From assembly GCA_946537255.1 (NCBI GenBank), contig CAMNFS010000008.1, positions 1 through 51,967 on the forward strand: 51,967 nt of DNA, given 5' to 3'. This document shows positions 1 to 51,967 of the stretch, one piece after another; position 1 is the stretch's first letter, and every line of letters starts with the position of its first letter. A model generated the notes under the pieces. It did no database searches. It was given only the letters and a program-made list of their open reading frames with translations, and was not told the DNA's origin. Both the position numbers and the translations under genes were made by a program. Origin of the DNA: an uncultured Erysipelotrichaceae bacterium. Its GTDB lineage: Bacteria > Bacillota_I > Bacilli_A > Erysipelotrichales > Erysipelotrichaceae.

Positions 1-1236
1 GTCTTTTTTCTTTACCCTTTCCCTGAGCGACATGATTCCGAAATTCGCGTTCATCGGCTGAAAGTGATCCGGGTCAGCGGTGGCAATATAATGCGCCATC
101 GCTCCGATCATCGTTTCCTTCCCCACCGTAACGAGCGGCTCTTCTTTCAGATAATGGCTGAGGTTGATCCCTGCAAGCATGCCGGAGGCGGCACTTTCGA
201 CATACCCTTCCACTCCGGTCATCTGTCCGGCAAAGAACAGATCTTCACGCGCTTTTGACTGATAGGTTTCCTTCAGGCAGTGCGGGGCGTTGATATAGTT
301 GTTCCGGTGCATGACGCCATAACGCACGATTTCACACTGTTCAAGCCCCGGGATCATCCGCAGAATCCGCTTCTGCTCTCCCCAGGTGAGATGTGTCTGA
401 AAGCCCACGAGATTATAGAGCGTTCCTTCCGCGTTGTCCTGACGCAGCTGTACCACCGCGTAGGGCCGCCTGCCGTCTTTTTCAAGGCCGACGGGTTTCA
501 TCGGTCCGAAAAGAAGCGTATTCCTTCCCCGCCTGGCCATGACTTCAAAAGGCATGCAGCCTTCAAAATAAACTTCCTGCTCAAAGTCATGAAGAGGAGC
601 GGTCTTTGCGGTGATTACCGCTTCATAGAACGCGCTGAACTCTTCCTCACTCATCGGGCAGTTGACATAGTCCGCGTCTCCCTTGTCATAGCGGGATTTG
701 CGATAGGCTTTGGAAAAGTCAATGGATTCCGCGGTCACAATCGGTGCCGCCGCGTCATAGAAATAACAGTACTTTTCATTCAGCAGCTCCCGGATCGGTT
801 TCATGAGCGCTTCACTTGTCAAAGGCCCGGTCGCAATCACACAGGGACCATCCGGAACAGCGTCCGCTTCCTTTACGGAAACAGTAATATTCGGATGATT
901 CCTGACGGCATGGTCCACATATTCCGAAAACCCACTGCGATCAACCGCCAGGGCGCTTCCGGCCGGAATACGGGTATGGTCCGCCGCCTCCATGATCAAA
1001 GAACCGATGATCCGCATCTCTTCCTTCAGAAGACCAACCCCGTTGGTCAGTGCGTCTGAGCGCAGGCTGTTGGAACAGACCAGCTCCGCAAATGTGTCCT
1101 GCGAATGCGCCGGCGTTTTCCGTGCCGGTTTCATTTCCACAAGCGTCACCTCTATGCCGCGCTGTGCCAGCTGCCATGCGGCTTCGCACCCGGCAAGCCC
1201 TGCCCCGATCACTGTCGCTTTTAATTCCCTGCTCAT
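1..1236 (-). CDS. trmFO: Methylenetetrahydrofolate-tRNA-(uracil-5-)-methyltransferase TrmFO, C-terminus cut by window edge
   Basis: FAD-dependent tRNA methyltransferase that makes 5-methyluridine at position 54 using methylenetetrahydrofolate. Translation from the ATG at 1236 gives an N-terminal Rossmann motif, [14 protein letters not shown] (about residues 9-22), then the family-typical [20 protein letters not shown]. The last codons before the window edge read [10 protein letters not shown]...RVKKKD, which matches the family's C-terminal third. The frame is open for 412 codons without a stop. The family is usually about 435-440 residues, so roughly 25 residues lie outside the window. A purine-rich leader (AAGGAAGAAGGAAAAG) precedes the ATG. 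It is separated from topA by a terminator hairpin, so it may have its own promoter or depend on read-through. Product assignment is firm. Confidence 0.95.
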
Positions 1237-1269
1237 TCCTGTTTCTTTTCCTTCTTCCTTAATCATTCC

Positions 1270-1288
1270 AAAAAGGCGGCATCCCGCC
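1270..1288 (-). terminator. Rho-independent terminator after topA
   Basis: Read on the minus strand the hairpin is GGCGG-GATG-CCGCC followed by TTTTT. It lies between the topA stop codon (1300-1302) and the trmFO start. The stem is short (5 G/C pairs), so termination may be partial. Confidence 0.65.
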
Positions 1289-1299
1289 CTTCTGTTATT

Positions 1300-3393
1300 C
1301 TACTTTGTATCAGACGCCGCTGTCTTTCGGCGGGAAGCTGTTTTCTTCGCAGCCGGTTTTTTAGCAGCAGAAGTTTTTCTTGCGGTACGGTCCTTTTTCG
1401 AAACAATCTTTTCGCCGTTGAGATTTTCCATATAGTGACACTTCGGAAATCTCGAGCATCCATAGAAATAGGTTCCGTAGCGGCTTTTTCTTTTCAGCAG
1501 CTCGCCTTCCCCGCATTCCGGGCAGCTGCGGCCGGTCGGTTCAGGCTTTTCCTTCTCCCTGCCTTCCAGCTGTGCCTTGTAATGGCAGGATGGAAAGCCG
1601 CTGCAGGAAATGAACTTCCCATACGGACCGGTGCGGTATACCAGCGGTTTTCCGCATTCCGGACAGAGATCCCCGGTTTCCTCCGGCTTGATCTTCTCCA
1701 TGTTTTCATACGCGCTGTCAAGCAGCGGGACAAACTTTTCCCAGAACCGTTTCAGTGTCGCGGTTTCATCCTCCTGGCCTTCCGCAATCCGGTCAAGATC
1801 CGATTCCATCTCCGCGGTGTATTTCACATTGATGATCGAAGAGAAGAACTCATCCAGCTTTTCGGTGGTGAGAATTCCCTGCTCGGTCGGGAAGAAGACC
1901 TTGGTCTTGGATTTCTCGGTGGAGTTTTCCAGTTTCACATAGTTGCGGTTCTGGATTGTCTCAATGATCATCGCATACGTACTCGGACGTCCGACACCCT
2001 GCTCCTCAAGAACCTTGATCAGCCGTGCTTCCGTATAACGGGCAGGCGGTTCCGTAAAGTGCTGGTTTGGCTTGATCTCTTCCGGTACCAGCTTCTCCCC
2101 TTCCTTCAGCATCGGCAGAAGGGTGTCCTTGGAGGAATAGTAGTCACCATAGACCTTCAGCCAGCCGTCAAAGACAAGCGTCGATCCGCTGGTTGTAAAA
2201 TCGTAGCCGCTGCGGGAAAGAGTAATGGACTTGCCGGCGTATCTGGCCGGGGCCATCTGGCTCGCAAGCGCGCGGGCATAGATCATTTTGTACAGTCTGT
2301 ACTGCTCACTGGTCAGGTATGGCTTGATCTTCTCCGGATCATTGTCGAGACTGGTCGGCCGGATCGCTTCATGCGCGTCCTGTGCGTTGGCATCATTTTT
2401 TACCTTATAGGAACCACGGTAGTTTTTCCCGTAGGTGGTTTCAATCAGCTCACCGGCAGCTTTTATATAAAGATCGGAAAGCCTGGTGCTGTCTGTACGC
2501 ATGTAGGTGATCAGACCCTCTTCGCCATTTCCGATATCCACGCCTTCGTAAAGACGCTGGGCAATCGTCATCGTTCTTCTGGCGCTGAAATTCAGTTTGT
2601 TGGATGCCTCCTGCTGAAGCGTGGAGGTGATGAACGGCTTGAACGGCGCGGTGGATTTCGAGGTTTCCTTGATCGCGCTGATCTCGAATTCTCCCTGGCA
2701 TGCCTGGAAGGCTTCCATCGCTTCCTTCTCGCTGTGCAGTTCCGCTTTTTCCCCGTTGATTTTCGCGAGGCTGGCATTGAACCCGGTTCCGTCCTTGCAG
2801 AATCTGGCATCGATGGTCCAGTACTCCACCGGTACAAACGCTTTGATTTCCTTTTCCCGCTCAACAATCAGCTTCAGGGCAACGGACTGAACCCGGCCTG
2901 CCGACTTGGATTTGATCTTATTATGAAGGAGCTTGGAAAGCTTGAAGCCGATGATCCGGTCAAGAATCCTTCTGGTCTCCTGAGAGTGAACAAGATCCAT
3001 GTCAATCGCGCGGGGATGCTCGAATGCCTGATGAACCGCATCCCTGGTGATCTCATTGAAGGTTACACGGTCCACCGCGTTTTCATCCAGCCCGAGTTCC
3101 TGAGACAGATGCCAGGAAATCGCTTCTCCTTCCCGGTCCGGGTCGGTCGCGAGATAGACGCTGTCGCTTTTTCTGGCGAGCTTCTTCAGCTCGTTAACGG
3201 TACTGTTCTTATCCGGGCTGACCACATAGGTCGGCCGGAAATTATCTTCAACATCAACCCCGAGTCCATCCTTTCCTTTGATGGCAAGATCACGGATATG
3301 TCCTTTGGAGGAAACAACCTCATAATCCTTTCCAAGGTATTTCTGAATGGTTTTGGACTTGGAAGGTGACTCTACAATAACAAGATTTTTCAT
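1300..3393 (-). CDS. topA: DNA topoisomerase I (type IA)
   Basis: Relaxes negatively supercoiled DNA through a tyrosine-DNA intermediate. The 697-residue protein starts MKNLVIVESPSKSKTIQKYL, with the TOPRIM glutamate at residue 8 and the acidic triad in TDPDREGE (83-90). The active-site tyrosine is Tyr297 in GLITYMRTDS. Two four-cysteine zinc ribbons lie at about 577-603 and 624-652, followed by a Lys/Ala-rich basic tail likely to contact DNA. The frame stays open 26 codons upstream, but the ATG at 3393 aligns with the family N-terminus and is preceded by TGAGG. A promoter-like element lies in the 81-bp gap to dprA, and a terminator follows the gene. Confidence 0.97.
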   Translation of the reverse strand: MKNLVIVESPSKSKTIQKYLGKDYEVVSSKGHIRDLAIKGKDGLGVDVEDNFRPTYVVSPDKNSTVNELKKLARKSDSVYLATDPDREGEAISWHLSQELGLDENAVDRVTFNEITRDAVHQAFEHPRAIDMDLVHSQETRRILDRIIGFKLSKLLHNKIKSKSAGRVQSVALKLIVEREKEIKAFVPVEYWTIDARFCKDGTGFNASLAKINGEKAELHSEKEAMEAFQACQGEFEISAIKETSKSTAPFKPFITSTLQQEASNKLNFSARRTMTIAQRLYEGVDIGNGEEGLITYMRTDSTRLSDLYIKAAGELIETTYGKNYRGSYKVKNDANAQDAHEAIRPTSLDNDPEKIKPYLTSEQYRLYKMIYARALASQMAPARYAGKSITLSRSGYDFTTSGSTLVFDGWLKVYGDYYSSKDTLLPMLKEGEKLVPEEIKPNQHFTEPPARYTEARLIKVLEEQGVGRPSTYAMIIETIQNRNYVKLENSTEKSKTKVFFPTEQGILTTEKLDEFFSSIINVKYTAEMESDLDRIAEGQEDETATLKRFWEKFVPLLDSAYENMEKIKPEETGDLCPECGKPLVYRTGPYGKFISCSGFPSCHYKAQLEGREKEKPEPTGRSCPECGEGELLKRKSRYGTYFYGCSRFPKCHYMENLNGEKIVSKKDRTARKTSAAKKPAAKKTASRRKTAASDTK

Positions 3394-3438
3394 GAAGGCC
3401 TCACATTCTTTTTTCTGTGTCACAAGGAACAATTCCAA

Positions 3439-3467
3439 AGAATATCCCAAGACGTTTATCTTGGCAA
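3439..3467 (-). promoter_or_regulatory. Likely sigma-A-type promoter for topA
   Basis: On the minus strand TTGCCA (5 of 6 to TTGACA, 3467-3462) is spaced 17 bases from TATTCT (3444-3439), about 45 bases before the topA ATG. The spacer contains CCAAG...CTTGG, a small inverted repeat that could be a protein site or chance. Confidence 0.45.
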
Positions 3468-3474
3468 GCAAAAC

Positions 3475-4233
3475 TCAAAAACTTTTCAGCGGACGCATCT
3501 GATGCAGAATCGCCTCATCATAGATGAGATTGGCGCCCTGTGAAATCAGAAGATTACAGCCAAGTCCGTCAGGATCATTGAAAAGATAAGGAAAACACCA
3601 CACCTCCCTGCCAAGATTCAGCGCTTCATTCACCGTTCCCATCGTGCCGCTTTTCACAGCCGCCTGGGTGACGATCACCCCGTCGGACAGCGCCGCGAGA
3701 ATCCGGTTGCGCCAGGGAAAATGATGTTTCTTCACCCCTGTACTGCTGGGATATTCGGAAAGAATCAGCTGTTCCTGTTCCATTCTTCTGTACAGATATT
3801 CATTCTCTCTTGGATAGCGGACATTGAGACCGCAGCCGATCACGCCGATCGTCCACCCGTGATTTCCCATCGCGGTCCGATGAACAATTCCATCCACGCC
3901 TCTGGCAAGCCCGGAAACAAGCACAAACCGTTCGGAAAGAATCACCGCGGCCAGTTCCGTATTCGCCTTTCCATACGCGTTCACTTTCCGGCTTCCGACA
4001 ATCGTGATGCACGGTTTCTTCAGAAGCCCGGGATTCCCCCGGTAGAAAAGCACCCAGGGCGGAAACCGGAGAGAGCGCAGCCGGGCCGGGTAATCCGCGT
4101 CCAGAATGGTGAGATAGTGATCCGTTATCACCGCTTTTCCAGGATCTTCATCGGTTCTTACAGCATTGGCAATGGCAGACCAGTCACCGTCATGTTTATA
4201 ACTGTAAAGAGCCAGACGTTCACGAAGATTCAT
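3475..4233 (-). CDS. dprA: DNA processing protein DprA (short form)
   Basis: In competent bacteria DprA loads RecA onto incoming single-stranded DNA. The Rossmann-like core is clear: VGSRKVNAYGKANTELA, then VLVSGLARGVDGIVHRTAM, and later an SGTMGTVNEAL segment. At about 252 residues it is short for the family (commonly 280-370). It ends soon after the core with no sign of the C-terminal winged-helix region. The chosen ATG at 4233 has GGAGG eleven bases upstream. In-frame alternatives at 4251 (ATG) and 4266 (GTG) would add 6-11 residues but have no better ribosome binding site. The gene is the fourth in the lepB-rbgA-rnhB-dprA-topA run. See the hairpin at 4238-4283, which could control it. Confidence 0.9.
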   Translation of the reverse strand: MNLRERLALYSYKHDGDWSAIANAVRTDEDPGKAVITDHYLTILDADYPARLRSLRFPPWVLFYRGNPGLLKKPCITIVGSRKVNAYGKANTELAAVILSERFVLVSGLARGVDGIVHRTAMGNHGWTIGVIGCGLNVRYPRENEYLYRRMEQEQLILSEYPSSTGVKKHHFPWRNRILAALSDGVIVTQAAVKSGTMGTVNEALNLGREVWCFPYLFNDPDGLGCNLLISQGANLIYDEAILHQMRPLKSF

Positions 4234-4237
4234 AAAT

Positions 4238-4283
4238 AAAAAAGCCTCCATTGTACTGATAGTCACAAACGGAGGATTTCTCC
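4238..4283 (-). promoter_or_regulatory. Putative attenuator or ribosome-binding-site-sequestering hairpin before dprA
   Basis: On the minus strand CCTCC (4275-4271) can pair with GGAGG (4249-4245), reinforced by TTGT/ACAA pairing (4268-4265 with 4254-4251). Six T residues follow (4243-4238). The downstream arm GGAGG is also the dprA Shine-Dalgarno sequence. An alternative, mutually exclusive stem pairs GGAG (4283-4280) with CTCC (4274-4271) and would free the GGAGG. This is the layout of a terminator/antiterminator or on/off translation switch, but no ligand or leader peptide was recognised. Confidence 0.4.
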
Positions 4284-4311
4284 ATCAGTTTCTGTTGGGA
4301 CCGGTCCTTTT

Positions 4312-4926
4312 TCAGAACAGGCTGAGCTGCTTTGCGGCCACCGGGCCATAGCTGCGGCGGTGGATTTCGGTAATGCCGTAGTCCTCAATAGCCTGCAGAT
4401 GTTCCTTTGTCGGATAGCCTTTGTTTCTGGCAAAGCCATACTGAGGATACAGACGGTCATACTCCTTCATGATTCTGTCTCTCGTCACCTTGGCAAGAAT
4501 ACTTCCTGCCGCGATCGAGATCGACTTCTGATCTCCCTTGACCAGGGAAACAGCCGCCTGATCCAAAAGCGGCATCGCATCTGTCAGAATGACATCAGCG
4601 GGCAGATCCGAAGCGATGGATGAAAATGCCATCTGATCCGCCCGGTAGATATTCCAGCGGTCGATTTCCGCCGGGGAAACATTGCGGATTTCAAAATACA
4701 GGGCATCCTGCTGAATCACGTCAAAAAGACGTTCCCGTTTTGCCTCGCTCAGAGCCTTGGAATCATAGATTTCCGGATTTTCATAGCCAATCGGAAAGAT
4801 GACTCCGGCAACCGTCAGCGGTCCGGCCAGCGGTCCCCTTCCGGCCTCGTCAATGCCAAGCACAAGCTTTCCGTCCGCCCATGCCTGATGTTCGTAGTCA
4901 TTCGGACACACCCGCTTCGCTTTCAT
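4312..4926 (-). CDS. rnhB: Ribonuclease HII
   Basis: Removes ribonucleotides and RNA primers from RNA:DNA hybrids. The 204-residue protein carries the diagnostic LGIDEAGRGPLAGPLTVAGV motif (about residues 23-42), giving the first two catalytic acids Asp26 and Glu27. Further acids lie in ILTDAMPL and the AGSILAKVTRDRIM segment, and the C-terminal NKGYPTKEHL stretch is family-typical. Its start overlaps the 3' end of rbgA by 29 bp, which suggests translational coupling. GGAAAGAGAAG lies ahead of the ATG. Confidence 0.96.
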   Translation of the reverse strand: MKAKRVCPNDYEHQAWADGKLVLGIDEAGRGPLAGPLTVAGVIFPIGYENPEIYDSKALSEAKRERLFDVIQQDALYFEIRNVSPAEIDRWNIYRADQMAFSSIASDLPADVILTDAMPLLDQAAVSLVKGDQKSISIAAGSILAKVTRDRIMKEYDRLYPQYGFARNKGYPTKEHLQAIEDYGITEIHRRSYGPVAAKQLSLF

Positions 4927-5773
4927 CTTCTTCTCTTTCCAGGGTCATTTTTCCCAGCCGCCCGCGCCGCAGTTCATGAAGAAACAGGGAGGCAGCCCTG
5001 TCCCGGTCCGCAGCCCCGTCTGCCTGAAGAAGATTGCGTTTTTCCGCGATCGCCTCCAGCATCGCGTCCGTACGGATTGCCGGGTCGGTTTCATATTCCT
5101 TCTCAAGCCGCATGGGATACAGGTCACGGATCACATGGATGGTATCCATCGCCACTTCCTTGAGATCAAGAATCGTATCATTGATGGCACCGGTCGCGGC
5201 CAGAAGAGAACCGACGCGCTGATTCTCAAATTTCGGCCAGAGCACACCCGGTGTATCCAGAATCTCGAGGGTTGGATCCGCGTGGATCCAGGTCAGAGAC
5301 CTTGTGACTCCGGGCCGGTCTTCGGTTTTCGCGCTGCTTCTGCCGGCAATCCGGTTGATCAGGGTTGACTTGCCGCAGTTGGGAATCCCGACTGCCATTG
5401 CCCGCATGGCCCGCGGCCGGATGCCGCGGCGGATCATGCGTTCGCGCTTTGCCTTGGTAAGCTGCTGGCAGGCCTGTACCACCTTCTTGCGTACATCCTT
5501 GTCTTTGGCAAGATTCATGGCCATGCAGATACAGTCGTCACGATTCAGTTTTCTGACAAAGGCGGCGGTTGCCTCTTCATCCGCGAGGTCGATTTTGGAA
5601 AGCAGAATCAGCCTGGGCTTCTGAGGAGCCAGTTCCTCCAGCACCGGATTATGAGAGGAAAGCGGGATTCTCGCATCCCGCACCTCAATGATCATATCCA
5701 CTGCCTTCAGATGCTCCGCCATATCCCGGCGGGCTTTTTCCATATGGCCGGGATACCATTGAATCGTTACCAT
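4898..5773 (-). CDS. rbgA: Ribosome biogenesis GTPase RbgA (YlqF)
   Basis: Circularly permuted GTPase needed for late 50S subunit assembly. Motif order is G4 (LLSKID, about 57-62), then G1 (GIPNCGKSTLINRI, 129-142), then G3 (DTPG, 173-176), the permuted arrangement of the YlqF/YawG group. The N-terminus IQWYPGHMEKARRDM is typical. The C-terminal helical region (from about 190) matches the rRNA-binding part of the family. At 291 residues it has normal length. Its ATG overlaps the lepB stop codon (ATGGTAA arrangement) and its 3' end overlaps rnhB. Confidence 0.96.
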   Translation of the reverse strand: MVTIQWYPGHMEKARRDMAEHLKAVDMIIEVRDARIPLSSHNPVLEELAPQKPRLILLSKIDLADEEATAAFVRKLNRDDCICMAMNLAKDKDVRKKVVQACQQLTKAKRERMIRRGIRPRAMRAMAVGIPNCGKSTLINRIAGRSSAKTEDRPGVTRSLTWIHADPTLEILDTPGVLWPKFENQRVGSLLAATGAINDTILDLKEVAMDTIHVIRDLYPMRLEKEYETDPAIRTDAMLEAIAEKRNLLQADGAADRDRAASLFLHELRRGRLGKMTLEREEDESEAGVSE

Positions 5774-6333
5774 GATTTCACTCCGAACTGACTCAGAGGA
5801 AGCAGAATAAATGCCCCCTTGGCCAGAATCTGTTCCTTCTCAAACGGGCCGTAATAACGGCTGTCGCGGCTGCCCGGACGGTTGTCGCCAAGGCAGTAAT
5901 ATTCCTTTTCGCCCAGGGTAACCGGTTCCACGTCACTCATGAATCCGGTTCCGAAGCTGTCCTTATATTCCTTATTCAGGAAGGGTTCTTCCATGACCTC
6001 GCCGTTGATCTTCAGCACCCCGTCCTTGTATTCGAGGGTTTCGCCCGGCATTCCGATCACCCGTTTGACAAGATATTCATTCTTCTCCCCCAGATAGATG
6101 ATCGCGATATCAAAACGCCGGATATCTCCCAGCCGCACACTCAGCACATTGGATATGCCAAGGGCGTTGGATTCCAGGGTCGGATACATCGAGCTTCCCT
6201 GAACCCGGATCGGTCGCGCCAGAAACTGGGTACACAGAAAAACAATGGTCATCGAAATCAGAAGCGTCTTCAGAAAATCCCAGATCTCCGCCCAAAGTGA
6301 AGTTTTTTTATCTTTTTCGTTTGTTTCACTCAT
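5767..6333 (-). CDS. lepB: Signal peptidase I
   Basis: Membrane serine protease that removes signal peptides from exported proteins. The 188-residue protein has one N-terminal membrane helix (about residues 20-40). The catalytic Ser48 is in VQGSSMYPTL and the general-base Lys90 in EYLVKRVIGMPGE. The conserved box LGDNRPGSRDSRYYGP lies at about 148-163. The gene overlaps rbgA by 7 bp and starts only 24 bp after the upstream lipoprotein gene, with no terminator in between. The ribosome binding site is weak. Transcription from the surface-glycan cassette may therefore continue into this housekeeping run. Confidence 0.96.
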   Translation of the reverse strand: MSETNEKDKKTSLWAEIWDFLKTLLISMTIVFLCTQFLARPIRVQGSSMYPTLESNALGISNVLSVRLGDIRRFDIAIIYLGEKNEYLVKRVIGMPGETLEYKDGVLKINGEVMEEPFLNKEYKDSFGTGFMSDVEPVTLGEKEYYCLGDNRPGSRDSRYYGPFEKEQILAKGAFILLPLSQFGVKSW

Positions 6334-6357
6334 AGTCTGTACTCACACTTCCATCCT

Positions 6358-7002
6358 TCATGACTGTTCCTGCGGGCTGAACTTCACGCAGTAAAAATCC
6401 CCAAGACTTTCATCCGCGAAGAATTCCTTGAATTCCAGTTTGAATTCCTTCCTGTCCTCAGGAACCTGATAGACAAAATCCGCGGTATTGGTTTCTTCCT
6501 TTTTCAGAACCACGGTTCCCGGAAACATCCCCTGCACTCCTTCCAGGCTGACATTCCGCTTGTAGGTCGGGGCGGTCGCCCACTCATCCCGGTAAGTCAG
6601 CGGAGTACTGTAATCCTCTTCGCCGGTTCCGCCCCACTGTACCTGATAGTCCGTATCATACAGGGTAAGATCTGTGCTCTGGGTGCTTTTGGTGGTGATG
6701 GTCAGAACCAGAAGTTTCATCCCCTGATCCGGTTTGATTCCCTGATAGTCGGATGTAAGATACGCGTTGTTCAGCGTAAATTCCAGAAAAGCGGTTTTCA
6801 TGGTATCGCCAAGGGCGCCATCCGCCCTTCCAAACGAAGATTCAATGACCTTCGGACCGGTCTCTGAGACAGTCTCAGTACTCTGTTCAGAGGATTCAGC
6901 AGCGGAAGAAGACGGCTTTGCGGACGGAGTGCCGCTCGTTCCGGCACAGCCGCAGAAAAGCGTCATCAGAAATATCACCAGTACGGTTCTCTTCCATTTC
7001 AT
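6358..7002 (-). CDS. Lipoprotein with a DUF4352-like domain
   Basis: The N-terminus MKWKRTVLVIFLMTLFCGC is a lipoprotein signal with a likely lipidated cysteine after Gly. A Ser/Thr/Glu-rich linker follows, then a beta-rich domain: DTMKTAFLEFTLNNAYLTSD...LLVLTITTKSTQS. That pattern resembles the DUF4352 family of secreted Ig-like domains. About 214 residues. The ATG at 7002 is preferred because GGAGG sits six bases upstream. The in-frame ATG at 7008 directly abuts that GGAGG. The gene closes the aminosugar cassette, between the small transporters and lepB. Function unknown; a surface-exposed accessory role is inferred only from location. Confidence 0.7.
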   Translation of the reverse strand: MKWKRTVLVIFLMTLFCGCAGTSGTPSAKPSSSAAESSEQSTETVSETGPKVIESSFGRADGALGDTMKTAFLEFTLNNAYLTSDYQGIKPDQGMKLLVLTITTKSTQSTDLTLYDTDYQVQWGGTGEEDYSTPLTYRDEWATAPTYKRNVSLEGVQGMFPGTVVLKKEETNTADFVYQVPEDRKEFKLEFKEFFADESLGDFYCVKFSPQEQS

Positions 7003-7004
7003 AC

Positions 7005-7355
7005 TCATCCTCCAAGGGAATAGACAATAATCCCTGCAATAATCAGAAGAAGCGCAGCGGCCTTCTTCGCATTCATTTTCTCATGAAAAATAGTAACACC
7101 GAAATATGTGATATACACATAGGAAGTTGTCTCAAGGATCGGACCGAGCGACAGCGGAATCCCGCGGTAGGCAATCACCGAACAGAGCGTCGCAATCACA
7201 AAGATCACATAGGCTCCGATCACCAGCGGATTGAGATACTGATCCCAGAAGGAGCGGTACTGTTTCTCCGCCGCCTTTTTGAGCAGTACCTGTGAAACCG
7301 CGCTGATAAAAGTCCCGAAAAGGATGAACAGCGAATAACGGAAGGTTTCACTCAT
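7005..7355 (-). CDS. Half-size SMR/EamA-type membrane transporter, partner B
   Basis: A 116-residue, four-helix protein of the drug/metabolite transporter superfamily. Visible traits are AVSQVLLKKAAE near the first helix, GIPLSLGPILETTSYVYITYFGVTIFHEKM in the third, and a final helix AAALLLIIAGIIVYSLG. The start at 7355 follows AGGAGGATCCCA and lies inside the end of the upstream paralogue (8-bp overlap), so the two halves are probably translationally coupled. Paired half-size members commonly act as heterodimers, for example the ArnE/ArnF undecaprenyl-phosphate-aminosugar flippase. The flanking polyprenyl-phosphate-type glycosyltransferase and sugar aminotransferase make a lipid-linked sugar flippase more likely than a drug exporter. 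Confidence 0.75.
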   Translation of the reverse strand: MSETFRYSLFILFGTFISAVSQVLLKKAAEKQYRSFWDQYLNPLVIGAYVIFVIATLCSVIAYRGIPLSLGPILETTSYVYITYFGVTIFHEKMNAKKAAALLLIIAGIIVYSLGG

Positions 7356-7707
7356 TGGGATCCTCCTCTTCGTCCGCGTAAGCATACAGAACGACTCCGG
7401 CTACTACCGTCAGAAGTCCGATCACCTTCATAGCGGTCACCCGCTCCTGAAAAAACAGAATCCCGTAGAGAAATCCCCAGACAACCGTCACTGCTTTATT
7501 GGCAAAGGCCACAGTCAGCGGCAGGTGCCGGATCACCTGCTGCCAGCCGATCGCATACACCCCAAGCAGAACAATCACCATCCCGTAATACAGACAGAAC
7601 TTCGGGGAAAGAAACGGTTCTGTCGCAGCCAGTTTGGAAAAAACAGAAGACAGGGAATAGACCGCAAGCAGCGCGTGCAGAAAAATCCAGATGCCCGCAC
7701 GTTTCAT
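7348..7707 (-). CDS. Half-size SMR/EamA-type membrane transporter, partner A
   Basis: A 119-residue protein with four predicted membrane helices. Features include AVYSLSSVFSKLAATEPF at the first helix and LPLTVAFANKAVTVVWGFLYGILFFQERVT, with the small-residue and Glu pattern usual before the last helix of SMR/EamA proteins. The protein ends in an acidic tail. It overlaps partner B by 8 bp and follows the ATP-grasp gene through a 4-bp overlap. It is the upstream half of a presumed heterodimer. The context (sugar aminotransferase, polyprenyl-phosphate-type glycosyltransferase) suggests flipping of an undecaprenyl-phosphate-linked sugar. Confidence 0.75.
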   Translation of the reverse strand: MKRAGIWIFLHALLAVYSLSSVFSKLAATEPFLSPKFCLYYGMVIVLLGVYAIGWQQVIRHLPLTVAFANKAVTVVWGFLYGILFFQERVTAMKVIGLLTVVAGVVLYAYADEEEDPNE

Positions 7708-8849
7708 TCCTGATTCTCCTCAGGCAGATAGGCAAGCAGATCCTGCCTTTTTTCCGCCTTCATCAGAAAGTATCCATGCCGGGAAGAACTGTCACTCACT
7801 TCTCCGCTTCCTTCCTGCACATCGGCCCGCACAAGATATTCGGGATGTTCTTTTTCCAACAGATTCAGCACCTCCCGATCCGCTTCATCAAAGATAAAAC
7901 GCACTGCCGCCGCCTGTTTTTTTTCAGGATGAAACGGAGCGGTTTTTTCTCCCAGAGCACAGTCAATCACCGCTTTGACAAAGTCATATCCGGTCGAGAT
8001 CCGAACCAGATCACTGCCGATGAAATCCCCGCCCATCCGGCCGCCGATTTCAATCAGACGAATCGTTCCGCTTTCATCAATCTTCAGCTCACTGTGGCTT
8101 GCGCCAAGCGTGATTCCAAGACTGTCCAGGGCGTGATATACCGTCTTCCGGATACGGGAAAGCGTCTTTTCATCGAGATCCGCCGGTTCGATATGACCTC
8201 TTTCTATAAAATGAGGTGCCCCGGTCGTGAATTTCTCCGTCACTGCAAGCATGGTATGGGAACCGTTCTGGGAAATGCATTCCACCGAGTATTCCCTGCC
8301 CTCTGCATACTCCTCGACCAGAGCTTTTTTCTCAAACCCGCAGGCCAGGGCATGACGAATGGCATCCCTTAGAAAAGAAGGATCCGTGACCTTTGTAATT
8401 CCGCGGCTGCCGGATCGATCGGTCGGTTTGACAATGACCGGAAAAACCAGGCTTTCCATCACAGGATCCGTCTCCGATTCCACGAGAATGCTCCGGGGGC
8501 TTGGATCCCCTTTAGAGGCAAACGCGAGCCGCATGGCCCGTTTGTCCGTGGAACGCTTTACCGCTTCCGGGCTGTTGGCGCAAAGACCCATGGCACTGGC
8601 AACGTAGCCGACCGTGATCATCGCAAGATCCGAGGCAATGCTGGTGATGCCGTCGATCCCGATTTTCCGGCACTGCGCGAGAATCGCTTCTTTTTCCACT
8701 ATGGAAATCGGATAAAAGAAATCAGCCGCTTTTTCTCCGACATCATCCGCAGCCCAGGCAAATACATGGGTCGTGATGCCGAGCGACTTCGCTTTTTCTA
8801 TTAACGGCAGCTGCAGATAGGAAGCGCCGATGATCGCAAGATGTTTCAT
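7704..8849 (-). CDS. ATP-grasp domain ligase of unknown substrate
   Basis: A 381-residue ATP-grasp enzyme. The N-terminal pre-ATP-grasp lobe begins KHLAIIGASYLQLPLIEKA. The ATP lysine lies in FPVIVKPTDRSGSRGI (about 136-151). Metal/ATP ligands lie in ASHSELKIDESGTIRLIEIG and GRMGGDFIG (about 250-278). ATP-grasp enzymes of this kind activate a carboxylate as an acyl phosphate and join it to an amine or thiol. It overlaps its neighbours by 4 bp on both sides, between the membrane glycosyltransferase and the SMR pair. In a cassette that makes a 4-amino sugar, acylation of that amine by an amino or organic acid is an attractive but unproven role. Confidence 0.8.
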   Translation of the reverse strand: MKHLAIIGASYLQLPLIEKAKSLGITTHVFAWAADDVGEKAADFFYPISIVEKEAILAQCRKIGIDGITSIASDLAMITVGYVASAMGLCANSPEAVKRSTDKRAMRLAFASKGDPSPRSILVESETDPVMESLVFPVIVKPTDRSGSRGITKVTDPSFLRDAIRHALACGFEKKALVEEYAEGREYSVECISQNGSHTMLAVTEKFTTGAPHFIERGHIEPADLDEKTLSRIRKTVYHALDSLGITLGASHSELKIDESGTIRLIEIGGRMGGDFIGSDLVRISTGYDFVKAVIDCALGEKTAPFHPEKKQAAAVRFIFDEADREVLNLLEKEHPEYLVRADVQEGSGEVSDSSSRHGYFLMKAEKRQDLLAYLPEENQE

Positions 8850-9778
8850 TTTCTTTCCTTCAGATTCCTTGTTTCATCAATGACATAGAGAGGCCGGTTG
8901 CGCACCTCATCATAGATATTTCCGACATACAGTCCATGAATTCCAAGCGTGAACAGAAGCAGCCCTCCGACAAGATAGATGGAGATCATCATGCTGACCC
9001 ACCCTTCCGGAATCGTGCCGTCACAGAAATGGCGGATCATAAGATAGAGAATCGCGAGAACCGAGGCGGCCGAAAACAGCATGCCGATATAGATTGCGAT
9101 ATAGAGCGGTCTATTGGACTGAGATGTGATCTCTTCCATCGCGTAGCGCAGCTTTTTGGCAAAGCTGTAGCTCGATTTGCCGGCGGCACGCTCCTGGGCA
9201 GTGATGTCAATGACGGTATTCCTGTAACCAAGCCACCGCAGAAACATGATATATCCGCGGTTTTTTTCGTTCATGGTCAGAAACGAATTCACCGCCCGGC
9301 GCGAGGCAATGGAAAAGTTGCCGATGGCCGGATCATAGAAATCATCCGTCAGAAGATTGTAAACCCGGTAGAATAGGGCGGAAAGAAACCGCGTGAGAAA
9401 GGAATCCACCCGGTTGCGGCGGCGTACGAAAACCACATCGTAGCCCTCCCGTGCCTTCTCGTAGAGTTCCCTGATCCCTTCCGGCTTATCCTGCAGGTCG
9501 CAGTCCATGACAACGACATAATCCCCTTCAGACGCCCGGATCCCGGCGGTAATCGCGCATTCCTGTCCGAAGTTCCGGGTAAAGTGAATGCCGCGGATGC
9601 GCGGATCCTTCTGACACAGCTTTTCGATATCCTCCCACGAGTTCTGAGGGTCCCGGTCCTCGACATAGATGATTTCAAAGGAAACCCCGAGCTCTTCCAT
9701 GGTTCTGATCAGGCGGTCCGTGAGTTCATAGATGGCCTCACGGCATCCATATTCCGGTATGACTACGGACAGGTTCAT
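8846..9778 (-). CDS. Family 2 glycosyltransferase with two C-terminal membrane helices (ArnC/CsbB type)
   Basis: A 310-residue enzyme likely to transfer a sugar from a nucleotide donor to undecaprenyl phosphate at the inner face of the membrane. The GT-A core starts NLSVVIPEYGCREAI, with FTRNFGQECAITAGI (66-80) and the metal-binding DCDLQDKPEG (92-101). Two hydrophobic helices follow at about 223-247 and 258-284, then the GLYVGNIYDEVRNRPLYVI end typical of dolichyl/undecaprenyl-phosphate sugar synthases. It overlaps wecE upstream and the ATP-grasp gene downstream by 4 bp each. With the SMR pair it mirrors ArnC plus ArnE/ArnF. The donor sugar is inferred to be the WecE product. Confidence 0.85.
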   Translation of the reverse strand: MNLSVVIPEYGCREAIYELTDRLIRTMEELGVSFEIIYVEDRDPQNSWEDIEKLCQKDPRIRGIHFTRNFGQECAITAGIRASEGDYVVVMDCDLQDKPEGIRELYEKAREGYDVVFVRRRNRVDSFLTRFLSALFYRVYNLLTDDFYDPAIGNFSIASRRAVNSFLTMNEKNRGYIMFLRWLGYRNTVIDITAQERAAGKSSYSFAKKLRYAMEEITSQSNRPLYIAIYIGMLFSAASVLAILYLMIRHFCDGTIPEGWVSMMISIYLVGGLLLFTLGIHGLYVGNIYDEVRNRPLYVIDETRNLKERK

Positions 9779-10908
9779 GACGTTTCCCTCCCGAAGAAGG
9801 AACGTACTGTCTCAATCACGGTCATGCGGTCAGCTTCCGTTAATCCATAGTACATGGGAAGCCTCGTCAGCCGCTCGCTCTCTTTTGTGGTATACCGGTC
9901 TTCTCCATGAAAGCGGCCGAACTGTTCTCCGGCGGGTGAGGAATGCAGCGGCACATAATGGAACACTGACTGCACGCCGCGGGACTTCAGATACGAAATG
10001 AATTCCGTACGTTCCGAAAGATCCCTCAGCTTGAGGTAGAACAGATGGGCGTTATGCCTGCACCCTTCCGGTACCACCGGCAGAGTGACCCGGTCTTTCA
10101 GATCCTGAAAGGCTTCATAATAATGATGCCAGGAGCCAAGACGGTCTTCATTGATCGCATCCGCCTGATCAAGCTGAGCCAGGAGATAGGCAGCGTTGAG
10201 CTCAGAGGGAAGAAAGCTGTCTCCGACATCCACCCACGTGTATTTATCCACCTGACCGCGGAAGAATCTCGCCCGGTTGGTTCCCTTTTCCCGGATAATC
10301 TCCGCCCGTTCAATATCCTCCTTCCGGTTGATCAGAATGGCGCCTCCTTCTCCCATCGAATAATTCTTCGTTTCATGGAAGGAATAACATCCGAAATCAC
10401 CGATCGTCCCCAGGGCTTTTCCCTTATAGGAAGCCATGACCGCCTGAGCCGCATCCTCTATCACCAGCAGATGATGCCTGCGGGCGATCTTCATGATCGT
10501 ATCCATCTCACATGCCACTCCGCCATAATGCACAGCCACAATCGCTTTTGTTTTTTCGGTGATCGCCGCTTCAATCTTTGTCTCATCAATATTCATCGTA
10601 TCCGGACGGATATCCACGAATACACAGACTGCTCCCCGCATGACCGCGGCGGTCGCGGTGGACGAAAAGGTGAAGCTTGGAAGAATCACCTCATCGCCAG
10701 GCTTGAGATCACAGAGAATCATTGCCATGTCAAGAGCGGATGTCCCGCTGGTTGTAAGCAGCGCCTTTTCAGTATGAAACCGGTTTTCCATCCATTCAGC
10801 GCATCGTTTTGTAAACGGGCCATCCCCGCAGATATGATGAGACGCGATCGCTTCCCTGATATAGTCCTCTTCTCTGCCCGTACAGGGAGGGATATTAAAC
10901 CCGATCAT
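9775..10908 (-). CDS. wecE: dTDP-4-amino-4,6-dideoxygalactose transaminase (WecE/RffA type)
   Basis: PLP-dependent DegT/DnrJ/EryC1/StrS-family aminotransferase predicted to convert dTDP-4-keto-6-deoxyglucose to dTDP-Fuc4N. The 377-residue length and many segments match enterobacterial WecE as I recall it: GDGPFTKRCAEWM, FVDIRPDTMNIDET, VHYGGVACEMDTIM, and the C-terminal FHGEDRYTTKESERL. PLP would bind Lys181 in HETKNYS. Translation starts at 10908, where ATGA overlaps the stop of the upstream glycosyltransferase, with AGGGGG nearby. Its substrate would come from rmlA and rmlB about 10 kb away. No WecD-type acetyltransferase or WecF-type transferase is present. Confidence 0.88.
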   Translation of the reverse strand: MIGFNIPPCTGREEDYIREAIASHHICGDGPFTKRCAEWMENRFHTEKALLTTSGTSALDMAMILCDLKPGDEVILPSFTFSSTATAAVMRGAVCVFVDIRPDTMNIDETKIEAAITEKTKAIVAVHYGGVACEMDTIMKIARRHHLLVIEDAAQAVMASYKGKALGTIGDFGCYSFHETKNYSMGEGGAILINRKEDIERAEIIREKGTNRARFFRGQVDKYTWVDVGDSFLPSELNAAYLLAQLDQADAINEDRLGSWHHYYEAFQDLKDRVTLPVVPEGCRHNAHLFYLKLRDLSERTEFISYLKSRGVQSVFHYVPLHSSPAGEQFGRFHGEDRYTTKESERLTRLPMYYGLTEADRMTVIETVRSFFGRETS

Positions 10909-11951
10909 GCCCGGTTCCCCCTGTACGCTTCGCACATCTTCCGCTTCATGTCAGCGTAGGTCCTGCGCTCAAGATGACGGTTCATCAGGCAGTCATCCCG
11001 AACCCGCTCCACAATGCCGTTTTTGGTATAACGGGCATAATAGCTGCGGATGGATCTCCCCTTCGGAAGCAGTTGTTTCAGGAAAACCTCAAGATGATCC
11101 AGCGTATCCGCATATTCCTGTTCGCCGCAGTTCATGGAACGGGTTTTGTAAAGCATGTATTTGAACGCCTCAAACATCCGGTAGTAGAAGATATTCGGTA
11201 CCCCGCTGATATACGCGGACTGATTCAGTATGGAAAGAAACACATCGATTTCCCCGTTCATTGCCTTGAAGCTTACATCCTGCATCGAATTGCCGGTGCG
11301 GTTGATCAGATAGTTGGCAAGCGGCTCATCGGTATAGACGGCCGTCTTTGCCTTGAGAAGAGACAGATAGAACAGAAGATTATCCGTATAACCAACCTTC
11401 CGGGGGAATTTCAGGTTCTTTGCGGAATCCGTGCGGTAGAGCTTGGCATGCGGGCTTGGATCCACAAAAAAGAGATCATTGAAGGCCATGGTGTTCTTCC
11501 GGTACAGATTGTTGGGCACAAGGGTCACATACGCCCGGTTATAGGCACTGTCATATACTTTTTCATCGCTGTCTTCATATACAAAATACTTTGCACCGAT
11601 GGTAATATCCGCATCTCCCGTCCTGGCAAGAGTAAGCAGCTTCTCAACCGCCTGAGGCTCCAGGGTATCATCGGGATCGCAGACCAGAAAATACGGTGTC
11701 CGGATCACCTGAAGCGCTTCGGAAAGCGCCGAGCCATAACCGCCGTTTTCCTTATGAATGGTACGGATCATATCCGGATGGGCTTTTTCATATTCATCCA
11801 TGATCCCCGCGCAGCCATCCGGAGAACCGTCATCCACCGCCAGAATTTCAAAGTCCCCGCTGGTCTGCCGCAAGAGTGAATCAAAACACGCGCGCAGGTA
11901 TTTTTCCACATTGTAGATCGGAACAATCACGGTAACGCTTTTCATTGTCAT
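10905..11951 (-). CDS. Family 2 glycosyltransferase, cytosolic
   Basis: A 348-residue glycosyltransferase. The nucleotide-binding start is SVTVIVPIYNVEKYLRACFD, followed by VDDGSPDG (about 40-47) and the metal-binding DPDD. KENGGYGSALSEAL replaces the more usual GGLSDARN segment. There are no membrane helices. The C-terminal half is unusually rich in Tyr/Arg/Lys and is of the type seen in capsule and teichoic acid gene sets. Start at 11951: ATGA overlap with the previous gene and GGAGG five bases upstream. Acceptor and donor cannot be read from the sequence. It is likely to add one residue of the lipid-linked repeat exported by the flippase gene two positions upstream. Confidence 0.85.
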   Translation of the reverse strand: MTMKSVTVIVPIYNVEKYLRACFDSLLRQTSGDFEILAVDDGSPDGCAGIMDEYEKAHPDMIRTIHKENGGYGSALSEALQVIRTPYFLVCDPDDTLEPQAVEKLLTLARTGDADITIGAKYFVYEDSDEKVYDSAYNRAYVTLVPNNLYRKNTMAFNDLFFVDPSPHAKLYRTDSAKNLKFPRKVGYTDNLLFYLSLLKAKTAVYTDEPLANYLINRTGNSMQDVSFKAMNGEIDVFLSILNQSAYISGVPNIFYYRMFEAFKYMLYKTRSMNCGEQEYADTLDHLEVFLKQLLPKGRSIRSYYARYTKNGIVERVRDDCLMNRHLERRTYADMKRKMCEAYRGNRA

Positions 11952-12922
11952 TTTCTCCTCCCCCGCAAGGCAAGATATGCCTTCAGACGAATCGGATCGG
12001 TATAGATCCAGTCGTTTTTTTCTCTTGCTATCTTATATCTGCATTTCGGAAACTCCGGCCAGTTGTTCCGGATATCCATGAAGCAGACATCGATATATTC
12101 ATTCACCAGCTTCCGGTCCGTACATTCCCTCGTCTTCTTGAGACATTCAAGAATATTCACACCGCCCAGAAACTTCAGTTCTTCATAATAGGTCTCATAG
12201 ATCCCGAGCCGTTTGAAATCATCCAGAGTGATCTTGACCATGTCCAGCACATGATATGCCCGCATGTTGAACTCCCCGGTGATGTTTCCGGGACGGTCCT
12301 TCAGATAGTCATACAGCGGCTCATGGACAAAGGCAACTCTGGACGCCCGGGCGATCAGCCGGTAGGTCGTGCCAAGATCCTCATAGAGACATCCCCATGG
12401 ATAGGCAATGTCATGGTCACGGAACAGAGAAAGCCGGTAGATCTTGTTCCAGGCGGCGTTTGCGATACTGGTCAGAAGCCTTGGATCCTCCTTCAGGGAA
12501 CAGACATCCGCGTCATCCGGACCGCTCTTTATGATCTCTTTTCTGCCGCTGGCCTGATAGTACTGGTAAAAATCAAAGATCACCATGTCCGCGTTGGTTT
12601 CATGAAGCTTTTTCATGCATGTTTCAAGCATGATCGGCTCTATGAAGTCATCACTGTCAATAAAGCTGACATAGGTTCCCTCTGCCCGCTTCATGCCCTC
12701 ATTTCTCGCATCGGACAGGCCGCCGTTTTTCTTGTGAATCACGTGAATCCGCGCGTCCCTTTCCTTCCAGGAATCAAGAATCTCACCGGAACGGTCCGTT
12801 GAGCCATCATCCACGAGAATCACTTCAAAATCCTTCCAGGTCTGCGCGAGGATGGAGGAAATGCATTTATCCAGATAGTCCGCGACATTGTAAACCGGAA
12901 CAACCACTGAAATCTCAGGCAT
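11948..12922 (-). CDS. Family 2 glycosyltransferase, cytosolic
   Basis: A 324-residue enzyme with the classic GT2 order: PEISVVVPVYNVADYLDKCI, VDDGSTDRSGEI, KKNGGLSDARNEGM, and IDSDDF as the divalent-metal DxD-type motif. The C-terminal region contains NAAWNKIYRLSLF and YEDLGTTYRL, frequent in capsule-type GT2 enzymes. It has no membrane segment. It overlaps the flippase gene by 8 bp and the next glycosyltransferase by 4 bp. It is similar in design to the enzyme at 33131-34081, which also sits next to a flippase gene. Substrate unknown. Confidence 0.87.
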   Translation of the reverse strand: MPEISVVVPVYNVADYLDKCISSILAQTWKDFEVILVDDGSTDRSGEILDSWKERDARIHVIHKKNGGLSDARNEGMKRAEGTYVSFIDSDDFIEPIMLETCMKKLHETNADMVIFDFYQYYQASGRKEIIKSGPDDADVCSLKEDPRLLTSIANAAWNKIYRLSLFRDHDIAYPWGCLYEDLGTTYRLIARASRVAFVHEPLYDYLKDRPGNITGEFNMRAYHVLDMVKITLDDFKRLGIYETYYEELKFLGGVNILECLKKTRECTDRKLVNEYIDVCFMDIRNNWPEFPKCRYKIAREKNDWIYTDPIRLKAYLALRGRRK

Positions 12923-14366
12923 TGGCAGCTCCCTTCCGGTTTCTCAGGGTATTGAGAACCTTCATGCACAGTTCTTCCTTCATCGCAAACAGCGTCAGAA
13001 AATACACAGCCATCCCCGTCAGCACTTCCGCGATCGTGCCGGCCGCTGATACCGGCATGATCCGCTTCATGCCAAGCACCGCAAGGCTCATGAGGACAGT
13101 CGCGAGAAGATAGATCCGATAGCTGCGGCTGAAGAAATGAAAATTCACCTTCTTACGGATCATGAACATCTGAATCCCGGTGACGGTCGCCTCGGCGATC
13201 ACACTGGCAATGATGGCACCCATGGCACCATAGCGGGGAATCAGGAACATATTGATGAGGAAGTTCACACAGGATCCGGCAATGACGGAAGCGCTGTACT
13301 GGCTGTACATGCCGGTCGGAACCATGTACTGGATGCCGGTGACGTTGGACATCGAGATCAGAATGATGACCGGACAGCCGTACATGATGAGGGTTGAGAC
13401 AATCGGCCACACCGGAATGTACCAGGCGATGAAGGTAGTGGCTATCGACATCATCCCAAAGCACATCGGAAGCGCGAGAAGCATGGAAATCTTCATCGTG
13501 GTTTCGATATACTTCTCTGCCCTTTCCGCCCCATCCGCGTTGTTGTAGTACACATTCGTCACTCTCGGCAGCATCACCGATCCGATGCTGGTGATCAGAA
13601 GCAGAAACATCTTGACGGTATTCATCGAGGTGTTGTAGTAAGTGACGTGATCCTCGGAGTACAGAGCGCCGACCATGGTCTGATCAAGCATGGTATAGAC
13701 GGAAATCGCGATCGTCGGAACAAACAGCTGAAAGGTCGCCCAGAAGTGGTTCTTATACGCGTCAAAGACCGAGACCTTCTCAAAGGTCAGATACTTGCGC
13801 AGCTGCACAAACATGATCGCCTGGCCGAACAGCTCACTTCCGACATTGATCAGAATATAGATCCAGAGATCCTCCGGCTTCTTGCATAACAGAAAAATCA
13901 GTCCGACTCCGATACATTTCACGATGATATTGCGGATGCTGGCTTTCTTGAAATCCTCCACCCCATAGAAGAACCAGGTGATATCCAGCATGGACGCGAA
14001 CATCGTAAGACCGGTCAGATTATAATAGAGGACGTTCTTATGGATCGCAAAGTGCACAAACAGATAATAGGCAATGATGGCAATCAGCATGTTTGTCATC
14101 TGCATGTACAGGATTTCAAAGAACGTCCTGTTGCGGAGACTGATATCATCCCGTACCTTGGCGATCTGACGGTTTCCGTAGGTATTGACGCCGAGAATAC
14201 CGAAAAGAATGAACCAGTTCATGATTGAACCGGCATACTGGTAAATACCAAGGGAATCCTTACCGATATGGACCGCAGTATAGGGAACCAGGATCAGCGG
14301 CAGAATAATCTTCACCAGCTGATAAAGGATGTTGTAGATATAGTTTCTTAAGATCGTTTTATCCAT
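12915..14366 (-). CDS. Wzx-type polysaccharide flippase (MOP superfamily)
   Basis: A multi-pass membrane protein of about 483 residues with roughly 12-14 hydrophobic helices. It starts MDKTILRNYIYNILYQLVKI and contains PYTAVHIGKDSLGIYQYAGS, the hallmark early segment of RfbX/Wzx proteins, and FVPTIAISVYTMLDQTMVG in the middle. It would flip undecaprenyl-diphosphate-linked oligosaccharide to the outer face. It is first in the cassette. The ATG at 14366 is chosen because it fits the family N-terminus. The Shine-Dalgarno is weak, and an in-frame ATG at 14384 would overlap the promoter-like TATAAT. A second, different flippase lies at 31590-33125. Confidence 0.9.
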   Translation of the reverse strand: MDKTILRNYIYNILYQLVKIILPLILVPYTAVHIGKDSLGIYQYAGSIMNWFILFGILGVNTYGNRQIAKVRDDISLRNRTFFEILYMQMTNMLIAIIAYYLFVHFAIHKNVLYYNLTGLTMFASMLDITWFFYGVEDFKKASIRNIIVKCIGVGLIFLLCKKPEDLWIYILINVGSELFGQAIMFVQLRKYLTFEKVSVFDAYKNHFWATFQLFVPTIAISVYTMLDQTMVGALYSEDHVTYYNTSMNTVKMFLLLITSIGSVMLPRVTNVYYNNADGAERAEKYIETTMKISMLLALPMCFGMMSIATTFIAWYIPVWPIVSTLIMYGCPVIILISMSNVTGIQYMVPTGMYSQYSASVIAGSCVNFLINMFLIPRYGAMGAIIASVIAEATVTGIQMFMIRKKVNFHFFSRSYRIYLLATVLMSLAVLGMKRIMPVSAAGTIAEVLTGMAVYFLTLFAMKEELCMKVLNTLRNRKGAANA

Positions 14367-14382
14367 AATAAAAACCGCTGTC

Positions 14383-14388
14383 ATTATA
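14383..14388 (-). promoter_or_regulatory. Possible -10 element for the flippase/aminosugar cassette
   Basis: A perfect TATAAT lies 17 bases before the chosen flippase start. No good TTGACA is seen at the expected distance (CATTCC at 17 bases). A transcript starting here would have a very short leader. The element follows the terminator of the upstream phosphodiester glycosidase gene, where a new promoter would be expected. Confidence 0.3.
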
Positions 14389-14432
14389 TCATTGTTCGCT
14401 TCCCTGGAATGTCAGGATCCAAAAAGGCAGAG

Positions 14433-14458
14433 AAAAGGAAGAGGAAATATCCCCTTCC
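14433..14458 (-). terminator. Rho-independent terminator after the first NAGPA-type gene
   Basis: On the minus strand GGAAGGGG-ATATTT-CCTCTTCC forms an eight-pair stem (one G-U pair) followed by TTTTCTC. The hairpin abuts the TGA stop at 14459-14461. Confidence 0.6.
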
Positions 14459-15820
14459 TCAGTCCTTTACACTGACCCATTCATCCGTTCCGGCAATCCA
14501 GGAATCCTCCCCGATCCGGTACCAGGTATAGCCATAGGCTGTTTTTTCTTCCATTGCCGTATAGGTATGCCCCTTTACCGCCTGACCCTTCAGGGAGGCG
14601 GAGATGCTTGGTCTGGAGCGGATATTCAGATGATCCACATTGACGGTCACCTGAAGTTCCTTCTGTGCATCCGATCTGGCGCGCACTTCTTCTGCGGTTT
14701 CATACTCCACCCATTCATCCGTTCCGGCAATCCAGCGGTTTCTGCCGATCCGATACCAGGTATAGGTACCGTCATTCTCCGTTTCAAACACCCGGTAGCG
14801 CTCGCCGTTTTCCGCATACCCTCTGGCAGTGCCGGTTGTGCGGGGAGCCGATCTCACTCTCAGTTTATCGACATGAACGCTTACCATACCGATCGGATCC
14901 TCCTCTTCTGCCAAAGGCTCAGAGAAAGCAGTATCCGCAAGTTCAGGTCCCGTCTCTTTGACAAGCGAGCTTTCATAGACCATCTGCGTGCTTCCTCCGC
15001 CATCCATGCGGATCGCATCGTGCACCTTCAGATCCGTAAGGAACGAAAGAACGGTCTCTTCGCCAAGCGTTCCATAGATCGTAATCAGAAGAAACTGCCG
15101 ATCCGCCTTCTGGGCAAGGATGGTAAGAGCTCTTCCATAGGTCCGGTAATTGATGTCTCCATACGCTCCGCCGGTGATATCCTGCTGCCTGCCATCCGCA
15201 AAATAGGTATAGGAACCGGATATTGCGTAATCCTCATTGATCCGATAACCACTCGACCAGTGCCAGAGATCATCCCCGTTCCACTGACCCCATGCCCAGC
15301 CATGATACCTGAGCTTCATCTGACCATCCGTGATATAAGCGGTCGCAAAGCCATTCCCATAGGCCGGAGTATTTTTGATCGGACCCCAGCAGGTCCATTC
15401 ATTGTTCCGCCGAACCGCTCCGACCGGCTGACCATAGTTGCCCTCCTCCATCGAGAAGTATCCGCCATTGATCCCTCCGGCATACAGATATCCCCTGTCC
15501 AGCGTCTCCATATCCGCCAGTTCATCCAGATACTGAGGCGTCTCGCAGTAGTCGATCTGCACATGCGTATGTTCACTTGGATTCACCCGCAGGATGTCGT
15601 AGTACACATCCTCCAGAATTCCCTCCTCATGGGTGATATCCTCTGCTTTTCCATCGGTATAGACATTGACTGCCGATACAACCTTGCGTCTCAGCGTGTC
15701 GATCCGTGTCTCTTCATCCCAGGCGTGGGTCACTTCCTCTGCCTGAACCGAAAGCACGGTGCCGCTGCAGAGAAAACAGGCCAGTATCAGGCCCAGAATT
15801 CTGTCAGACTGTTTTTTCAT
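14459..15820 (-). CDS. Secreted phosphodiester glycosidase-domain (NAGPA-type) protein with two SH3-like repeats
   Basis: A 453-residue secreted protein. The signal peptide ends around VQA-EE (residue 26). A central NAGPA-type domain (about 45-285) carries INGGYF (117-122), GRALTILAQKAD and the signature DGGGSTQM (273-280). The family includes the mammalian uncovering enzyme that cleaves GlcNAc-1-phosphodiesters. Two bacterial SH3-like repeats follow (about 312-372 and 391-450), each ending WYRIG...WIAGTDEWV, likely wall-binding. AGAGGTG precedes the ATG. It is paralogous to the next upstream gene. In this locus it may trim or turn over a phosphate-containing surface polymer; the substrate is inference. 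Confidence 0.85.
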   Translation of the reverse strand: MKKQSDRILGLILACFLCSGTVLSVQAEEVTHAWDEETRIDTLRRKVVSAVNVYTDGKAEDITHEEGILEDVYYDILRVNPSEHTHVQIDYCETPQYLDELADMETLDRGYLYAGGINGGYFSMEEGNYGQPVGAVRRNNEWTCWGPIKNTPAYGNGFATAYITDGQMKLRYHGWAWGQWNGDDLWHWSSGYRINEDYAISGSYTYFADGRQQDITGGAYGDINYRTYGRALTILAQKADRQFLLITIYGTLGEETVLSFLTDLKVHDAIRMDGGGSTQMVYESSLVKETGPELADTAFSEPLAEEEDPIGMVSVHVDKLRVRSAPRTTGTARGYAENGERYRVFETENDGTYTWYRIGRNRWIAGTDEWVEYETAEEVRARSDAQKELQVTVNVDHLNIRSRPSISASLKGQAVKGHTYTAMEEKTAYGYTWYRIGEDSWIAGTDEWVSVKD

Positions 15821-15840
15821 CCTGTCACCTCTTGCGTTTC

Positions 15841-15846
15841 ATTATA
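15841..15846 (-). promoter_or_regulatory. Possible -10 element for the first NAGPA-type gene
   Basis: TATAAT on the minus strand lies 20 bases before the start at 15820, with TTTTTGGA just upstream. No convincing -35 is seen at 16-18 bases. The same TATAATGA string occurs before the neighbouring genes at 14366 and 17447. Confidence 0.35.
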
Positions 15847-15881
15847 TCCAAAAACCGGAAAGTTTTCGGCAGAAACGAACA

Positions 15882-15904
15882 GACAGCCGGAACTTCCGGC
15901 TGTC
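15882..15904 (-). terminator. Strong inverted repeat at the end of the second NAGPA-type gene
   Basis: Eleven-base arms GACAGCCGGAA and TTCCGGCTGTC are separated by a single base and overlap the TGA stop. The following minus-strand sequence is only moderately T-rich (TGTTCGTTTCT). It may be a weak terminator or an mRNA 3'-end stabilising hairpin. Confidence 0.5.
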
Positions 15905-17447
15905 AGTAAACTTCTTCTTCCTGTCCTGTCGCGGCAATCTCTTCGCCAAGCACTGGCTCAGGCAGGATGGCTGTCTCTTCCTGAACAGGCTCCGGTTCCG
16001 TTTCCATTTCCGCCTCTTTCACGGATTCTGTTTCCTGAATCTCTCCGACGGCGGCAGTTGTGCCCTCAAGGGCTTCAACCCAGCCAGGCAGCGCCGGAAT
16101 CCAGCGCTTTTTGCCGATGCGGTACCAGGAATACACCGCATCCTTTGCCTCTTCATATACCGTATAAACACTGCCCTCATTCAGGGTTCCCACCATTGCG
16201 GATGAAGCATCCGGAGAAGTATGCACTTCGGTATTGCGGGCATTCACACGGATCTGAAAGGGATCCATATCCCGTTCCCGGGCTTCCTGAATCTCGTCGT
16301 TGTCAAAGAATTCGACATCCCCTTCCTTCGTTTCAATCCACCGCTTTTCGCCGATCCGGTACCAGGTGGATTCTTCTTCCTTCTTTTCCTCAAACACCTG
16401 ATAGCGCTCGCCGATGGTAGCCTCACCCTGTTCCTCATCGCCGGCTTTGGCTTCCTCATAAACCGGAATCCGGTCAGCCTGAACAATCAGATATCCAAGC
16501 GTTTCCTCGTCAGTTTCTTCCTCATTGGCCATGGGCATCTCGGTCCATTCCAGCTCCGGCGGCACATTTCTGACATATTCTGTCTCATACACCATCTGAG
16601 TGGAACCGCCGCCGTCAAAGCGGATTGCGTCATAGGCGCCGAGTTCGCCGAGAAAATAACGGATCCGGTCTTCGGCAACCGTGCCGTAGATCGTAATCAG
16701 AAGAAACTGCAGATCTGATTTCTGGGCGAGGATGGTCACTGCCCGTCCGAACGCCCGATAGTTGATTCCGCCGGAACTTCCGCCGGTGATGTCCTGCTGA
16801 ACGCCATTGGCATAATAAGTGAAGGAGCCTGATACACCGAAGGCACCGCCGTCGATCGTATATCCGGTCCACCACGCCCAGCCGGCATCGCAGCACCATC
16901 CGCCGCCGGACCAGCCGTGATATCTCAGTTTCAGATTGTCGCCGTCAATATAGGCAGTCGCAAAACCGCTGCCGTAGGCAGGCGTACACGGTTCCCCATT
17001 CCACCAGGCCCACTCATTGTACCGGCGGACCGCGCCGACCGGTTTGCCATAGTTTCCGCCGCCGCCGTTTTCAAAGTACCCGGCATTGATGGAACCGGCA
17101 AAGTGATATCCCTGTTCCAGCCGGTATCCGTCCACCATTGAATTGATATGGGCGGGAGTGGCGCTGTAATCCACCTGAACCAGTGTGTTTTCCGTCGGAT
17201 TGACGCGCAGAATATCGTAGGTCACGCCGTCAAGAACACCCTCTTCATGCGTGATGTCATCATTTTCGCCTTTGGTATAAACAGAAATCGCGGTACTGAC
17301 GGGACGTCTGAGATAATGAACCCGCTTGGTCTCATCCCAGGAGTTCTGTACCTCCTCGGCATGTACCGGCACGATCCCGTTCACTGTCATAATGGCCAGA
17401 AACAGAGCCGCCGCGATTCCTTTTTTTCTTCTTCTGGTATCTTTCAT
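15903..17447 (-). CDS. Secreted phosphodiester glycosidase-domain (NAGPA-type) protein with SH3-like repeats and acidic tail
   Basis: A 514-residue paralogue of the downstream protein. The signal peptide ends at about VHA-EE (residue 30). The NAGPA-type domain includes INAGYFENGGGGNYGKPVGA, GRAVTILAQKSDLQFLLITI and DGGGSTQMVYE. It has an aromatic, cysteine-containing loop, GWSGGGWCCDAGWAWW, that the paralogue lacks in that form. Two SH3-like repeats follow, ending STWYRIGEKRWI and YSWYRIGKKRWIPALPGWVE, then a tail of about 60 residues rich in Glu, Pro and Thr. A TATAAT lies upstream and a hairpin follows the stop. It probably acts outside the cell on a glycan phosphodiester. Duplication with tail gain suggests a divided role with the shorter copy. 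Confidence 0.85.
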   Translation of the reverse strand: MKDTRRRKKGIAAALFLAIMTVNGIVPVHAEEVQNSWDETKRVHYLRRPVSTAISVYTKGENDDITHEEGVLDGVTYDILRVNPTENTLVQVDYSATPAHINSMVDGYRLEQGYHFAGSINAGYFENGGGGNYGKPVGAVRRYNEWAWWNGEPCTPAYGSGFATAYIDGDNLKLRYHGWSGGGWCCDAGWAWWTGYTIDGGAFGVSGSFTYYANGVQQDITGGSSGGINYRAFGRAVTILAQKSDLQFLLITIYGTVAEDRIRYFLGELGAYDAIRFDGGGSTQMVYETEYVRNVPPELEWTEMPMANEEETDEETLGYLIVQADRIPVYEEAKAGDEEQGEATIGERYQVFEEKKEEESTWYRIGEKRWIETKEGDVEFFDNDEIQEARERDMDPFQIRVNARNTEVHTSPDASSAMVGTLNEGSVYTVYEEAKDAVYSWYRIGKKRWIPALPGWVEALEGTTAAVGEIQETESVKEAEMETEPEPVQEETAILPEPVLGEEIAATGQEEEVY

Positions 17448-17469
17448 TTTTCACCGTTCACAGTCCATC

Positions 17470-17475
17470 ATTATA
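17470..17475 (-). promoter_or_regulatory. Possible -10 element for the second NAGPA-type gene
   Basis: A minus-strand TATAAT about 23 bases before the start at 17447, in the context GGTATAATGATGG. No good -35 was found at 16-18 bases. Confidence 0.35.
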
Positions 17476-17841
17476 CCGGGGATTTCGCCAAAAGGAAGAG
17501 AAAATGACTGGTCACCCCCTTTATTTCCAGACGATTGGAAAAGATTCATGTGAAACAGTTTTCAGATTCCGGCTGTATTCCCTGAAACAAACAGAAAGGT
17601 GCTGTTACAAGAAAGCCGGTTCCAGCCTGTCAAACCGCTGGAAATACAGTTCAAAGCTGAAAACTTCAGTTGAAATTCTCAACAATTCATTTTAATTGGC
17701 ATCAGCTGATGTCAGTTTCATCATGCCTTAATCGTAGATTCCTGCTCTCTTAACTCATCATTCATTCAATATCCTGCATCATCACTCCCTTCAGATTTTC
17801 CGGACTTTAATTTTGGTTGGCCCCCTATCAACTTTGGAGAG
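17476..17841. other. Gene-poor intergenic stretch
   Basis: About 370 bases between the promoter of the second NAGPA-type gene and the terminator of the glycosyltransferase operon. I see no supported coding frame. It holds a short inverted repeat GTTGA-AATTC-TCAAC near 17669-17683 and a CATCAGCTGATG palindrome near 17700-17711. It could carry upstream control sites or be a decayed gene remnant. Confidence 0.4.
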
Positions 17842-17868
17842 AAAAAAGGCGGCGGAAGATCCGCTACC
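17842..17868 (-). terminator. Rho-independent terminator of the rmlA-to-GT10 operon
   Basis: Minus-strand GG-ta-GCGGA-TCT-TCCGC-cg-CC followed by TTTTTT. The hairpin includes the TAG stop of the family 10 glycosyltransferase gene. Confidence 0.75.
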
Positions 17869-18862
17869 TTGAACGTTTTTTAGAAAGCATCGTGCCGTTT
17901 GCGATGCGCCTGATCTGATTGGCTGCCCGATGGACACTGGTATGAATATGCTTTTCATAGAACGCATGGCGGAGAATCATCTCATCATGCGCCTTTGTAT
18001 ACATGGAATGAGGTCTTCGGAATGCCTTCTCATACGGCTGATCAATAATATGGATCAGAAACTTCTCAAACAGATCCGGGTCTGCATATTCAAGAACCGG
18101 CGGCTCATTGATCATCGCAAGATAGCGCTCCTCATCCTGATCGATCGCCCGCACTTCTTCAAGCACTTCCTCAAAGCTGTCATAGTCATGACAGGAAACA
18201 AACGCCTTCGGGTTGAAGTCCTCTGCCGCCGTGGGATCTCCGTAATAGATCGGAACTGCCCGTGAAGCAAAGGCATCGACAATCTTCTCTGTTACGTATC
18301 CTGGATAGCAGGCATTTTCACATGCAATGCAGAAGCGGTAGTTTCTGCCGAAAGCGATCTTGTCCTTGACCGCACCGCCCACATTGTTCCGATAGCGGCC
18401 GCCGCTTGCGACAGGCTGATAGGTACTGAGTGTTTCAAACAGTCGGGTCCGATCATCCTGGCCGAAGCAGTTGGACACAACGAAGGAACAGAACCCCTTC
18501 TTTGCCTTCAGCTCTTCCCTTGTAAACACAGGCCGATCCTTTAAGGAAAGATATTCCTTTTCATAGCCATGAAACAGATAGTATGGAAAGCGGATATACC
18601 GGTCGCCGAATTCCAGCCGGTCAAACCCTGCCGCGTAGTCGCATTCATTGAAATCCGGTGTGATGCATTCGCCGGTATAGAAGATGCGCACGCAGTCATA
18701 GTTCAGATGATCCGTTCCGAAAACCGAATAGATCAGATATTCCGGACGATCCTTTGTTACGATCACATCGTAGTGTTTCTTCAGCAGCGGCAGATAGTCA
18801 TTGTTCAGCGGGTCAAAGCCGCGGTGCTGATCCGCAAAGGCAACCCGGATCGTCCGCTTCAT
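17864..18862 (-). CDS. Glycosyltransferase family 10 (alpha-1,3/4-fucosyltransferase-like)
   Basis: A 332-residue enzyme with the GT10 C-terminal hallmark NYRFCIACENACYPGYVTEK (about 174-193), continuing IVDAFASRAVPIYYGDP (194-210). The N-terminal half has DHLNYDCVRIFYTGECITPDF, as in Helicobacter-type enzymes. Characterised members use GDP-L-fucose to fucosylate GlcNAc-containing acceptors. No GDP-fucose pathway (gmd, fcl, fkp) lies in the window. The operon instead makes dTDP-linked 6-deoxy sugars and a galactofuranose-type donor, so the real donor is uncertain. Its ATG overlaps the mutase stop by 4 bp, and it is the last gene before a terminator. Confidence 0.87.
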   Translation of the reverse strand: MKRTIRVAFADQHRGFDPLNNDYLPLLKKHYDVIVTKDRPEYLIYSVFGTDHLNYDCVRIFYTGECITPDFNECDYAAGFDRLEFGDRYIRFPYYLFHGYEKEYLSLKDRPVFTREELKAKKGFCSFVVSNCFGQDDRTRLFETLSTYQPVASGGRYRNNVGGAVKDKIAFGRNYRFCIACENACYPGYVTEKIVDAFASRAVPIYYGDPTAAEDFNPKAFVSCHDYDSFEEVLEEVRAIDQDEERYLAMINEPPVLEYADPDLFEKFLIHIIDQPYEKAFRRPHSMYTKAHDEMILRHAFYEKHIHTSVHRAANQIRRIANGTMLSKKRSR

Positions 18863-20028
18863 CTGTTCTCCAGAAGCTGATCACAGAATGCCAGTGCCGC
18901 CTCGGTTATTGCGTCCATGTTGTAATAGCGATACTGCGCGAGCCGGCCCAGCAGATAGACATTGTCAATACCTGCAAGCAGGTCAACATAAGCCTGATAC
19001 TTCTCTCTCGACTCGTCCGTAAATACCGGATAGTACGGCACCCGGCCGTTCTTCCCGTTCCGGTCATAGGCAAACGGATACTCCACCGCGATGGTTGTCT
19101 TCTCCTTCGGCGGGTTTTTCTGCATGTTCTTGTATTCCGTAATTCTTGTATACGGATGCATGTCTGCCCGGGTCGGATAGTTGACGGTTGTGACCGGCTG
19201 AAAACGCCCTTTTTCCGTACGCACAGTGAATTCCAGACTGCGGTATGGAAGATCCCCGCAGCGGTAATTCAGCAATTGATCCACAAGGCCGGTATATACC
19301 ACAATGCCCTGGTACAGGCTGCCATCCAGCCACACTTCCTTCTTTTCCGGATCTACGGAGAGACGGTCCATCGCTTCGGTATTCAGAGCGATCTCAATGT
19401 TTTCATGATCCAGCATCTTTTCAAACATCGCGGTATAGCCCTGGTCCGGCATCTTCTGAAAGCTGTCCTGAAAATACCGGTCCTCATATCCGGTGATCAC
19501 CGGCACCCGGCCGGTAACTGCAGGATCGATTTCCTCAGCGGTATAGCCCCACTGCTTCATCGTGTAGTACTTGAAGACATGTTCAAAAATATACTCCGCG
19601 AGTTCCCGGATTTCCGGATCCTTATTTTTCCTGAGCTCAAGAATCGGAACCTTGTGATCCTCGCCATAGGCTTCCGTCAGAACGGATTTCAGATGTTCCG
19701 CCTTCTCCTTTTCAAACAGCATGTCAATGGACCGGAAGTTGAAGGGAATCGGAACCAGACGTCCCTGCACATATCCAAGCACCCGGTGCTCATAGTCATA
19801 CCAGCCGGTAAAGCGGGAAAGAAACTCCACTGCCCGGGAAGAATTCGTATGGAAAATATGCGGGCCGTACTCATGACGCATGACACCGTTGTCATCGAGC
19901 CAGTCATAGGCATTTCCGCCGATATGATTCCGCTTCTCAATAAGAAGAACGGATTTTCCATGTTCCGCAAGTACGCGGGCCGTCACTGCGCCGGCGAACC
20001 CGGCACCGATAATTACAGCGTCCTTCAT
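18859..20028 (-). CDS. glf: UDP-galactopyranose mutase homologue (or dTDP-fucopyranose mutase)
   Basis: An FAD flavoenzyme of 389 residues that contracts a sugar-nucleotide pyranose ring to a furanose. It shows the FAD motif IIGAGFAGAVTARVL (about 6-20), EKRNHIGGNAYDWL, EYGPHIFHT (53-61), YYTMKQWGY, PYTRITEYKN and the C-terminal GRLAQYRYYNMDAITEAA. These are hallmarks of the Glf family. The start at 20028 follows the rmlB stop by 2 bp; a longer frame upstream lacks similarity. It is flanked by rmlB and GT10 and sits in an operon with rmlA and a sugar reductase/epimerase. A dTDP-fucose mutase role (as Fcf2, a Glf homologue) is therefore as plausible as UDP-Galf synthesis. Confidence 0.88.
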   Translation of the reverse strand: MKDAVIIGAGFAGAVTARVLAEHGKSVLLIEKRNHIGGNAYDWLDDNGVMRHEYGPHIFHTNSSRAVEFLSRFTGWYDYEHRVLGYVQGRLVPIPFNFRSIDMLFEKEKAEHLKSVLTEAYGEDHKVPILELRKNKDPEIRELAEYIFEHVFKYYTMKQWGYTAEEIDPAVTGRVPVITGYEDRYFQDSFQKMPDQGYTAMFEKMLDHENIEIALNTEAMDRLSVDPEKKEVWLDGSLYQGIVVYTGLVDQLLNYRCGDLPYRSLEFTVRTEKGRFQPVTTVNYPTRADMHPYTRITEYKNMQKNPPKEKTTIAVEYPFAYDRNGKNGRVPYYPVFTDESREKYQAYVDLLAGIDNVYLLGRLAQYRYYNMDAITEAALAFCDQLLENR

Positions 20029-20030
20029 GA

Positions 20031-21053
20031 TTACTGTCTGTCCTTGTACATCTTGGCATAGTAATTCTGATATTCGCCGCTGACAATATGTTCCCACCAG
20101 TCCCGGTTCGAAAGATACCATTCAATGGTCTTCCGGATGCCGCTTTCAAAGCGGTACTCCGGCTTCCAGCCAAGTTCGGTTTCAATCTTGGTCGGATCCA
20201 TCGCGTAGCGCAGATCATGACCGGGCCGGTCCTTCACAAAATGGATCAGGGATTCCGGTTTGTTCAGAACTCTGAGAATGGTCTTTACGACTTCCAGGTT
20301 GGAAACCTCGTTATGACCGCCGATGTTGTAAACCTCTCCATCCCTGCCATTGCGGATAATAAGATCAATCGCCGAGCAGTGATCCGTAACATACAGCCAG
20401 TCTCTGACATTTGCGCCTTCCCCATAGACAGGAATGGACTCATCCGCGAGCGCTCTGGAAATGACTAACGGAATCAGCTTCTCCGGGAAGTGATACGGAC
20501 CGTAGTTGTTGGAGCAGCGGCTGATGGTCACCGGCAGTCCGAAGGTGCGGTGGTAGGCGTTGACCAGCAGATCAGCGGATGCTTTGGAAGCGCTGTATGG
20601 GCTGCTTGTATGAATCGGTGTATCTTCATGAAACAGAAGATCCGGCCGATCCAGCGGCAGATCTCCGTATACCTCATCCGTACTGACCTGATGATAGCGC
20701 TGGATACCGTATTTCCGGCAGGCATCCATCAGGGTCTGAACACCGAGAATATTTGTCTTCAGGAAAATACCGGGATCCTCGATCGAACGGTCGACATGCG
20801 ATTCCGCCGCGAAGTTGACAACAATGTCAAAATGTTCCTTCGCAAACAGATCATCGATGAAATCCCGGTCGGTAATGTCACCTTTGACAAACCGGAAATT
20901 CGGTCTGTCCATAATCGGTGAAAGTGTCTCAAGATTTCCCGCATAGGTCAGTGCGTCCAGGACAACCGTTTCATCCTCGGGATGGCTGTTTACCATCATA
21001 TGAGCAAAGTTGCCGCCGATAAATCCGGCTCCGCCGGTCACAAGAAGTTTCAT
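20031..21053 (-). CDS. rmlB: dTDP-glucose 4,6-dehydratase
   Basis: Extended short-chain dehydrogenase of 340 residues that converts dTDP-glucose to dTDP-4-keto-6-deoxyglucose. It has the NAD motif TGGAGFIGGNF (about 6-16), the catalytic STDEVYGDL (124-132) with the Asp-Glu pair specific to dehydratases, and the YxxxK pair Tyr153/Lys157 in SPYSASKAS. The C-terminal half contains NNYGPYHFPEKLIPL and GANVRDWLYVTDHC, as in RmlB. The ATG at 21053 has GGAGG five bases upstream and overlaps the preceding stop by 4 bp. The product feeds WecE and possibly the neighbouring reductase and mutase. Confidence 0.96.
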   Translation of the reverse strand: MKLLVTGGAGFIGGNFAHMMVNSHPEDETVVLDALTYAGNLETLSPIMDRPNFRFVKGDITDRDFIDDLFAKEHFDIVVNFAAESHVDRSIEDPGIFLKTNILGVQTLMDACRKYGIQRYHQVSTDEVYGDLPLDRPDLLFHEDTPIHTSSPYSASKASADLLVNAYHRTFGLPVTISRCSNNYGPYHFPEKLIPLVISRALADESIPVYGEGANVRDWLYVTDHCSAIDLIIRNGRDGEVYNIGGHNEVSNLEVVKTILRVLNKPESLIHFVKDRPGHDLRYAMDPTKIETELGWKPEYRFESGIRKTIEWYLSNRDWWEHIVSGEYQNYYAKMYKDRQ

Positions 21054-21937
21054 AATTCCCTCCATATCCGCGCTGTCTCAAGCGCGATTCCTTCCTCCAG
21101 TGATACTGCCGGACCCAGTCCGGTCAGCTGTTTCAGTTTTGTAATATCAAGTACGATGGACTGCACCACCGGTACATCGCTCTGCCGGTGTTCGATCCGG
21201 ATCTTCTGACCGGTGTGCCGCTGTACACTGTTGATAATCTCACGAAGACTTGTTCCCTGGCCGCTTCCGACATTGACCGTCTCATTGCATACGCCCTTTT
21301 CCAGAAGCGCGGAGATATATGCGCTGAGATCCGTGATGTAGAAATAATCGCGGACACTGCTGTCACTGACCCACATCTCAAATACCTCATGGCAAAGCGC
21401 CTTGCGGATCAGAATCGGAATCACTCCCTGCTTCTTCTCCGCGAGCTGATAGCCTCCGTATGGATTGGAAAGCCTCAGGATCAGATAATCCATGCCGGCA
21501 TCGCGGATCACCTGTTCACTGACAGCCTTGGATCTTGCATAAAGGCTGATCGGGGCGATGGGATCCGCTTCCGAGATCGGCCGTTCCGTATTGCCGTAAA
21601 TCGTGCCGCCGCTTGAAAAATGCACAAACAGACGGGCCCCGCCCTTTTTCAATGAAGCGGTCAGTTTCCCGTAAAGCGCCCGGATTTTTTCCAGCTCCGC
21701 TTCCTCACGGTCACTCTGTGCCGTATTTGCGACGAGCCCGATCGCGTCAATGATGACAGCGTCACGGAATTCCTGCCGGTCCATGACCGCCTCATCAAAG
21801 GCATTGACCATCCGGAAGGAGTCAAGCAATGGCACATACGGACTGTCGATGCCCCAGATTTCCGCATCAAAACGGTCTTTCAGCAGACCGTACAGATTAT
21901 ATCCGAGATATCCTGCTCCAAGTATGATTATCCGCAT
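21050..21937 (-). CDS. NAD-dependent epimerase/dehydratase (sugar-nucleotide reductase or 4-epimerase)
   Basis: A 295-residue extended short-chain dehydrogenase. It shows IILGAGYLGYNLY (4-16), FSSGGTIYGNTERPISE (catalytic Ser region) and Tyr133/Lys137 in SLYARSKAVS. LRLSNPYGGYQ and VRDYFYITDLSAYI resemble GalE-type proteins. It could be a UDP-glucose 4-epimerase supplying UDP-galactose to the mutase. Its position between rmlA and rmlB instead favours a reductase acting on dTDP-4-keto-6-deoxyglucose, as Fcf1 does for dTDP-D-fucose. It lies 4 bp from rmlA and overlaps rmlB by 4 bp. Substrate is unresolved from sequence alone. Confidence 0.8.
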   Translation of the reverse strand: MRIIILGAGYLGYNLYGLLKDRFDAEIWGIDSPYVPLLDSFRMVNAFDEAVMDRQEFRDAVIIDAIGLVANTAQSDREEAELEKIRALYGKLTASLKKGGARLFVHFSSGGTIYGNTERPISEADPIAPISLYARSKAVSEQVIRDAGMDYLILRLSNPYGGYQLAEKKQGVIPILIRKALCHEVFEMWVSDSSVRDYFYITDLSAYISALLEKGVCNETVNVGSGQGTSLREIINSVQRHTGQKIRIEHRQSDVPVVQSIVLDITKLKQLTGLGPAVSLEEGIALETARIWREL

Positions 21938-21941
21938 TCCG

Positions 21942-22850
21942 CTATGACTTTCTCCGACTCAGCTTTGACTTCACATTCTTTTTGGCAATGGCCCGCAGAT
22001 AGGTTCCGTATGGACTGTGGCCATAGCTTTCGGCAGCCTTCAGCAGGGCATCTTCATCAATCCAGTTGTTGTACCAGGCAATCTCTTCCGGAACCGAGAT
22101 CCGGATCCCCTGCACATCCTCAATCATGCGTACATATTCCGATGCCAGCGAAAGTGACTCAATCGTGCCGGTATCAAGCCAGGCAAAGCCCCGGCCGAAT
22201 ACGGTAATGTCCAGTTCGCCGTTTTCAAGATAGATCCGGTTCAGATCCGTAATTTCATATTCTCCCCGGGCACTTGGCTTCAGACGCTTTGCGTATTCCA
22301 CAACCCGGTTGTCATAGAAATACAGGCCGACCACGGCATAGCTGGATTTTGGATGTGCGGGCTTTTCCTCAAGGGAAATGACCCGTCCGTTTTCATCAAA
22401 CTCCGCGACACCGAACCGTTCCGGATCATTCACATACTGCCCGAATACCCGGGCATGCCCGGTTTCCGTGGTGCAGCGCACAGTTTCTCTGAGCATTGTT
22501 CCGAAATGATTTCCGTAGAAGATATTATCGCCGAGAATCAGGCAGACATCATCATCACCGATAAAATCAGCCCCGAGCACAAACGCCTGGGCAATCCCGT
22601 TGGGCTTTTCCTGCACCTTGTAGGAAAAGGATACGCCGAACTGGCTTCCATCCCCAAGCAGCCGCTCAAAATTCGGAAGATCCTGAGGAGTGGAAATGAT
22701 CAGAATATCCCTGATCTCCGCAAGCATCAATGTGCTCAGCGGATAATAGATCATCGGTTTGTCATAAACCGGCAGAAGCTGCTTCGATGTCACCCTCGTA
22801 AGAGGATACAGTCTTGTACCGCTTCCTCCGGCCAGAATAATACCCTTCAT
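21942..22850 (-). CDS. rmlA: Glucose-1-phosphate thymidylyltransferase
   Basis: Makes dTDP-glucose from glucose-1-phosphate and dTTP, the entry step for dTDP-deoxysugars. The 302-residue protein begins [18 protein letters not shown] with the nucleotidyl signature, followed by [20 protein letters not shown] and [28 protein letters not shown] and GFAWLDTGT complete the family pattern. AAGGAG lies nine bases before the chosen ATG. A six-codon upstream extension has no support. It is the first gene of the five-gene operon. A TAGAAT box at 22878-22883 may be its -10, but no clear -35 was found. Confidence 0.96.
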
Positions 22851-22924
22851 AAGTAAATTCTCCTTCAAGCCGTTCTTATTCTATCACAGAGCAAAAGCCC
22901 GTACGTAATCCCTTCACTGCCTGG

Positions 22925-22957
22925 AAAAAACAAAGGAGAACCTGATGCAGGCTCTCC
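22925..22957 (-). terminator. Rho-independent terminator after the LCP gene
   Basis: Minus-strand GGAGAGCCTG-CAT-CAGGTTCTCC forms a ten-pair stem (one G-U pair) followed by TTTGTTTTTT. It is one of the strongest terminators in the window and separates the LCP operon from rmlA. Confidence 0.85.
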
Positions 22958-22963
22958 TACGGC

Positions 22964-25378
22964 TTATTCGTTTACAGGATTGTCCGACTGTTCGCCATTC
23001 TGCTCTTCCGGGGTGCTTTCCGGCTCCTGAGGAGTTTCCGGTTCCGGATCATTGCCCGGCTCTGGATCCGCGGACGGTTCCGGATCGGTACTTGGCTCCG
23101 GTTCACTGGTCGGGGCTGGCTCCGGCGTTTCCGGTTCAGGAGATACTGTTGGTTCAGCAGTCGGATTCAGCGTCTGTTCTGCCCTTTCCTTTTCCTCCCT
23201 TGTCTCATAGCATCGATTGGTCAGATCGGACCAGACCCACTGATAGGCCTGGCAGGTTTCCGCATCATGAGCCTGAGACGGGCTGGTGAGTTTCGCGGCT
23301 GCCTCCTCGGCTTTGGTGCGGTCTTCCTCGGTCGCAAAGCACTGACCGAGTTTGTCAGACCAGAACCAGCTGAAGGTCTGGCAGGCAGTTGCCGTCTTTA
23401 CTTCCGAAGCACTCTGGGGAGCAGCACTCGGCGTTGGCGTAGCAGTGGCACCGTTCTGGGCAACCGTTACGGAAATGCTCGAGATGCCCTGGATGCTGGA
23501 GCCGGCCGGTACCGACTGCGACAGAATGGTTCCTTCTGCCGCTGCTGCGTCCGCCACATAGGTCACAGACAGAGAGATCCCCTGCGCATCGCAGAATGAC
23601 TGCAGACTTCCGAGCGGCTTACCGACATAGTTTCCGATCGTAGTCGGAACCGTGCTCGGGATGATTGCCTCGTTATAGGTTTCCGCGGAAATGGTCGGAA
23701 CATAGAAATCCCAGTTGACAGACCACTGCAGGGATTTGTCCTGCGTAATCGGAGTATTGAGATTGATATTGCGTTCGATCGCTTTCCGGGTATCCGCAAG
23801 GGATCCCTGCCAGAGCCGGTAGATGTAAAGCGACATCTGCAGTCCCTCATCCCAGAGTCCGCTGGAATAACCGGTTACCCGGCTGCCCTGCAGCTGGATG
23901 ACCTTTTCGACATGGTCCTGATCATAATAGCGGTTTGCCTTCTGCAGCGCATAGCTCATGAAGCCGGTCATCTGTGACAGCGAGAGATTGGTCTGAATAT
24001 TGTCTCCCGCGGCATCCATGACATCGAGCAGCGTATTGATGTCACGGGTCCGCATGATCTTTCTGAGAATGGCTTCAATTACTTCCTGCTGATGTTCCTG
24101 ACGGGCAAAGTCACCGGTTGAAAACAGATGCCGTTCGCGCGCGAAGGCAAGTGCCTGTTCTCCATTGAGCAATACATCCTTGCCGGCCGGAACCCAGACC
24201 GTATAGGCACCGCGCTCACTGTCGGAATTCTGACCCACGAACTCAATCGGGGAATCCACGACAATTCCGCCCAGAGCATCCACGACCTGTACGACGCCCT
24301 TGAAGTTGGTATCGACATAGTAGTCAATATCCACCCCGACAAGATTCTGTATCGTATTGATCAGACAGTCCCGGCTGACCGCGTGAGCCGCGTTCAGCTT
24401 GGAGGAATTGCCGCCATAGCAGCTGATCGGAACATAGGAGTCACGGGCAAGCGAAGACATCGTGACCTTCATGGAGATCGGATTGACCGAGCAGAGAATC
24501 ATCGTATCCGAAAGCCCGTCCGCGTTGCCGATCAGAAGAACCGTGAATGGTTCCTTGGTAAGATCCTTATCAGAACCGGAGGTATTTTCCACCGTAACCG
24601 TCTTTTCAAAATCCATGATGGACGCGGTATTGTTCAGAAACTCCTCCATTCCGGTTTCATTGGCAAAGAGATTTTTGTAATTGGTCGGCAGAACCGCGCA
24701 GTCGATCTCGCCATTGAACAGCGCGAGAATCACGGAGGAATAGTCCTGATACTCACTGAAGTTCACATTGACCTTCTCGCTTTCGATCTGCGCTTTTCCA
24801 AGCGCTGCCGTCTGGGTTCCGGTGGCCAGACCGACCGATCGGCCATCGAGCTGTTTGATCTCTGTATACCGCTGCGTTCCGGTATCGGAATAGACAACAA
24901 AACTGGTCGAAACGCTTTCCTTGGTCGTAGAGCTTGTCATCTTGTCAACGTTCCGGTTCACCCTGCCAAGGGCATAGGTGCCGTAAAGGCCGATGCCAAG
25001 CAGTCCAATCATCAGCACAATGCCGGTGATAAAGACCGATTTCGTGCGGGTACGGATTCCGTACATGAGAGCCATATTCATCATGATCAGAATGATGATG
25101 CACAGAATATTCACCGTCACGAAGGTCTTGCCGGAAAGATTGGCGAACCGGGTGGAATTGAACAGCGTGATGATGACCGCAAGATTGGCGATAACCGCAA
25201 GCACGGTCACCACGATATTGATATTCGTCATATCCCGGTGGAATCGGTTGGATGATCTTGAACTCTGCGCTCTTGCGGAATGGCTGGAAGCAGAGCGACT
25301 TTTCTCCGTAGGGTTCTGCGGTTTTTGAGCGGAGTTTTTTCTTGCCGGGGTCTGTTCCGGGGTTTTTCTTTCACTCAT
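22964..25378 (-). CDS. Multidomain LytR-CpsA-Psr (LCP) family protein with PASTA domain and Cys/Trp repeats
   Basis: LCP proteins transfer lipid-linked polymers such as teichoic acid or capsule to peptidoglycan. This 804-residue protein has a basic Ser-rich cytosolic tail (1-50) and three membrane helices (about 52-73, 85-108, 114-134). Next comes a region resembling a solute-binding-type domain (about 155-262: GLATGTQTAALG, FNGEIDCAVLP). The LCP domain (277-500) has LSDTMILCSVNP, LARDSYVPI, SSKLNAAHA and the arginine motif AFARERHLF...GDFARQEHQQ. A PASTA-like domain follows (578-642), then two Cys/Trp repeats (664-695, 707-738) and a Glu/Pro-rich tail (739-804). Start: ATGA overlap with the previous gene and GGGAGGGAC. 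Confidence 0.9.
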   Translation of the reverse strand: MSERKTPEQTPARKNSAQKPQNPTEKSRSASSHSARAQSSRSSNRFHRDMTNINIVVTVLAVIANLAVIITLFNSTRFANLSGKTFVTVNILCIIILIMMNMALMYGIRTRTKSVFITGIVLMIGLLGIGLYGTYALGRVNRNVDKMTSSTTKESVSTSFVVYSDTGTQRYTEIKQLDGRSVGLATGTQTAALGKAQIESEKVNVNFSEYQDYSSVILALFNGEIDCAVLPTNYKNLFANETGMEEFLNNTASIMDFEKTVTVENTSGSDKDLTKEPFTVLLIGNADGLSDTMILCSVNPISMKVTMSSLARDSYVPISCYGGNSSKLNAAHAVSRDCLINTIQNLVGVDIDYYVDTNFKGVVQVVDALGGIVVDSPIEFVGQNSDSERGAYTVWVPAGKDVLLNGEQALAFARERHLFSTGDFARQEHQQEVIEAILRKIMRTRDINTLLDVMDAAGDNIQTNLSLSQMTGFMSYALQKANRYYDQDHVEKVIQLQGSRVTGYSSGLWDEGLQMSLYIYRLWQGSLADTRKAIERNINLNTPITQDKSLQWSVNWDFYVPTISAETYNEAIIPSTVPTTIGNYVGKPLGSLQSFCDAQGISLSVTYVADAAAAEGTILSQSVPAGSSIQGISSISVTVAQNGATATPTPSAAPQSASEVKTATACQTFSWFWSDKLGQCFATEEDRTKAEEAAAKLTSPSQAHDAETCQAYQWVWSDLTNRCYETREEKERAEQTLNPTAEPTVSPEPETPEPAPTSEPEPSTDPEPSADPEPGNDPEPETPQEPESTPEEQNGEQSDNPVNE

Positions 25379-26202
25379 GACTGTCCCTCCCCGTCTGTTT
25401 TTTCATCAGAGCCGGCTGCACCGGTGCCGTTTTCGGCTTCCCAGGCTTCCACGCTGTCCATATCGTAGAACTCAACAATTTCAAACCGGCCGTCGTGATC
25501 CGCGACAAGAAACCGCATCCGGTGCGGGAATTCCGTAAGATTCACAGTCGCCTCACTGCCATAGGTCCACGATACCTGAACCTGGTAACAGGGATAGGTG
25601 ACCGGAGGATCCACACTCTGTACCGTAAAGTCATCGGTACGGAAGGTCGGAACTTCCGTGGTGATTTCCGCCACTTCAGGAAGATGCTCGCGGCCATACT
25701 GGGAAATGTAAAGATCCAGGTTGGAATACGGATACCACCGGTTCCACTCCTCGAATTTCGCATACTTTTCCGCATAGATATACTGCAGGCCGCCTACTTC
25801 ATAGTTGCCGTCCTTGTTGGTCCAGGTGAAATAATCGGTCACAAAGTTGTATACGACCGCTTCCGCCTTTTCTTCCGGTGTTCCGGAAGAAAGCGAATCC
25901 GTCAGCTTCTGGAAATACTCCTTGGAGATTTCCGTCGGATTGTTTCCGATTTCATACAGGGAATTCTTCATGGTCTTTCCGGTTTTGACGGAAAGGGTTT
26001 CCTCGTTTCCCTGATTCGCAACCTTGCTCATGCGGGCAGCGTTGACAGTATTGATGCCAAGGGCAAGAATCGCAGCAACTGATATGCCGATCAGAACATA
26101 ACTCAGGATCGATGTAACCTGACGGCTGCGTTTTTTCTGCGCATCCGCTTTTTTCTGACCGGGAACCGTTCTGCGAACCGTTTTTTTCCGATTCTCTGAC
26201 AT
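25375..26202 (-). CDS. Membrane-anchored extracytoplasmic protein of unknown function
   Basis: A 275-residue protein. It has a basic cytosolic N-terminus (KKTVRRTVPGQKKADAQKKR), one membrane helix (about 30-52) and an extracellular part with aromatic-rich segments such as YFTWTNKDGNYEVGGLQYIY and EEWNRWYPYSNLDLYISQYG. The end is an acidic tail. The C-terminal half looks like a compact alpha+beta fold, but I do not recognise a family. GGAGG six bases before the ATG is a good ribosome binding site. It overlaps the LCP gene by 4 bp and lies 21 bp after the glycosyltransferase gene, so it is probably a partner of one of them in polymer attachment. Confidence 0.75.
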   Translation of the reverse strand: MSENRKKTVRRTVPGQKKADAQKKRSRQVTSILSYVLIGISVAAILALGINTVNAARMSKVANQGNEETLSVKTGKTMKNSLYEIGNNPTEISKEYFQKLTDSLSSGTPEEKAEAVVYNFVTDYFTWTNKDGNYEVGGLQYIYAEKYAKFEEWNRWYPYSNLDLYISQYGREHLPEVAEITTEVPTFRTDDFTVQSVDPPVTYPCYQVQVSWTYGSEATVNLTEFPHRMRFLVADHDGRFEIVEFYDMDSVEAWEAENGTGAAGSDEKTDGEGQS

Positions 26203-26223
26203 GTGCTACCTCCAATTCTCTAA

Positions 26224-27150
26224 TTACTCATAGAACTTTTTGATAATGTAGTTCGGACGATGGCGCACTTCATCGTATACCTTGGCGAGATATTCGCCGA
26301 GAATTCCGCTGGAAAGAAGAATGACGCCGCCCATGAACAGAACCAGGGCAATCAGAAGGCTGGTCCCGCTGATCGAGTGTCCAAGCAGATTCAGGATGAA
26401 CATCGCGATCAGAACAATCAGCATGATGATTGTCAGGATACCGCCGACCCAGCTGGCAATGGACAGCGGCATGACCGTATACTCAATAATCCCATCCAGC
26501 GCGTAGCGGAACAGCTTCGGAAAGGACCACTTGGTTTCTCCGGCGACCCGCTTGATATTCTCATATTCCAGATACTCGCACTTGAATCCAACCCAGACAA
26601 ACAGTCCCTTGGAAAACCGGCCGTATTCCTTCAGTGAAAGAATACTGTCAACCACCTGGCGCTTCATAAGCCGGAAATCCCGGGCTCCGTCCACGATCTC
26701 CACTTCCGTGAAGCGGTTGATCAGCTGATAGAACTGCCGGGCAAACCAGGAACGGATCTTCGGCTCACCCTTGCGGGTCACCCGGCGGGTGCCCACGACA
26801 TCATCGTTGTTGGCTTCCATGACCGCGAACATCTTCGGAATATACTCAGGAGGATCCTGAAGATCCGCGTCCATGACGGTGACATAGTCCCCCTTCGCAG
26901 CCCTGAGTCCTGCCAGAAGCGCGCCTTCCTTGCCGAAGTTGCGGGAAAAGTCAATCACCTTCACTACTCCGGGATTGGCATGATAAAGACGCACCATTTT
27001 TTCCAGTGTGCTGTCTTTTGATCCGTCATTGACAAAAATCACTTCATATTTGAGATCCATGGTCCGAAGCACTTTCATCAGCGCCTCAAAGAACAGATCA
27101 ACTGTTTCTTCTTCGTTGTAGCACGGGACTACGATTGACAGTAATGCCAT
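26224..27150 (-). CDS. Family 2 polyprenyl-phosphate-type glycosyltransferase (GtrB/CsbB type)
   Basis: A 308-residue enzyme likely to make undecaprenyl-phosphate-linked sugar. The GT-A core shows LSIVVPCYNEEETVDLFFEA, VNDGSKDST, FSRNFGKEGALLAGL and the DxD motif in VMDADLQDPPEYIP (94-96). Two C-terminal membrane helices (about 231-255 and 265-290) precede GEYLAKVYDEVRHRPNYII. It is the second enzyme of this class here; the other is at 8846-9778. Such enzymes usually pair with a small flippase and an outer-face GT-C enzyme. GGAGG lies six bases before the start, behind a good promoter. Confidence 0.9.
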   Translation of the reverse strand: MALLSIVVPCYNEEETVDLFFEALMKVLRTMDLKYEVIFVNDGSKDSTLEKMVRLYHANPGVVKVIDFSRNFGKEGALLAGLRAAKGDYVTVMDADLQDPPEYIPKMFAVMEANNDDVVGTRRVTRKGEPKIRSWFARQFYQLINRFTEVEIVDGARDFRLMKRQVVDSILSLKEYGRFSKGLFVWVGFKCEYLEYENIKRVAGETKWSFPKLFRYALDGIIEYTVMPLSIASWVGGILTIIMLIVLIAMFILNLLGHSISGTSLLIALVLFMGGVILLSSGILGEYLAKVYDEVRHRPNYIIKKFYE

Positions 27151-27174
27151 TGATTACCTCCGAAAAACGCAATC

Positions 27175-27204
27175 ATTATACCTTAATTGCCTGCGCCATT
27201 ACAA
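27175..27204 (-). promoter_or_regulatory. Promoter of the glycosyltransferase-LCP operon
   Basis: Minus-strand TTGTAA (27204-27199), 18-base spacer, TATAAT (27180-27175), about 25 bases before the start at 27150. Confidence 0.6.
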
Positions 27205-27307
27205 AACAGAGCCATGCGGTCACACCGGGCGTGCTCATGGTTCCTTCTCTGATTATTTCACACTTCCATTCATCGAACAATTGTCTGGGCGAAAAAAGGA
27301 TGGTCAG

Positions 27308-27332
27308 AAAAAAACGACATTTCTGCCGTTTT
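27308..27332 (-). terminator. Rho-independent terminator after trxA
   Basis: Minus-strand AAAACGGC-AGAAAT-GTCGTTTT with a T-run. The one imperfect pair is G-U only on the minus-strand RNA (A-C on the other), which supports this direction. Confidence 0.75.
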
Positions 27333-27351
27333 CCTCTTTTTTCTGATCGGT

Positions 27352-27666
27352 TCAGCGGGCGCTGTCAATGAGTTCAGCAACCTGTGCCTCCGGACGGAAG
27401 CCGAGTCCCTGACTGGCGACGGTTCCGTTTTTGAGCACGAAGACCGCCGGAATCGAAGCGACATTGAATCTCGCCGCAAGATCCGGAAGCTCATCGCAGT
27501 CTACCTTGACGAACTTCACATCCGTCACCTTCTCGGAAAGCTTTTCTACAACCGGCCCCAGCATTTTGCAGGGACCGCACCAGTTTGCAAAAAAGTCTAC
27601 GAACACCAGTTCATTGCCGGCAACGATCTGATCAAATTCTTCTGCGCTCTTAATCTTCTGTACCAT
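27352..27666 (-). CDS. trxA: Thioredoxin
   Basis: A cytosolic disulfide reductase of 104 residues. The redox motif is WCGPCKM within VFVDFFANWCGPCKMLGP, followed by VKVDCDELPDLAARFNVASI and the cis-proline in SIPAVFVLKNG. The start at 27666 has GGAAGGAT upstream; seven further in-frame codons are unlikely. It has its own promoter-like element and terminator, so it is probably a single-gene unit lying between surface-glycan operons. Confidence 0.95.
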   Translation of the reverse strand: MVQKIKSAEEFDQIVAGNELVFVDFFANWCGPCKMLGPVVEKLSEKVTDVKFVKVDCDELPDLAARFNVASIPAVFVLKNGTVASQGLGFRPEAQVAELIDSAR

Positions 27667-27695
27667 GGTTTGTATCCTTCCTTTCATCGGTTCTG

Positions 27696-27725
27696 ATTAT
27701 TGCATATTTCAGAAATCAGTTTCAA
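27696..27725 (-). promoter_or_regulatory. Promoter of trxA
   Basis: Minus-strand TTGAAA (27725-27720, 5 of 6), 18-base spacer, AATAAT (27701-27696, 5 of 6), about 30 bases before the trxA ATG. Confidence 0.5.
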
Positions 27726-27740
27726 TTCAAATGCCCGCAC

Positions 27741-28553
27741 TCAGCCGACGGTGATGGAATAACCGGTGGTGAAGACTTCATGCGGATTCAGAATCAGGGT
27801 TCCCTCCCGTTTTTCAAACGGCACTTCCGTTTTTTCAAAGTCTGTGTGGGAATGCCATGGCTCGATGCATACAAACGGGGCATGCGGGCTCCAGAACGCG
27901 CACCATGGAAACCCGGGCGCCGTCACCTTCACAAATGTTTTTCCATTGGTAAGCGTGTAGGCGGAGCTGTTGGGATGCGTAAGAATCACGGTAGCGGCAA
28001 GCGCCTCTTTGTCCAGTGTGAGCTCCTGAATGGTTTCACCATGAAGCGTTTCCGGCTGATCAAAGACAATCCGGTAGTCTTCAAAGGATTCTCCCTTCTT
28101 CATCGGCACATTGAAAGCCGGATGATAACCGAAATTGAACGGCATGGCACGCTCATTGGCATTGGTGATTTCATTCTTCACATGCAGGGTATCTCCATCA
28201 ATGGAATAGGTATTTCTCAGAATAAAGTGAAACGGATACTGACGCAGTGTCTCCTCACTGTCCCTGAGTTCCATGACGATTTCACGCTCCGAATGGGAAA
28301 CACAGGTGAACTCGCTGTTTCTGGTAAATCCATGATTGCCGGTATGATACTCCTGTCCGTCAATGTGCAGCACTTTGTCCCAGGTGCTTCCAACCATCGG
28401 AAACAGGGTCGGATTGCGGCCGGCCCAGAACGCGGGATCCCCCTGCCAGAGGTATTCCACCTCATTGTCGTTTCGCTTCAGACTGTGCATTTCCGCCGCG
28501 TGCTCACTCACGGAAACACTCAGAATTTCATTTTTCATGGTAAAGACTGCCAT
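27741..28553 (-). CDS. Aldose 1-epimerase family protein (LacX-like)
   Basis: A 270-residue galactose-mutarotase-type protein expected to interconvert alpha and beta anomers of an aldose or a related sugar. It shows EYLWQGDPAFWAGRNPTLFP, the conserved HGFTRNSEF histidine segment, FNFGYHPAFNVP and a C-terminal APFVCIEPWHS containing the catalytic-type Glu. The frame is open far upstream, antisense to the next gene, but the ATG at 28553 has GGGAG five bases before it and fits the family N-terminus. LacX-like members are often of unknown specificity. Divergent promoters lie between it and the plus-strand operon. Confidence 0.85.
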   Translation of the reverse strand: MAVFTMKNEILSVSVSEHAAEMHSLKRNDNEVEYLWQGDPAFWAGRNPTLFPMVGSTWDKVLHIDGQEYHTGNHGFTRNSEFTCVSHSEREIVMELRDSEETLRQYPFHFILRNTYSIDGDTLHVKNEITNANERAMPFNFGYHPAFNVPMKKGESFEDYRIVFDQPETLHGETIQELTLDKEALAATVILTHPNSSAYTLTNGKTFVKVTAPGFPWCAFWSPHAPFVCIEPWHSHTDFEKTEVPFEKREGTLILNPHEVFTTGYSITVG

Positions 28554-28589
28554 CTTTTCTCCCTTCCTGTGCATGTCTGCTTTTTCTTC

Positions 28590-28618
28590 ATAGTATCCGA
28601 ATACTCCGGGGTTGTCAT
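28590..28618 (-). promoter_or_regulatory. Promoter of the aldose 1-epimerase gene
   Basis: Minus-strand ATGACA (28618-28613, 5 of 6), 17-base spacer, TACTAT (28595-28590), about 36 bases before the start. Its -35 touches the extended -10 of the opposing promoter. Confidence 0.4.
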
Positions 28619-28626
28619 GATATAAT
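28618..28626 (+). promoter_or_regulatory. Extended -10 promoter of the third NAGPA-type operon
   Basis: TGATATAAT is an extended -10 (TGnTATAAT) with no clear -35, consistent with extended -10 promoters. It lies about 33 bases before the start at 28659. Confidence 0.5.
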
Positions 28627-28658
28627 GTCGCAGGGCTGAAAAAGCCTGTGATGTTTTT

Positions 28659-29690
28659 ATGACGGATGCAAGGAAAAGAAAGAAACGGAAAAAAAGGCGG
28701 CTGAAAGCCAGAATCCGGCGAACCTTCCGGCAGACTGTGATGATGGTTGCTGTATGTCTCATCACCTTTGCCCTTTTTGCGTATATTGCCCTTCTGATTA
28801 TTCTGAAGGGGCCAAGTCCCACCTTCTCCAACATGGTCGTTTCCACCATGTGGGAAACCCGGCGCGGAAAGGCGATTGTTCGGACGATGTTCACGGAAGA
28901 TGAAATAGAGGCAATCCTTTCCAAGAACGCGGTTGACAACACCACCACGGTTGCCAATGTGACGGAGAATGACTATGGCGAATTCAATATTCCCGAGTCC
29001 GAGAAAAACCGGATTGATGTAGTGGATGTGTCCGGCGGTACCTTCAAGGGCAAGCTGATGATCATCCGTGACCCGTCCCGTGTGCATCTCGGGGTCAATT
29101 CCCTGATGCCCGGCGGCAATACCGGTTATTCCGTACAGGATTATGTGGAAGAACTCGGAGGTCTTGCGGGAATCAACGGCGGCGGTTTTGATGACCCCAA
29201 CGGCAAGGGCGACGGCTCCATTCCGCAGGGAATCGTCATCCGGGACTCCAAGATTGTTTTCGGATCGCCAAGCGATTATGAATGCCTGATCGGCTTCAAT
29301 ACCGCGCATCATCTGATCGTCGGTGACATGACCGGCGAGAATGCCCTGGAGTGGGGTATTACGGACGCCGTCACCTTCGGCCCGGTGCTTGTCTATGATG
29401 GCCATGCCTGCGCGATTACCGGCAACGGCGGCGGTCTGAACCCCCGCACCATCATCGGTCAGCGGGCAGACGGGGCGGTGCTGATGCTGGTGATTGACGG
29501 AAGACAGACCACCTCACTTGGCGCGTCCTACGAGGACTGCATCGAAATCATGCTGGAAAACAACGCGATTGTCGCGGCAAATCTCGACGGAGGCTCCTCT
29601 TCCGTCATGTACTATAACGGCAAAATCATCAACAACGTAGTTTCAATGAACGGAGAACGACTGGTACCTACTGCATGGATCGTGAAGTAA
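28659..29690 (+). CDS. Membrane-anchored phosphodiester glycosidase-domain (NAGPA-type) protein
   Basis: A 343-residue protein. It has a strongly basic cytosolic N-terminus (RKRKKRKKRRLKARIRR), one membrane helix (about 27-49) and an extracellular NAGPA-type domain. The domain shows GLAGINGGGFDDPNGKG (168-184), PRTIIGQRADGAVLMLVIDG and NLDGGSSSVMYYNG (308-321). It is more distant from the two secreted paralogues at 14459-17447 and lacks their SH3-like repeats, so it would act close to the membrane. The ribosome binding site is poor. Its last 16 bases overlap the next gene, which suggests coupled translation. Opposite in orientation to the surrounding glycan genes. Confidence 0.85.
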   Translation: MTDARKRKKRKKRRLKARIRRTFRQTVMMVAVCLITFALFAYIALLIILKGPSPTFSNMVVSTMWETRRGKAIVRTMFTEDEIEAILSKNAVDNTTTVANVTENDYGEFNIPESEKNRIDVVDVSGGTFKGKLMIIRDPSRVHLGVNSLMPGGNTGYSVQDYVEELGGLAGINGGGFDDPNGKGDGSIPQGIVIRDSKIVFGSPSDYECLIGFNTAHHLIVGDMTGENALEWGITDAVTFGPVLVYDGHACAITGNGGGLNPRTIIGQRADGAVLMLVIDGRQTTSLGASYEDCIEIMLENNAIVAANLDGGSSSVMYYNGKIINNVVSMNGERLVPTAWIVK

Positions 29691-30859
29691 AAGTAAAAGT
29701 TAAAAACAAACGTGCATACAGCGAACAGCTGCGGAGCGGAGAACGCTATTACATGAATCTGCTTCGGGTTTTTCTGTCGCTTGTCATCGTTTTCTCGATC
29801 GGCTGCGTCTATCTCTATTTCTGGCTGTATTACTATGAACGCCATTCCATCAACGGTGCCCTCACCCAGTATGTCAAGGATGTCACTGACCGCAAATGGG
29901 ACAAGGTCTACCGCGAGGACCGCAGATATTTCACGGAGCTGAACACCAAGGAAGCGGTAACCGATTTTCTGTTCTATGTCTATGGAGATAAGAAACCCGG
30001 CGGAATGACCTTCTCCTTTGCCAACAAGGATGAAACCTATCAGTACTATGACTGTTACTACCGGCAGTCCTACATCGCAACCCTGCAGATTGTCAAACCG
30101 GAAAACAGCCGGGTCTGGAAGGTCAGAACCCTGATCGGCTCGAACAATTATGAGGTGGAAACCCTGAACAGCAGTACGTTCCGGATCAATGACATTCCAA
30201 TCACCCCGGACTACAAGCATGAAGACAATCTCGTGCCCGGAGCCTATGCAGGCTATGAGCTCGACGACAAGCTCCCCCGCGTCAGCAACTACTTCATCGG
30301 AAACATCGTCGGCACCCCGGCCATTGTCCCGGAAAATGAAAACAACATTGTCATCCGGGATTACACCGCTTCCCGCTTCATGATCGGTCAGAAGCCCGAT
30401 ACCAGCCAGCGGAGCGAATTCGCCGCGGCGATCAACGATACCGCGATGGCCTACTGCAAATACATTACGGAAGATGGAACGCTGTATGATCTCAAGCAGC
30501 ATCTGCTTCCCGGAACCGTATTCTATGACGCGATTTCCTCCTTCAACAACCAGTGGTTCACAACCCATGAATCCATTGACTTCCAGAACATCGATATCTT
30601 CGATATTCTCCCGGTCGGCGACAATGCCTTCATCGGCTCCATCCGGTTCGATTATGTCGTCACCGCGACCAATGTCTCACAGACCTATTCCAACCATTAT
30701 CAGATGTTCTTCATCCGGGATAACAACAACGACTGGAAATGCATCAACATCTATACCGTATCCACGGATGACAGCAGCCCTTCCCTTCCAAACGTCAATA
30801 TTGAAGAACCGGAAGAGGAGGCTCCTGCCGAGGAATCCCCGCAGCCCCAATCCACCTGA
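29675..30859 (+). CDS. Membrane-anchored extracytoplasmic protein of unknown function
   Basis: A 394-residue protein. It has a Lys-rich cytosolic N-terminus (VKVKVKNKRAYSEQ), one membrane helix (about 28-52: LLRVFLSLVIVFSIGCVYLY) and a large extracellular region. That region has two possible NTF2-like modules: an early one around SINGALTQYVKDVTDRKWD and a later one ending YQMFFIRDNNNDWKCINIYT. The end is Glu/Pro-rich. I do not recognise a named family. It overlaps the NAGPA-type gene by 16 bp and is followed by a terminator, so the two form one unit. A paired function in polymer editing at the membrane is inference. Confidence 0.75.
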   Translation: MDREVKVKVKNKRAYSEQLRSGERYYMNLLRVFLSLVIVFSIGCVYLYFWLYYYERHSINGALTQYVKDVTDRKWDKVYREDRRYFTELNTKEAVTDFLFYVYGDKKPGGMTFSFANKDETYQYYDCYYRQSYIATLQIVKPENSRVWKVRTLIGSNNYEVETLNSSTFRINDIPITPDYKHEDNLVPGAYAGYELDDKLPRVSNYFIGNIVGTPAIVPENENNIVIRDYTASRFMIGQKPDTSQRSEFAAAINDTAMAYCKYITEDGTLYDLKQHLLPGTVFYDAISSFNNQWFTTHESIDFQNIDIFDILPVGDNAFIGSIRFDYVVTATNVSQTYSNHYQMFFIRDNNNDWKCINIYTVSTDDSSPSLPNVNIEEPEEEAPAEESPQPQST

Positions 30860-30861
30860 TC

Positions 30862-30883
30862 AAAGAGCTTCGGCTCTTTTTTT
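30862..30883 (+). terminator. Rho-independent terminator of the plus-strand NAGPA operon
   Basis: AAAGAGC-TTCG-GCTCTTT followed by T residues; a stable UUCG tetraloop hairpin. Confidence 0.9.
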
Positions 30884-30953
30884 CACGCATGCCTGCTCCT
30901 GCACGCATGGAATGCGCCGGCAGCCATTCCTCATTATTTCCCATGTGAACACA

Positions 30954-31001
30954 GAAAAAAACAGCAGGATCTGAAGGCTATGGCCCTGGATACCCTGCTG
31001 T
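30954..31001 (-). terminator. Terminator of the YfhO-flippase-lipoprotein operon
   Basis: Minus-strand ACAGCAGG (31001-30994) pairs with CCTGCTGT (30968-30961), followed by a T-run (30960-30955). The loop of about 25 bases contains a smaller GGC/GCC stem. Confidence 0.65.
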
Positions 31002-31021
31002 CTGCAGATGCAGTTGTCTTT

Positions 31022-31597
31022 CTAGGAACGTCTTCCCACGCCCCAGAAGCTGCCGTCATTGCGGAGGATGACTTCACACGCCTCCTCTCCATACTGTTCC
31101 TTGCAGAGAGCCTTGCCTTCTTCCCCCTCAAAGACGGTTTCATACTGAGAAATCACATCTACCGGTACGGAAGAACATGGAAGCGAAGGATCCACGGCCA
31201 CCGAAACATCACACCCGGACGGCGTCGGTTCCGGTTCCGGGACATTCTCCTGGTCGCTTTCAAGCGCACCTGATTCCATGACATGAATCGTAATGATGAC
31301 CTCTGACTCATTATTGGAAAGGTCCGTACAGACAATCGAAGGATAGTATTCGCCTGGCTTTGTGTAATCCACATACCCGCGGAGCCGGGTCGGAAGAAGC
31401 CCATCCACGTCATCATAGCCGCCGATATTGGAAAAATCGATCGGATGATTGACTTCCGTGTAGAACTCGTACTGTTTCATGTTGATATAGGGCGGCATGG
31501 TGTCAGGTGTATTGACAGGAAGAATCGAACTGTCCTGATTTATGACAGCACATCCTGCAAGAAACAGAACCGCACCAAAAGAGAGAAGTTTACGCAT
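31022..31597 (-). CDS. Lipoprotein with an Ig-like (DUF5011-type) domain
   Basis: A 191-residue lipoprotein. The signal MRKLLSFGAVLFLAGC has a clean lipobox with Cys16. PDTMPPYINMKQYEFYTEVNHPIDFSN, then YDDVDG and VDYTKPGEYYPSIVCTDLSNNES, match the pattern of bacterial Ig-like DUF5011 domains, which often occur in cell-surface proteins. The C-terminal part contains four cysteines, possibly two disulfides, and a Glu/Pro linker. It overlaps the flippase gene by 8 bp and ends the operon. Role unknown; it could bind the exported polymer. Confidence 0.75.
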   Translation of the reverse strand: MRKLLSFGAVLFLAGCAVINQDSSILPVNTPDTMPPYINMKQYEFYTEVNHPIDFSNIGGYDDVDGLLPTRLRGYVDYTKPGEYYPSIVCTDLSNNESEVIITIHVMESGALESDQENVPEPEPTPSGCDVSVAVDPSLPCSSVPVDVISQYETVFEGEEGKALCKEQYGEEACEVILRNDGSFWGVGRRS

Positions 31598-33125
31598 CCT
31601 TGTTCCTCCTTCTCTTCAGAATTCCAAGCACTCTCGAAAACAGATTCCGGAAGCTGCGGTAGAACATCCAGTAGATGATCGTAGTGACAACGGCAGTCAG
31701 TCCCGCCAGGATCAGAATCGAGAGAATCAGAGAAAACCTTCCCTGCATGGCATATGAGGCAAGAAACGTGTTCCAGAACAGATATCCGGCCCCGCCGATG
31801 CAGAAGGCAATCAACAGCCTGCTTACAACCATGAAGTAGTAATCCTTTGCCGGACGATGAAAGACCATGCGATAGACCAGTACCGGATTGTAGGAAAAAT
31901 CCACGGTCCAATAGGCACATGTCGTCGCAAGCACCACCCCGAGCAGACCGAGTTTCTGAACCAGAAGAACCGAAAGCAGAATCTTCACCCCGGCAAGGAT
32001 CCACGCATTGTTCTTGGCGTTGACATACAGGCCGTTGGCGTCTCTTGCGATAATTACGGGCTGGCGCATTGTCATATAGAAGATATTCAGTCCGAAAAAG
32101 AAACAGATCGACATGCTAGCGGTATAGAGCGGATCATTCATCCAGACCGGCACAAACTGAGGCATGACATTGACGATCGTACAGGCCACAATCGTAGATA
32201 CATAGGTCGCGAAATTGAAGAATTCCGTAAAAACGCCATAGCTGTCCGCGTTTCGATCATTGAACAGATTTCCGAAAGAGTTCATCGGGGACTGAACCAT
32301 GGTCTGGGTGATCTTCCCGATGTTGTCAGTAAGATAGCTGTAGGTCCCGTAGACAGAAGACATGACATAGCCCATGAAGCCGCTGACAACGATGTTGTCG
32401 GTCTGGGTGGTCGCAAGCTCGGAGAGCCGCTGCACCATCGCGTATCCGGCCTTGTTCTGAAAGGAATGATCATCCGGGTTACCGGGCTTTTCCTTCAGCC
32501 ATGGATACTCCTTCAGGGCGATCATTCTCGAGAGCGTATTGGCGCACAGAATATTGAGCGCTTCGATCATCAGAATCACCACAAAGGGCATCTTCATCAG
32601 AATGGCAGCCACCATGGCAGCCATCCGCACGATCGAGATAATCTGAATCCAGAAATTGATGCGGTATTCCTTCTGATCCGCCATGATCACAAAATTCGGT
32701 CCGAACAGAAAATAGGAAATTCCATAGGGCATGGCCAGCAGCAGGAAGGTCCCCACCGTTTCCCAATAGGAGAACGGGCTTTCCGCAAGATTCGGGAAAA
32801 CCAGCGCTACCAGCAGCGAAGCGGCCAGACACACTGCTCCGGTAATGCGGAAAATACGGACCGCTCCATGATAGATATTCTTCACCTCTTCCCTGTTTCC
32901 CTCCGCAAGCGGTTTGTAGAGCAGCTGCCGGAAGGCAAGAGAATAGGCAAGTTCGCAGATATTCAGAAAGGTGATCACCTGGGCAATGGTCAGCTGCAGT
33001 CCGTTGACCGCGCTTCCGTAAAGCGCCACAAAAAGACGGACTTTGATAAATCCGATCAGCGGAAGAATCAGAGCCGAAACGGTGCTCACAAGAAAGTTGT
33101 AAAAACTGTGTTTTGTTCGGGACAT
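31590..33125 (-). CDS. Wzx-type polysaccharide flippase (MOP superfamily)
   Basis: A 511-residue protein with about 12-14 membrane helices. It begins MSRTKHSFYNFLVSTVSALI and has LFVALYGSAVNGLQLTIAQV, LSELATTQTDNIVVSGFMG and a basic C-terminus. It resembles oligosaccharide flippases of Gram-positive capsule loci and differs clearly from the one at 12915-14366, so two separate lipid-linked oligosaccharides may be exported. AGGAAAC precedes the ATG. It begins five bases after a family 2 glycosyltransferase gene and overlaps the lipoprotein gene. Confidence 0.88.
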   Translation of the reverse strand: MSRTKHSFYNFLVSTVSALILPLIGFIKVRLFVALYGSAVNGLQLTIAQVITFLNICELAYSLAFRQLLYKPLAEGNREEVKNIYHGAVRIFRITGAVCLAASLLVALVFPNLAESPFSYWETVGTFLLLAMPYGISYFLFGPNFVIMADQKEYRINFWIQIISIVRMAAMVAAILMKMPFVVILMIEALNILCANTLSRMIALKEYPWLKEKPGNPDDHSFQNKAGYAMVQRLSELATTQTDNIVVSGFMGYVMSSVYGTYSYLTDNIGKITQTMVQSPMNSFGNLFNDRNADSYGVFTEFFNFATYVSTIVACTIVNVMPQFVPVWMNDPLYTASMSICFFFGLNIFYMTMRQPVIIARDANGLYVNAKNNAWILAGVKILLSVLLVQKLGLLGVVLATTCAYWTVDFSYNPVLVYRMVFHRPAKDYYFMVVSRLLIAFCIGGAGYLFWNTFLASYAMQGRFSLILSILILAGLTAVVTTIIYWMFYRSFRNLFSRVLGILKRRRNKDA

Positions 33126-33130
33126 GTTTC

Positions 33131-34081
33131 CTACTTTCGAATCATTGGATCAAAGATCCAGGAAGTTAACGGACTGTACAGTTTCAGAAAGAGACGGTTT
33201 TTGAAGGAAAGACTGTTCAGATACGGATTGGCTTTCCAGTTGGGAAAGTATTCCTTCATGACCTTCTCACTTTCCTCATAGTAGATGCGGGTGCGGTCTG
33301 AGCGGATAAACCGGAACATCCCGTACAGCCGCAGATGCTCGATATGAAGATATTCCAGCTCATCATGAAATGCCTCATACAGACCGTCTTCCTGAAAGCC
33401 CCTGCGCACAAGGGCAAGGCTGTCAAAAATATGGGAAAGCCGGGGATCACTGGTGCTTGCCATGATGGAACCGGCCCGCTGACGGTAGTCAATCAGACAT
33501 TCGGGAAGATACGCGATTTTCTCTGAGCCGGCAAAAATCCGTGTTGTGACGGGAAGATCCTCATACCAGAGTCCTTTGGGATAGGACAGCCCCTTCTTCT
33601 GAAACCAGGAGGCTCTGTAAAGCTTGTTCCAGGCAAACATCGGCGAAAGCATCGCTTTCTTCTGAACGCTTTCCGCCGGGCGCGTGCTCAGCCCCTTCAT
33701 GACGAAATCCCGACTGCTGTCAGGGAACCAGTAATGAATATCCGTAACCAGCACATCCGCGTCCCCGATGGCTTCAAGCATGTGTTCATACAGCTGCGGC
33801 CTGACCCTGTCATCAGAGTCAAGAAAGGCAATATACTCCCCTTCCGCATGCGGTATGGCGAAATTTCTCGCATCTGCCAATCCCCCGTTTTCCTTATGGA
33901 AGTAACGGAACCGGCTGTCCTTTTCAACATAGGATCGGGCAATCCTGGCAGTGGCGTCTGTTGACCCATCATCCACGAGAAGGATTTCCATATCCAAAAG
34001 CGTCTGTGCCAGAAGTGAGTCAAGGCACTCTTCCAGATACTGCTCTACATTGTACATCGGTACAATCAGACTGAGCCGCAT
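33131..34081 (-). CDS. Family 2 glycosyltransferase, cytosolic
   Basis: A 316-residue enzyme. MRLSLIVPMYNVEQYLEECL starts the nucleotide-binding core, followed by VDDGSTDATARI, KENGGLADARNFAI and LDSDDRVRP with the metal-binding acids. The C-terminal region FAWNKLYRASWF and YEDLPVTTRIF is shared with the enzyme at 11948-12922, so the two are probably of the same subgroup. The frame is open 25 codons further upstream, but the ATG at 34081 has GGAGG eight bases before it. It lies 32 bp after the YfhO-type gene and 5 bp before the flippase gene. Substrate unknown. Confidence 0.87.
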   Translation of the reverse strand: MRLSLIVPMYNVEQYLEECLDSLLAQTLLDMEILLVDDGSTDATARIARSYVEKDSRFRYFHKENGGLADARNFAIPHAEGEYIAFLDSDDRVRPQLYEHMLEAIGDADVLVTDIHYWFPDSSRDFVMKGLSTRPAESVQKKAMLSPMFAWNKLYRASWFQKKGLSYPKGLWYEDLPVTTRIFAGSEKIAYLPECLIDYRQRAGSIMASTSDPRLSHIFDSLALVRRGFQEDGLYEAFHDELEYLHIEHLRLYGMFRFIRSDRTRIYYEESEKVMKEYFPNWKANPYLNSLSFKNRLFLKLYSPLTSWIFDPMIRK

Positions 34082-34113
34082 ACGAAATCCCTCCTGTCGG
34101 TAAGCGAACTCCA

Positions 34114-36735
34114 TTATACCATTCTGTTCTTTTTCCCGTCCTTTGCGATCGCGCAAAAGACAAGAACAGCATACAGGAAACAGGACACGGCAGAAATGCG
34201 TTTCCCTGCCTCATATCCCTCAGGAGTAAAGACAAATTCGATCTTCCATGTGCCGGGATCCAGTTCAAACCCGATGAATCCGGTGTTGACGCATTCACAG
34301 TCAATCTTTTTCCCGTTGGCATAGACCTCCCAGCCTTCATTCCAGGCAATGGCGGTCGCGACCGTCCTTCGCTCGCCCGTTACGGTGATTTCCGCTTCGG
34401 CTCCGTTTCTGGTAAAGCCAGTCAGTTTCAGGGGATCCAGCGCATTCAGTTCTTCATATACCTCTTCGAGATTCCTGTCGCTGATCCAGAAAAGACGGGC
34501 AGGTATGACGGCGGTTTTGAAGTTGCTGTTATGGGTATAAATACCGACTGCGTCGACCTTTTCCTGAAGATGCACGGCATGAAAGCCGTATTCGGAAAAC
34601 TCCTGATAGGAAATTACCTTGCCATCGCGGTAAAGCTCATAGCTGCCCTCCCCATAGGGCTCCGTCATGGAATAGTCAATAAAGAGCGTTCCCGGTTCAG
34701 AAAAGGCATGTTCCAGAACCGTATTGTTGATTTCTCCAAGATCCTCAAACCGGGGATCGTTGACTGGTTCATTCGCGGAGGAATCCGTCAGGATGTTCGT
34801 GGTCATGAGAAAATCCTGACGGGAGCGCTCCATTGTTTCACAGGCGCTTGCCTTCACCGTATGCATGGACGCAAATCCAAGTCCCGCATGGGCTTTGTTC
34901 CGATAGATCAGAACCGGTGTTCCATCCCCTGCCGCAGTGCTGGAATAAAGGTCATATCCGGCCGGGACGAAGGACTTTTCTCCCTGCGTGGCAATCAGAT
35001 ACCGGTTTCCGAAAACACTGTAGGAAAGAAACTTCGAGGGCATGTAGGGAATGAACCAGTTTTCACTGATGCGGCGGTGATAATATCCTTCACTCGGGTT
35101 GTTGTACAGGCTGAAATAGGAAGAACTGCTGAAATAGCGCTTGGCGTAAGGAAGCAGATAGTTTTCCGCTGTTTCCTCATCCGAGCTGATCCGGTAAAAA
35201 CCCGTATCTTCTTTCTGAATCTCATCGGTAATACGGGTATCAAACAGCATGGTTTCATACTGCCTTGCGCGCTGACCGGCCCCGACAGTGACAGTGGTTC
35301 CATTGACCATTCTTGCATACATGCACAGCAGTGCCTCAGCCATAAGCGCCATCGCAAAATACGTCCTCTTGTTCTGCGTAAGAGCGTGCCGGTAAAAAAA
35401 GGCAAGAGCGATCAGAAAAGGAACAATCAGCAGAATCGAAATCCGGTTGGAATCACTGGCAGTATGAAAGACAAAGGCAATCAGGCTGAACAGCAGAAGA
35501 GCCGCAGTCACTCCAAGCGCTGAGCGCTTAAGAAGTGTCTCATCCCAGTCATCCTGATGTTCGATCAGCTGGCTTACCAGCACGACATGAAAGACAATCA
35601 GAATAAAACACCATCTCGCGGCGGTATTGCCGTTGAAAATCACATAGGCATCCGGAATCAGCACGCACACCGCCAGAAAGCCAATCATCCCAAGCAGCGG
35701 CTTTCGGCCCTCGAAGTCCGTCTTAAGAGCCTGAGGAAACAGCAGCGGAGTCAGAATGAAGCTGTACGAAAACAGTGCGTAGGTATGTACGCCCCCTTCC
35801 CGGAATGGCGATGAGAAAAGATTATAGTCATAGTCATTGATCACCGGAGAAAACGGAGAGCTTATGGCCCGGAACAGTTCCATGGGTCTGAGAAACAGCC
35901 ACTGGGGATCCCTGAGAAAGGAAAGGATTCCGGTATTGACACGGGAGCTTGCAAGCAGCACGCCGGCATCCATCAGAAAGACAAATCCCGCCATGCCAAG
36001 GCCAAGCACATACAGAAGAAACGGCTGAATCAGCTTCCGGATGGTTTCCTTCAGGCTGTTTCCCTTCATCATGAGCCGGGTTGTCATATAGAAAAGAATC
36101 AGCCAGGAGGCCATGTACATCGTAAACAGATCAAGGATGGTAATCAGGGCAATGACGGCCGGAAACACCAGTTTCTTTCTTCCTGCCATCACTTCCTCCA
36201 TGATGTAAAGCAGCAGACAGAGATACATCCAGGCATCAAGATAACTGTAATAGTGCTGCTGAAAGACCGCCCAGCCGCAGAAGGTCATGATCATGGTTCC
36301 GGCAAACCGGGCGGCGTCGTTTTCGGTCAGATCACTCAGCCAGTGATACGCAAAAACCGCCGCAAGAAACATAGCCAGCATCTTTACTATGGGAAAAGCC
36401 GATGGAATCATTTCGGCCTTCGGCAGCAGCATCATCAGCCAGAACGACGGGGAACCAAGATAGGAAAGAAACTGAATCGCATTGGATGTCCCAAAGCTCA
36501 TCATCCAGTTCCATGTCCCGAAGGTTCCCGCATGAAGATCCCGATAGAGACCGACCGTCAGCGGAATCACCTGACGGGTTTCATCTCCCCAGTAGTAATA
36601 CCGCAGCTGCGGCATCAGAAGAAACGGCAGAAAGGACGCGAGCAGAACTCCCGCCGCAGCCAGCAATGTCTGCTTTTTCGACAGCGTGATATCCGGTTTT
36701 CTTCGCATCAGCTTCCGCAGAATATGTTCATCCAT
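34114..36735 (-). CDS. YfhO-family polytopic membrane protein (GT-C-type glycosyltransferase)
   Basis: A large membrane protein of about 873 residues with roughly a dozen helices in its first 500 residues. An extracellular domain follows, then a final helix near the C-terminus. YYWGDETRQVIPLTVGLYRD and FGTWNWMMSFGTSNAIQFL sit in the first outer loop, where YfhO-family proteins have their catalytic-type acids, and EGWEVYANGKKID lies in the late extracellular domain. Family members such as Bacillus YfhO and Listeria GtlB take sugar from undecaprenyl phosphate outside the cell and decorate teichoic acids. The partner GT2 enzyme could be at 8846 or 26224. The ATG at 36735 is preferred, although a strong ribosome binding site is lacking; TATACT at 36745-36750 may be a -10. 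Confidence 0.85.
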   Translation of the reverse strand: MDEHILRKLMRRKPDITLSKKQTLLAAAGVLLASFLPFLLMPQLRYYYWGDETRQVIPLTVGLYRDLHAGTFGTWNWMMSFGTSNAIQFLSYLGSPSFWLMMLLPKAEMIPSAFPIVKMLAMFLAAVFAYHWLSDLTENDAARFAGTMIMTFCGWAVFQQHYYSYLDAWMYLCLLLYIMEEVMAGRKKLVFPAVIALITILDLFTMYMASWLILFYMTTRLMMKGNSLKETIRKLIQPFLLYVLGLGMAGFVFLMDAGVLLASSRVNTGILSFLRDPQWLFLRPMELFRAISSPFSPVINDYDYNLFSSPFREGGVHTYALFSYSFILTPLLFPQALKTDFEGRKPLLGMIGFLAVCVLIPDAYVIFNGNTAARWCFILIVFHVVLVSQLIEHQDDWDETLLKRSALGVTAALLLFSLIAFVFHTASDSNRISILLIVPFLIALAFFYRHALTQNKRTYFAMALMAEALLCMYARMVNGTTVTVGAGQRARQYETMLFDTRITDEIQKEDTGFYRISSDEETAENYLLPYAKRYFSSSSYFSLYNNPSEGYYHRRISENWFIPYMPSKFLSYSVFGNRYLIATQGEKSFVPAGYDLYSSTAAGDGTPVLIYRNKAHAGLGFASMHTVKASACETMERSRQDFLMTTNILTDSSANEPVNDPRFEDLGEINNTVLEHAFSEPGTLFIDYSMTEPYGEGSYELYRDGKVISYQEFSEYGFHAVHLQEKVDAVGIYTHNSNFKTAVIPARLFWISDRNLEEVYEELNALDPLKLTGFTRNGAEAEITVTGERRTVATAIAWNEGWEVYANGKKIDCECVNTGFIGFELDPGTWKIEFVFTPEGYEAGKRISAVSCFLYAVLVFCAIAKDGKKNRMV

Positions 36736-36778
36736 ATGTGTATCAGTATACCCTGAATCCCTGTTCAATGCCTCAGGC

Positions 36779-36809
36779 AAAAAAAGGAAGCATCATCACA
36801 GACACTTCC
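36779..36809 (-). terminator. Rho-independent terminator after the DUF1015 gene
   Basis: Minus-strand GGAAGTGTC-TGTGAT-GATGCTTCC (two G-U pairs) followed by TTTTTTT. Confidence 0.75.
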
Positions 36810-36822
36810 CTTTCCTTTGTTT

Positions 36823-38031
36823 TCAGATTTCGTGAATCAGAAGTCCGCTCAGCAGCTTCGGTTCAAACCAGGTGGATTTCGGCGGCATGATCCGATGATC
36901 ATCCGCGGCGGCGATCAGATCATGGATGTCGGTCGGATACAGAAGAAAGCCGACCGAGCCGCTCTTTTCCGTCCGCTTCTCCACTTCCGCCATCGCGTCC
37001 TTTCCGCCGATGAAACTGATCCGGCTGTCGGTCCGGGGATTGCGGATCGCAAGCAGAGGATCAAGAAGACTGTTCTGCAGGATGGACACATCGAGCCGGG
37101 CAATACTGTCCGCCTCATCATAGAGATCTGCGTGAGGCTTCAGAGAATACCACTTTCCGCCGGTTATCATGATGATTTCATGCATGTGTTCCGGCGGCTT
37201 TTTCTCACATGGAGCAAGATCAAAGGACTTCGAGATTTCTTCAAGAAACTGTGCTTCCTGCATGCCGTTGAGATCCCGTACAACCCGGTGATAGCCAAGC
37301 AGGGAAAGATCCTCCGCCGGAAATGCCGCGGCAAGAAAGCGGCCTGCCTCATCGTTTTCACCTGCGCCAAGGGCTTCGGCGACCCTTGCGCTGGAGGCGG
37401 CACGATGATGTCCATCCGCGATATATAACACCGGAATCTCCTCAAAGATTTCCGCGATTTCCTGCATGCGGCAAGAATCGGAAATCTTCCAGATCTGATG
37501 GCGGACCTCGTTCTGCACAAGGTCATAGACCGGTTCCTCTTTTGTCGCATCATTCAGCAGATCTCTTAGCCGGTCAGTGCCGGGAAAAGTCAGAAAGACC
37601 ATTCCGGTCTGGGCACGGGTCGTCAGAATATGCCGGGTCCGATCATCCTCCTTGGCGGCGACCGTCAGCTCATGACGACGGACCGTCCCGTTTCGATAAT
37701 CCCTGACAGAGGCGCATCCGACAATGCCGGTCTGGGTATGATCACTGGAAATTTCACGATAGATGTAATACGCCTGCTCATCTGAAAACAGCGTTCCTTC
37801 CCGCTTCATATTCTGATAGGCAGATTCCGCCTGATCATAGACAGCCTGACTGTACGGATCGATATCCTCACACAGATCCGCCTCCGAGCGGATCACATGC
37901 ACAAAACTGTGCGGGTTTTCCGCAAGCTTTCCCGCTTCCTTAGCGGAAAGTACATCATACGGAAGGCACGCGACAGCCTCCGCCATGTTCTTTTCTGGCC
38001 GGATGGCTGAAAACGGATAGAACTTTGCCAT
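36823..38031 (-). CDS. DUF1015 family protein
   Basis: A 402-residue cytosolic protein of the DUF1015 family. It begins AKFYPFSAIRPEK...VACLPYDVLSAKEA, with HSFVHVIRSEADL, GIVGCASVRDYRNGTVRRHE, YIADGHHRAASSARV and the ending MPPKSTWFEPKLLSGLLIHE. The ADGHHR motif and the Lys/Thr-rich end are the most conserved parts and suggest an active site. No biochemical role can be read from the sequence. AAGGGGG lies before the ATG. It follows the terminator of the opp operon and has a terminator of its own, so read-through or a cryptic promoter in the 42-bp gap would drive it. Confidence 0.9.
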   Translation of the reverse strand: MAKFYPFSAIRPEKNMAEAVACLPYDVLSAKEAGKLAENPHSFVHVIRSEADLCEDIDPYSQAVYDQAESAYQNMKREGTLFSDEQAYYIYREISSDHTQTGIVGCASVRDYRNGTVRRHELTVAAKEDDRTRHILTTRAQTGMVFLTFPGTDRLRDLLNDATKEEPVYDLVQNEVRHQIWKISDSCRMQEIAEIFEEIPVLYIADGHHRAASSARVAEALGAGENDEAGRFLAAAFPAEDLSLLGYHRVVRDLNGMQEAQFLEEISKSFDLAPCEKKPPEHMHEIIMITGGKWYSLKPHADLYDEADSIARLDVSILQNSLLDPLLAIRNPRTDSRISFIGGKDAMAEVEKRTEKSGSVGFLLYPTDIHDLIAAADDHRIMPPKSTWFEPKLLSGLLIHEI

Positions 38032-38047
38032 GAATTTTACCCCCTTG

Positions 38048-38068
38048 AAAAAGGGACAGTATGTCCCT
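38048..38068 (-). terminator. Rho-independent terminator of the opp operon
   Basis: Minus-strand AGGGACA-TAC-TGTCCCT followed by TTTT; seven-pair perfect stem just after the oppF stop. Confidence 0.8.
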
Positions 38069-38073
38069 GATGA

Positions 38074-39021
38074 TCAGTAGCCGTGTTCCTTCGACCACTT
38101 TTCGTATTCCGCATCGGTAGCGAGCACCGAATGGGTATCACTGATTCTGTGAAGGTGTCCTTCGGTATAGACAACCCCTTCCTTTTCCTTGTTGTATTCC
38201 ACCGCAATGCGCTTTTTTTCAACCCGCGGATTGGGGCGGGGAATCGCGCTGAGCAGAGAACGGGTATACGGATGAACCGGATTCTCGAAAATCTCATCGG
38301 TTGTGCCGGTTTCCACGATATGTCCAAGATGCATGACACCGATCCGATCAGAAATATACTTGACCATGGAAAGGTCATGGGCGATGAACAGATAGGTTGT
38401 GCCGAGCTCATCCTGCAGATCCTTCATCAGATTGACCACCTGAGCCTGAATCGAAACATCCAGCGCGGAAATCGCCTCATCCGCGATCACCAGGCGCGGA
38501 TTCATGACAAGGGCTCTGGCAATGCCGATGCGCTGCCTCTGACCGCCGGAAAACTGGTGTGGATAGCGGGTTGCGTGTTCCCTGGAGAGACCGACTTTTT
38601 CGATAATCGAATTGACCTTGGCATCAAGATCATCCGCGTTTTCATACAGGTGATGGATTTCCAGTCCCTGGGCAATGATCTCCTTGACCTTTTTGCGGGG
38701 ATTGAGACATGCCATCGGATCCTGGAAAATCATCTGCATGTTGGTGCGCAGGTAACGCTCATCCGCCTTCGTCATTCTGCCGCTGATATCATGGCCGTCA
38801 AAGATGATTTTCCCGGCCGTCGGATCATAGAGGCGGATAATGGAACGTCCGGTGGTGGACTTTCCGGAACCGGATTCTCCGACCAGCCCATAGGTTTCAC
38901 CGGCCCAGATATCAAAACTGATGCCGTCGACTGCCTTGGTCACAGATCTTCCCGAACGGAAGTACTGCTTCAGTCCTTCCACATGCAGAAGAGGTTCTTT
39001 TGTCATATCTATTACAGTCAT
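38074..39021 (-). CDS. oppF: Oligopeptide ABC transporter ATP-binding protein OppF
   Basis: The second ATPase of the peptide importer, 315 residues. Walker A is [17 protein letters not shown], the signature is LSGG-like in HQFSGGQRQRIGIARAL, and Walker B is LVIADEAISALD. The ALDVSIQAQVVNLMKDLQ and C-terminal NPVHPYTRSLLSAIPRPNP segments define the OppF/DppF class. Start at 39021: ATGA overlap with oppD. It is the last gene of the operon, before a terminator. Confidence 0.95.
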   Translation of the reverse strand: MTVIDMTKEPLLHVEGLKQYFRSGRSVTKAVDGISFDIWAGETYGLVGESGSGKSTTGRSIIRLYDPTAGKIIFDGHDISGRMTKADERYLRTNMQMIFQDPMACLNPRKKVKEIIAQGLEIHHLYENADDLDAKVNSIIEKVGLSREHATRYPHQFSGGQRQRIGIARALVMNPRLVIADEAISALDVSIQAQVVNLMKDLQDELGTTYLFIAHDLSMVKYISDRIGVMHLGHIVETGTTDEIFENPVHPYTRSLLSAIPRPNPRVEKKRIAVEYNKEKEGVVYTEGHLHRISDTHSVLATDAEYEKWSKEHGY

Positions 39022-40109
39022 TCAAGAATCCCCTCCTTCCGCATCTTTTCCATCCGGTCTCTGAGCTGTTCCGGCATCTCCACTTTCGGAGCCCGCGGAT
39101 CACAGAGCCATGAGGCAACCCGGTGCTTTCCGCCGACATCGAACATCGGCGGTTCCTCTTCATAATCGATCTTCATCGCGTACGGATTGCGCGGCGCAAA
39201 TGCGTCACCGGTAATCTTTTCGAGAAGATTCGGCGGGGTTCCGGGAATCGCGAACAGACGGGTGGAATCGGTATCGGTATCCGGCATCGAAGCCAGCAGT
39301 CCCCATGTATACGGATGCCGGGGATCATAGAAGATCTCGTCAATATCTCCCTTCTCGATGATTCTTCCCGCATACATGACATCCACGTAATCCGCGACCT
39401 TGGCCACAACACCGAGATCATGCGTGATATAGATGACCGCGAAGTTGCTTTCCGCCTGAATCTCCTTGATCAGCTCAAGAATCTTGGCCTGAATCGTGAC
39501 ATCCAGTGCGGTTGTAGGTTCATCGCAGATCAGAATATCCGGCTCACAGGCAAGGGCAATGGCAATCACAACCCGCTGGCGCATTCCGCCGGAAAGCTGA
39601 TGCGGATATTCATGGAACCGTTTTTCCGGATTCTCAATACCTACTTTGGCAAGCAGTTCGATCGCCCGCTTTTTCGCTTCTGAATAACTCAGCTTCAGAT
39701 GGAGAATCATGCCCTCCATGATCTGTTTTCCAACAGTCATCGTCGGATCAAGGCTGGTCATCGGATCCTGGAACACCATGGCAATATGGCGGCCGCAGAA
39801 TCTGTATCGGATTTCCTTCTGGGAGAGCTTGGTCATGTCAACCGTTTCCCTCTCTCCCTTTTCGTTGGTATAGGTATAGTTGATGGAGCCGCTGTCAATA
39901 TGACCGTTGTTGGCGAGAATTCCCATGATCGTTTTGACAGTAACGGATTTTCCCGAGCCGGATTCTCCGACTACGGCAATCGTTTCTCCCTTGAACAGGT
40001 CCATCCGCACTCCCCGGATGGCATGGACCGTACCGCTTGCGGTATCGAAGCTGATGTTCAGATCACGGATCGACAGCACGCGGTCATTCAGATCTCTTGA
40101 AGTCGTCAT
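39018..40109 (-). CDS. oppD: Oligopeptide ABC transporter ATP-binding protein OppD
   Basis: First ATPase subunit, 363 residues. It has Walker [18 protein letters not shown], signature [17 protein letters not shown] and Walker [15 protein letters not shown]. The C-terminal [16 protein letters not shown] and the following cysteine-containing tail ending around [20 protein letters not shown] match the OppD/DppD class. AGGAGGACAGAC precedes the ATG. It works with OppF at the cytosolic face of the OppBC channel. Confidence 0.95.
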
Positions 40110-40120
40110 GTCTGTCCTCC

Positions 40121-41146
40121 TTACATCTGTTTCATATTCGGATCAAACGCATCGCGCAGACCGTCCGCGAAGAGATTGAAGCTGAGCATGAGAAGCGCAA
40201 GCACAATCACCGGAAAGGCGATCTGATACGGATGAATCGTAAGCGATTTGTACCCATCCGAGATCAGAGATCCAAGGCTTGCCTCAGGCGGCTGAATACC
40301 CAGACCGACAAATGACAGGAACGCCTCGGTGAAGATCGCGTTTGGAATGGAGAACATCGCCATGATGACCAGCTGACCGAAGATATTCGGCATGATGTCC
40401 TTGAAGATGATCGCGAAGTCACGGGCACCGAGCGTCTTGGAAGCCAGAATATATTCACTTTCCTTGAGCTTGAGCACTTCCGCCCGGGCAATTCTCGACA
40501 TGCCGATCCAGCCGGTGATCATCAGCGCGAAGATAATGGAGATAATACCGGAAGGCAGCACCATGCCAAGCAGCGTTACAACCACAAGGGTCGGAATGCC
40601 ATTGAGAATCTCCGCGATTCTCTGCATGATCATATCCACTCTTCCGCCGAAGTAACCGGATATCAGACCGTACGACATGCCGATGACAATATCAATGACG
40701 ACCGCGACAAGGGCAACAAGCAGAGAAATGCGGGTTCCCTGCCAGACACGGGTGAACATGTCACGGCCATTGTAGTCGGTACCGAACCAGTAGTTCACAT
40801 TCACTCCCTTGGAGGCATAGACATCAATCCCGCGCTCCACGCCGCCGAAAATGCCGGGGATCTTGGGCGGAAGATTCTTGTGTTCAATAATGATCGTGTC
40901 ATAGGCACGGCCGGAAATCATCGGTCCGATAATGGCCATGATCACAATAATCAGAATGATGACAAAGCCGATCAGAGCACCGCGGTTTTTGGAGAAATGG
41001 CTCCATACATCCCGCCAGTAGGAGGTTGCCTTATAGGTTCTGTCAACCAGCTTCTCCCCTTCCTGCACAAAGACAAAATCTTCCGGAGAATGATCGTCAT
41101 CCAGAACCGGAGCATGTTTTTCAAGCATTACGTCACTCATGATCAT
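40121..41146 (-). CDS. oppC: Oligopeptide ABC transporter permease OppC
   Basis: A 341-residue membrane permease. After a long N-terminal cytosolic segment the first helix is LIGFVIILIIVIMAIIGPMI. A periplasmic-type loop carries HWFGTD-like NYWFGTDYNGRDMFTRVWQG. The EAA loop that docks the ATPases reads ILASKTLGARDFAIIFKDIMPN. The ATG at 41146 overlaps the oppB stop and has AAAGGA five bases upstream; a second in-frame ATG two codons later is also possible. Confidence 0.94.
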   Translation of the reverse strand: MIMSDVMLEKHAPVLDDDHSPEDFVFVQEGEKLVDRTYKATSYWRDVWSHFSKNRGALIGFVIILIIVIMAIIGPMISGRAYDTIIIEHKNLPPKIPGIFGGVERGIDVYASKGVNVNYWFGTDYNGRDMFTRVWQGTRISLLVALVAVVIDIVIGMSYGLISGYFGGRVDMIMQRIAEILNGIPTLVVVTLLGMVLPSGIISIIFALMITGWIGMSRIARAEVLKLKESEYILASKTLGARDFAIIFKDIMPNIFGQLVIMAMFSIPNAIFTEAFLSFVGLGIQPPEASLGSLISDGYKSLTIHPYQIAFPVIVLALLMLSFNLFADGLRDAFDPNMKQM

Positions 41147-42078
41147 GCACTTCCTTTCGCAACCCGGATCCGCGGATCAATAATTCCATACAGAATATCA
41201 ACAATCAGCATCATCGCGATATACATCGCCGAATAGACAAACGCACACGCGATGACGACGTTATAGTCATTGTTCTGAATCGCCTGCACCATCAGCATGC
41301 CGATGCCGGGAATACCGAACACCTTTTCAACAACCATGGATCCGGTCAAAAGATTGACGAGAATCGGTCCCATGATCGTGATGATCGGAATCAGCGTATT
41401 TCTTAACGCATGCCTGAGGATCAGGCTGGTCTGCCTGACACCCTTTGCCTCAACGAGAAGGATGTATTCACTGTTGAGCACATCAATCATCTCCGAGCGG
41501 GTAAACCGTGAAACATTCGCGGTCGGAAACATGGCCAGCGCAATCGTAGGCAGAATAATCGAAGCGCTGACGTTCTTGGAATTGTAAAGAATCGGCGTCA
41601 GCTTCAGTACAAATCCGATGTAATACGCAAGCAGAAGCGCAAATACATAGGACGGTACGGAAACACCGACAATTGAGATAAACGAGCAGAGCGTATCGAT
41701 CCACGTGTTGTGGTTGAGCGCCGCGGCAATGCCGAGCAGCAGCCCGAGCACTGACCCCAGCAGCATCGCTCTTGCGCCGATGCGGATGGAAAGCAGAAGC
41801 GGCGCAGAGATCAGATCAGAAACAGCCTTGTTCTTGTTGAGGACATAGGAAACACCGAGATCTCCTCTCAGAACGGCTCCGAGATACTTGAAGAACCGTA
41901 CAAAGAACGGCTGATCCAGGCCGTATTTGGCATACAGAAGTGCCTTCTGTGTTTCCGTCAGTTTCTCATCATTGAATGGGCTTCCCGGCATTTTGTCCAG
42001 CATCAGAAACAGAACGAACAGGATGACAAGCAAAGTGGCAAGACTGATCAGAACACGTTTCGTAATATATTTCGACAT
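41143..42078 (-). CDS. oppB: Oligopeptide ABC transporter permease OppB
   Basis: A 311-residue permease starting MSKYITKRVLISLATLLVIL. It has a typical DMKPGSPF-like loop (LDKMPGSPFNDEKLT) and an EAA loop YILLVEAKGVRQTSLILRHA followed by LRNTLIPIIT. AAAGGGG precedes the start at 42078; a 24-codon upstream extension lies in the oppA-oppB hairpin region and is rejected. It forms the membrane channel with OppC. Confidence 0.94.
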   Translation of the reverse strand: MSKYITKRVLISLATLLVILFVLFLMLDKMPGSPFNDEKLTETQKALLYAKYGLDQPFFVRFFKYLGAVLRGDLGVSYVLNKNKAVSDLISAPLLLSIRIGARAMLLGSVLGLLLGIAAALNHNTWIDTLCSFISIVGVSVPSYVFALLLAYYIGFVLKLTPILYNSKNVSASIILPTIALAMFPTANVSRFTRSEMIDVLNSEYILLVEAKGVRQTSLILRHALRNTLIPIITIMGPILVNLLTGSMVVEKVFGIPGIGMLMVQAIQNNDYNVVIACAFVYSAMYIAMMLIVDILYGIIDPRIRVAKGSA

Positions 42079-42104
42079 ATGTTCCCCTTTCCTCTGAAAT
42101 CGGA

Positions 42105-42138
42105 ATGACAGACAGTCCCCGCAGGAACTGTCTGTCAT
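42105..42138 (-). promoter_or_regulatory. Long intercistronic stem-loop between oppA and oppB
   Basis: Perfect 12-base arms, ATGACAGACAGT and ACTGTCTGTCAT, around a ten-base C/G-rich loop. No T-run follows, so it is not a classic terminator. Stem-loops here are known in peptide-transport operons to protect oppA mRNA or reduce read-through, giving more binding protein than permease. Confidence 0.65.
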
Positions 42139-42168
42139 GTGTTCAATCAACAGCTGACTGACAAAGAA

Positions 42169-43869
42169 TTACTTCTTGTAGATGTGACGGTAGTCATCGA
42201 CAGCCGCACTGTGGAAGTTGATGTTGGAGACGTTCGGATTGATCATCATCGCGCCGCCGTTCTGATAGACCGGGATCACCGCGAAGTCTTCCGCGACAAG
42301 AACCTTTTCGGCCTCAACAAAATCAGCCCATCTCTTTGCGGAGTCCGCCGCGTCCTCACCCTGAGTAGCCTTGAGAACGAGCTCATCATACTTGGCGGAG
42401 TTGTAGCGTCCCTGGTTGTTGGAAACGTTGGTGGAAAGGAACAGATCCATATAGGTCTGCGGGTCAGCATAGTCCGGGCCCCAGCGGGTAAGACCAAGCT
42501 CATACTTCTGAGACTTCATGAGTTCCAGTCTTTCCTTCTTCGGCTTGGAGTTCAGCGTGACTTCCATACCCGGGCAGTTCTCCTTGAGCTTTGCCTGGAT
42601 GTATTCCGCAACTGCCTTGGAAGCTTCGGAATCTTCGAACATGAGCTCGAGTGTGACATCACCGCCGAGTTCCTTGACCGCAGCGTCATAGAATTCCTTT
42701 GCCTTGGCAGGATCGTACTCTGTGATCTTGCCGGCGGATTCACGGTAATCCTTGCCATCCGGGCCGGTCGCAAGCGCAACCGGAATTTCACCTTCTGCCG
42801 CGATGGAGCCATCCATCAGTACATCCTTGGCGATGGTTTCACGGTCGATCGCGTAATGAATCGCCTTGCGGAGGTTCAGGTTCTGCAGCTTATCCACTGT
42901 CATGTTCACAGGAATGTACCACAGATAGCCAGTCAGACGGTTTGTGAAGCCCGGTTCACCGGCATACTGGTCAACCTGCTCACCCTGCAGCTTGACAACA
43001 TCGATGTTTCCGGACTGGTATTCAAGCAGAGCAGACTGAGTATCCTGCTGGAAACGGAAGACGACTGTCTCAGCAGCTTCCGGATCGAGGTTGAAGTAAT
43101 CCGCGCGCTTTGTAAAGGTGTAGGAGTTGCCCTGTTCCCAGCCGGTCATGTTGTACGGACCGCAGTAGATCATGTTGTCCGGAGAAAGAGCGAACTGATC
43201 TCCCTGAGCTTCATAGAATTCCTGGTTGAGCGGGAAAAAGCTCGGGAAGGACATCAGACCAAGCAGGAAGTCGCACGGAAGCGTCAGTGTAACTTCAAGG
43301 GTCTTGTCATCAATGGCTTTGACACCGAGTTCCTCGACGGGTTTTTCACCGGCGTTGACCTCAGCGGCGTTGACACAGTGAATGGTGTCAAGAATAAACG
43401 CATACTCTGATGCGGTCTCCGGCGCGTCCAGTCTCTGCCATCCGTAGACAAAGTCCTTGGCTGTGACCGGGGTTCCGTTGGACCAGGTCGCGTCCGCGAG
43501 ATGGAATGTGTAGACAAGACCGTCTTCACTGACATCCCAGCTCTTCGCGAGTTCCGGAAGCGGTGATCCCGCAGCGTCAAGGCTTGTGAGACCGGAATAG
43601 CACATGGACTGCATGATGAAGGAGTTTCCATCGGTTGCGATGTGGTGATCCATCGTATTGAGGTCTGCATCGAACGCAACGACTACTTCGCTGCTGTTTG
43701 CGGATGCGGCAGGCGCAGCCGCTGCATCTGTTGTACCAGCGTTTTCCGCGGCAGGCGCACTTCCGGTGTCCGTGCCGGCAGCCGGCGTTCCGGCGCTGGT
43801 GCTCGTTCCGCATCCTGCCAGCATCGCGGCAGCCAGTGCAAAACTGAGCGGTTTTTTGAAATCAATCAT
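42169..43869 (-). CDS. oppA: Oligopeptide ABC transporter substrate-binding lipoprotein OppA
   Basis: A 566-residue solute-binding protein (SBP_bac_5 family). The lipoprotein signal ends AAAMLAGC with Cys20. An Ala/Ser/Thr-rich linker follows to about residue 57. The binding domain starts VVAFDADLNTMDHHIATDG and includes LAKSWDVSEDGLVYTFHL, AKDFVYGWQRL and RKAIHYAIDRETIAKDVL. It captures peptides outside the cell for the OppBC channel. The ATG at 43869 is preceded by AAAGGGGG. It is the first gene of the operon, 90 bp from oppB, with a strong hairpin between. Confidence 0.95.
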   Translation of the reverse strand: MIDFKKPLSFALAAAMLAGCGTSTSAGTPAAGTDTGSAPAAENAGTTDAAAAPAASANSSEVVVAFDADLNTMDHHIATDGNSFIMQSMCYSGLTSLDAAGSPLPELAKSWDVSEDGLVYTFHLADATWSNGTPVTAKDFVYGWQRLDAPETASEYAFILDTIHCVNAAEVNAGEKPVEELGVKAIDDKTLEVTLTLPCDFLLGLMSFPSFFPLNQEFYEAQGDQFALSPDNMIYCGPYNMTGWEQGNSYTFTKRADYFNLDPEAAETVVFRFQQDTQSALLEYQSGNIDVVKLQGEQVDQYAGEPGFTNRLTGYLWYIPVNMTVDKLQNLNLRKAIHYAIDRETIAKDVLMDGSIAAEGEIPVALATGPDGKDYRESAGKITEYDPAKAKEFYDAAVKELGGDVTLELMFEDSEASKAVAEYIQAKLKENCPGMEVTLNSKPKKERLELMKSQKYELGLTRWGPDYADPQTYMDLFLSTNVSNNQGRYNSAKYDELVLKATQGEDAADSAKRWADFVEAEKVLVAEDFAVIPVYQNGGAMMINPNVSNINFHSAAVDDYRHIYKK

Positions 43870-43901
43870 GTATATTTCCCCCTTTCTGAAAATATACACC
43901 T

Positions 43902-43930
43902 ATTTTAGCGAATGGCTTTTACATGAGCAA
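43902..43930 (-). promoter_or_regulatory. Likely promoter of the opp operon
   Basis: Minus-strand TTGCTC (43930-43925), 17-base spacer, TAAAAT (43907-43902), about 33 bases before the oppA start. The -35 is weak. Confidence 0.45.
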
Positions 43931-44052
43931 GCAAATTCCCATCATTTTCTGCAAAAACTTTCAAAGCACACCTTTTATTTTCATTGTTTCTTTCACTCTC
44001 GTCATTCCCCTTCTGAGCCAAAAAAGGAATGAATCAGAAGACTCGCTTCTGC

Positions 44053-44083
44053 GAAAAATAAAAATGCCTCACACAGGTGAGGC
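44053..44083 (-). terminator. Rho-independent terminator after ppaC
   Basis: Minus-strand GCCTCAC-CTGT-GTGAGGC followed by ATTTTTATTTTT; seven-pair perfect stem. Confidence 0.9.
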
Positions 44084-44117
44084 GGGCAAATCCATGATTC
44101 AGATTTCAATGAAACGA

Positions 44118-45752
44118 TCAGATATTCTTGATTACTTCGGAAAGCTTTGGCATCATCTGCTGTTTTCTGGAAATAATATCCGGATCAAAGCCGCTGTGAT
44201 CGTCGAATCTGGTCTGGATCAAATCGCTGATCACATAGGACAGCGGCCCATAGAAGACAAACAGAGAACCGTTGCCCATGACATCTGTAAACAGCATGAC
44301 CAGAAGATCGAGCTTGCGGGCTGCCTGCTCTTTTTCGACCGTCTTCTTGAATTCCGGCAGAATCATCTGCACTTCTTCCATACGGCTGTAATTGGTCTGA
44401 CCGATCGCGAAGGTGTAGCCTTCCACCTGATAGTTCTTGAGGTCGCGGTTGAGAATATCCTCCATCGAGGAGTCCTTCAGCGACACGGATGCCCCGAGCA
44501 TTTCTCTTGCATAGGCGTCAATATCTTCGATCCCGGCCCGTTCCGCGAGCCATTTTGCGGCAAGACGGTCCATGTCCGTCGTCGTGGCGCTGCGGAAATT
44601 CAGGGTGTCACTGAGAATCGCGGACAGAAGCAGACCGCTCATGTCCGGATCCGGCAGAAGGCCGTTTTCCTGATAGAGATTGGAAATGATCGTGCAGGTG
44701 CATCCGCACTTCACATTCCGGTACATGATCGGAAGACTGGTTGTGATACCGCCGATGTGGTGATGGTCGATGATTGCGACAATCTCAGCCTCATTAATAT
44801 GAGCCGCGCTCTGATTGACCGCGGAATGATCCACCAGAACAAACTTCCGGCGCGGGTAGTTCATGGTATGATAGCGGGCAATCGCGCCGACAATCCGATC
44901 ATTCTCATCCAGAACCGGATACGATCTGACACGGCTCTTGGTCATCTTCTGAGCGACATCATCGATATACTCATTATCCCGGAAAAACATCGGTTCTCTG
45001 GTCATGATGTTTTCCACGCTGTAGGATTCGGAAATGACACGGGCGGTATGCATCGTATCCTCACTGCATTCCACCAGCGCACATCCATGCGCTTCGGCAG
45101 CCTGTATGACCTCCTGATCCGCCTTTACGCCGCAGGTCAGTATGATTCCGGCCGCTCCTTTTTCAATCAGCAGAAGATGCTTGTCCCTGCCGGTGGAAAG
45201 AAGCACGATAGCGCCCTTTACATCATATGGAGCGCTTTCGATATCATCCACGGTCACAATCCGGATCGTTCCGTTGAAGTCAAACTCGGAGGGTGTGACT
45301 ACGATGTTTCCGCCGATGGTTTTGGCAATATTGGCAAGGCTTGCAGTAGCCAGCAGAGAGCTGAGATCTCCGTCCGGCTGAAGTCTTACATAGGAAAGAT
45401 TGGTGGTGGTGCAGATCCCGCAGAGTTTTTCATTTTCATCCACAACAAAAATGGAGCGGTTCTGCGTTCTCAGCATTTCATGCCAGGCATGGTGGACGGT
45501 TTCATTTTTCGACATCAGAAGCGGCGGATCAATATCAATATCCCGGATCATCGTCCTGGCATCTGTCAGTAAAAGCGGATTCTCCTGATGAAACCGCTTG
45601 AGAATGAATTTTGTTTCCTCATTCAGGGGTCCCTGCCGACAGGGAACCGCCTTCTTTCCGCAGCGGGTCAGAAGATCAGAGTAAGTGATCGCCGAACAGA
45701 TACTGTCAGAATCCGGATGCCGGTGGCCGGTCACATAGATTGTCTCATTCAT
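44118..45752 (-). CDS. ppaC: Manganese-dependent inorganic pyrophosphatase with CBS domains
   Basis: Family II (DHH) pyrophosphatase, hydrolysing PPi to two phosphates. The N-terminal motif TGHRHPDSDSICSAI (about 8-22) carries metal-binding His/Asp residues. A regulatory insert follows: a CBS domain (about 65-125), a DRTGG-like region (about 130-240) and a second CBS domain ending MTKSRVRSYPVLDENDRIVG. The catalytic part resumes with VDHS, IIDHHHIGG and SDTLNFRSATTT. At 544 residues it is the CBS-PPase form regulated by adenine nucleotides. It is last in the patatin-dut-map run. AAAGGAAC precedes the start. Confidence 0.95.
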   Translation of the reverse strand: MNETIYVTGHRHPDSDSICSAITYSDLLTRCGKKAVPCRQGPLNEETKFILKRFHQENPLLLTDARTMIRDIDIDPPLLMSKNETVHHAWHEMLRTQNRSIFVVDENEKLCGICTTTNLSYVRLQPDGDLSSLLATASLANIAKTIGGNIVVTPSEFDFNGTIRIVTVDDIESAPYDVKGAIVLLSTGRDKHLLLIEKGAAGIILTCGVKADQEVIQAAEAHGCALVECSEDTMHTARVISESYSVENIMTREPMFFRDNEYIDDVAQKMTKSRVRSYPVLDENDRIVGAIARYHTMNYPRRKFVLVDHSAVNQSAAHINEAEIVAIIDHHHIGGITTSLPIMYRNVKCGCTCTIISNLYQENGLLPDPDMSGLLLSAILSDTLNFRSATTTDMDRLAAKWLAERAGIEDIDAYAREMLGASVSLKDSSMEDILNRDLKNYQVEGYTFAIGQTNYSRMEEVQMILPEFKKTVEKEQAARKLDLLVMLFTDVMGNGSLFVFYGPLSYVISDLIQTRFDDHSGFDPDIISRKQQMMPKLSEVIKNI

Positions 45753-45782
45753 AGCGTTCCTTTCTCGAGCGGTGCTCTTGTC

Positions 45783-46208
45783 TCACTGGATGTCGGAAAA
45801 CACATTCCAGCGGATTTCCATATCATGCGGTATTGCTTCTTTCAAAAGACAGACCGCAGTGCATTCATATCCTTCCGGTACCGCAAAGGCAGTCCGGATC
45901 CGGATCGATGAGGGACTGGCGAAAAACTGTGTCAGACGAAAATGCAGGACAAGATCCTCTTTCATGTCCTGAGCGGCCTGATGCATGCGGCCAAGCGCCG
46001 CGCAGGCGTCAAGATGCGATGGCCAGTCTTTCTCCCTCGCAAAGACAAGCACTGCTTCCGCTTCCTCCGCCTTTTCACCAATAAGCTGACAAAGTTCAGA
46101 AATCATGCCGGCATTTTCCACAAACACGAAAAACCATCCGGGATCCTCAGCAAATGAAGCGCCCTCCACCGCGGCATGTTCCATCTGGTATTTCAGTTCC
46201 TGATTCAT
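45783..46208 (-). CDS. Hypothetical protein, 141 residues
   Basis: I do not recognise this protein. It is cytosolic by appearance, with no signal or membrane helix, and rich in Glu and Ala. It shows GWFFVFVENAGMISELCQLI and, near the end, FAVPEGYECTAVCLLKEAIP. It lies 25 bp after map and 30 bp before ppaC in a close run, which supports it being real. No good ribosome binding site is seen before the ATG at 46208. Confidence 0.6.
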   Translation of the reverse strand: MNQELKYQMEHAAVEGASFAEDPGWFFVFVENAGMISELCQLIGEKAEEAEAVLVFAREKDWPSHLDACAALGRMHQAAQDMKEDLVLHFRLTQFFASPSSIRIRTAFAVPEGYECTAVCLLKEAIPHDMEIRWNVFSDIQ

Positions 46209-46233
46209 ATCATCATCAATTCATGCACAATCA

Positions 46234-47094
46234 TCAGTAAGTCAGTATTTCATTGCCGGTTTCCGTGATCAGAATCGTGTGTTCCCACTGCGCACTGTCA
46301 CTGCCGTCCTTGGTATAAATGGTCCAGCCGTTGTACGGGTCAATCACAACCCCGGCCCTTCCTTCGTTGATCATCGGCTCCACGGTGATCACCATTCCCG
46401 GCACCAGCAGCATCCCGGTTCCGGCCTTGGCTTCGTGAGCCACAAACGGATCCTCATGAAACTCAATCCCGACTCCGTGTCCGCCAAGTTCCCGGACTAC
46501 CGAATAGCCGCGGGAATGCGCATATTTGGCAACCGCGGCGCCGATATCACCGACGGTATTCCATGGCTGAGCCGCGGCAATGCCGATTTCCAGGCATCGT
46601 CTGGTTTCCTCCACCAGCTTCCTGCGGCGCTCACTCACCTTGCCGATCATGAACATTCTCGAGGCATCCCCGTAATAGCCGTGAAAGATCGTTGTAGCGT
46701 CAACGTTGATGATATCTCCTTCATGAAGCTTCCGGTGTCTTGCCGGTATGCCATGGCAGACTTCATTATTGATACTGGTGCAGACCGACTTCGGGTAGCC
46801 CTCAAAATGGTATGGCGCGCATACCGCTCCGGCTGAGGCGGTCACCTCCCGCACAATGTCATCGATTTCCTGCGTTGTCATGCCCGCATGGATTTTTTCA
46901 CTGACCGCGTCCAGAACAGCCGTATTGATTTTCGAAGCCTCTCGGATCCCTTCAATCTGGCTGGGGCGCTTGATGAGATTGAGATCAGGCAGATGCTTCC
47001 CCTTTTTTCTCATCTGCTCCATCTTTTCCAGAATGTGTTCCGGAACAGGCTCGCTTTCAAAATAACTGTACTTGGTCTCTTCTTCCTTTGTCAT
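46234..47094 (-). CDS. map: Methionine aminopeptidase, type I
   Basis: Removes the initiator methionine from new proteins. The 286-residue protein has the pita-bread metallo-aminopeptidase residues: His in EVCHGIPA, Asp in INVDATTIFHGYYGDASRMF (both metal aspartates), His in ELGGHGVGIEFHEDP, Glu in VITVEPM and Glu in AQWEHTILIT. It has an N-terminal extension of about 40 residues before LIKRPSQIEGIREAS, containing a basic KKGKHLPDLN stretch, as in some Bacillota forms. It begins 18 bp after dut. Confidence 0.95.
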   Translation of the reverse strand: MTKEEETKYSYFESEPVPEHILEKMEQMRKKGKHLPDLNLIKRPSQIEGIREASKINTAVLDAVSEKIHAGMTTQEIDDIVREVTASAGAVCAPYHFEGYPKSVCTSINNEVCHGIPARHRKLHEGDIINVDATTIFHGYYGDASRMFMIGKVSERRRKLVEETRRCLEIGIAAAQPWNTVGDIGAAVAKYAHSRGYSVVRELGGHGVGIEFHEDPFVAHEAKAGTGMLLVPGMVITVEPMINEGRAGVVIDPYNGWTIYTKDGSDSAQWEHTILITETGNEILTY

Positions 47095-47112
47095 AAATCA
47101 TTCGCTTTCTAA

Positions 47113-47625
47113 TTACTGGCCGGTACTTCCAAAACCGCCGGTGCGCACACCGTCGCTGCTGTCATCCTCTGTGATGCCGAAGGGAAGAAAGATTCCCTGC
47201 ACCATTCCCGTTCCGGCTGAAATGGAAACGGTCTTCCCCTGGCGGCTGTCATTGGTGAGCTTGCAGAAAATATGGCCTTCGTTGTCAGCGGCATAGTAGT
47301 CGCTGTCGATCACACCAACGGTATTATTCAGCTGAAGCCGGTACTTGAAGCCAAGTCCGCTCCGCGGAAACAGCAGCAGCACATAATCCGGATTCATTCT
47401 AACACGAATGCCAGTCGGTACGAGTACCTCGCACCCTGGCTTGATCACAAGATCATACGGCGCGGTAAAATCATAGCCGGCACTTCCTGAGGTAGCCCGG
47501 CGCGGAAGATGGATCTGTTCATATATGGCCCGGATCTCTTCTTCCCCAAGATCATCGCGTATGGATCTTACGTCAGAGACAAACTGATTCAGACTCACCT
47601 TTTCAAACGCTGCGATACGGTTCAT
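47113..47625 (-). CDS. dut: dUTP diphosphatase
   Basis: Trimeric dUTPase, 170 residues, hydrolysing dUTP to dUMP and PPi. It shows ATSGSAGYDFTAPYD (motif 1, catalytic Asp), FPRSGLGFKYRLQLNNTVGV (motifs 2 and 3), VIDSDYYAADNEGHIFCKL and the C-terminal P-loop-like GVRTGGFGSTGQ (motif 5). An N-terminal extension of about 40 residues before the core is somewhat long. AAGGGAG precedes the ATG. The patatin stop lies one base from the start. Confidence 0.93.
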   Translation of the reverse strand: MNRIAAFEKVSLNQFVSDVRSIRDDLGEEEIRAIYEQIHLPRRATSGSAGYDFTAPYDLVIKPGCEVLVPTGIRVRMNPDYVLLLFPRSGLGFKYRLQLNNTVGVIDSDYYAADNEGHIFCKLTNDSRQGKTVSISAGTGMVQGIFLPFGITEDDSSDGVRTGGFGSTGQ

Positions 47626-47626
47626 G

Positions 47627-48919
47627 TCATTCTCCCTTCAGTTCATTCATCAGCGCCCTTACAAACAGAGCAGCCGCCTTCTCAAACGGATAGACCGTGA
47701 GCCATACCCCTTCCGCAAGGAACAGATGATCCGGGTAGAAAAGCTGATGAACCATTTTGGAAATCACGCCCTTGGAATCAAGGGTGGAGGTATAGGCAAG
47801 AATTTTCTCAGCGGTAATCGCGGCCGGATAGTATTCATAACCTTCCTCCATGCAGGGAGCGAATTCCGCCAGAATCGTATTTCTCGCTTCCCGGAAGGTC
47901 CATACCCGCTCCACTTCACATCCGCACATGTTCATCAGATAATCCATGAATCCAAAGAACATCCGCCTGTCATCCACAACCTTCTGATGCTGGATGGACG
48001 CGATCCGGTCGGTAATGATCTGGGAGGATCTCAGCCGGGCGGTGATTTCTGTTGCCCGCTGGATTCTTCCCTCAAGAATCATGATGTCCCGCATGAATCC
48101 ATGCCACCAGGAGGGAAGATCCGCCATTCTCGCAAAGGTGTACCGCACGCCGTCAAATATTCCAAATGCCTTCATGGCATCGTAATAACCAAGAGATTCC
48201 AGCCGGTTGATTGTTTTCCGGTCAAACGACAGGAAGGAGCCTGTTTCAACCTGAGGAAAGATATAGGTAATGCCGGTACGGTTGAAAAAATTGGGATGAC
48301 GGGGATTGCCGGAAAGATCGATGGCCACAATCTCATCCGCGCCCATCTGCAGAGCTTCATCAATCGGAAGATTGTCATAATACCCTCCGTCAATGAAGTT
48401 CCCCTCTTCAAAATGATGGACCGGAAACGCCGGATAGGCACTGGCAGACGCGATCAGCCAGTCCACGCCATGATCTCTCATCATCTCCTTGTTCACATAG
48501 ACCGGCTCGCGGTTATGCGCACGGCAGGTCACCAGTCCGAAGTCCACTTCCGAGCGGAAAAAGGTCTCCGGATTATAGAGAGACGCAATATAGTTTTTCA
48601 TCGGGCTGATATCAATCCCGCGGTCCAGGATGAAATCACGGAAAAAAGGAAACAGACTGCTGCGCTCAGAGAACATGTCATTGAGATCCATATCAACGGA
48701 AAAGGCACCGTTGACGATCTGTTCCTGGGTCAGATTGTGCCACAGAGAATCCATGACACGGTAATCCTTCTGAACCACCAGTGCCGCGTTCAAAGCGCCG
48801 ATACTGGTTCCGGTAACGAGATTCCAGTCGTCTCTGCCAAGTCTGCGCATGGCATGAATCACTCCGTTCTGATAGCTTCCGCGGGTTCCGCCGCCGGAAA
48901 GCACTAATGCTTTTTTCAT
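47627..48919 (-). CDS. Patatin-like phospholipase
   Basis: A 430-residue lipid acyl hydrolase with a Ser-Asp dyad. The oxyanion loop is SGGGTRGSYQNGV (about 8-20), the nucleophile elbow GTSIGALNAAL with Ser in GTSIG, and the catalytic Asp in FIDGGYYDNLP. A C-terminal region of about 200 residues without clear family features follows, containing SSWWHGF-like DLPSWWHGFMRDIM. It is first in the patatin-dut-map-unknown-ppaC run. A purine-rich AGGAGGAG lies rather far (13 or more bases) from the ATG. Cytosolic; the natural substrate is unknown. Confidence 0.9.
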   Translation of the reverse strand: MKKALVLSGGGTRGSYQNGVIHAMRRLGRDDWNLVTGTSIGALNAALVVQKDYRVMDSLWHNLTQEQIVNGAFSVDMDLNDMFSERSSLFPFFRDFILDRGIDISPMKNYIASLYNPETFFRSEVDFGLVTCRAHNREPVYVNKEMMRDHGVDWLIASASAYPAFPVHHFEEGNFIDGGYYDNLPIDEALQMGADEIVAIDLSGNPRHPNFFNRTGITYIFPQVETGSFLSFDRKTINRLESLGYYDAMKAFGIFDGVRYTFARMADLPSWWHGFMRDIMILEGRIQRATEITARLRSSQIITDRIASIQHQKVVDDRRMFFGFMDYLMNMCGCEVERVWTFREARNTILAEFAPCMEEGYEYYPAAITAEKILAYTSTLDSKGVISKMVHQLFYPDHLFLAEGVWLTVYPFEKAAALFVRALMNELKGE

Positions 48920-49038
48920 AAGACCAACGCTTCTCCTCCTGCGGGGTTTATTTTATCACCTTTCATTGGGAAGACTCTTCCTTCTGCAGGAATGAGACTG
49001 ATGAATGCTGTTTCCCGCGGCTTCCATCTTTTACTGTT

Positions 49039-49067
49039 TTGTGTATCCGTAAGCAAAGAGATATAAT
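49039..49067 (+). promoter_or_regulatory. Promoter of ddl
   Basis: TTGTGT (49039-49044), 17-base spacer, TATAAT (49062-49067), 26 bases before the start. Confidence 0.65.
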
Positions 49068-49092
49068 AAATCAGATCGGAGGCAGGACTAGT

Positions 49093-50295
49093 ATGAAGCT
49101 GAATATTGCAGTGCTCTTCGGCGGTGAATCGGTGGAACATGAAGTATCCATCATCTCTGCACATCAGGCCATGGAAGCACTGGACCGGGAAAAATATCAT
49201 GTGATTCCCGTTTATATTTCAAAGGACAGAAAGCTGTACAGCTCGGAAGCGCTGATGGACATGAAAAACTACAGGGATCTGAACGCGCTCACCGCCAAAG
49301 TTCCGCAGGTATATTTTGTCAATGAAAACAACAAGACCGTAATGAGGCCGGTCAAGGCTCCGCTGTTTTCCCACAGGGAAATCGCTGTGATTGATCTGGC
49401 GATTCCGGTGATGCACGGGACCAATGGCGAAGACGGAACCATTCAGGGATTTCTGGAGATGTACCGGCTTCCGTATGCGGGATGCGATCTGATCGCGGCC
49501 GCGGTCGGTCAGGACAAGGTCCTGCAGAAGCATGCGCTGGAAAACAGCGGTCTTCCGATTACGGAATGGTTCTGGGTCTATGCCAGGGAGATGGATACCA
49601 AAAAGAAGGAAATCCTGAATCAGGCTTCCCGGATCGGATATCCCCTGATTCTCAAACCGGCATGTACCGGCTCCTCTGTCGGAATCTCCATTGCCCACAA
49701 CGAAAAGGAATATCTCATTTCCTTTGAGGAAGCCGCCCGTTATGACAGCAAGATCATTACCGAAAAGGTGGTCCGGCCGATGCGGGAGATCAACTGTTCC
49801 GTGCTTGGCGAACCCTGTGATGCCATCACTTCTGTTCTGGAAGAAGTCTTCCACGATACCGAAAACGAACTGCTCGACTTCCATGACAAGTACGAACAGG
49901 GAGGCAAAGCCGCCAAGGGATCCAAGGGCGTTTCCGGCATGGCTTCCACAAGCCGCTGCGTCAATCCGGATCTTCCGGAAGGAATCAGTGATGAAATCAA
50001 ACGGCTGGCTCTTGAAACCTTCAGAGTCCTCGGATCAAGCGGTGTATGCCGCATCGACTTCCTGATGGATACGCTGACCAATCAGGTATATGTCAATGAG
50101 ATCAACACGATCCCCGGCTCCCTCGCCTACTATCTCTGGCTTGACGCGGGTGTCCCCTTCCCGGCCCTGATGGACAAGCTGGTTGAACTGGCCCTGGAGC
50201 GGGAAAGACGCCGTCAGAGCATGATCTATTCCTATGAGACGGATCTTCTTAAAAACTACAGCGAACCCACTGGCGCCAAAGGCGCAAAGCGATAA
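49093..50295 (+). CDS. ddl: D-alanine-D-alanine ligase
   Basis: Makes the D-Ala-D-Ala dipeptide for peptidoglycan. The 400-residue ATP-grasp ligase starts MKLNIAVLFGGESVEHEVSI and has PVMHGTNGEDGTIQG, LILKPACTGSSVGIS and the C-terminal VYVNEINTIPGS. The omega-loop contains DKY, fitting D-Ala-D-Ala rather than D-lactate specificity, followed by a Gly/Lys-rich insertion (GGKAAKGSKGVSGMAS) that partly explains the long size. The start at 49093 has GGAGG ten bases upstream; an 18-codon upstream extension overlaps the promoter. Monocistronic, with its own terminator. Confidence 0.95.
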   Translation: MKLNIAVLFGGESVEHEVSIISAHQAMEALDREKYHVIPVYISKDRKLYSSEALMDMKNYRDLNALTAKVPQVYFVNENNKTVMRPVKAPLFSHREIAVIDLAIPVMHGTNGEDGTIQGFLEMYRLPYAGCDLIAAAVGQDKVLQKHALENSGLPITEWFWVYAREMDTKKKEILNQASRIGYPLILKPACTGSSVGISIAHNEKEYLISFEEAARYDSKIITEKVVRPMREINCSVLGEPCDAITSVLEEVFHDTENELLDFHDKYEQGGKAAKGSKGVSGMASTSRCVNPDLPEGISDEIKRLALETFRVLGSSGVCRIDFLMDTLTNQVYVNEINTIPGSLAYYLWLDAGVPFPALMDKLVELALERERRRQSMIYSYETDLLKNYSEPTGAKGAKR

Positions 50296-50302
50296 GTTCC
50301 AG

Positions 50303-50328
50303 ACACTTCCCATGCGGAAGTGTTTTTT
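50303..50328 (+). terminator. Rho-independent terminator after ddl
   Basis: ACACTTCC-CATGC-GGAAGTGT followed by TTTTT. Confidence 0.9.
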
Positions 50329-50605
50329 ATGGGGCAGTCCTTTTCTCTGCAGGCACCTCCATCAGTGTCTCAGTTTCATGACAAATTACAGCACACGGAA
50401 AAAAAGCGGCGGGTTTTCTCCAGGAACGACAGAAACAGGCAAACGGATCGCTGAAGCGGAATAAAAACATCACTGTTCCTGCCTGCAGCCAGCGATAAAG
50501 CAATGCGATCAGAACAGCTGTCTTTTCTGTTGCCGATGATAGATCGGACAGCTGTATGGAAAACGATGGCAGTCTCTCTTGTATGTTCACATTTCGTTTT
50601 CAAAG
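50329..50605. other. Gene-poor stretch between ddl and the zinc-ribbon gene
   Basis: About 280 bases with no supported gene. Short frames on the minus strand have no recognisable protein features or good ribosome binding site. Confidence 0.5.
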
Positions 50606-50632
50606 AAAAAAGATCAGACCCGTGACTGATCT
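50606..50632 (-). terminator. Rho-independent terminator after the zinc-ribbon gene
   Basis: Minus-strand AGATCAG-TCACGGGT-CTGATCT followed by TTTTT. Confidence 0.8.
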
Positions 50633-50669
50633 GATCCAGCATCATACAGGACCCGAAGGTTTCCCTTCC

Positions 50670-50873
50670 TCACCATGTATGGCCGCAGTTTCTGCATTGA
50701 TAATGGTTACGAACAACTTTGCGTTCTTCAATAACCTCTGTACCGAGAAACCGGAGATCCTGTTGCCCGCATTGACTGCAGCGCGGCTTGATTTTTCCCG
50801 GCTGGGGATCCCGGCCATCGCTTCCTGCAATCTGCTCTGCAGAAACCCCGTTGATTATTTTCTTTTCATCCAT
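50670..50873 (-). CDS. Small zinc-ribbon protein
   Basis: A 67-residue protein. The C-terminal half holds a four-cysteine zinc ribbon: CSQCGQQDLRFLG, then HYQCRNCGHTW at the very end. The N-terminal half is polar with no clear domain. GGAGG lies eight bases before the chosen ATG at 50873; a longer frame to 50909 lacks a ribosome binding site. It stands alone with its own terminator. Function unknown. Confidence 0.7.
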   Translation of the reverse strand: MDEKKIINGVSAEQIAGSDGRDPQPGKIKPRCSQCGQQDLRFLGTEVIEERKVVRNHYQCRNCGHTW

Positions 50874-51185
50874 TCTTTGTTCCTCCGGCAGCTTTATTTT
50901 GCTGCTCATTTTTCAACGTATTGTTTTTCCGCATTCGGTTTCAATACCGAGTCTTTCCGGCAATCCGTTCTTCGGCCCTCTCCACCGCAAAAATACTGAC
51001 AGGTAACCAGGGCTCAGGCAGGACAGACATCCGGCTGTCCCGATCCATACGGTCCGTTGCTTTGTTGTTTTTGCGTCCCGGCTATTCTCATATACGGTAT
51101 GCATTCTAAATACCATCCTGCGTGTGAACAGTATTACAAAAGCAGTGCTGTTCATATCCTGTAAATCCATCGGAAATAAGGAATC
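50874..51185. other. Divergent intergenic region before deoD
   Basis: About 310 bases between the zinc-ribbon gene and the deoD promoter. No supported gene, RNA or repeat was recognised. Confidence 0.5.
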
Positions 51186-51194
51186 TGGTATAAT
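51186..51194 (+). promoter_or_regulatory. Extended -10 promoter of deoD
   Basis: TGGTATAAT is an extended -10 (TGnTATAAT) 34 bases before the start. No clear -35. Confidence 0.5.
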
Positions 51195-51228
51195 CGAAAT
51201 CAGAAAGAATACAGAAAGGAAAATTCAT

Positions 51229-51942
51229 ATGTCAACACCTCATAACAGTGCGGAAAAAGGCGCGTTCGCCAAAACGGTTCTCATGCCCGGTGATCCCCTT
51301 CGGGCAAAATTCATCGCCGATACATTCATGGAGAATGTGGAGCTTGTAACCTCAGTCCGCAACGTCCTTGGATATACCGGAACCTATAACGGAAAACGGG
51401 TTTCTGTCATGGCATCCGGCATGGGAATGCCAAGCATGGGCATCTACTCCTATGAGCTCTTTCACTTCTATGATGTGGAAAACATTATCCGGATCGGATC
51501 AACCGGCGGATATATCCCGGAGCTTCATCTGTTCGATACCGTTCTTGTGACAGGTGCCTATTCAGAATCCACCTACGCAAGAACGCAGAACGGGGAAACA
51601 AGAGACACGCTTTATCCTTCGGAGGAGCTGAATAACATCCTGCGGAAGTCAGCAGAAAAGCTTGGCATCGAAATGAAGGAAGGTTTCTGTCATTCCAGCG
51701 ATGTCTTCTACGCGGAAGAAGGAGCTACCGACATGGATTATCTTCTGAAGGACAAAAAGGTAATCTGTGCCGAAATGGAAAGCTTTGCGCTGTTCCATAA
51801 CGCAAATGTTCTCCATAAGAAGGCCGCATGTCTGCTTTCCGTTTCTGACAGCTTTGTATACAAGGAAATCACCACTCCGGAGCAGCGTCAGACATCCTTC
51901 ACCAACATGATGAAAATCGCTCTTGAAGGCGCTCCGGAATAA
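51229..51942 (+). CDS. deoD: Purine-nucleoside phosphorylase, DeoD type
   Basis: Cleaves purine (deoxy)nucleosides with phosphate in purine salvage. The 237-residue, hexameric-type protein starts MSTPHNSAEKGAFAKTVLMP. It has GDPLRAKFIADTF (phosphate site), VLGYTGTYNGKRVSVMASGM, RIGSTGGYIPEL and AEMESFALF (nucleoside/ribose contacts). SVSDSFVYKEITTPEQRQTSF near the end holds the catalytic-type Asp. AAAGGA lies eight bases before the ATG at 51229. A longer upstream frame overlaps the promoter and is rejected. Confidence 0.95.
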   Translation: MSTPHNSAEKGAFAKTVLMPGDPLRAKFIADTFMENVELVTSVRNVLGYTGTYNGKRVSVMASGMGMPSMGIYSYELFHFYDVENIIRIGSTGGYIPELHLFDTVLVTGAYSESTYARTQNGETRDTLYPSEELNNILRKSAEKLGIEMKEGFCHSSDVFYAEEGATDMDYLLKDKKVICAEMESFALFHNANVLHKKAACLLSVSDSFVYKEITTPEQRQTSFTNMMKIALEGAPE

Positions 51943-51967
51943 ACCCGGTTTCTCTTTCAGAACACTT

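Follow-up and report, generated by a model that had tools for sequence, protein, structure and literature searches.

Gene content of the locus

The window, a stretch of 51,967 nucleotides from an uncultured Erysipelotrichaceae bacterium, was found to contain a real gene for an 804-aa LCP glycopolymer transferase (Table 1), whose ATG start overlaps the stop codon of the upstream gene (ATGA) and is preceded by the purine-rich stretch GGGGAGGGAC. The closest relatives were found in Solobacterium-like metagenome-assembled genomes from the ruminant gut, and a full-length relative with 77% identity was present in genome G210. The host is a Solobacterium-like member of Erysipelotrichaceae, and the LCP gene sits in a rhamnose/glycan cluster.

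The 275-aa protein encoded upstream matched no family in Pfam or NCBIfam and is likely the operon partner of the LCP gene. The nucleotidyl transferase and epimerase/dehydratase genes downstream are likely to serve dTDP-rhamnose-type sugar synthesis, and UDP-galactopyranose mutase, GT10 fucosyltransferase, flippase and additional GT2 genes were also present downstream. The GT10 gene (17864-18862, minus strand; FucT_N, 6.6e-34) encodes an alpha-1,3-fucosyltransferase, so that a fucosylated surface glycan is possible. Three phosphodiester-glycosidase (NAGPA) proteins were also found in the window (14459-15820 and 15903-17447 on the minus strand, 28659-29690 on the plus strand), two of which contained C-terminal bacterial SH3 domains and signal-peptide-like starts.

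Table 1. Features of the LCP gene and its neighbours in the window
Feature	Position	Strand	Basis or remark
LCP glycopolymer transferase with C-terminal PASTA domain and Cys/Trp units	22964..25378	-	Pfam, PDB sequence matches, relative in G210
Three predicted N-terminal transmembrane helices, residues 51-148	24935..25228	-	Long helices in the model; Cps2A-like layout
Accessory domain, residues 152-264	24587..24925	-	One lobe, type II solute-binding-protein fold, as in Cps2A
LCP catalytic domain, residues 290-441	24056..24511	-	Pfam, 1.2e-37
PASTA domain, residues 580-640	23459..23641	-	Pfam, 2e-6
Cys/Trp unit 1, residues 654-691	23306..23419	-	Predicted: C666 in a helix; W673 and C680 in a hairpin; then a Glu/Ala-rich helix
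Cys/Trp unit 2, residues 697-734	23177..23290	-	C709, W716, C723
Acidic Pro-rich terminal linker, residues 740-804	22967..23161	-	Sequence
275-aa protein with one predicted membrane segment	25375..26202	-	Upstream; 4-nt overlap with the LCP start
GT2 glycosyltransferase	26224..27150	-	Upstream, same gene run as LCP; Pfam, 6.5e-38
Nucleotidyl transferase and two epimerase/dehydratase genes	20031..22868	-	Directly downstream of LCP; Pfam

Domains ahead of the repeats

The catalytic domain that a sequence-only reading of this DNA had proposed was recovered by PF03816 (LCP) with 129.8 bits against a curated cut-off of 24.6, and the catalytic Arg/Asp residues R312-D313, R414 and R416 were invariant in 11 orthologues. 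The NCBIfam model LCP_trans_Cps2A matched residues 49-536, whereas the CpsA equivalog NF051849 scored 152 bits, under its cut-off of 650; the protein thus has the Cps2A architecture, yet is not the streptococcal CpsA itself. Matches in the PDB were the Cps2A structures 2xxp, 3tep and 3tfl, the accessory region included.

The same reading had noticed a binding-protein-like region at residues 155-262 as part of an unusual domain chain. The solute-binding-protein-like nature of the region (residues 152-264) was borne out both by sequence (TIGR01096, 1.8e-5) and by the predicted fold, but its novelty was not, as it is the already known accessory domain of the Cps2A type. In VIA-align, the accessory-domain model matched 3tep (Cps2A) with Z 12.9, rmsd 2.5 over 102 aa and 22% identity, 2xxq with Z 12.9 and 22% identity, XAC2383 with Z 13.5, and lobes of type II solute-binding proteins with Z of about 13. 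The AF2 model of the LCP core was built from a shallow alignment and had a mean pLDDT of 49, and the accessory domain alone was used (pLDDT mostly about 80). Two further matches in the N-terminal part were set aside, namely WTF, which falls on the transmembrane region and is just above the cut-off, and Phosphonate-bd (E 0.093), which agrees with the accessory domain as a solute-binding-protein lobe. By its domain, its residues and its accessory fold the enzyme is a Cps2A-type LCP, for which glycopolymer transfer to peptidoglycan is predicted.

The PASTA-like domain anticipated at residues 578-642 was matched by Pfam with 28.1 bits (cut-off 23.2) and with a VIA-align Z of about 10 to the PASTA of PBP2x. 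The acidic Pro-rich tail expected at the C-terminus was present as well.

Sequence, fold and distribution of the Cys/Trp unit

The region between the PASTA domain and the terminal linker was found to contain the repeats CQTFSWFWSDKLGQC (C666-C680) and CQAYQWVWSDLTNRC (C709-C723), 43 aa from start to start. Both copies of the motif read earlier as C-Q-x3-W-x-W-S-D-x5-C are real, but the spacing has to be corrected to C-Q-x3-W-x-W-S-D-x4-C. The core of the repeat is C-x6-W-x6-C and the whole unit comprises about 38 aa. Twenty related units, from relatives and from another protein, could be aligned without gaps (alignment A1), and the two Cys and the second Trp were the only invariant residues; the first Trp and the Q of the motif were variable. 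When the residues of the repeat region were shuffled, two C-x6-W-x6-C matches were obtained in 1 of 200,000 shuffles.

In the AF2 prediction, for which the LCP protein and six orthologues were used, each unit was ordered and consisted of a short helix with the first Cys, a hairpin of two strands in which the Trp and the second Cys lie, and a further helix. The 10-residue means of pLDDT over the units were 77-89 (77-86 in unit 1, 79-89 in most blocks of unit 2), and a model from seven sequences is given moderate weight. No Pfam or NCBIfam family was found above its curated cut-off and no sequence relative was found in the PDB, in line with the earlier impression that the repeats belong to no named family. 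Matches to DUF5832, RANK, PSI, Antistasin and EGF_Teneurin were all under the cut-off and were rejected. In the fold search the list was filled by PASTA, and the units were touched just by weak zinc-finger rows with Z of about 2.

Since alignment A1 includes the repeats of the LCP protein, the E-values of its profile for these repeats are circular. Outside A1, the profile matched, among others, the LCPs of G131 and G145 and an open frame of 293 aa in G210 that contains four units (E 4.7e-11 and further values). Strong matches were found in the own genus and in the genera g33 and g48, on LCP, on SGNH hydrolase and on another ORF. In a phylum sample of 392 genomes, seven contained a unit match at E <= 0.01, six of them in Erysipelotrichaceae; the seventh lay elsewhere in the class and was weak (5.7e-4, interrupted frame). 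All the strong matches fell within Erysipelotrichaceae. A search in phage, plasmid and IMG/VR proteins gave no unit, and support of the endolysin type for wall binding is thus absent. No paper on such tails was found among open-licence papers. The Cys/Trp unit is a real, recurrent and selected module and represents an unnamed small-domain family.

Cysteines and predicted disulfides

Among 39 Cys-bearing LCP tails, 34 contained an even and five an odd number of Cys (p 2e-6, relatedness ignored), with the single PASTA Cys of the clade of the 804-aa protein excluded. A pattern search gave 48 related units, four of which failed the strict pattern; on reading by eye both Cys were present in these four, one of them displaced. 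One disulfide per unit, as had been suggested from the sequence, is likely in view of the even Cys counts and the predicted fold.

The LCP domain itself was found to contain the Cys pair C320/C338, which is conserved nearly throughout the family; both residues were lost in L143 and L144, and C338 was present without C320 in L014, L021 and L028. A second extracytoplasmic pair, C227 in the accessory domain and C296 in the LCP domain, occurred together in the own clade and was mostly absent elsewhere in the family, while C227 alone was retained in some members of the genus and in a few other relatives.

A search of the own genome gave neither VKOR nor a Thioredoxin_4 (DsbA-like) protein. With PF00578, four strong TlpA-like proteins were detected, among them a lipoprotein and a fusion of CcdA with TlpA. 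The loci L197, L198, L200, L201 and L202 were found to encode a CcdA-TlpA fusion, TlpA on a 4Fe-4S membrane protein, and thioredoxin-like lipoproteins. By these annotations the extracytoplasmic thiol system of the genome is rich although neither VKOR nor Thioredoxin_4 was found, and it permits disulfides and proves none.

Tails shared within genomes and different between species

On another, unlinked contig of the own genome, a membrane-anchored SGNH/GDSL hydrolase (G000:C19:10620-12035; L002, L092; Lipase_GDSL_2, 5.9e-13) was found to end in two Cys/Trp units, the second of which is stretched, and in a sister species a third protein ended in such a unit. This recurrence on other proteins, together with the selection on the peptide described below, rules out that the repeats are drift in one protein.

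Within the genus, orthologues of LCP and SGNH hydrolase were taken from as many as 60 genomes. The catalytic cores were conserved, whereas the tails were of different kinds: Trp units, KYWYDNxC with CANNGGTWDGxxC (CxNNGGTWDGxxC), CWDGSTAxSExxC, CGENAYESGGACYCNEGYTGD, CQDPNALNNGDMANPC, EGF-like, PASTA with HTHSY..CSCGDSYTE, and plain PE-rich tails. The number of repeats was also variable. Some members of the genus contained plain PE-rich tails without Cys, so that the module is dispensable in those species.

Within one genome, the LCP and SGNH tails were usually of one kind. Tails of 13 genomes with Cys in both were compared by Smith-Waterman alignment with low-complexity residues masked, G613, a very close relative of G607, having been left out on account of its truncated LCP. 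The average score was 188.7 within a genome and 48.5 between genomes, and none of 20,000 permutations reached the within-genome value. With about one genome per lineage and the PASTA domain removed, 2 of 362,880 permutations did so (identity included), in either of two sets. In G222, G607 and G234 each tail was closer to its same-genome partner than to its own orthologue in the other genomes of the set of 13. The tails of G602, G603 (not above shuffled tails) and G177 did not match, and G198 was marginal.

The tails were also found on further proteins. In G234, a 1640-aa secreted BspA-type LRR protein (L190:593-5512, minus strand, contig G234:C100; LRR_5, 7.8e-99) contained a C-terminal tail almost equal to the tails on LCP and SGNH hydrolase in that genome, and in the portion inspected it contained neither an LPXTG motif nor a C-terminal transmembrane segment. 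With a combined query, a lipoprotein of G607 was found to carry the tail, and in several genomes the motif CxNGGTWxxxxC was found in the tails of class A PBPs. C-terminal CxxxGGTWDxxxxC repeats were observed in the class A PBP-like proteins L059, L060, L062, L063, L067, L071, L192, L193 and L195. The carriers, among them LCP, PBP1A and an LPXTG surface protein, are located in the wall or act on it, and the tails were combined with PASTA and MucBP domains. Beyond the sequence-only reading, it was observed that further envelope proteins of a genome carry the same tail type and that species differ in this type.

Selection on the tail peptide

Between the LCP and SGNH tails, the peptide was 87% identical in G234 with identity at 52 of 84 fourfold third positions (62%), 72% in G226 (47 of 75 fourfold sites), 69% in G218 (31 of 63) and 43% in G000 (10 of 28, 36%). 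The peptide was kept alike while the silent sites diverged, which argues that it is selected; as judged from these codon comparisons, the tail peptide is under selection and its likeness is not mere copying.

Proposed role of the tail and alternative explanations

The presence of one tail type on an unlinked enzyme of the same genome suggests that each species has a common device of its own by which surface proteins would be held to the wall. In the model that we favour, with a probability of about 0.48 for the whole, a Cps2A-type LCP would attach the wall glycopolymer made by the cluster to peptidoglycan, and its C-terminal extension would act as a modular envelope-retention tail in which the PASTA domain and, after it, two small domains project on a linker that is flexible, acidic and rich in Pro. 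Each small domain (helix, beta-hairpin, helix) would contain a buried Trp, would be closed around it by a single Cys-Cys disulfide and may bind a component of the own cell wall, so keeping the enzyme at the site of polymer attachment. This kind of tail would be reused within a species on the SGNH hydrolase, the BspA-type LRR protein, the lipoprotein and class A PBPs, and it would be swapped between species most probably because the wall ligand differs; the ligand, which is proposed here, would most simply be the glycopolymer made by this cluster and attached by this LCP. Binding of the Cys/Trp tails to wall or glycan and a species-specific ligand are put forward as proposals, and the strongest hint for retention comes from the secreted LRR protein of G234, which ends in the tail and has neither LPXTG nor a C-terminal transmembrane segment in the portion inspected. 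Counting against retention, the LCP, SGNH and lipoprotein carriers are already anchored in the membrane, some species do without the units and some genomes fail to match.

The units might instead be short, stiff, disulfide-closed beads of a ligand-free stalk, which set how far the catalytic domain extends through the wall while the tail types drift and spread by recombination between genes. The linker-like setting rich in Pro, Thr and Glu, the free variation of tail type and repeat number and the plain PE-rich tails of some species would fit this explanation, but a spacer would not have to be alike on the different proteins of a cell, the Trp is invariant in every unit and the peptide is kept across unlinked genes despite diverged synonymous sites; we consider it rather unlikely. 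Recent copying of DNA between loci, by which the within-genome match would be functionally meaningless, could draw on the ready recombination of internal repeats and on some tail pairs that are very alike, and is made highly improbable by a fourfold identity of 36% in G000 and of 62% in G234, where the peptide is 87% identical. Like tails could also pair mutually or with one partner and so gather LCP, SGNH hydrolase, PBP and surface proteins into one assembly; pairwise recognition would leave within-genome matching and the carriers are wall-synthesis enzymes, but a large LRR surface protein carries the tail too, and this docking appears quite improbable.

Tails might further mark acceptors for the glycopolymer of the species, which the LCP or a different transferase would attach to them, in the way that LcpA of A. 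oris acts on GspA. Glycosylation of a surface protein by an LCP enzyme is known (PMC6381275), Thr/Pro-rich linkers adjoin the units and the tail is common to the LCP itself and to other proteins, but several tail types, including that of the 804-aa LCP, have few Thr/Ser in their linkers, and such a role is very unlikely. A more general view, which is speculative and seems unlikely to us as a whole, is that each species uses one repeat type as an address on a set of wall enzymes and surface proteins that are unrelated to one another, that a private ligand (the LCP transferase itself, a partner or the glycopolymer of the species) reads the tail, and that type and reader change together in evolution.

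Returning to the retention model, the general pattern is that envelope proteins encoded at unlinked loci have a tail type in common within a species, and that this type is replaced by another from species to species. Should the tails read the own wall polymer, wall chemistry could be inferred per tail from sequence, and the tails would provide wall-binding modules with species specificity for gut Firmicutes, for which, to our knowledge, few such modules are known.

Comparison with known systems

Choline-binding repeats are short and rich in aromatic residues, and a single species uses them on many of its wall proteins. The Cys/Trp unit would resemble them (CW_binding, PF01473) in the proposed mode of working and differs by its two Cys; PF01473 was absent among the Pfam matches of the LCP protein up to E 10. 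The unit also recalls the hairpins of CBM14 and PSI (plexin), which we take to be Cys-closed, with an aromatic residue and C-x5-6-C spacing. PF01607 (CBM14) was likewise absent among the Pfam matches up to E 10, and PSI matched the SGNH tail with E 0.21, under the cut-off.

The Cps2A/CpsA of S. pneumoniae contains the same three N-terminal transmembrane helices, accessory domain and LCP domain, to which the present protein adds the PASTA domain, the two Cys/Trp units and the conserved Cys pair of the LCP domain; according to a review, the accessory domain is optional and non-conserved (PMC7831098). LcpA of Actinomyces oris is an LCP enzyme with a stabilising disulfide that glycosylates a surface protein (PMC6381275). 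Its disulfide lies within the LCP fold and depends on MdbA/VKOR, whereas the extra disulfides of the present protein are predicted in the tail units and no VKOR was found in the genome. In CwpV of C. difficile, the C-terminal repeats are of unrelated sequence types that vary by strain while the role is kept (PMC3080850); there it is one protein that varies, whereas here several proteins of a genome share the tail type.

Follow-up and report, generated by a model that had tools for sequence, protein, structure and literature searches.

Within a stretch of 51,967 nucleotides from an uncultured Erysipelotrichaceae bacterium (GenBank assembly GCA_946537255.1, contig CAMNFS010000008.1), referred to here as the window, two genes that we call A and B overlap on the plus strand, and the genes on both of their flanks lie on the minus strand. 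The original prediction had described open reading frames with a 16-bp overlap and a pair running opposite to its neighbours, and both points were borne out. The features of the locus are as follows.

27352-27687: thioredoxin gene, a kept neighbour on the A side (Pfam, neighbourhood comparison).
27741-28550, minus strand: aldose 1-epimerase-like gene, a kept neighbour on the A side (Pfam, neighbourhood comparison).
28618-28626, plus strand: extended -10 promoter-like element TGATATAAT, which relatives keep, 32 nt upstream of the start of A.
28659-29690, plus strand: gene A, 343 aa, a membrane-anchored, putative phosphodiester glycosidase of the NAGPA type (open reading frame, Pfam, model).
28728-28808, plus strand: membrane helix of A, about residues 24-50, preceded by a basic tail (sequence, model helix 17-50, hydrophobicity count).
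29166-29684, plus strand: NAGPA domain of A, residues 170-342 (Pfam, HMM alignment, conservation count).
29675-29690, plus strand: A/B overlap of 16 bp, with translational coupling likely (open reading frames, spacing in other pairs).
29675-30859, plus strand: gene B, 394 aa, an anchored protein with NTF2-like domains (open reading frame, model, Foldseek, VIA-align).
29744-29824, plus strand: membrane helix of B, about residues 24-50 (model helix 12-57, hydrophobicity count).
29849-30094, plus strand: domain 1 of B, residues 59-140, probably an NTF2-like domain of the MecA_N type (model, PF05223 matches in relatives, profile matches to PBP2a-like proteins).
30119-30391, plus strand: beta-rich linker of B, residues 149-239 (model).
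30401-30757, plus strand: domain 2 of B, residues 243-361, NTF2-like (model, structure alignment).
30862-30883, plus strand: intrinsic-terminator-like hairpin with a UUCG loop and a T-run (sequence; missing from the terminator scan list).
31022-31597, minus strand: lipoprotein-like gene, a kept neighbour on the B side (by eye; no Pfam match over the cut-off).
31590-33125, minus strand: polytopic flippase-like gene, a kept neighbour (by eye; no Pfam match at E<=1).

Gene A belongs to the NAGPA family. PF09992 matched residues 170-342 (E 9.8e-36, 123.9 bits against a Pfam cut-off of 25), and the model of A (mean pLDDT 79.5) aligned with NAGPA, the mannose-6-phosphate uncovering enzyme, over 231 residues (6pku; Z 24.6, rmsd 2.7), the fold being common to A and the NAGPA structures 6pku, 6pki and 6pkg. 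In the HMM alignment, the vertebrate NAGPA stretches N-G-x-x-F, RT..G, DG and NLDGG..S fall on A residues N173, G175, F177, R263, T264, G267, D280 and G281, and on N308, L309, D310, G311, G312 and S314. Each of these residues is conserved in 68 to 74 of the 74 full-length A proteins. Position 174 varies (alanine in 43, glycine in 31 of the 74), and D179 is invariant in A yet lies one place off the vertebrate NAGPA aspartate in the alignment. Unlike NAGPA, to which it is about 20% identical, A is bacterial, has an N-terminal membrane anchor and is encoded by a gene coupled to that of an NTF2-like partner. As had been predicted, the window has two further NAGPA genes and A lacks SH3-like repeats: those two genes (14459-15820 and 15903-17447) share the NAGPA domain and the gene cluster with A, but carry SH3_3 domains and have far lower NAGPA-model scores. 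The source genome (2.44 Mb, 129 contigs) holds eight NAGPA places, seven of them above the Pfam cut-off. NAGPA domains are also described in large surface proteins (PMC11488536, PMC12419801).

Both proteins appear to be tethered to the membrane, as the original prediction had proposed. A strongly hydrophobic 19-residue stretch lies close to the N-terminus in 71 of the A and 72 of the B proteins, out of 74 each. A lipobox was flagged in four A proteins, two of which (L095 and L098) were judged real by eye.

Gene B had been described as a protein that could not be assigned, and so far as sequence families go this still holds: window B has no Pfam or NCBIfam match at E<=1, and a PDB sequence search with B returned three matches only (E 0.064 to 0.67), which we regard as chance. 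The description does not extend to structure. The model of B (pLDDT 85.1, pTM 0.71) has a long membrane helix, a helical-beta domain 1, a beta linker and an NTF2-like domain 2. Its top Foldseek match was TcpC (3ub1, E 1.5e-4), and in VIA-align residues 240-365 aligned with VirB8 (5jbs_C; Z 12.7, rmsd 2.2, 105 residues) and with the CaMKII hub (9eoy_B; Z 12.6, rmsd 2.9, 114 residues). The alignment with 3ub1_B covers both B domains (Z 11.3, 186 residues) but at an rmsd of 13.3, which means that B as a whole has no rigid match to it.

For domain 1, the sequence profiles of B suggest MecA_N. The B profile had matches in six genomes of family f2 (E 7.9e-9 to 4.5e-5). The single one of these matches with its Pfam architecture scanned (G072) is a PBP2a-like protein that carries MecA_N, and the remaining five resemble it in frame length and align only within the first 154 profile positions. 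PF05223 (MecA_N) matched a B homologue from genus g65 at 24.3 bits against a cut-off of 22, and matched 10 of 30 B members weakly (best E 0.0085); window B itself gave no match. Because of these PBP2a-like profile matches, the g65 homologue and the weak matches in other members, we tie domain 1 to MecA_N, and on the basis of the model B can probably be assigned as a protein of NTF2-like domains with a MecA_N-like first domain. As in B, the MecA_N domain of PBP2a-like class B PBPs is an NTF2-like domain that follows a membrane anchor, but B lacks both the PBP dimer and the transpeptidase domain: PF03717 and PF00905 are absent from B and from the Pfam matches of the 30 B members.

The original prediction had also drawn attention to a plan of basic tail, single helix and outer domain shared by A, B and the protein encoded at 25375-26202. 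A and B do have this plan and so, by eye, does the third protein, but homology between that protein and B is not supported; the hhalign probability of the 25375-26202 protein against B was 0.4%, and we rejected it as a B homologue. Its membership of the same system is not supported by this comparison. The lipoprotein-like product of 31022-31597 was likewise rejected as a B homologue (hhalign probability 0.3%).

The predicted extended -10 promoter is present upstream of A, and all 14 type-1 relatives examined (type-1 loci are defined below) have TGNTATAAT close to the A start, 13 of them upstream of the called start, against a background rate of about 0.009 per 190 nt (window plus L070-L109). 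In the remaining relative, G013, it lies 21 nt inside the called A start, which was probably called too far upstream. The predicted UUCG terminator is present in the window as the hairpin AAAGAGC-TTCG-GCTCTTT with a T-run directly 3' of B, but was not picked up by the terminator scan of the window, and no UUCG hairpin follows B in the 14 relatives examined. We think that the scan missed it because its T-run rule presumably fails once the stem is taken to include the A-T pairs; the scan in any case ran near the level of shuffled sequence (terminators 5 versus 4.5 +- 2.2, promoters 6 versus 4.1 +- 1.9). We infer that A and B are carried on one transcript and are translationally coupled.

The original prediction had proposed conserved adjacency as a check on the pair, and the pair withstood it. 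At 73 of 74 B places among 100 relatives, an A precedes B in the same orientation, the matched stretches being -13 to 665 nt apart; the sole unpaired place is a contig-edge piece. We then counted pairing by profile search over 315 genomes of the order, requiring an A of at least 300 bits no more than 700 nt from B and leaving out the six f2 matches and one match in G218. B follows A at 109 of 119 places, at 104 of these within 41 nt. Eight of the ten other places lie at contig ends, three of which (in G037, G055 and G123) have a listed A remnant. The last two are in G260 and G261, which belong to one genus and whose genomes give no NAGPA match at all. In both, B was detected by the profile and missed by tblastn, and the thioredoxin, NagB-like and epimerase genes still stand beside it, which indicates that A alone is missing there. 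The G218 match was dropped because only the membrane helix aligns.

Viewed from A, four of 113 A places at 300 bits or more have no profile-level B. One (G055:C203) is at a contig edge; one base downstream of A, G293 and G297 encode B-like proteins, which score 42 and 37 bits, respectively; and in G028 the gene after A encodes an anchored protein as long as B, for which the hhalign probability fell from 77% to 2.7% when the N-terminal part was removed. A similar anchored, B-sized gene comes next in G012, where A itself scores 196 bits (87% falling to 31%). Among the matches listed, 18 further loci carry 19 NAGPA genes with 144-230 bits on the A profile, and no next gene at these loci matches the B profile; the pairing thus seems confined to one NAGPA subfamily. 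The B profile matched 58 of the 315 order genomes, namely G218, the six of f2 and 51 family f1 genomes that carry a true B, and nine of a phylum sample of 392, namely seven of f1 and two of the same f2 genomes. Taken together, A and B are almost certainly a real functional pair, and they probably act together on the cell wall.

The source genome, that of a gut bacterium, contains three A-B pairs: the window copy and the C33 and C84 copies. To compare copies, we gathered 78 distinct pairs from the loci in hand (A and B on one strand within 120 nt), dropped four partial ones and kept 74 full-length pairs, with starts taken from the longest frame. Their gaps range from -88 to +12 nt and are exactly -16 in 23 of the 74. 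The A and B trees have 32 of 71 splits in common, and common clades of 18, 15 and 7 pairs hold the window, C33 and C84 copies (FastTree support in the A and B trees 0.84/0.75, 0.29/1.0 and 0.76/0.95). Twelve of the 74 pairs are discordant, their A and B being placed on opposite sides of the type-1 split. In G009, A is 59% identical to window A and B is only 24% identical to its window counterpart and type-2-like, in a type-1 neighbourhood, so partners may have been exchanged. The mirror-tree distance correlation was 0.88 over all pairs (0 of 1000 permutations as high) and 0.80 and 0.86 within two groups, which is weak evidence for contact, as any co-inherited gene pair would give a high value.

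Type-1 loci, defined as the window plus 21 fetched loci with an A matching window A at E<=1e-110, occupy a recognizable slot. At least one window-type flanking gene is kept at 20 of the 21 other loci, L146 keeping none. The neighbours scored were epimerase, NagB-like and thioredoxin genes on the A side, NagB being found in relatives and not in the window, and lipoprotein-like, flippase-like and GT2-like genes on the B side; the lipoprotein, NagB, flippase and GT2 labels were given by eye. Genes were called with a simple codon model, which missed window A. The wider setting of the window copy is one of glycan genes, with an LCP protein encoded at 22964-25378 (3.3 kb from A), a UDP-galactopyranose mutase, nucleotide-sugar enzymes and a fucosyltransferase-like gene. 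At eleven other loci the pair has a uridine phosphorylase-like gene (PNP_UDP_1) nearby. Other A-B copies adjoin different housekeeping genes, not glycan loci, and the three places matched by the B profile in the source genome do not adjoin the SH3-bearing NAGPA genes.

We compared the distribution of the pair with markers of wall-glycan attachment. Within the genus, an LCP match was found by hand count in 23 of 30 B carriers versus 26 of 30 others, so at this level LCP presence does not track A-B. The seven B carriers that lack a match are all less than 90% complete or more than 5% contaminated, and 69 of 70 good-quality relatives overall have one. PF03808 (TagA/WecG-type), considered as a marker of conventional teichoic linkage, has no match in the source genome; it matched 15 of 100 genomes, with the carriers G010, G018, G023 and G037 over the cut-off, and was set aside because it had no clear tie to A-B. 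Teichoic genes of a related species have been described (PMC12786226).

On the basis of family membership, we infer that A hydrolyses alpha-sugar-1-phosphate diesters of envelope glycans, and we lean towards its being an active phosphodiester glycosidase acting on such a glycan. In the mechanism that we propose, a single membrane helix would anchor A and leave its NAGPA domain on the outer side. B would be held by its own helix, with a domain 1 that is probably of the kind preceding the catalytic domains in PBP2a-type transpeptidases, and would most likely serve to position A, the glycan or the nascent wall, thereby giving A its place and specificity. This reading of A-B as a two-gene envelope module, in which A hydrolyses wall-glycan diesters and B positions enzyme or substrate, draws on the adjacency and spacing of the genes, the three copies, the common tree clades, the anchoring, the NAGPA residues and fold, the glycan setting and a chemical analogy. 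Against it count the B genes in the same slot of the NAGPA-free genomes G260 and G261, the mixed pair of G009 together with the 12 tree-discordant pairs, the copies beside housekeeping genes and the failure of LCP to track A-B, and the B-sized genes of unproven kinship in G028 and G012. We hold this reading to be about as likely as not, and the same goes for a direct contact between A and B.

The chemical analogy suggests a possible substrate. The uncovering enzyme (UCE) takes GlcNAc off GlcNAc-P-mannose (PMC12024695). Wall-glycan attachment by LCP enzymes is well described, the bonds being alpha-D-GlcNAc-(1->P) to peptidoglycan MurNAc (PMC7831098). An LCP-type bond, or a similar one within the wall glycan, could by analogy be cleaved by A. 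For the window copy, the most economical substrate would be an alpha-GlcNAc-1-phosphate-MurNAc type bond formed by LCP enzymes, and A-B might, speculatively, trim or release glycan attached by an LCP enzyme such as the product of 22964-25378. That an LCP-made bond is the substrate of A is a rather doubtful proposal. Still more tentative, and in our view improbable, is its fullest form: a dedicated de-ligation machine that would cleave, on its sugar side, the bond that LCP enzymes make between glycan and peptidoglycan, leave the phosphate on the peptidoglycan, be steered by a tandem NTF2-like subunit partly of the PBP2a-type MecA_N domain, and have been duplicated as a unit so that its copies edit different wall glycans.

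Known systems resemble the pair in part. TcaA of Staphylococcus aureus has NTF2-like content and resembles B in its single membrane helix and large outer part. It is described as having one membrane helix, a large outer part and an intracellular zinc finger, the last a feature of TcaA and not of the likeness, and as affecting wall teichoic acid retention (PMC10328498). The TcaA_5th family (PF22819) had no match in the source genome or in 81 phylum genomes, with a positive Bacillus subtilis control, and the families that 30 B members matched in Pfam at E<=0.1 included none of TcaA. In the open-access literature, we found no paper on such a NAGPA/NTF2-like pair, on a NAGPA protein that has a constant partner, or on an enzyme that undoes LCP attachment from the sugar side. 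A faithfully kept pair with up to three copies offers a concrete two-gene target, and a probable MecA_N-type domain outside PBPs, beside a putative glycan-cutting enzyme, may help to explain the role of MecA_N.

Other explanations have to be weighed against these readings. It is quite possible, if just short of an even chance, that A cuts another envelope phosphodiester, within the repeat unit, in a side branch or in a lipid-linked precursor, and not the LCP-made bond. The copies beside housekeeping genes fit this explanation, as do the LCP matches in most genomes without A-B and the lack of a PF03808 match in the source genome, though some carriers match. It also fits the report that UCE hydrolyses UDP-GlcNAc too (PMC12024695).

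Somewhat unlikely is the explanation that A and B are co-expressed in one envelope programme without touching, and that B has a separate job that is useful where A has been lost, for example binding of glycan or peptidoglycan through its NTF2-like domains. Such a job would suit the lone B in the A-B slot of G260 and G261 and the type-1 A beside a type-2-like B in G009. Near-perfect pairing, three copies, occurrence in several genera and a frozen 16-bp overlap speak instead for matched amounts of the two proteins being needed.

That A is a transferase or a binding protein on a NAGPA fold, and not a hydrolase, strikes us as distinctly improbable. The bacterial PDB relatives 3ohg, 5h3k and 6ozd, whose titles read unknown function, hypothetical and putative, leave room for it, but retention of the vertebrate NAGPA residues in 68 to 74 of 74 A proteins, position 174 excepted, counts against it.

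Finally, the idea that B is a conjugation-type subunit and the pair mobile-element cargo is very unlikely: B shares NTF2-like domains with TcpC, which is membrane-anchored, and with VirB8-like proteins, and TcpC is its top Foldseek match, but it has no sequence-family match to them (TcpC and VirB8 are missing from the 11 Pfam families matched by 30 B members at E<=0.1), tblastn against 72,556 plasmid and 50,697 phage records gave no match at E<=1e-3, 3ub1_B spans both domains only at the high rmsd given above, the neighbours in the loci examined are glycan or housekeeping genes, and the type-1 copy sits in a fixed chromosomal slot.

In one relative (G009), an A gene of the window's kind (type-1), encoding the membrane-anchored NAGPA-type protein, is followed by a type-2-like gene for its NTF2-like partner, B (L094:366-2496), apparently reflecting partner exchange between A-B copies. 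The type-1 slot within the conserved glycan neighbourhood still holds B in G261 (L151:6599-7594) and G260 (L152:7119-8114), and no NAGPA match was found anywhere in either genome. We also found B-sized anchored genes immediately 3' of an A gene (L090:3177-4256 and L091:8083-9192), neither of which showed recognisable kinship to B when the N-terminal part was excluded from the comparison. A tandem of two NAGPA-type genes in G254 (543 and 432 residues; L214:1502-4492) was found to have no B-like partner.

Two A genes carry what was judged by eye to be a genuine lipobox (MTACS in L095:6555-7706 and LIACS in L098:7373-8248), which apparently replaces the usual transmembrane anchor. The B protein of G039 (L109:9349-11157) has approximately 602 residues, with an insertion at its N-terminal side, and no strong hydrophobic stretch was detected near its called start.

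Elsewhere in the window are an alpha-1,3-fucosyltransferase-like gene of the glycan cluster (17864-18862; FucT_N, E 6.6e-34, and Glyco_transf_10) and a gene encoding an 804-residue LCP protein with a PASTA domain (22964-25378) and, as judged by eye, Cys/Trp-rich repeats at the C-terminus.
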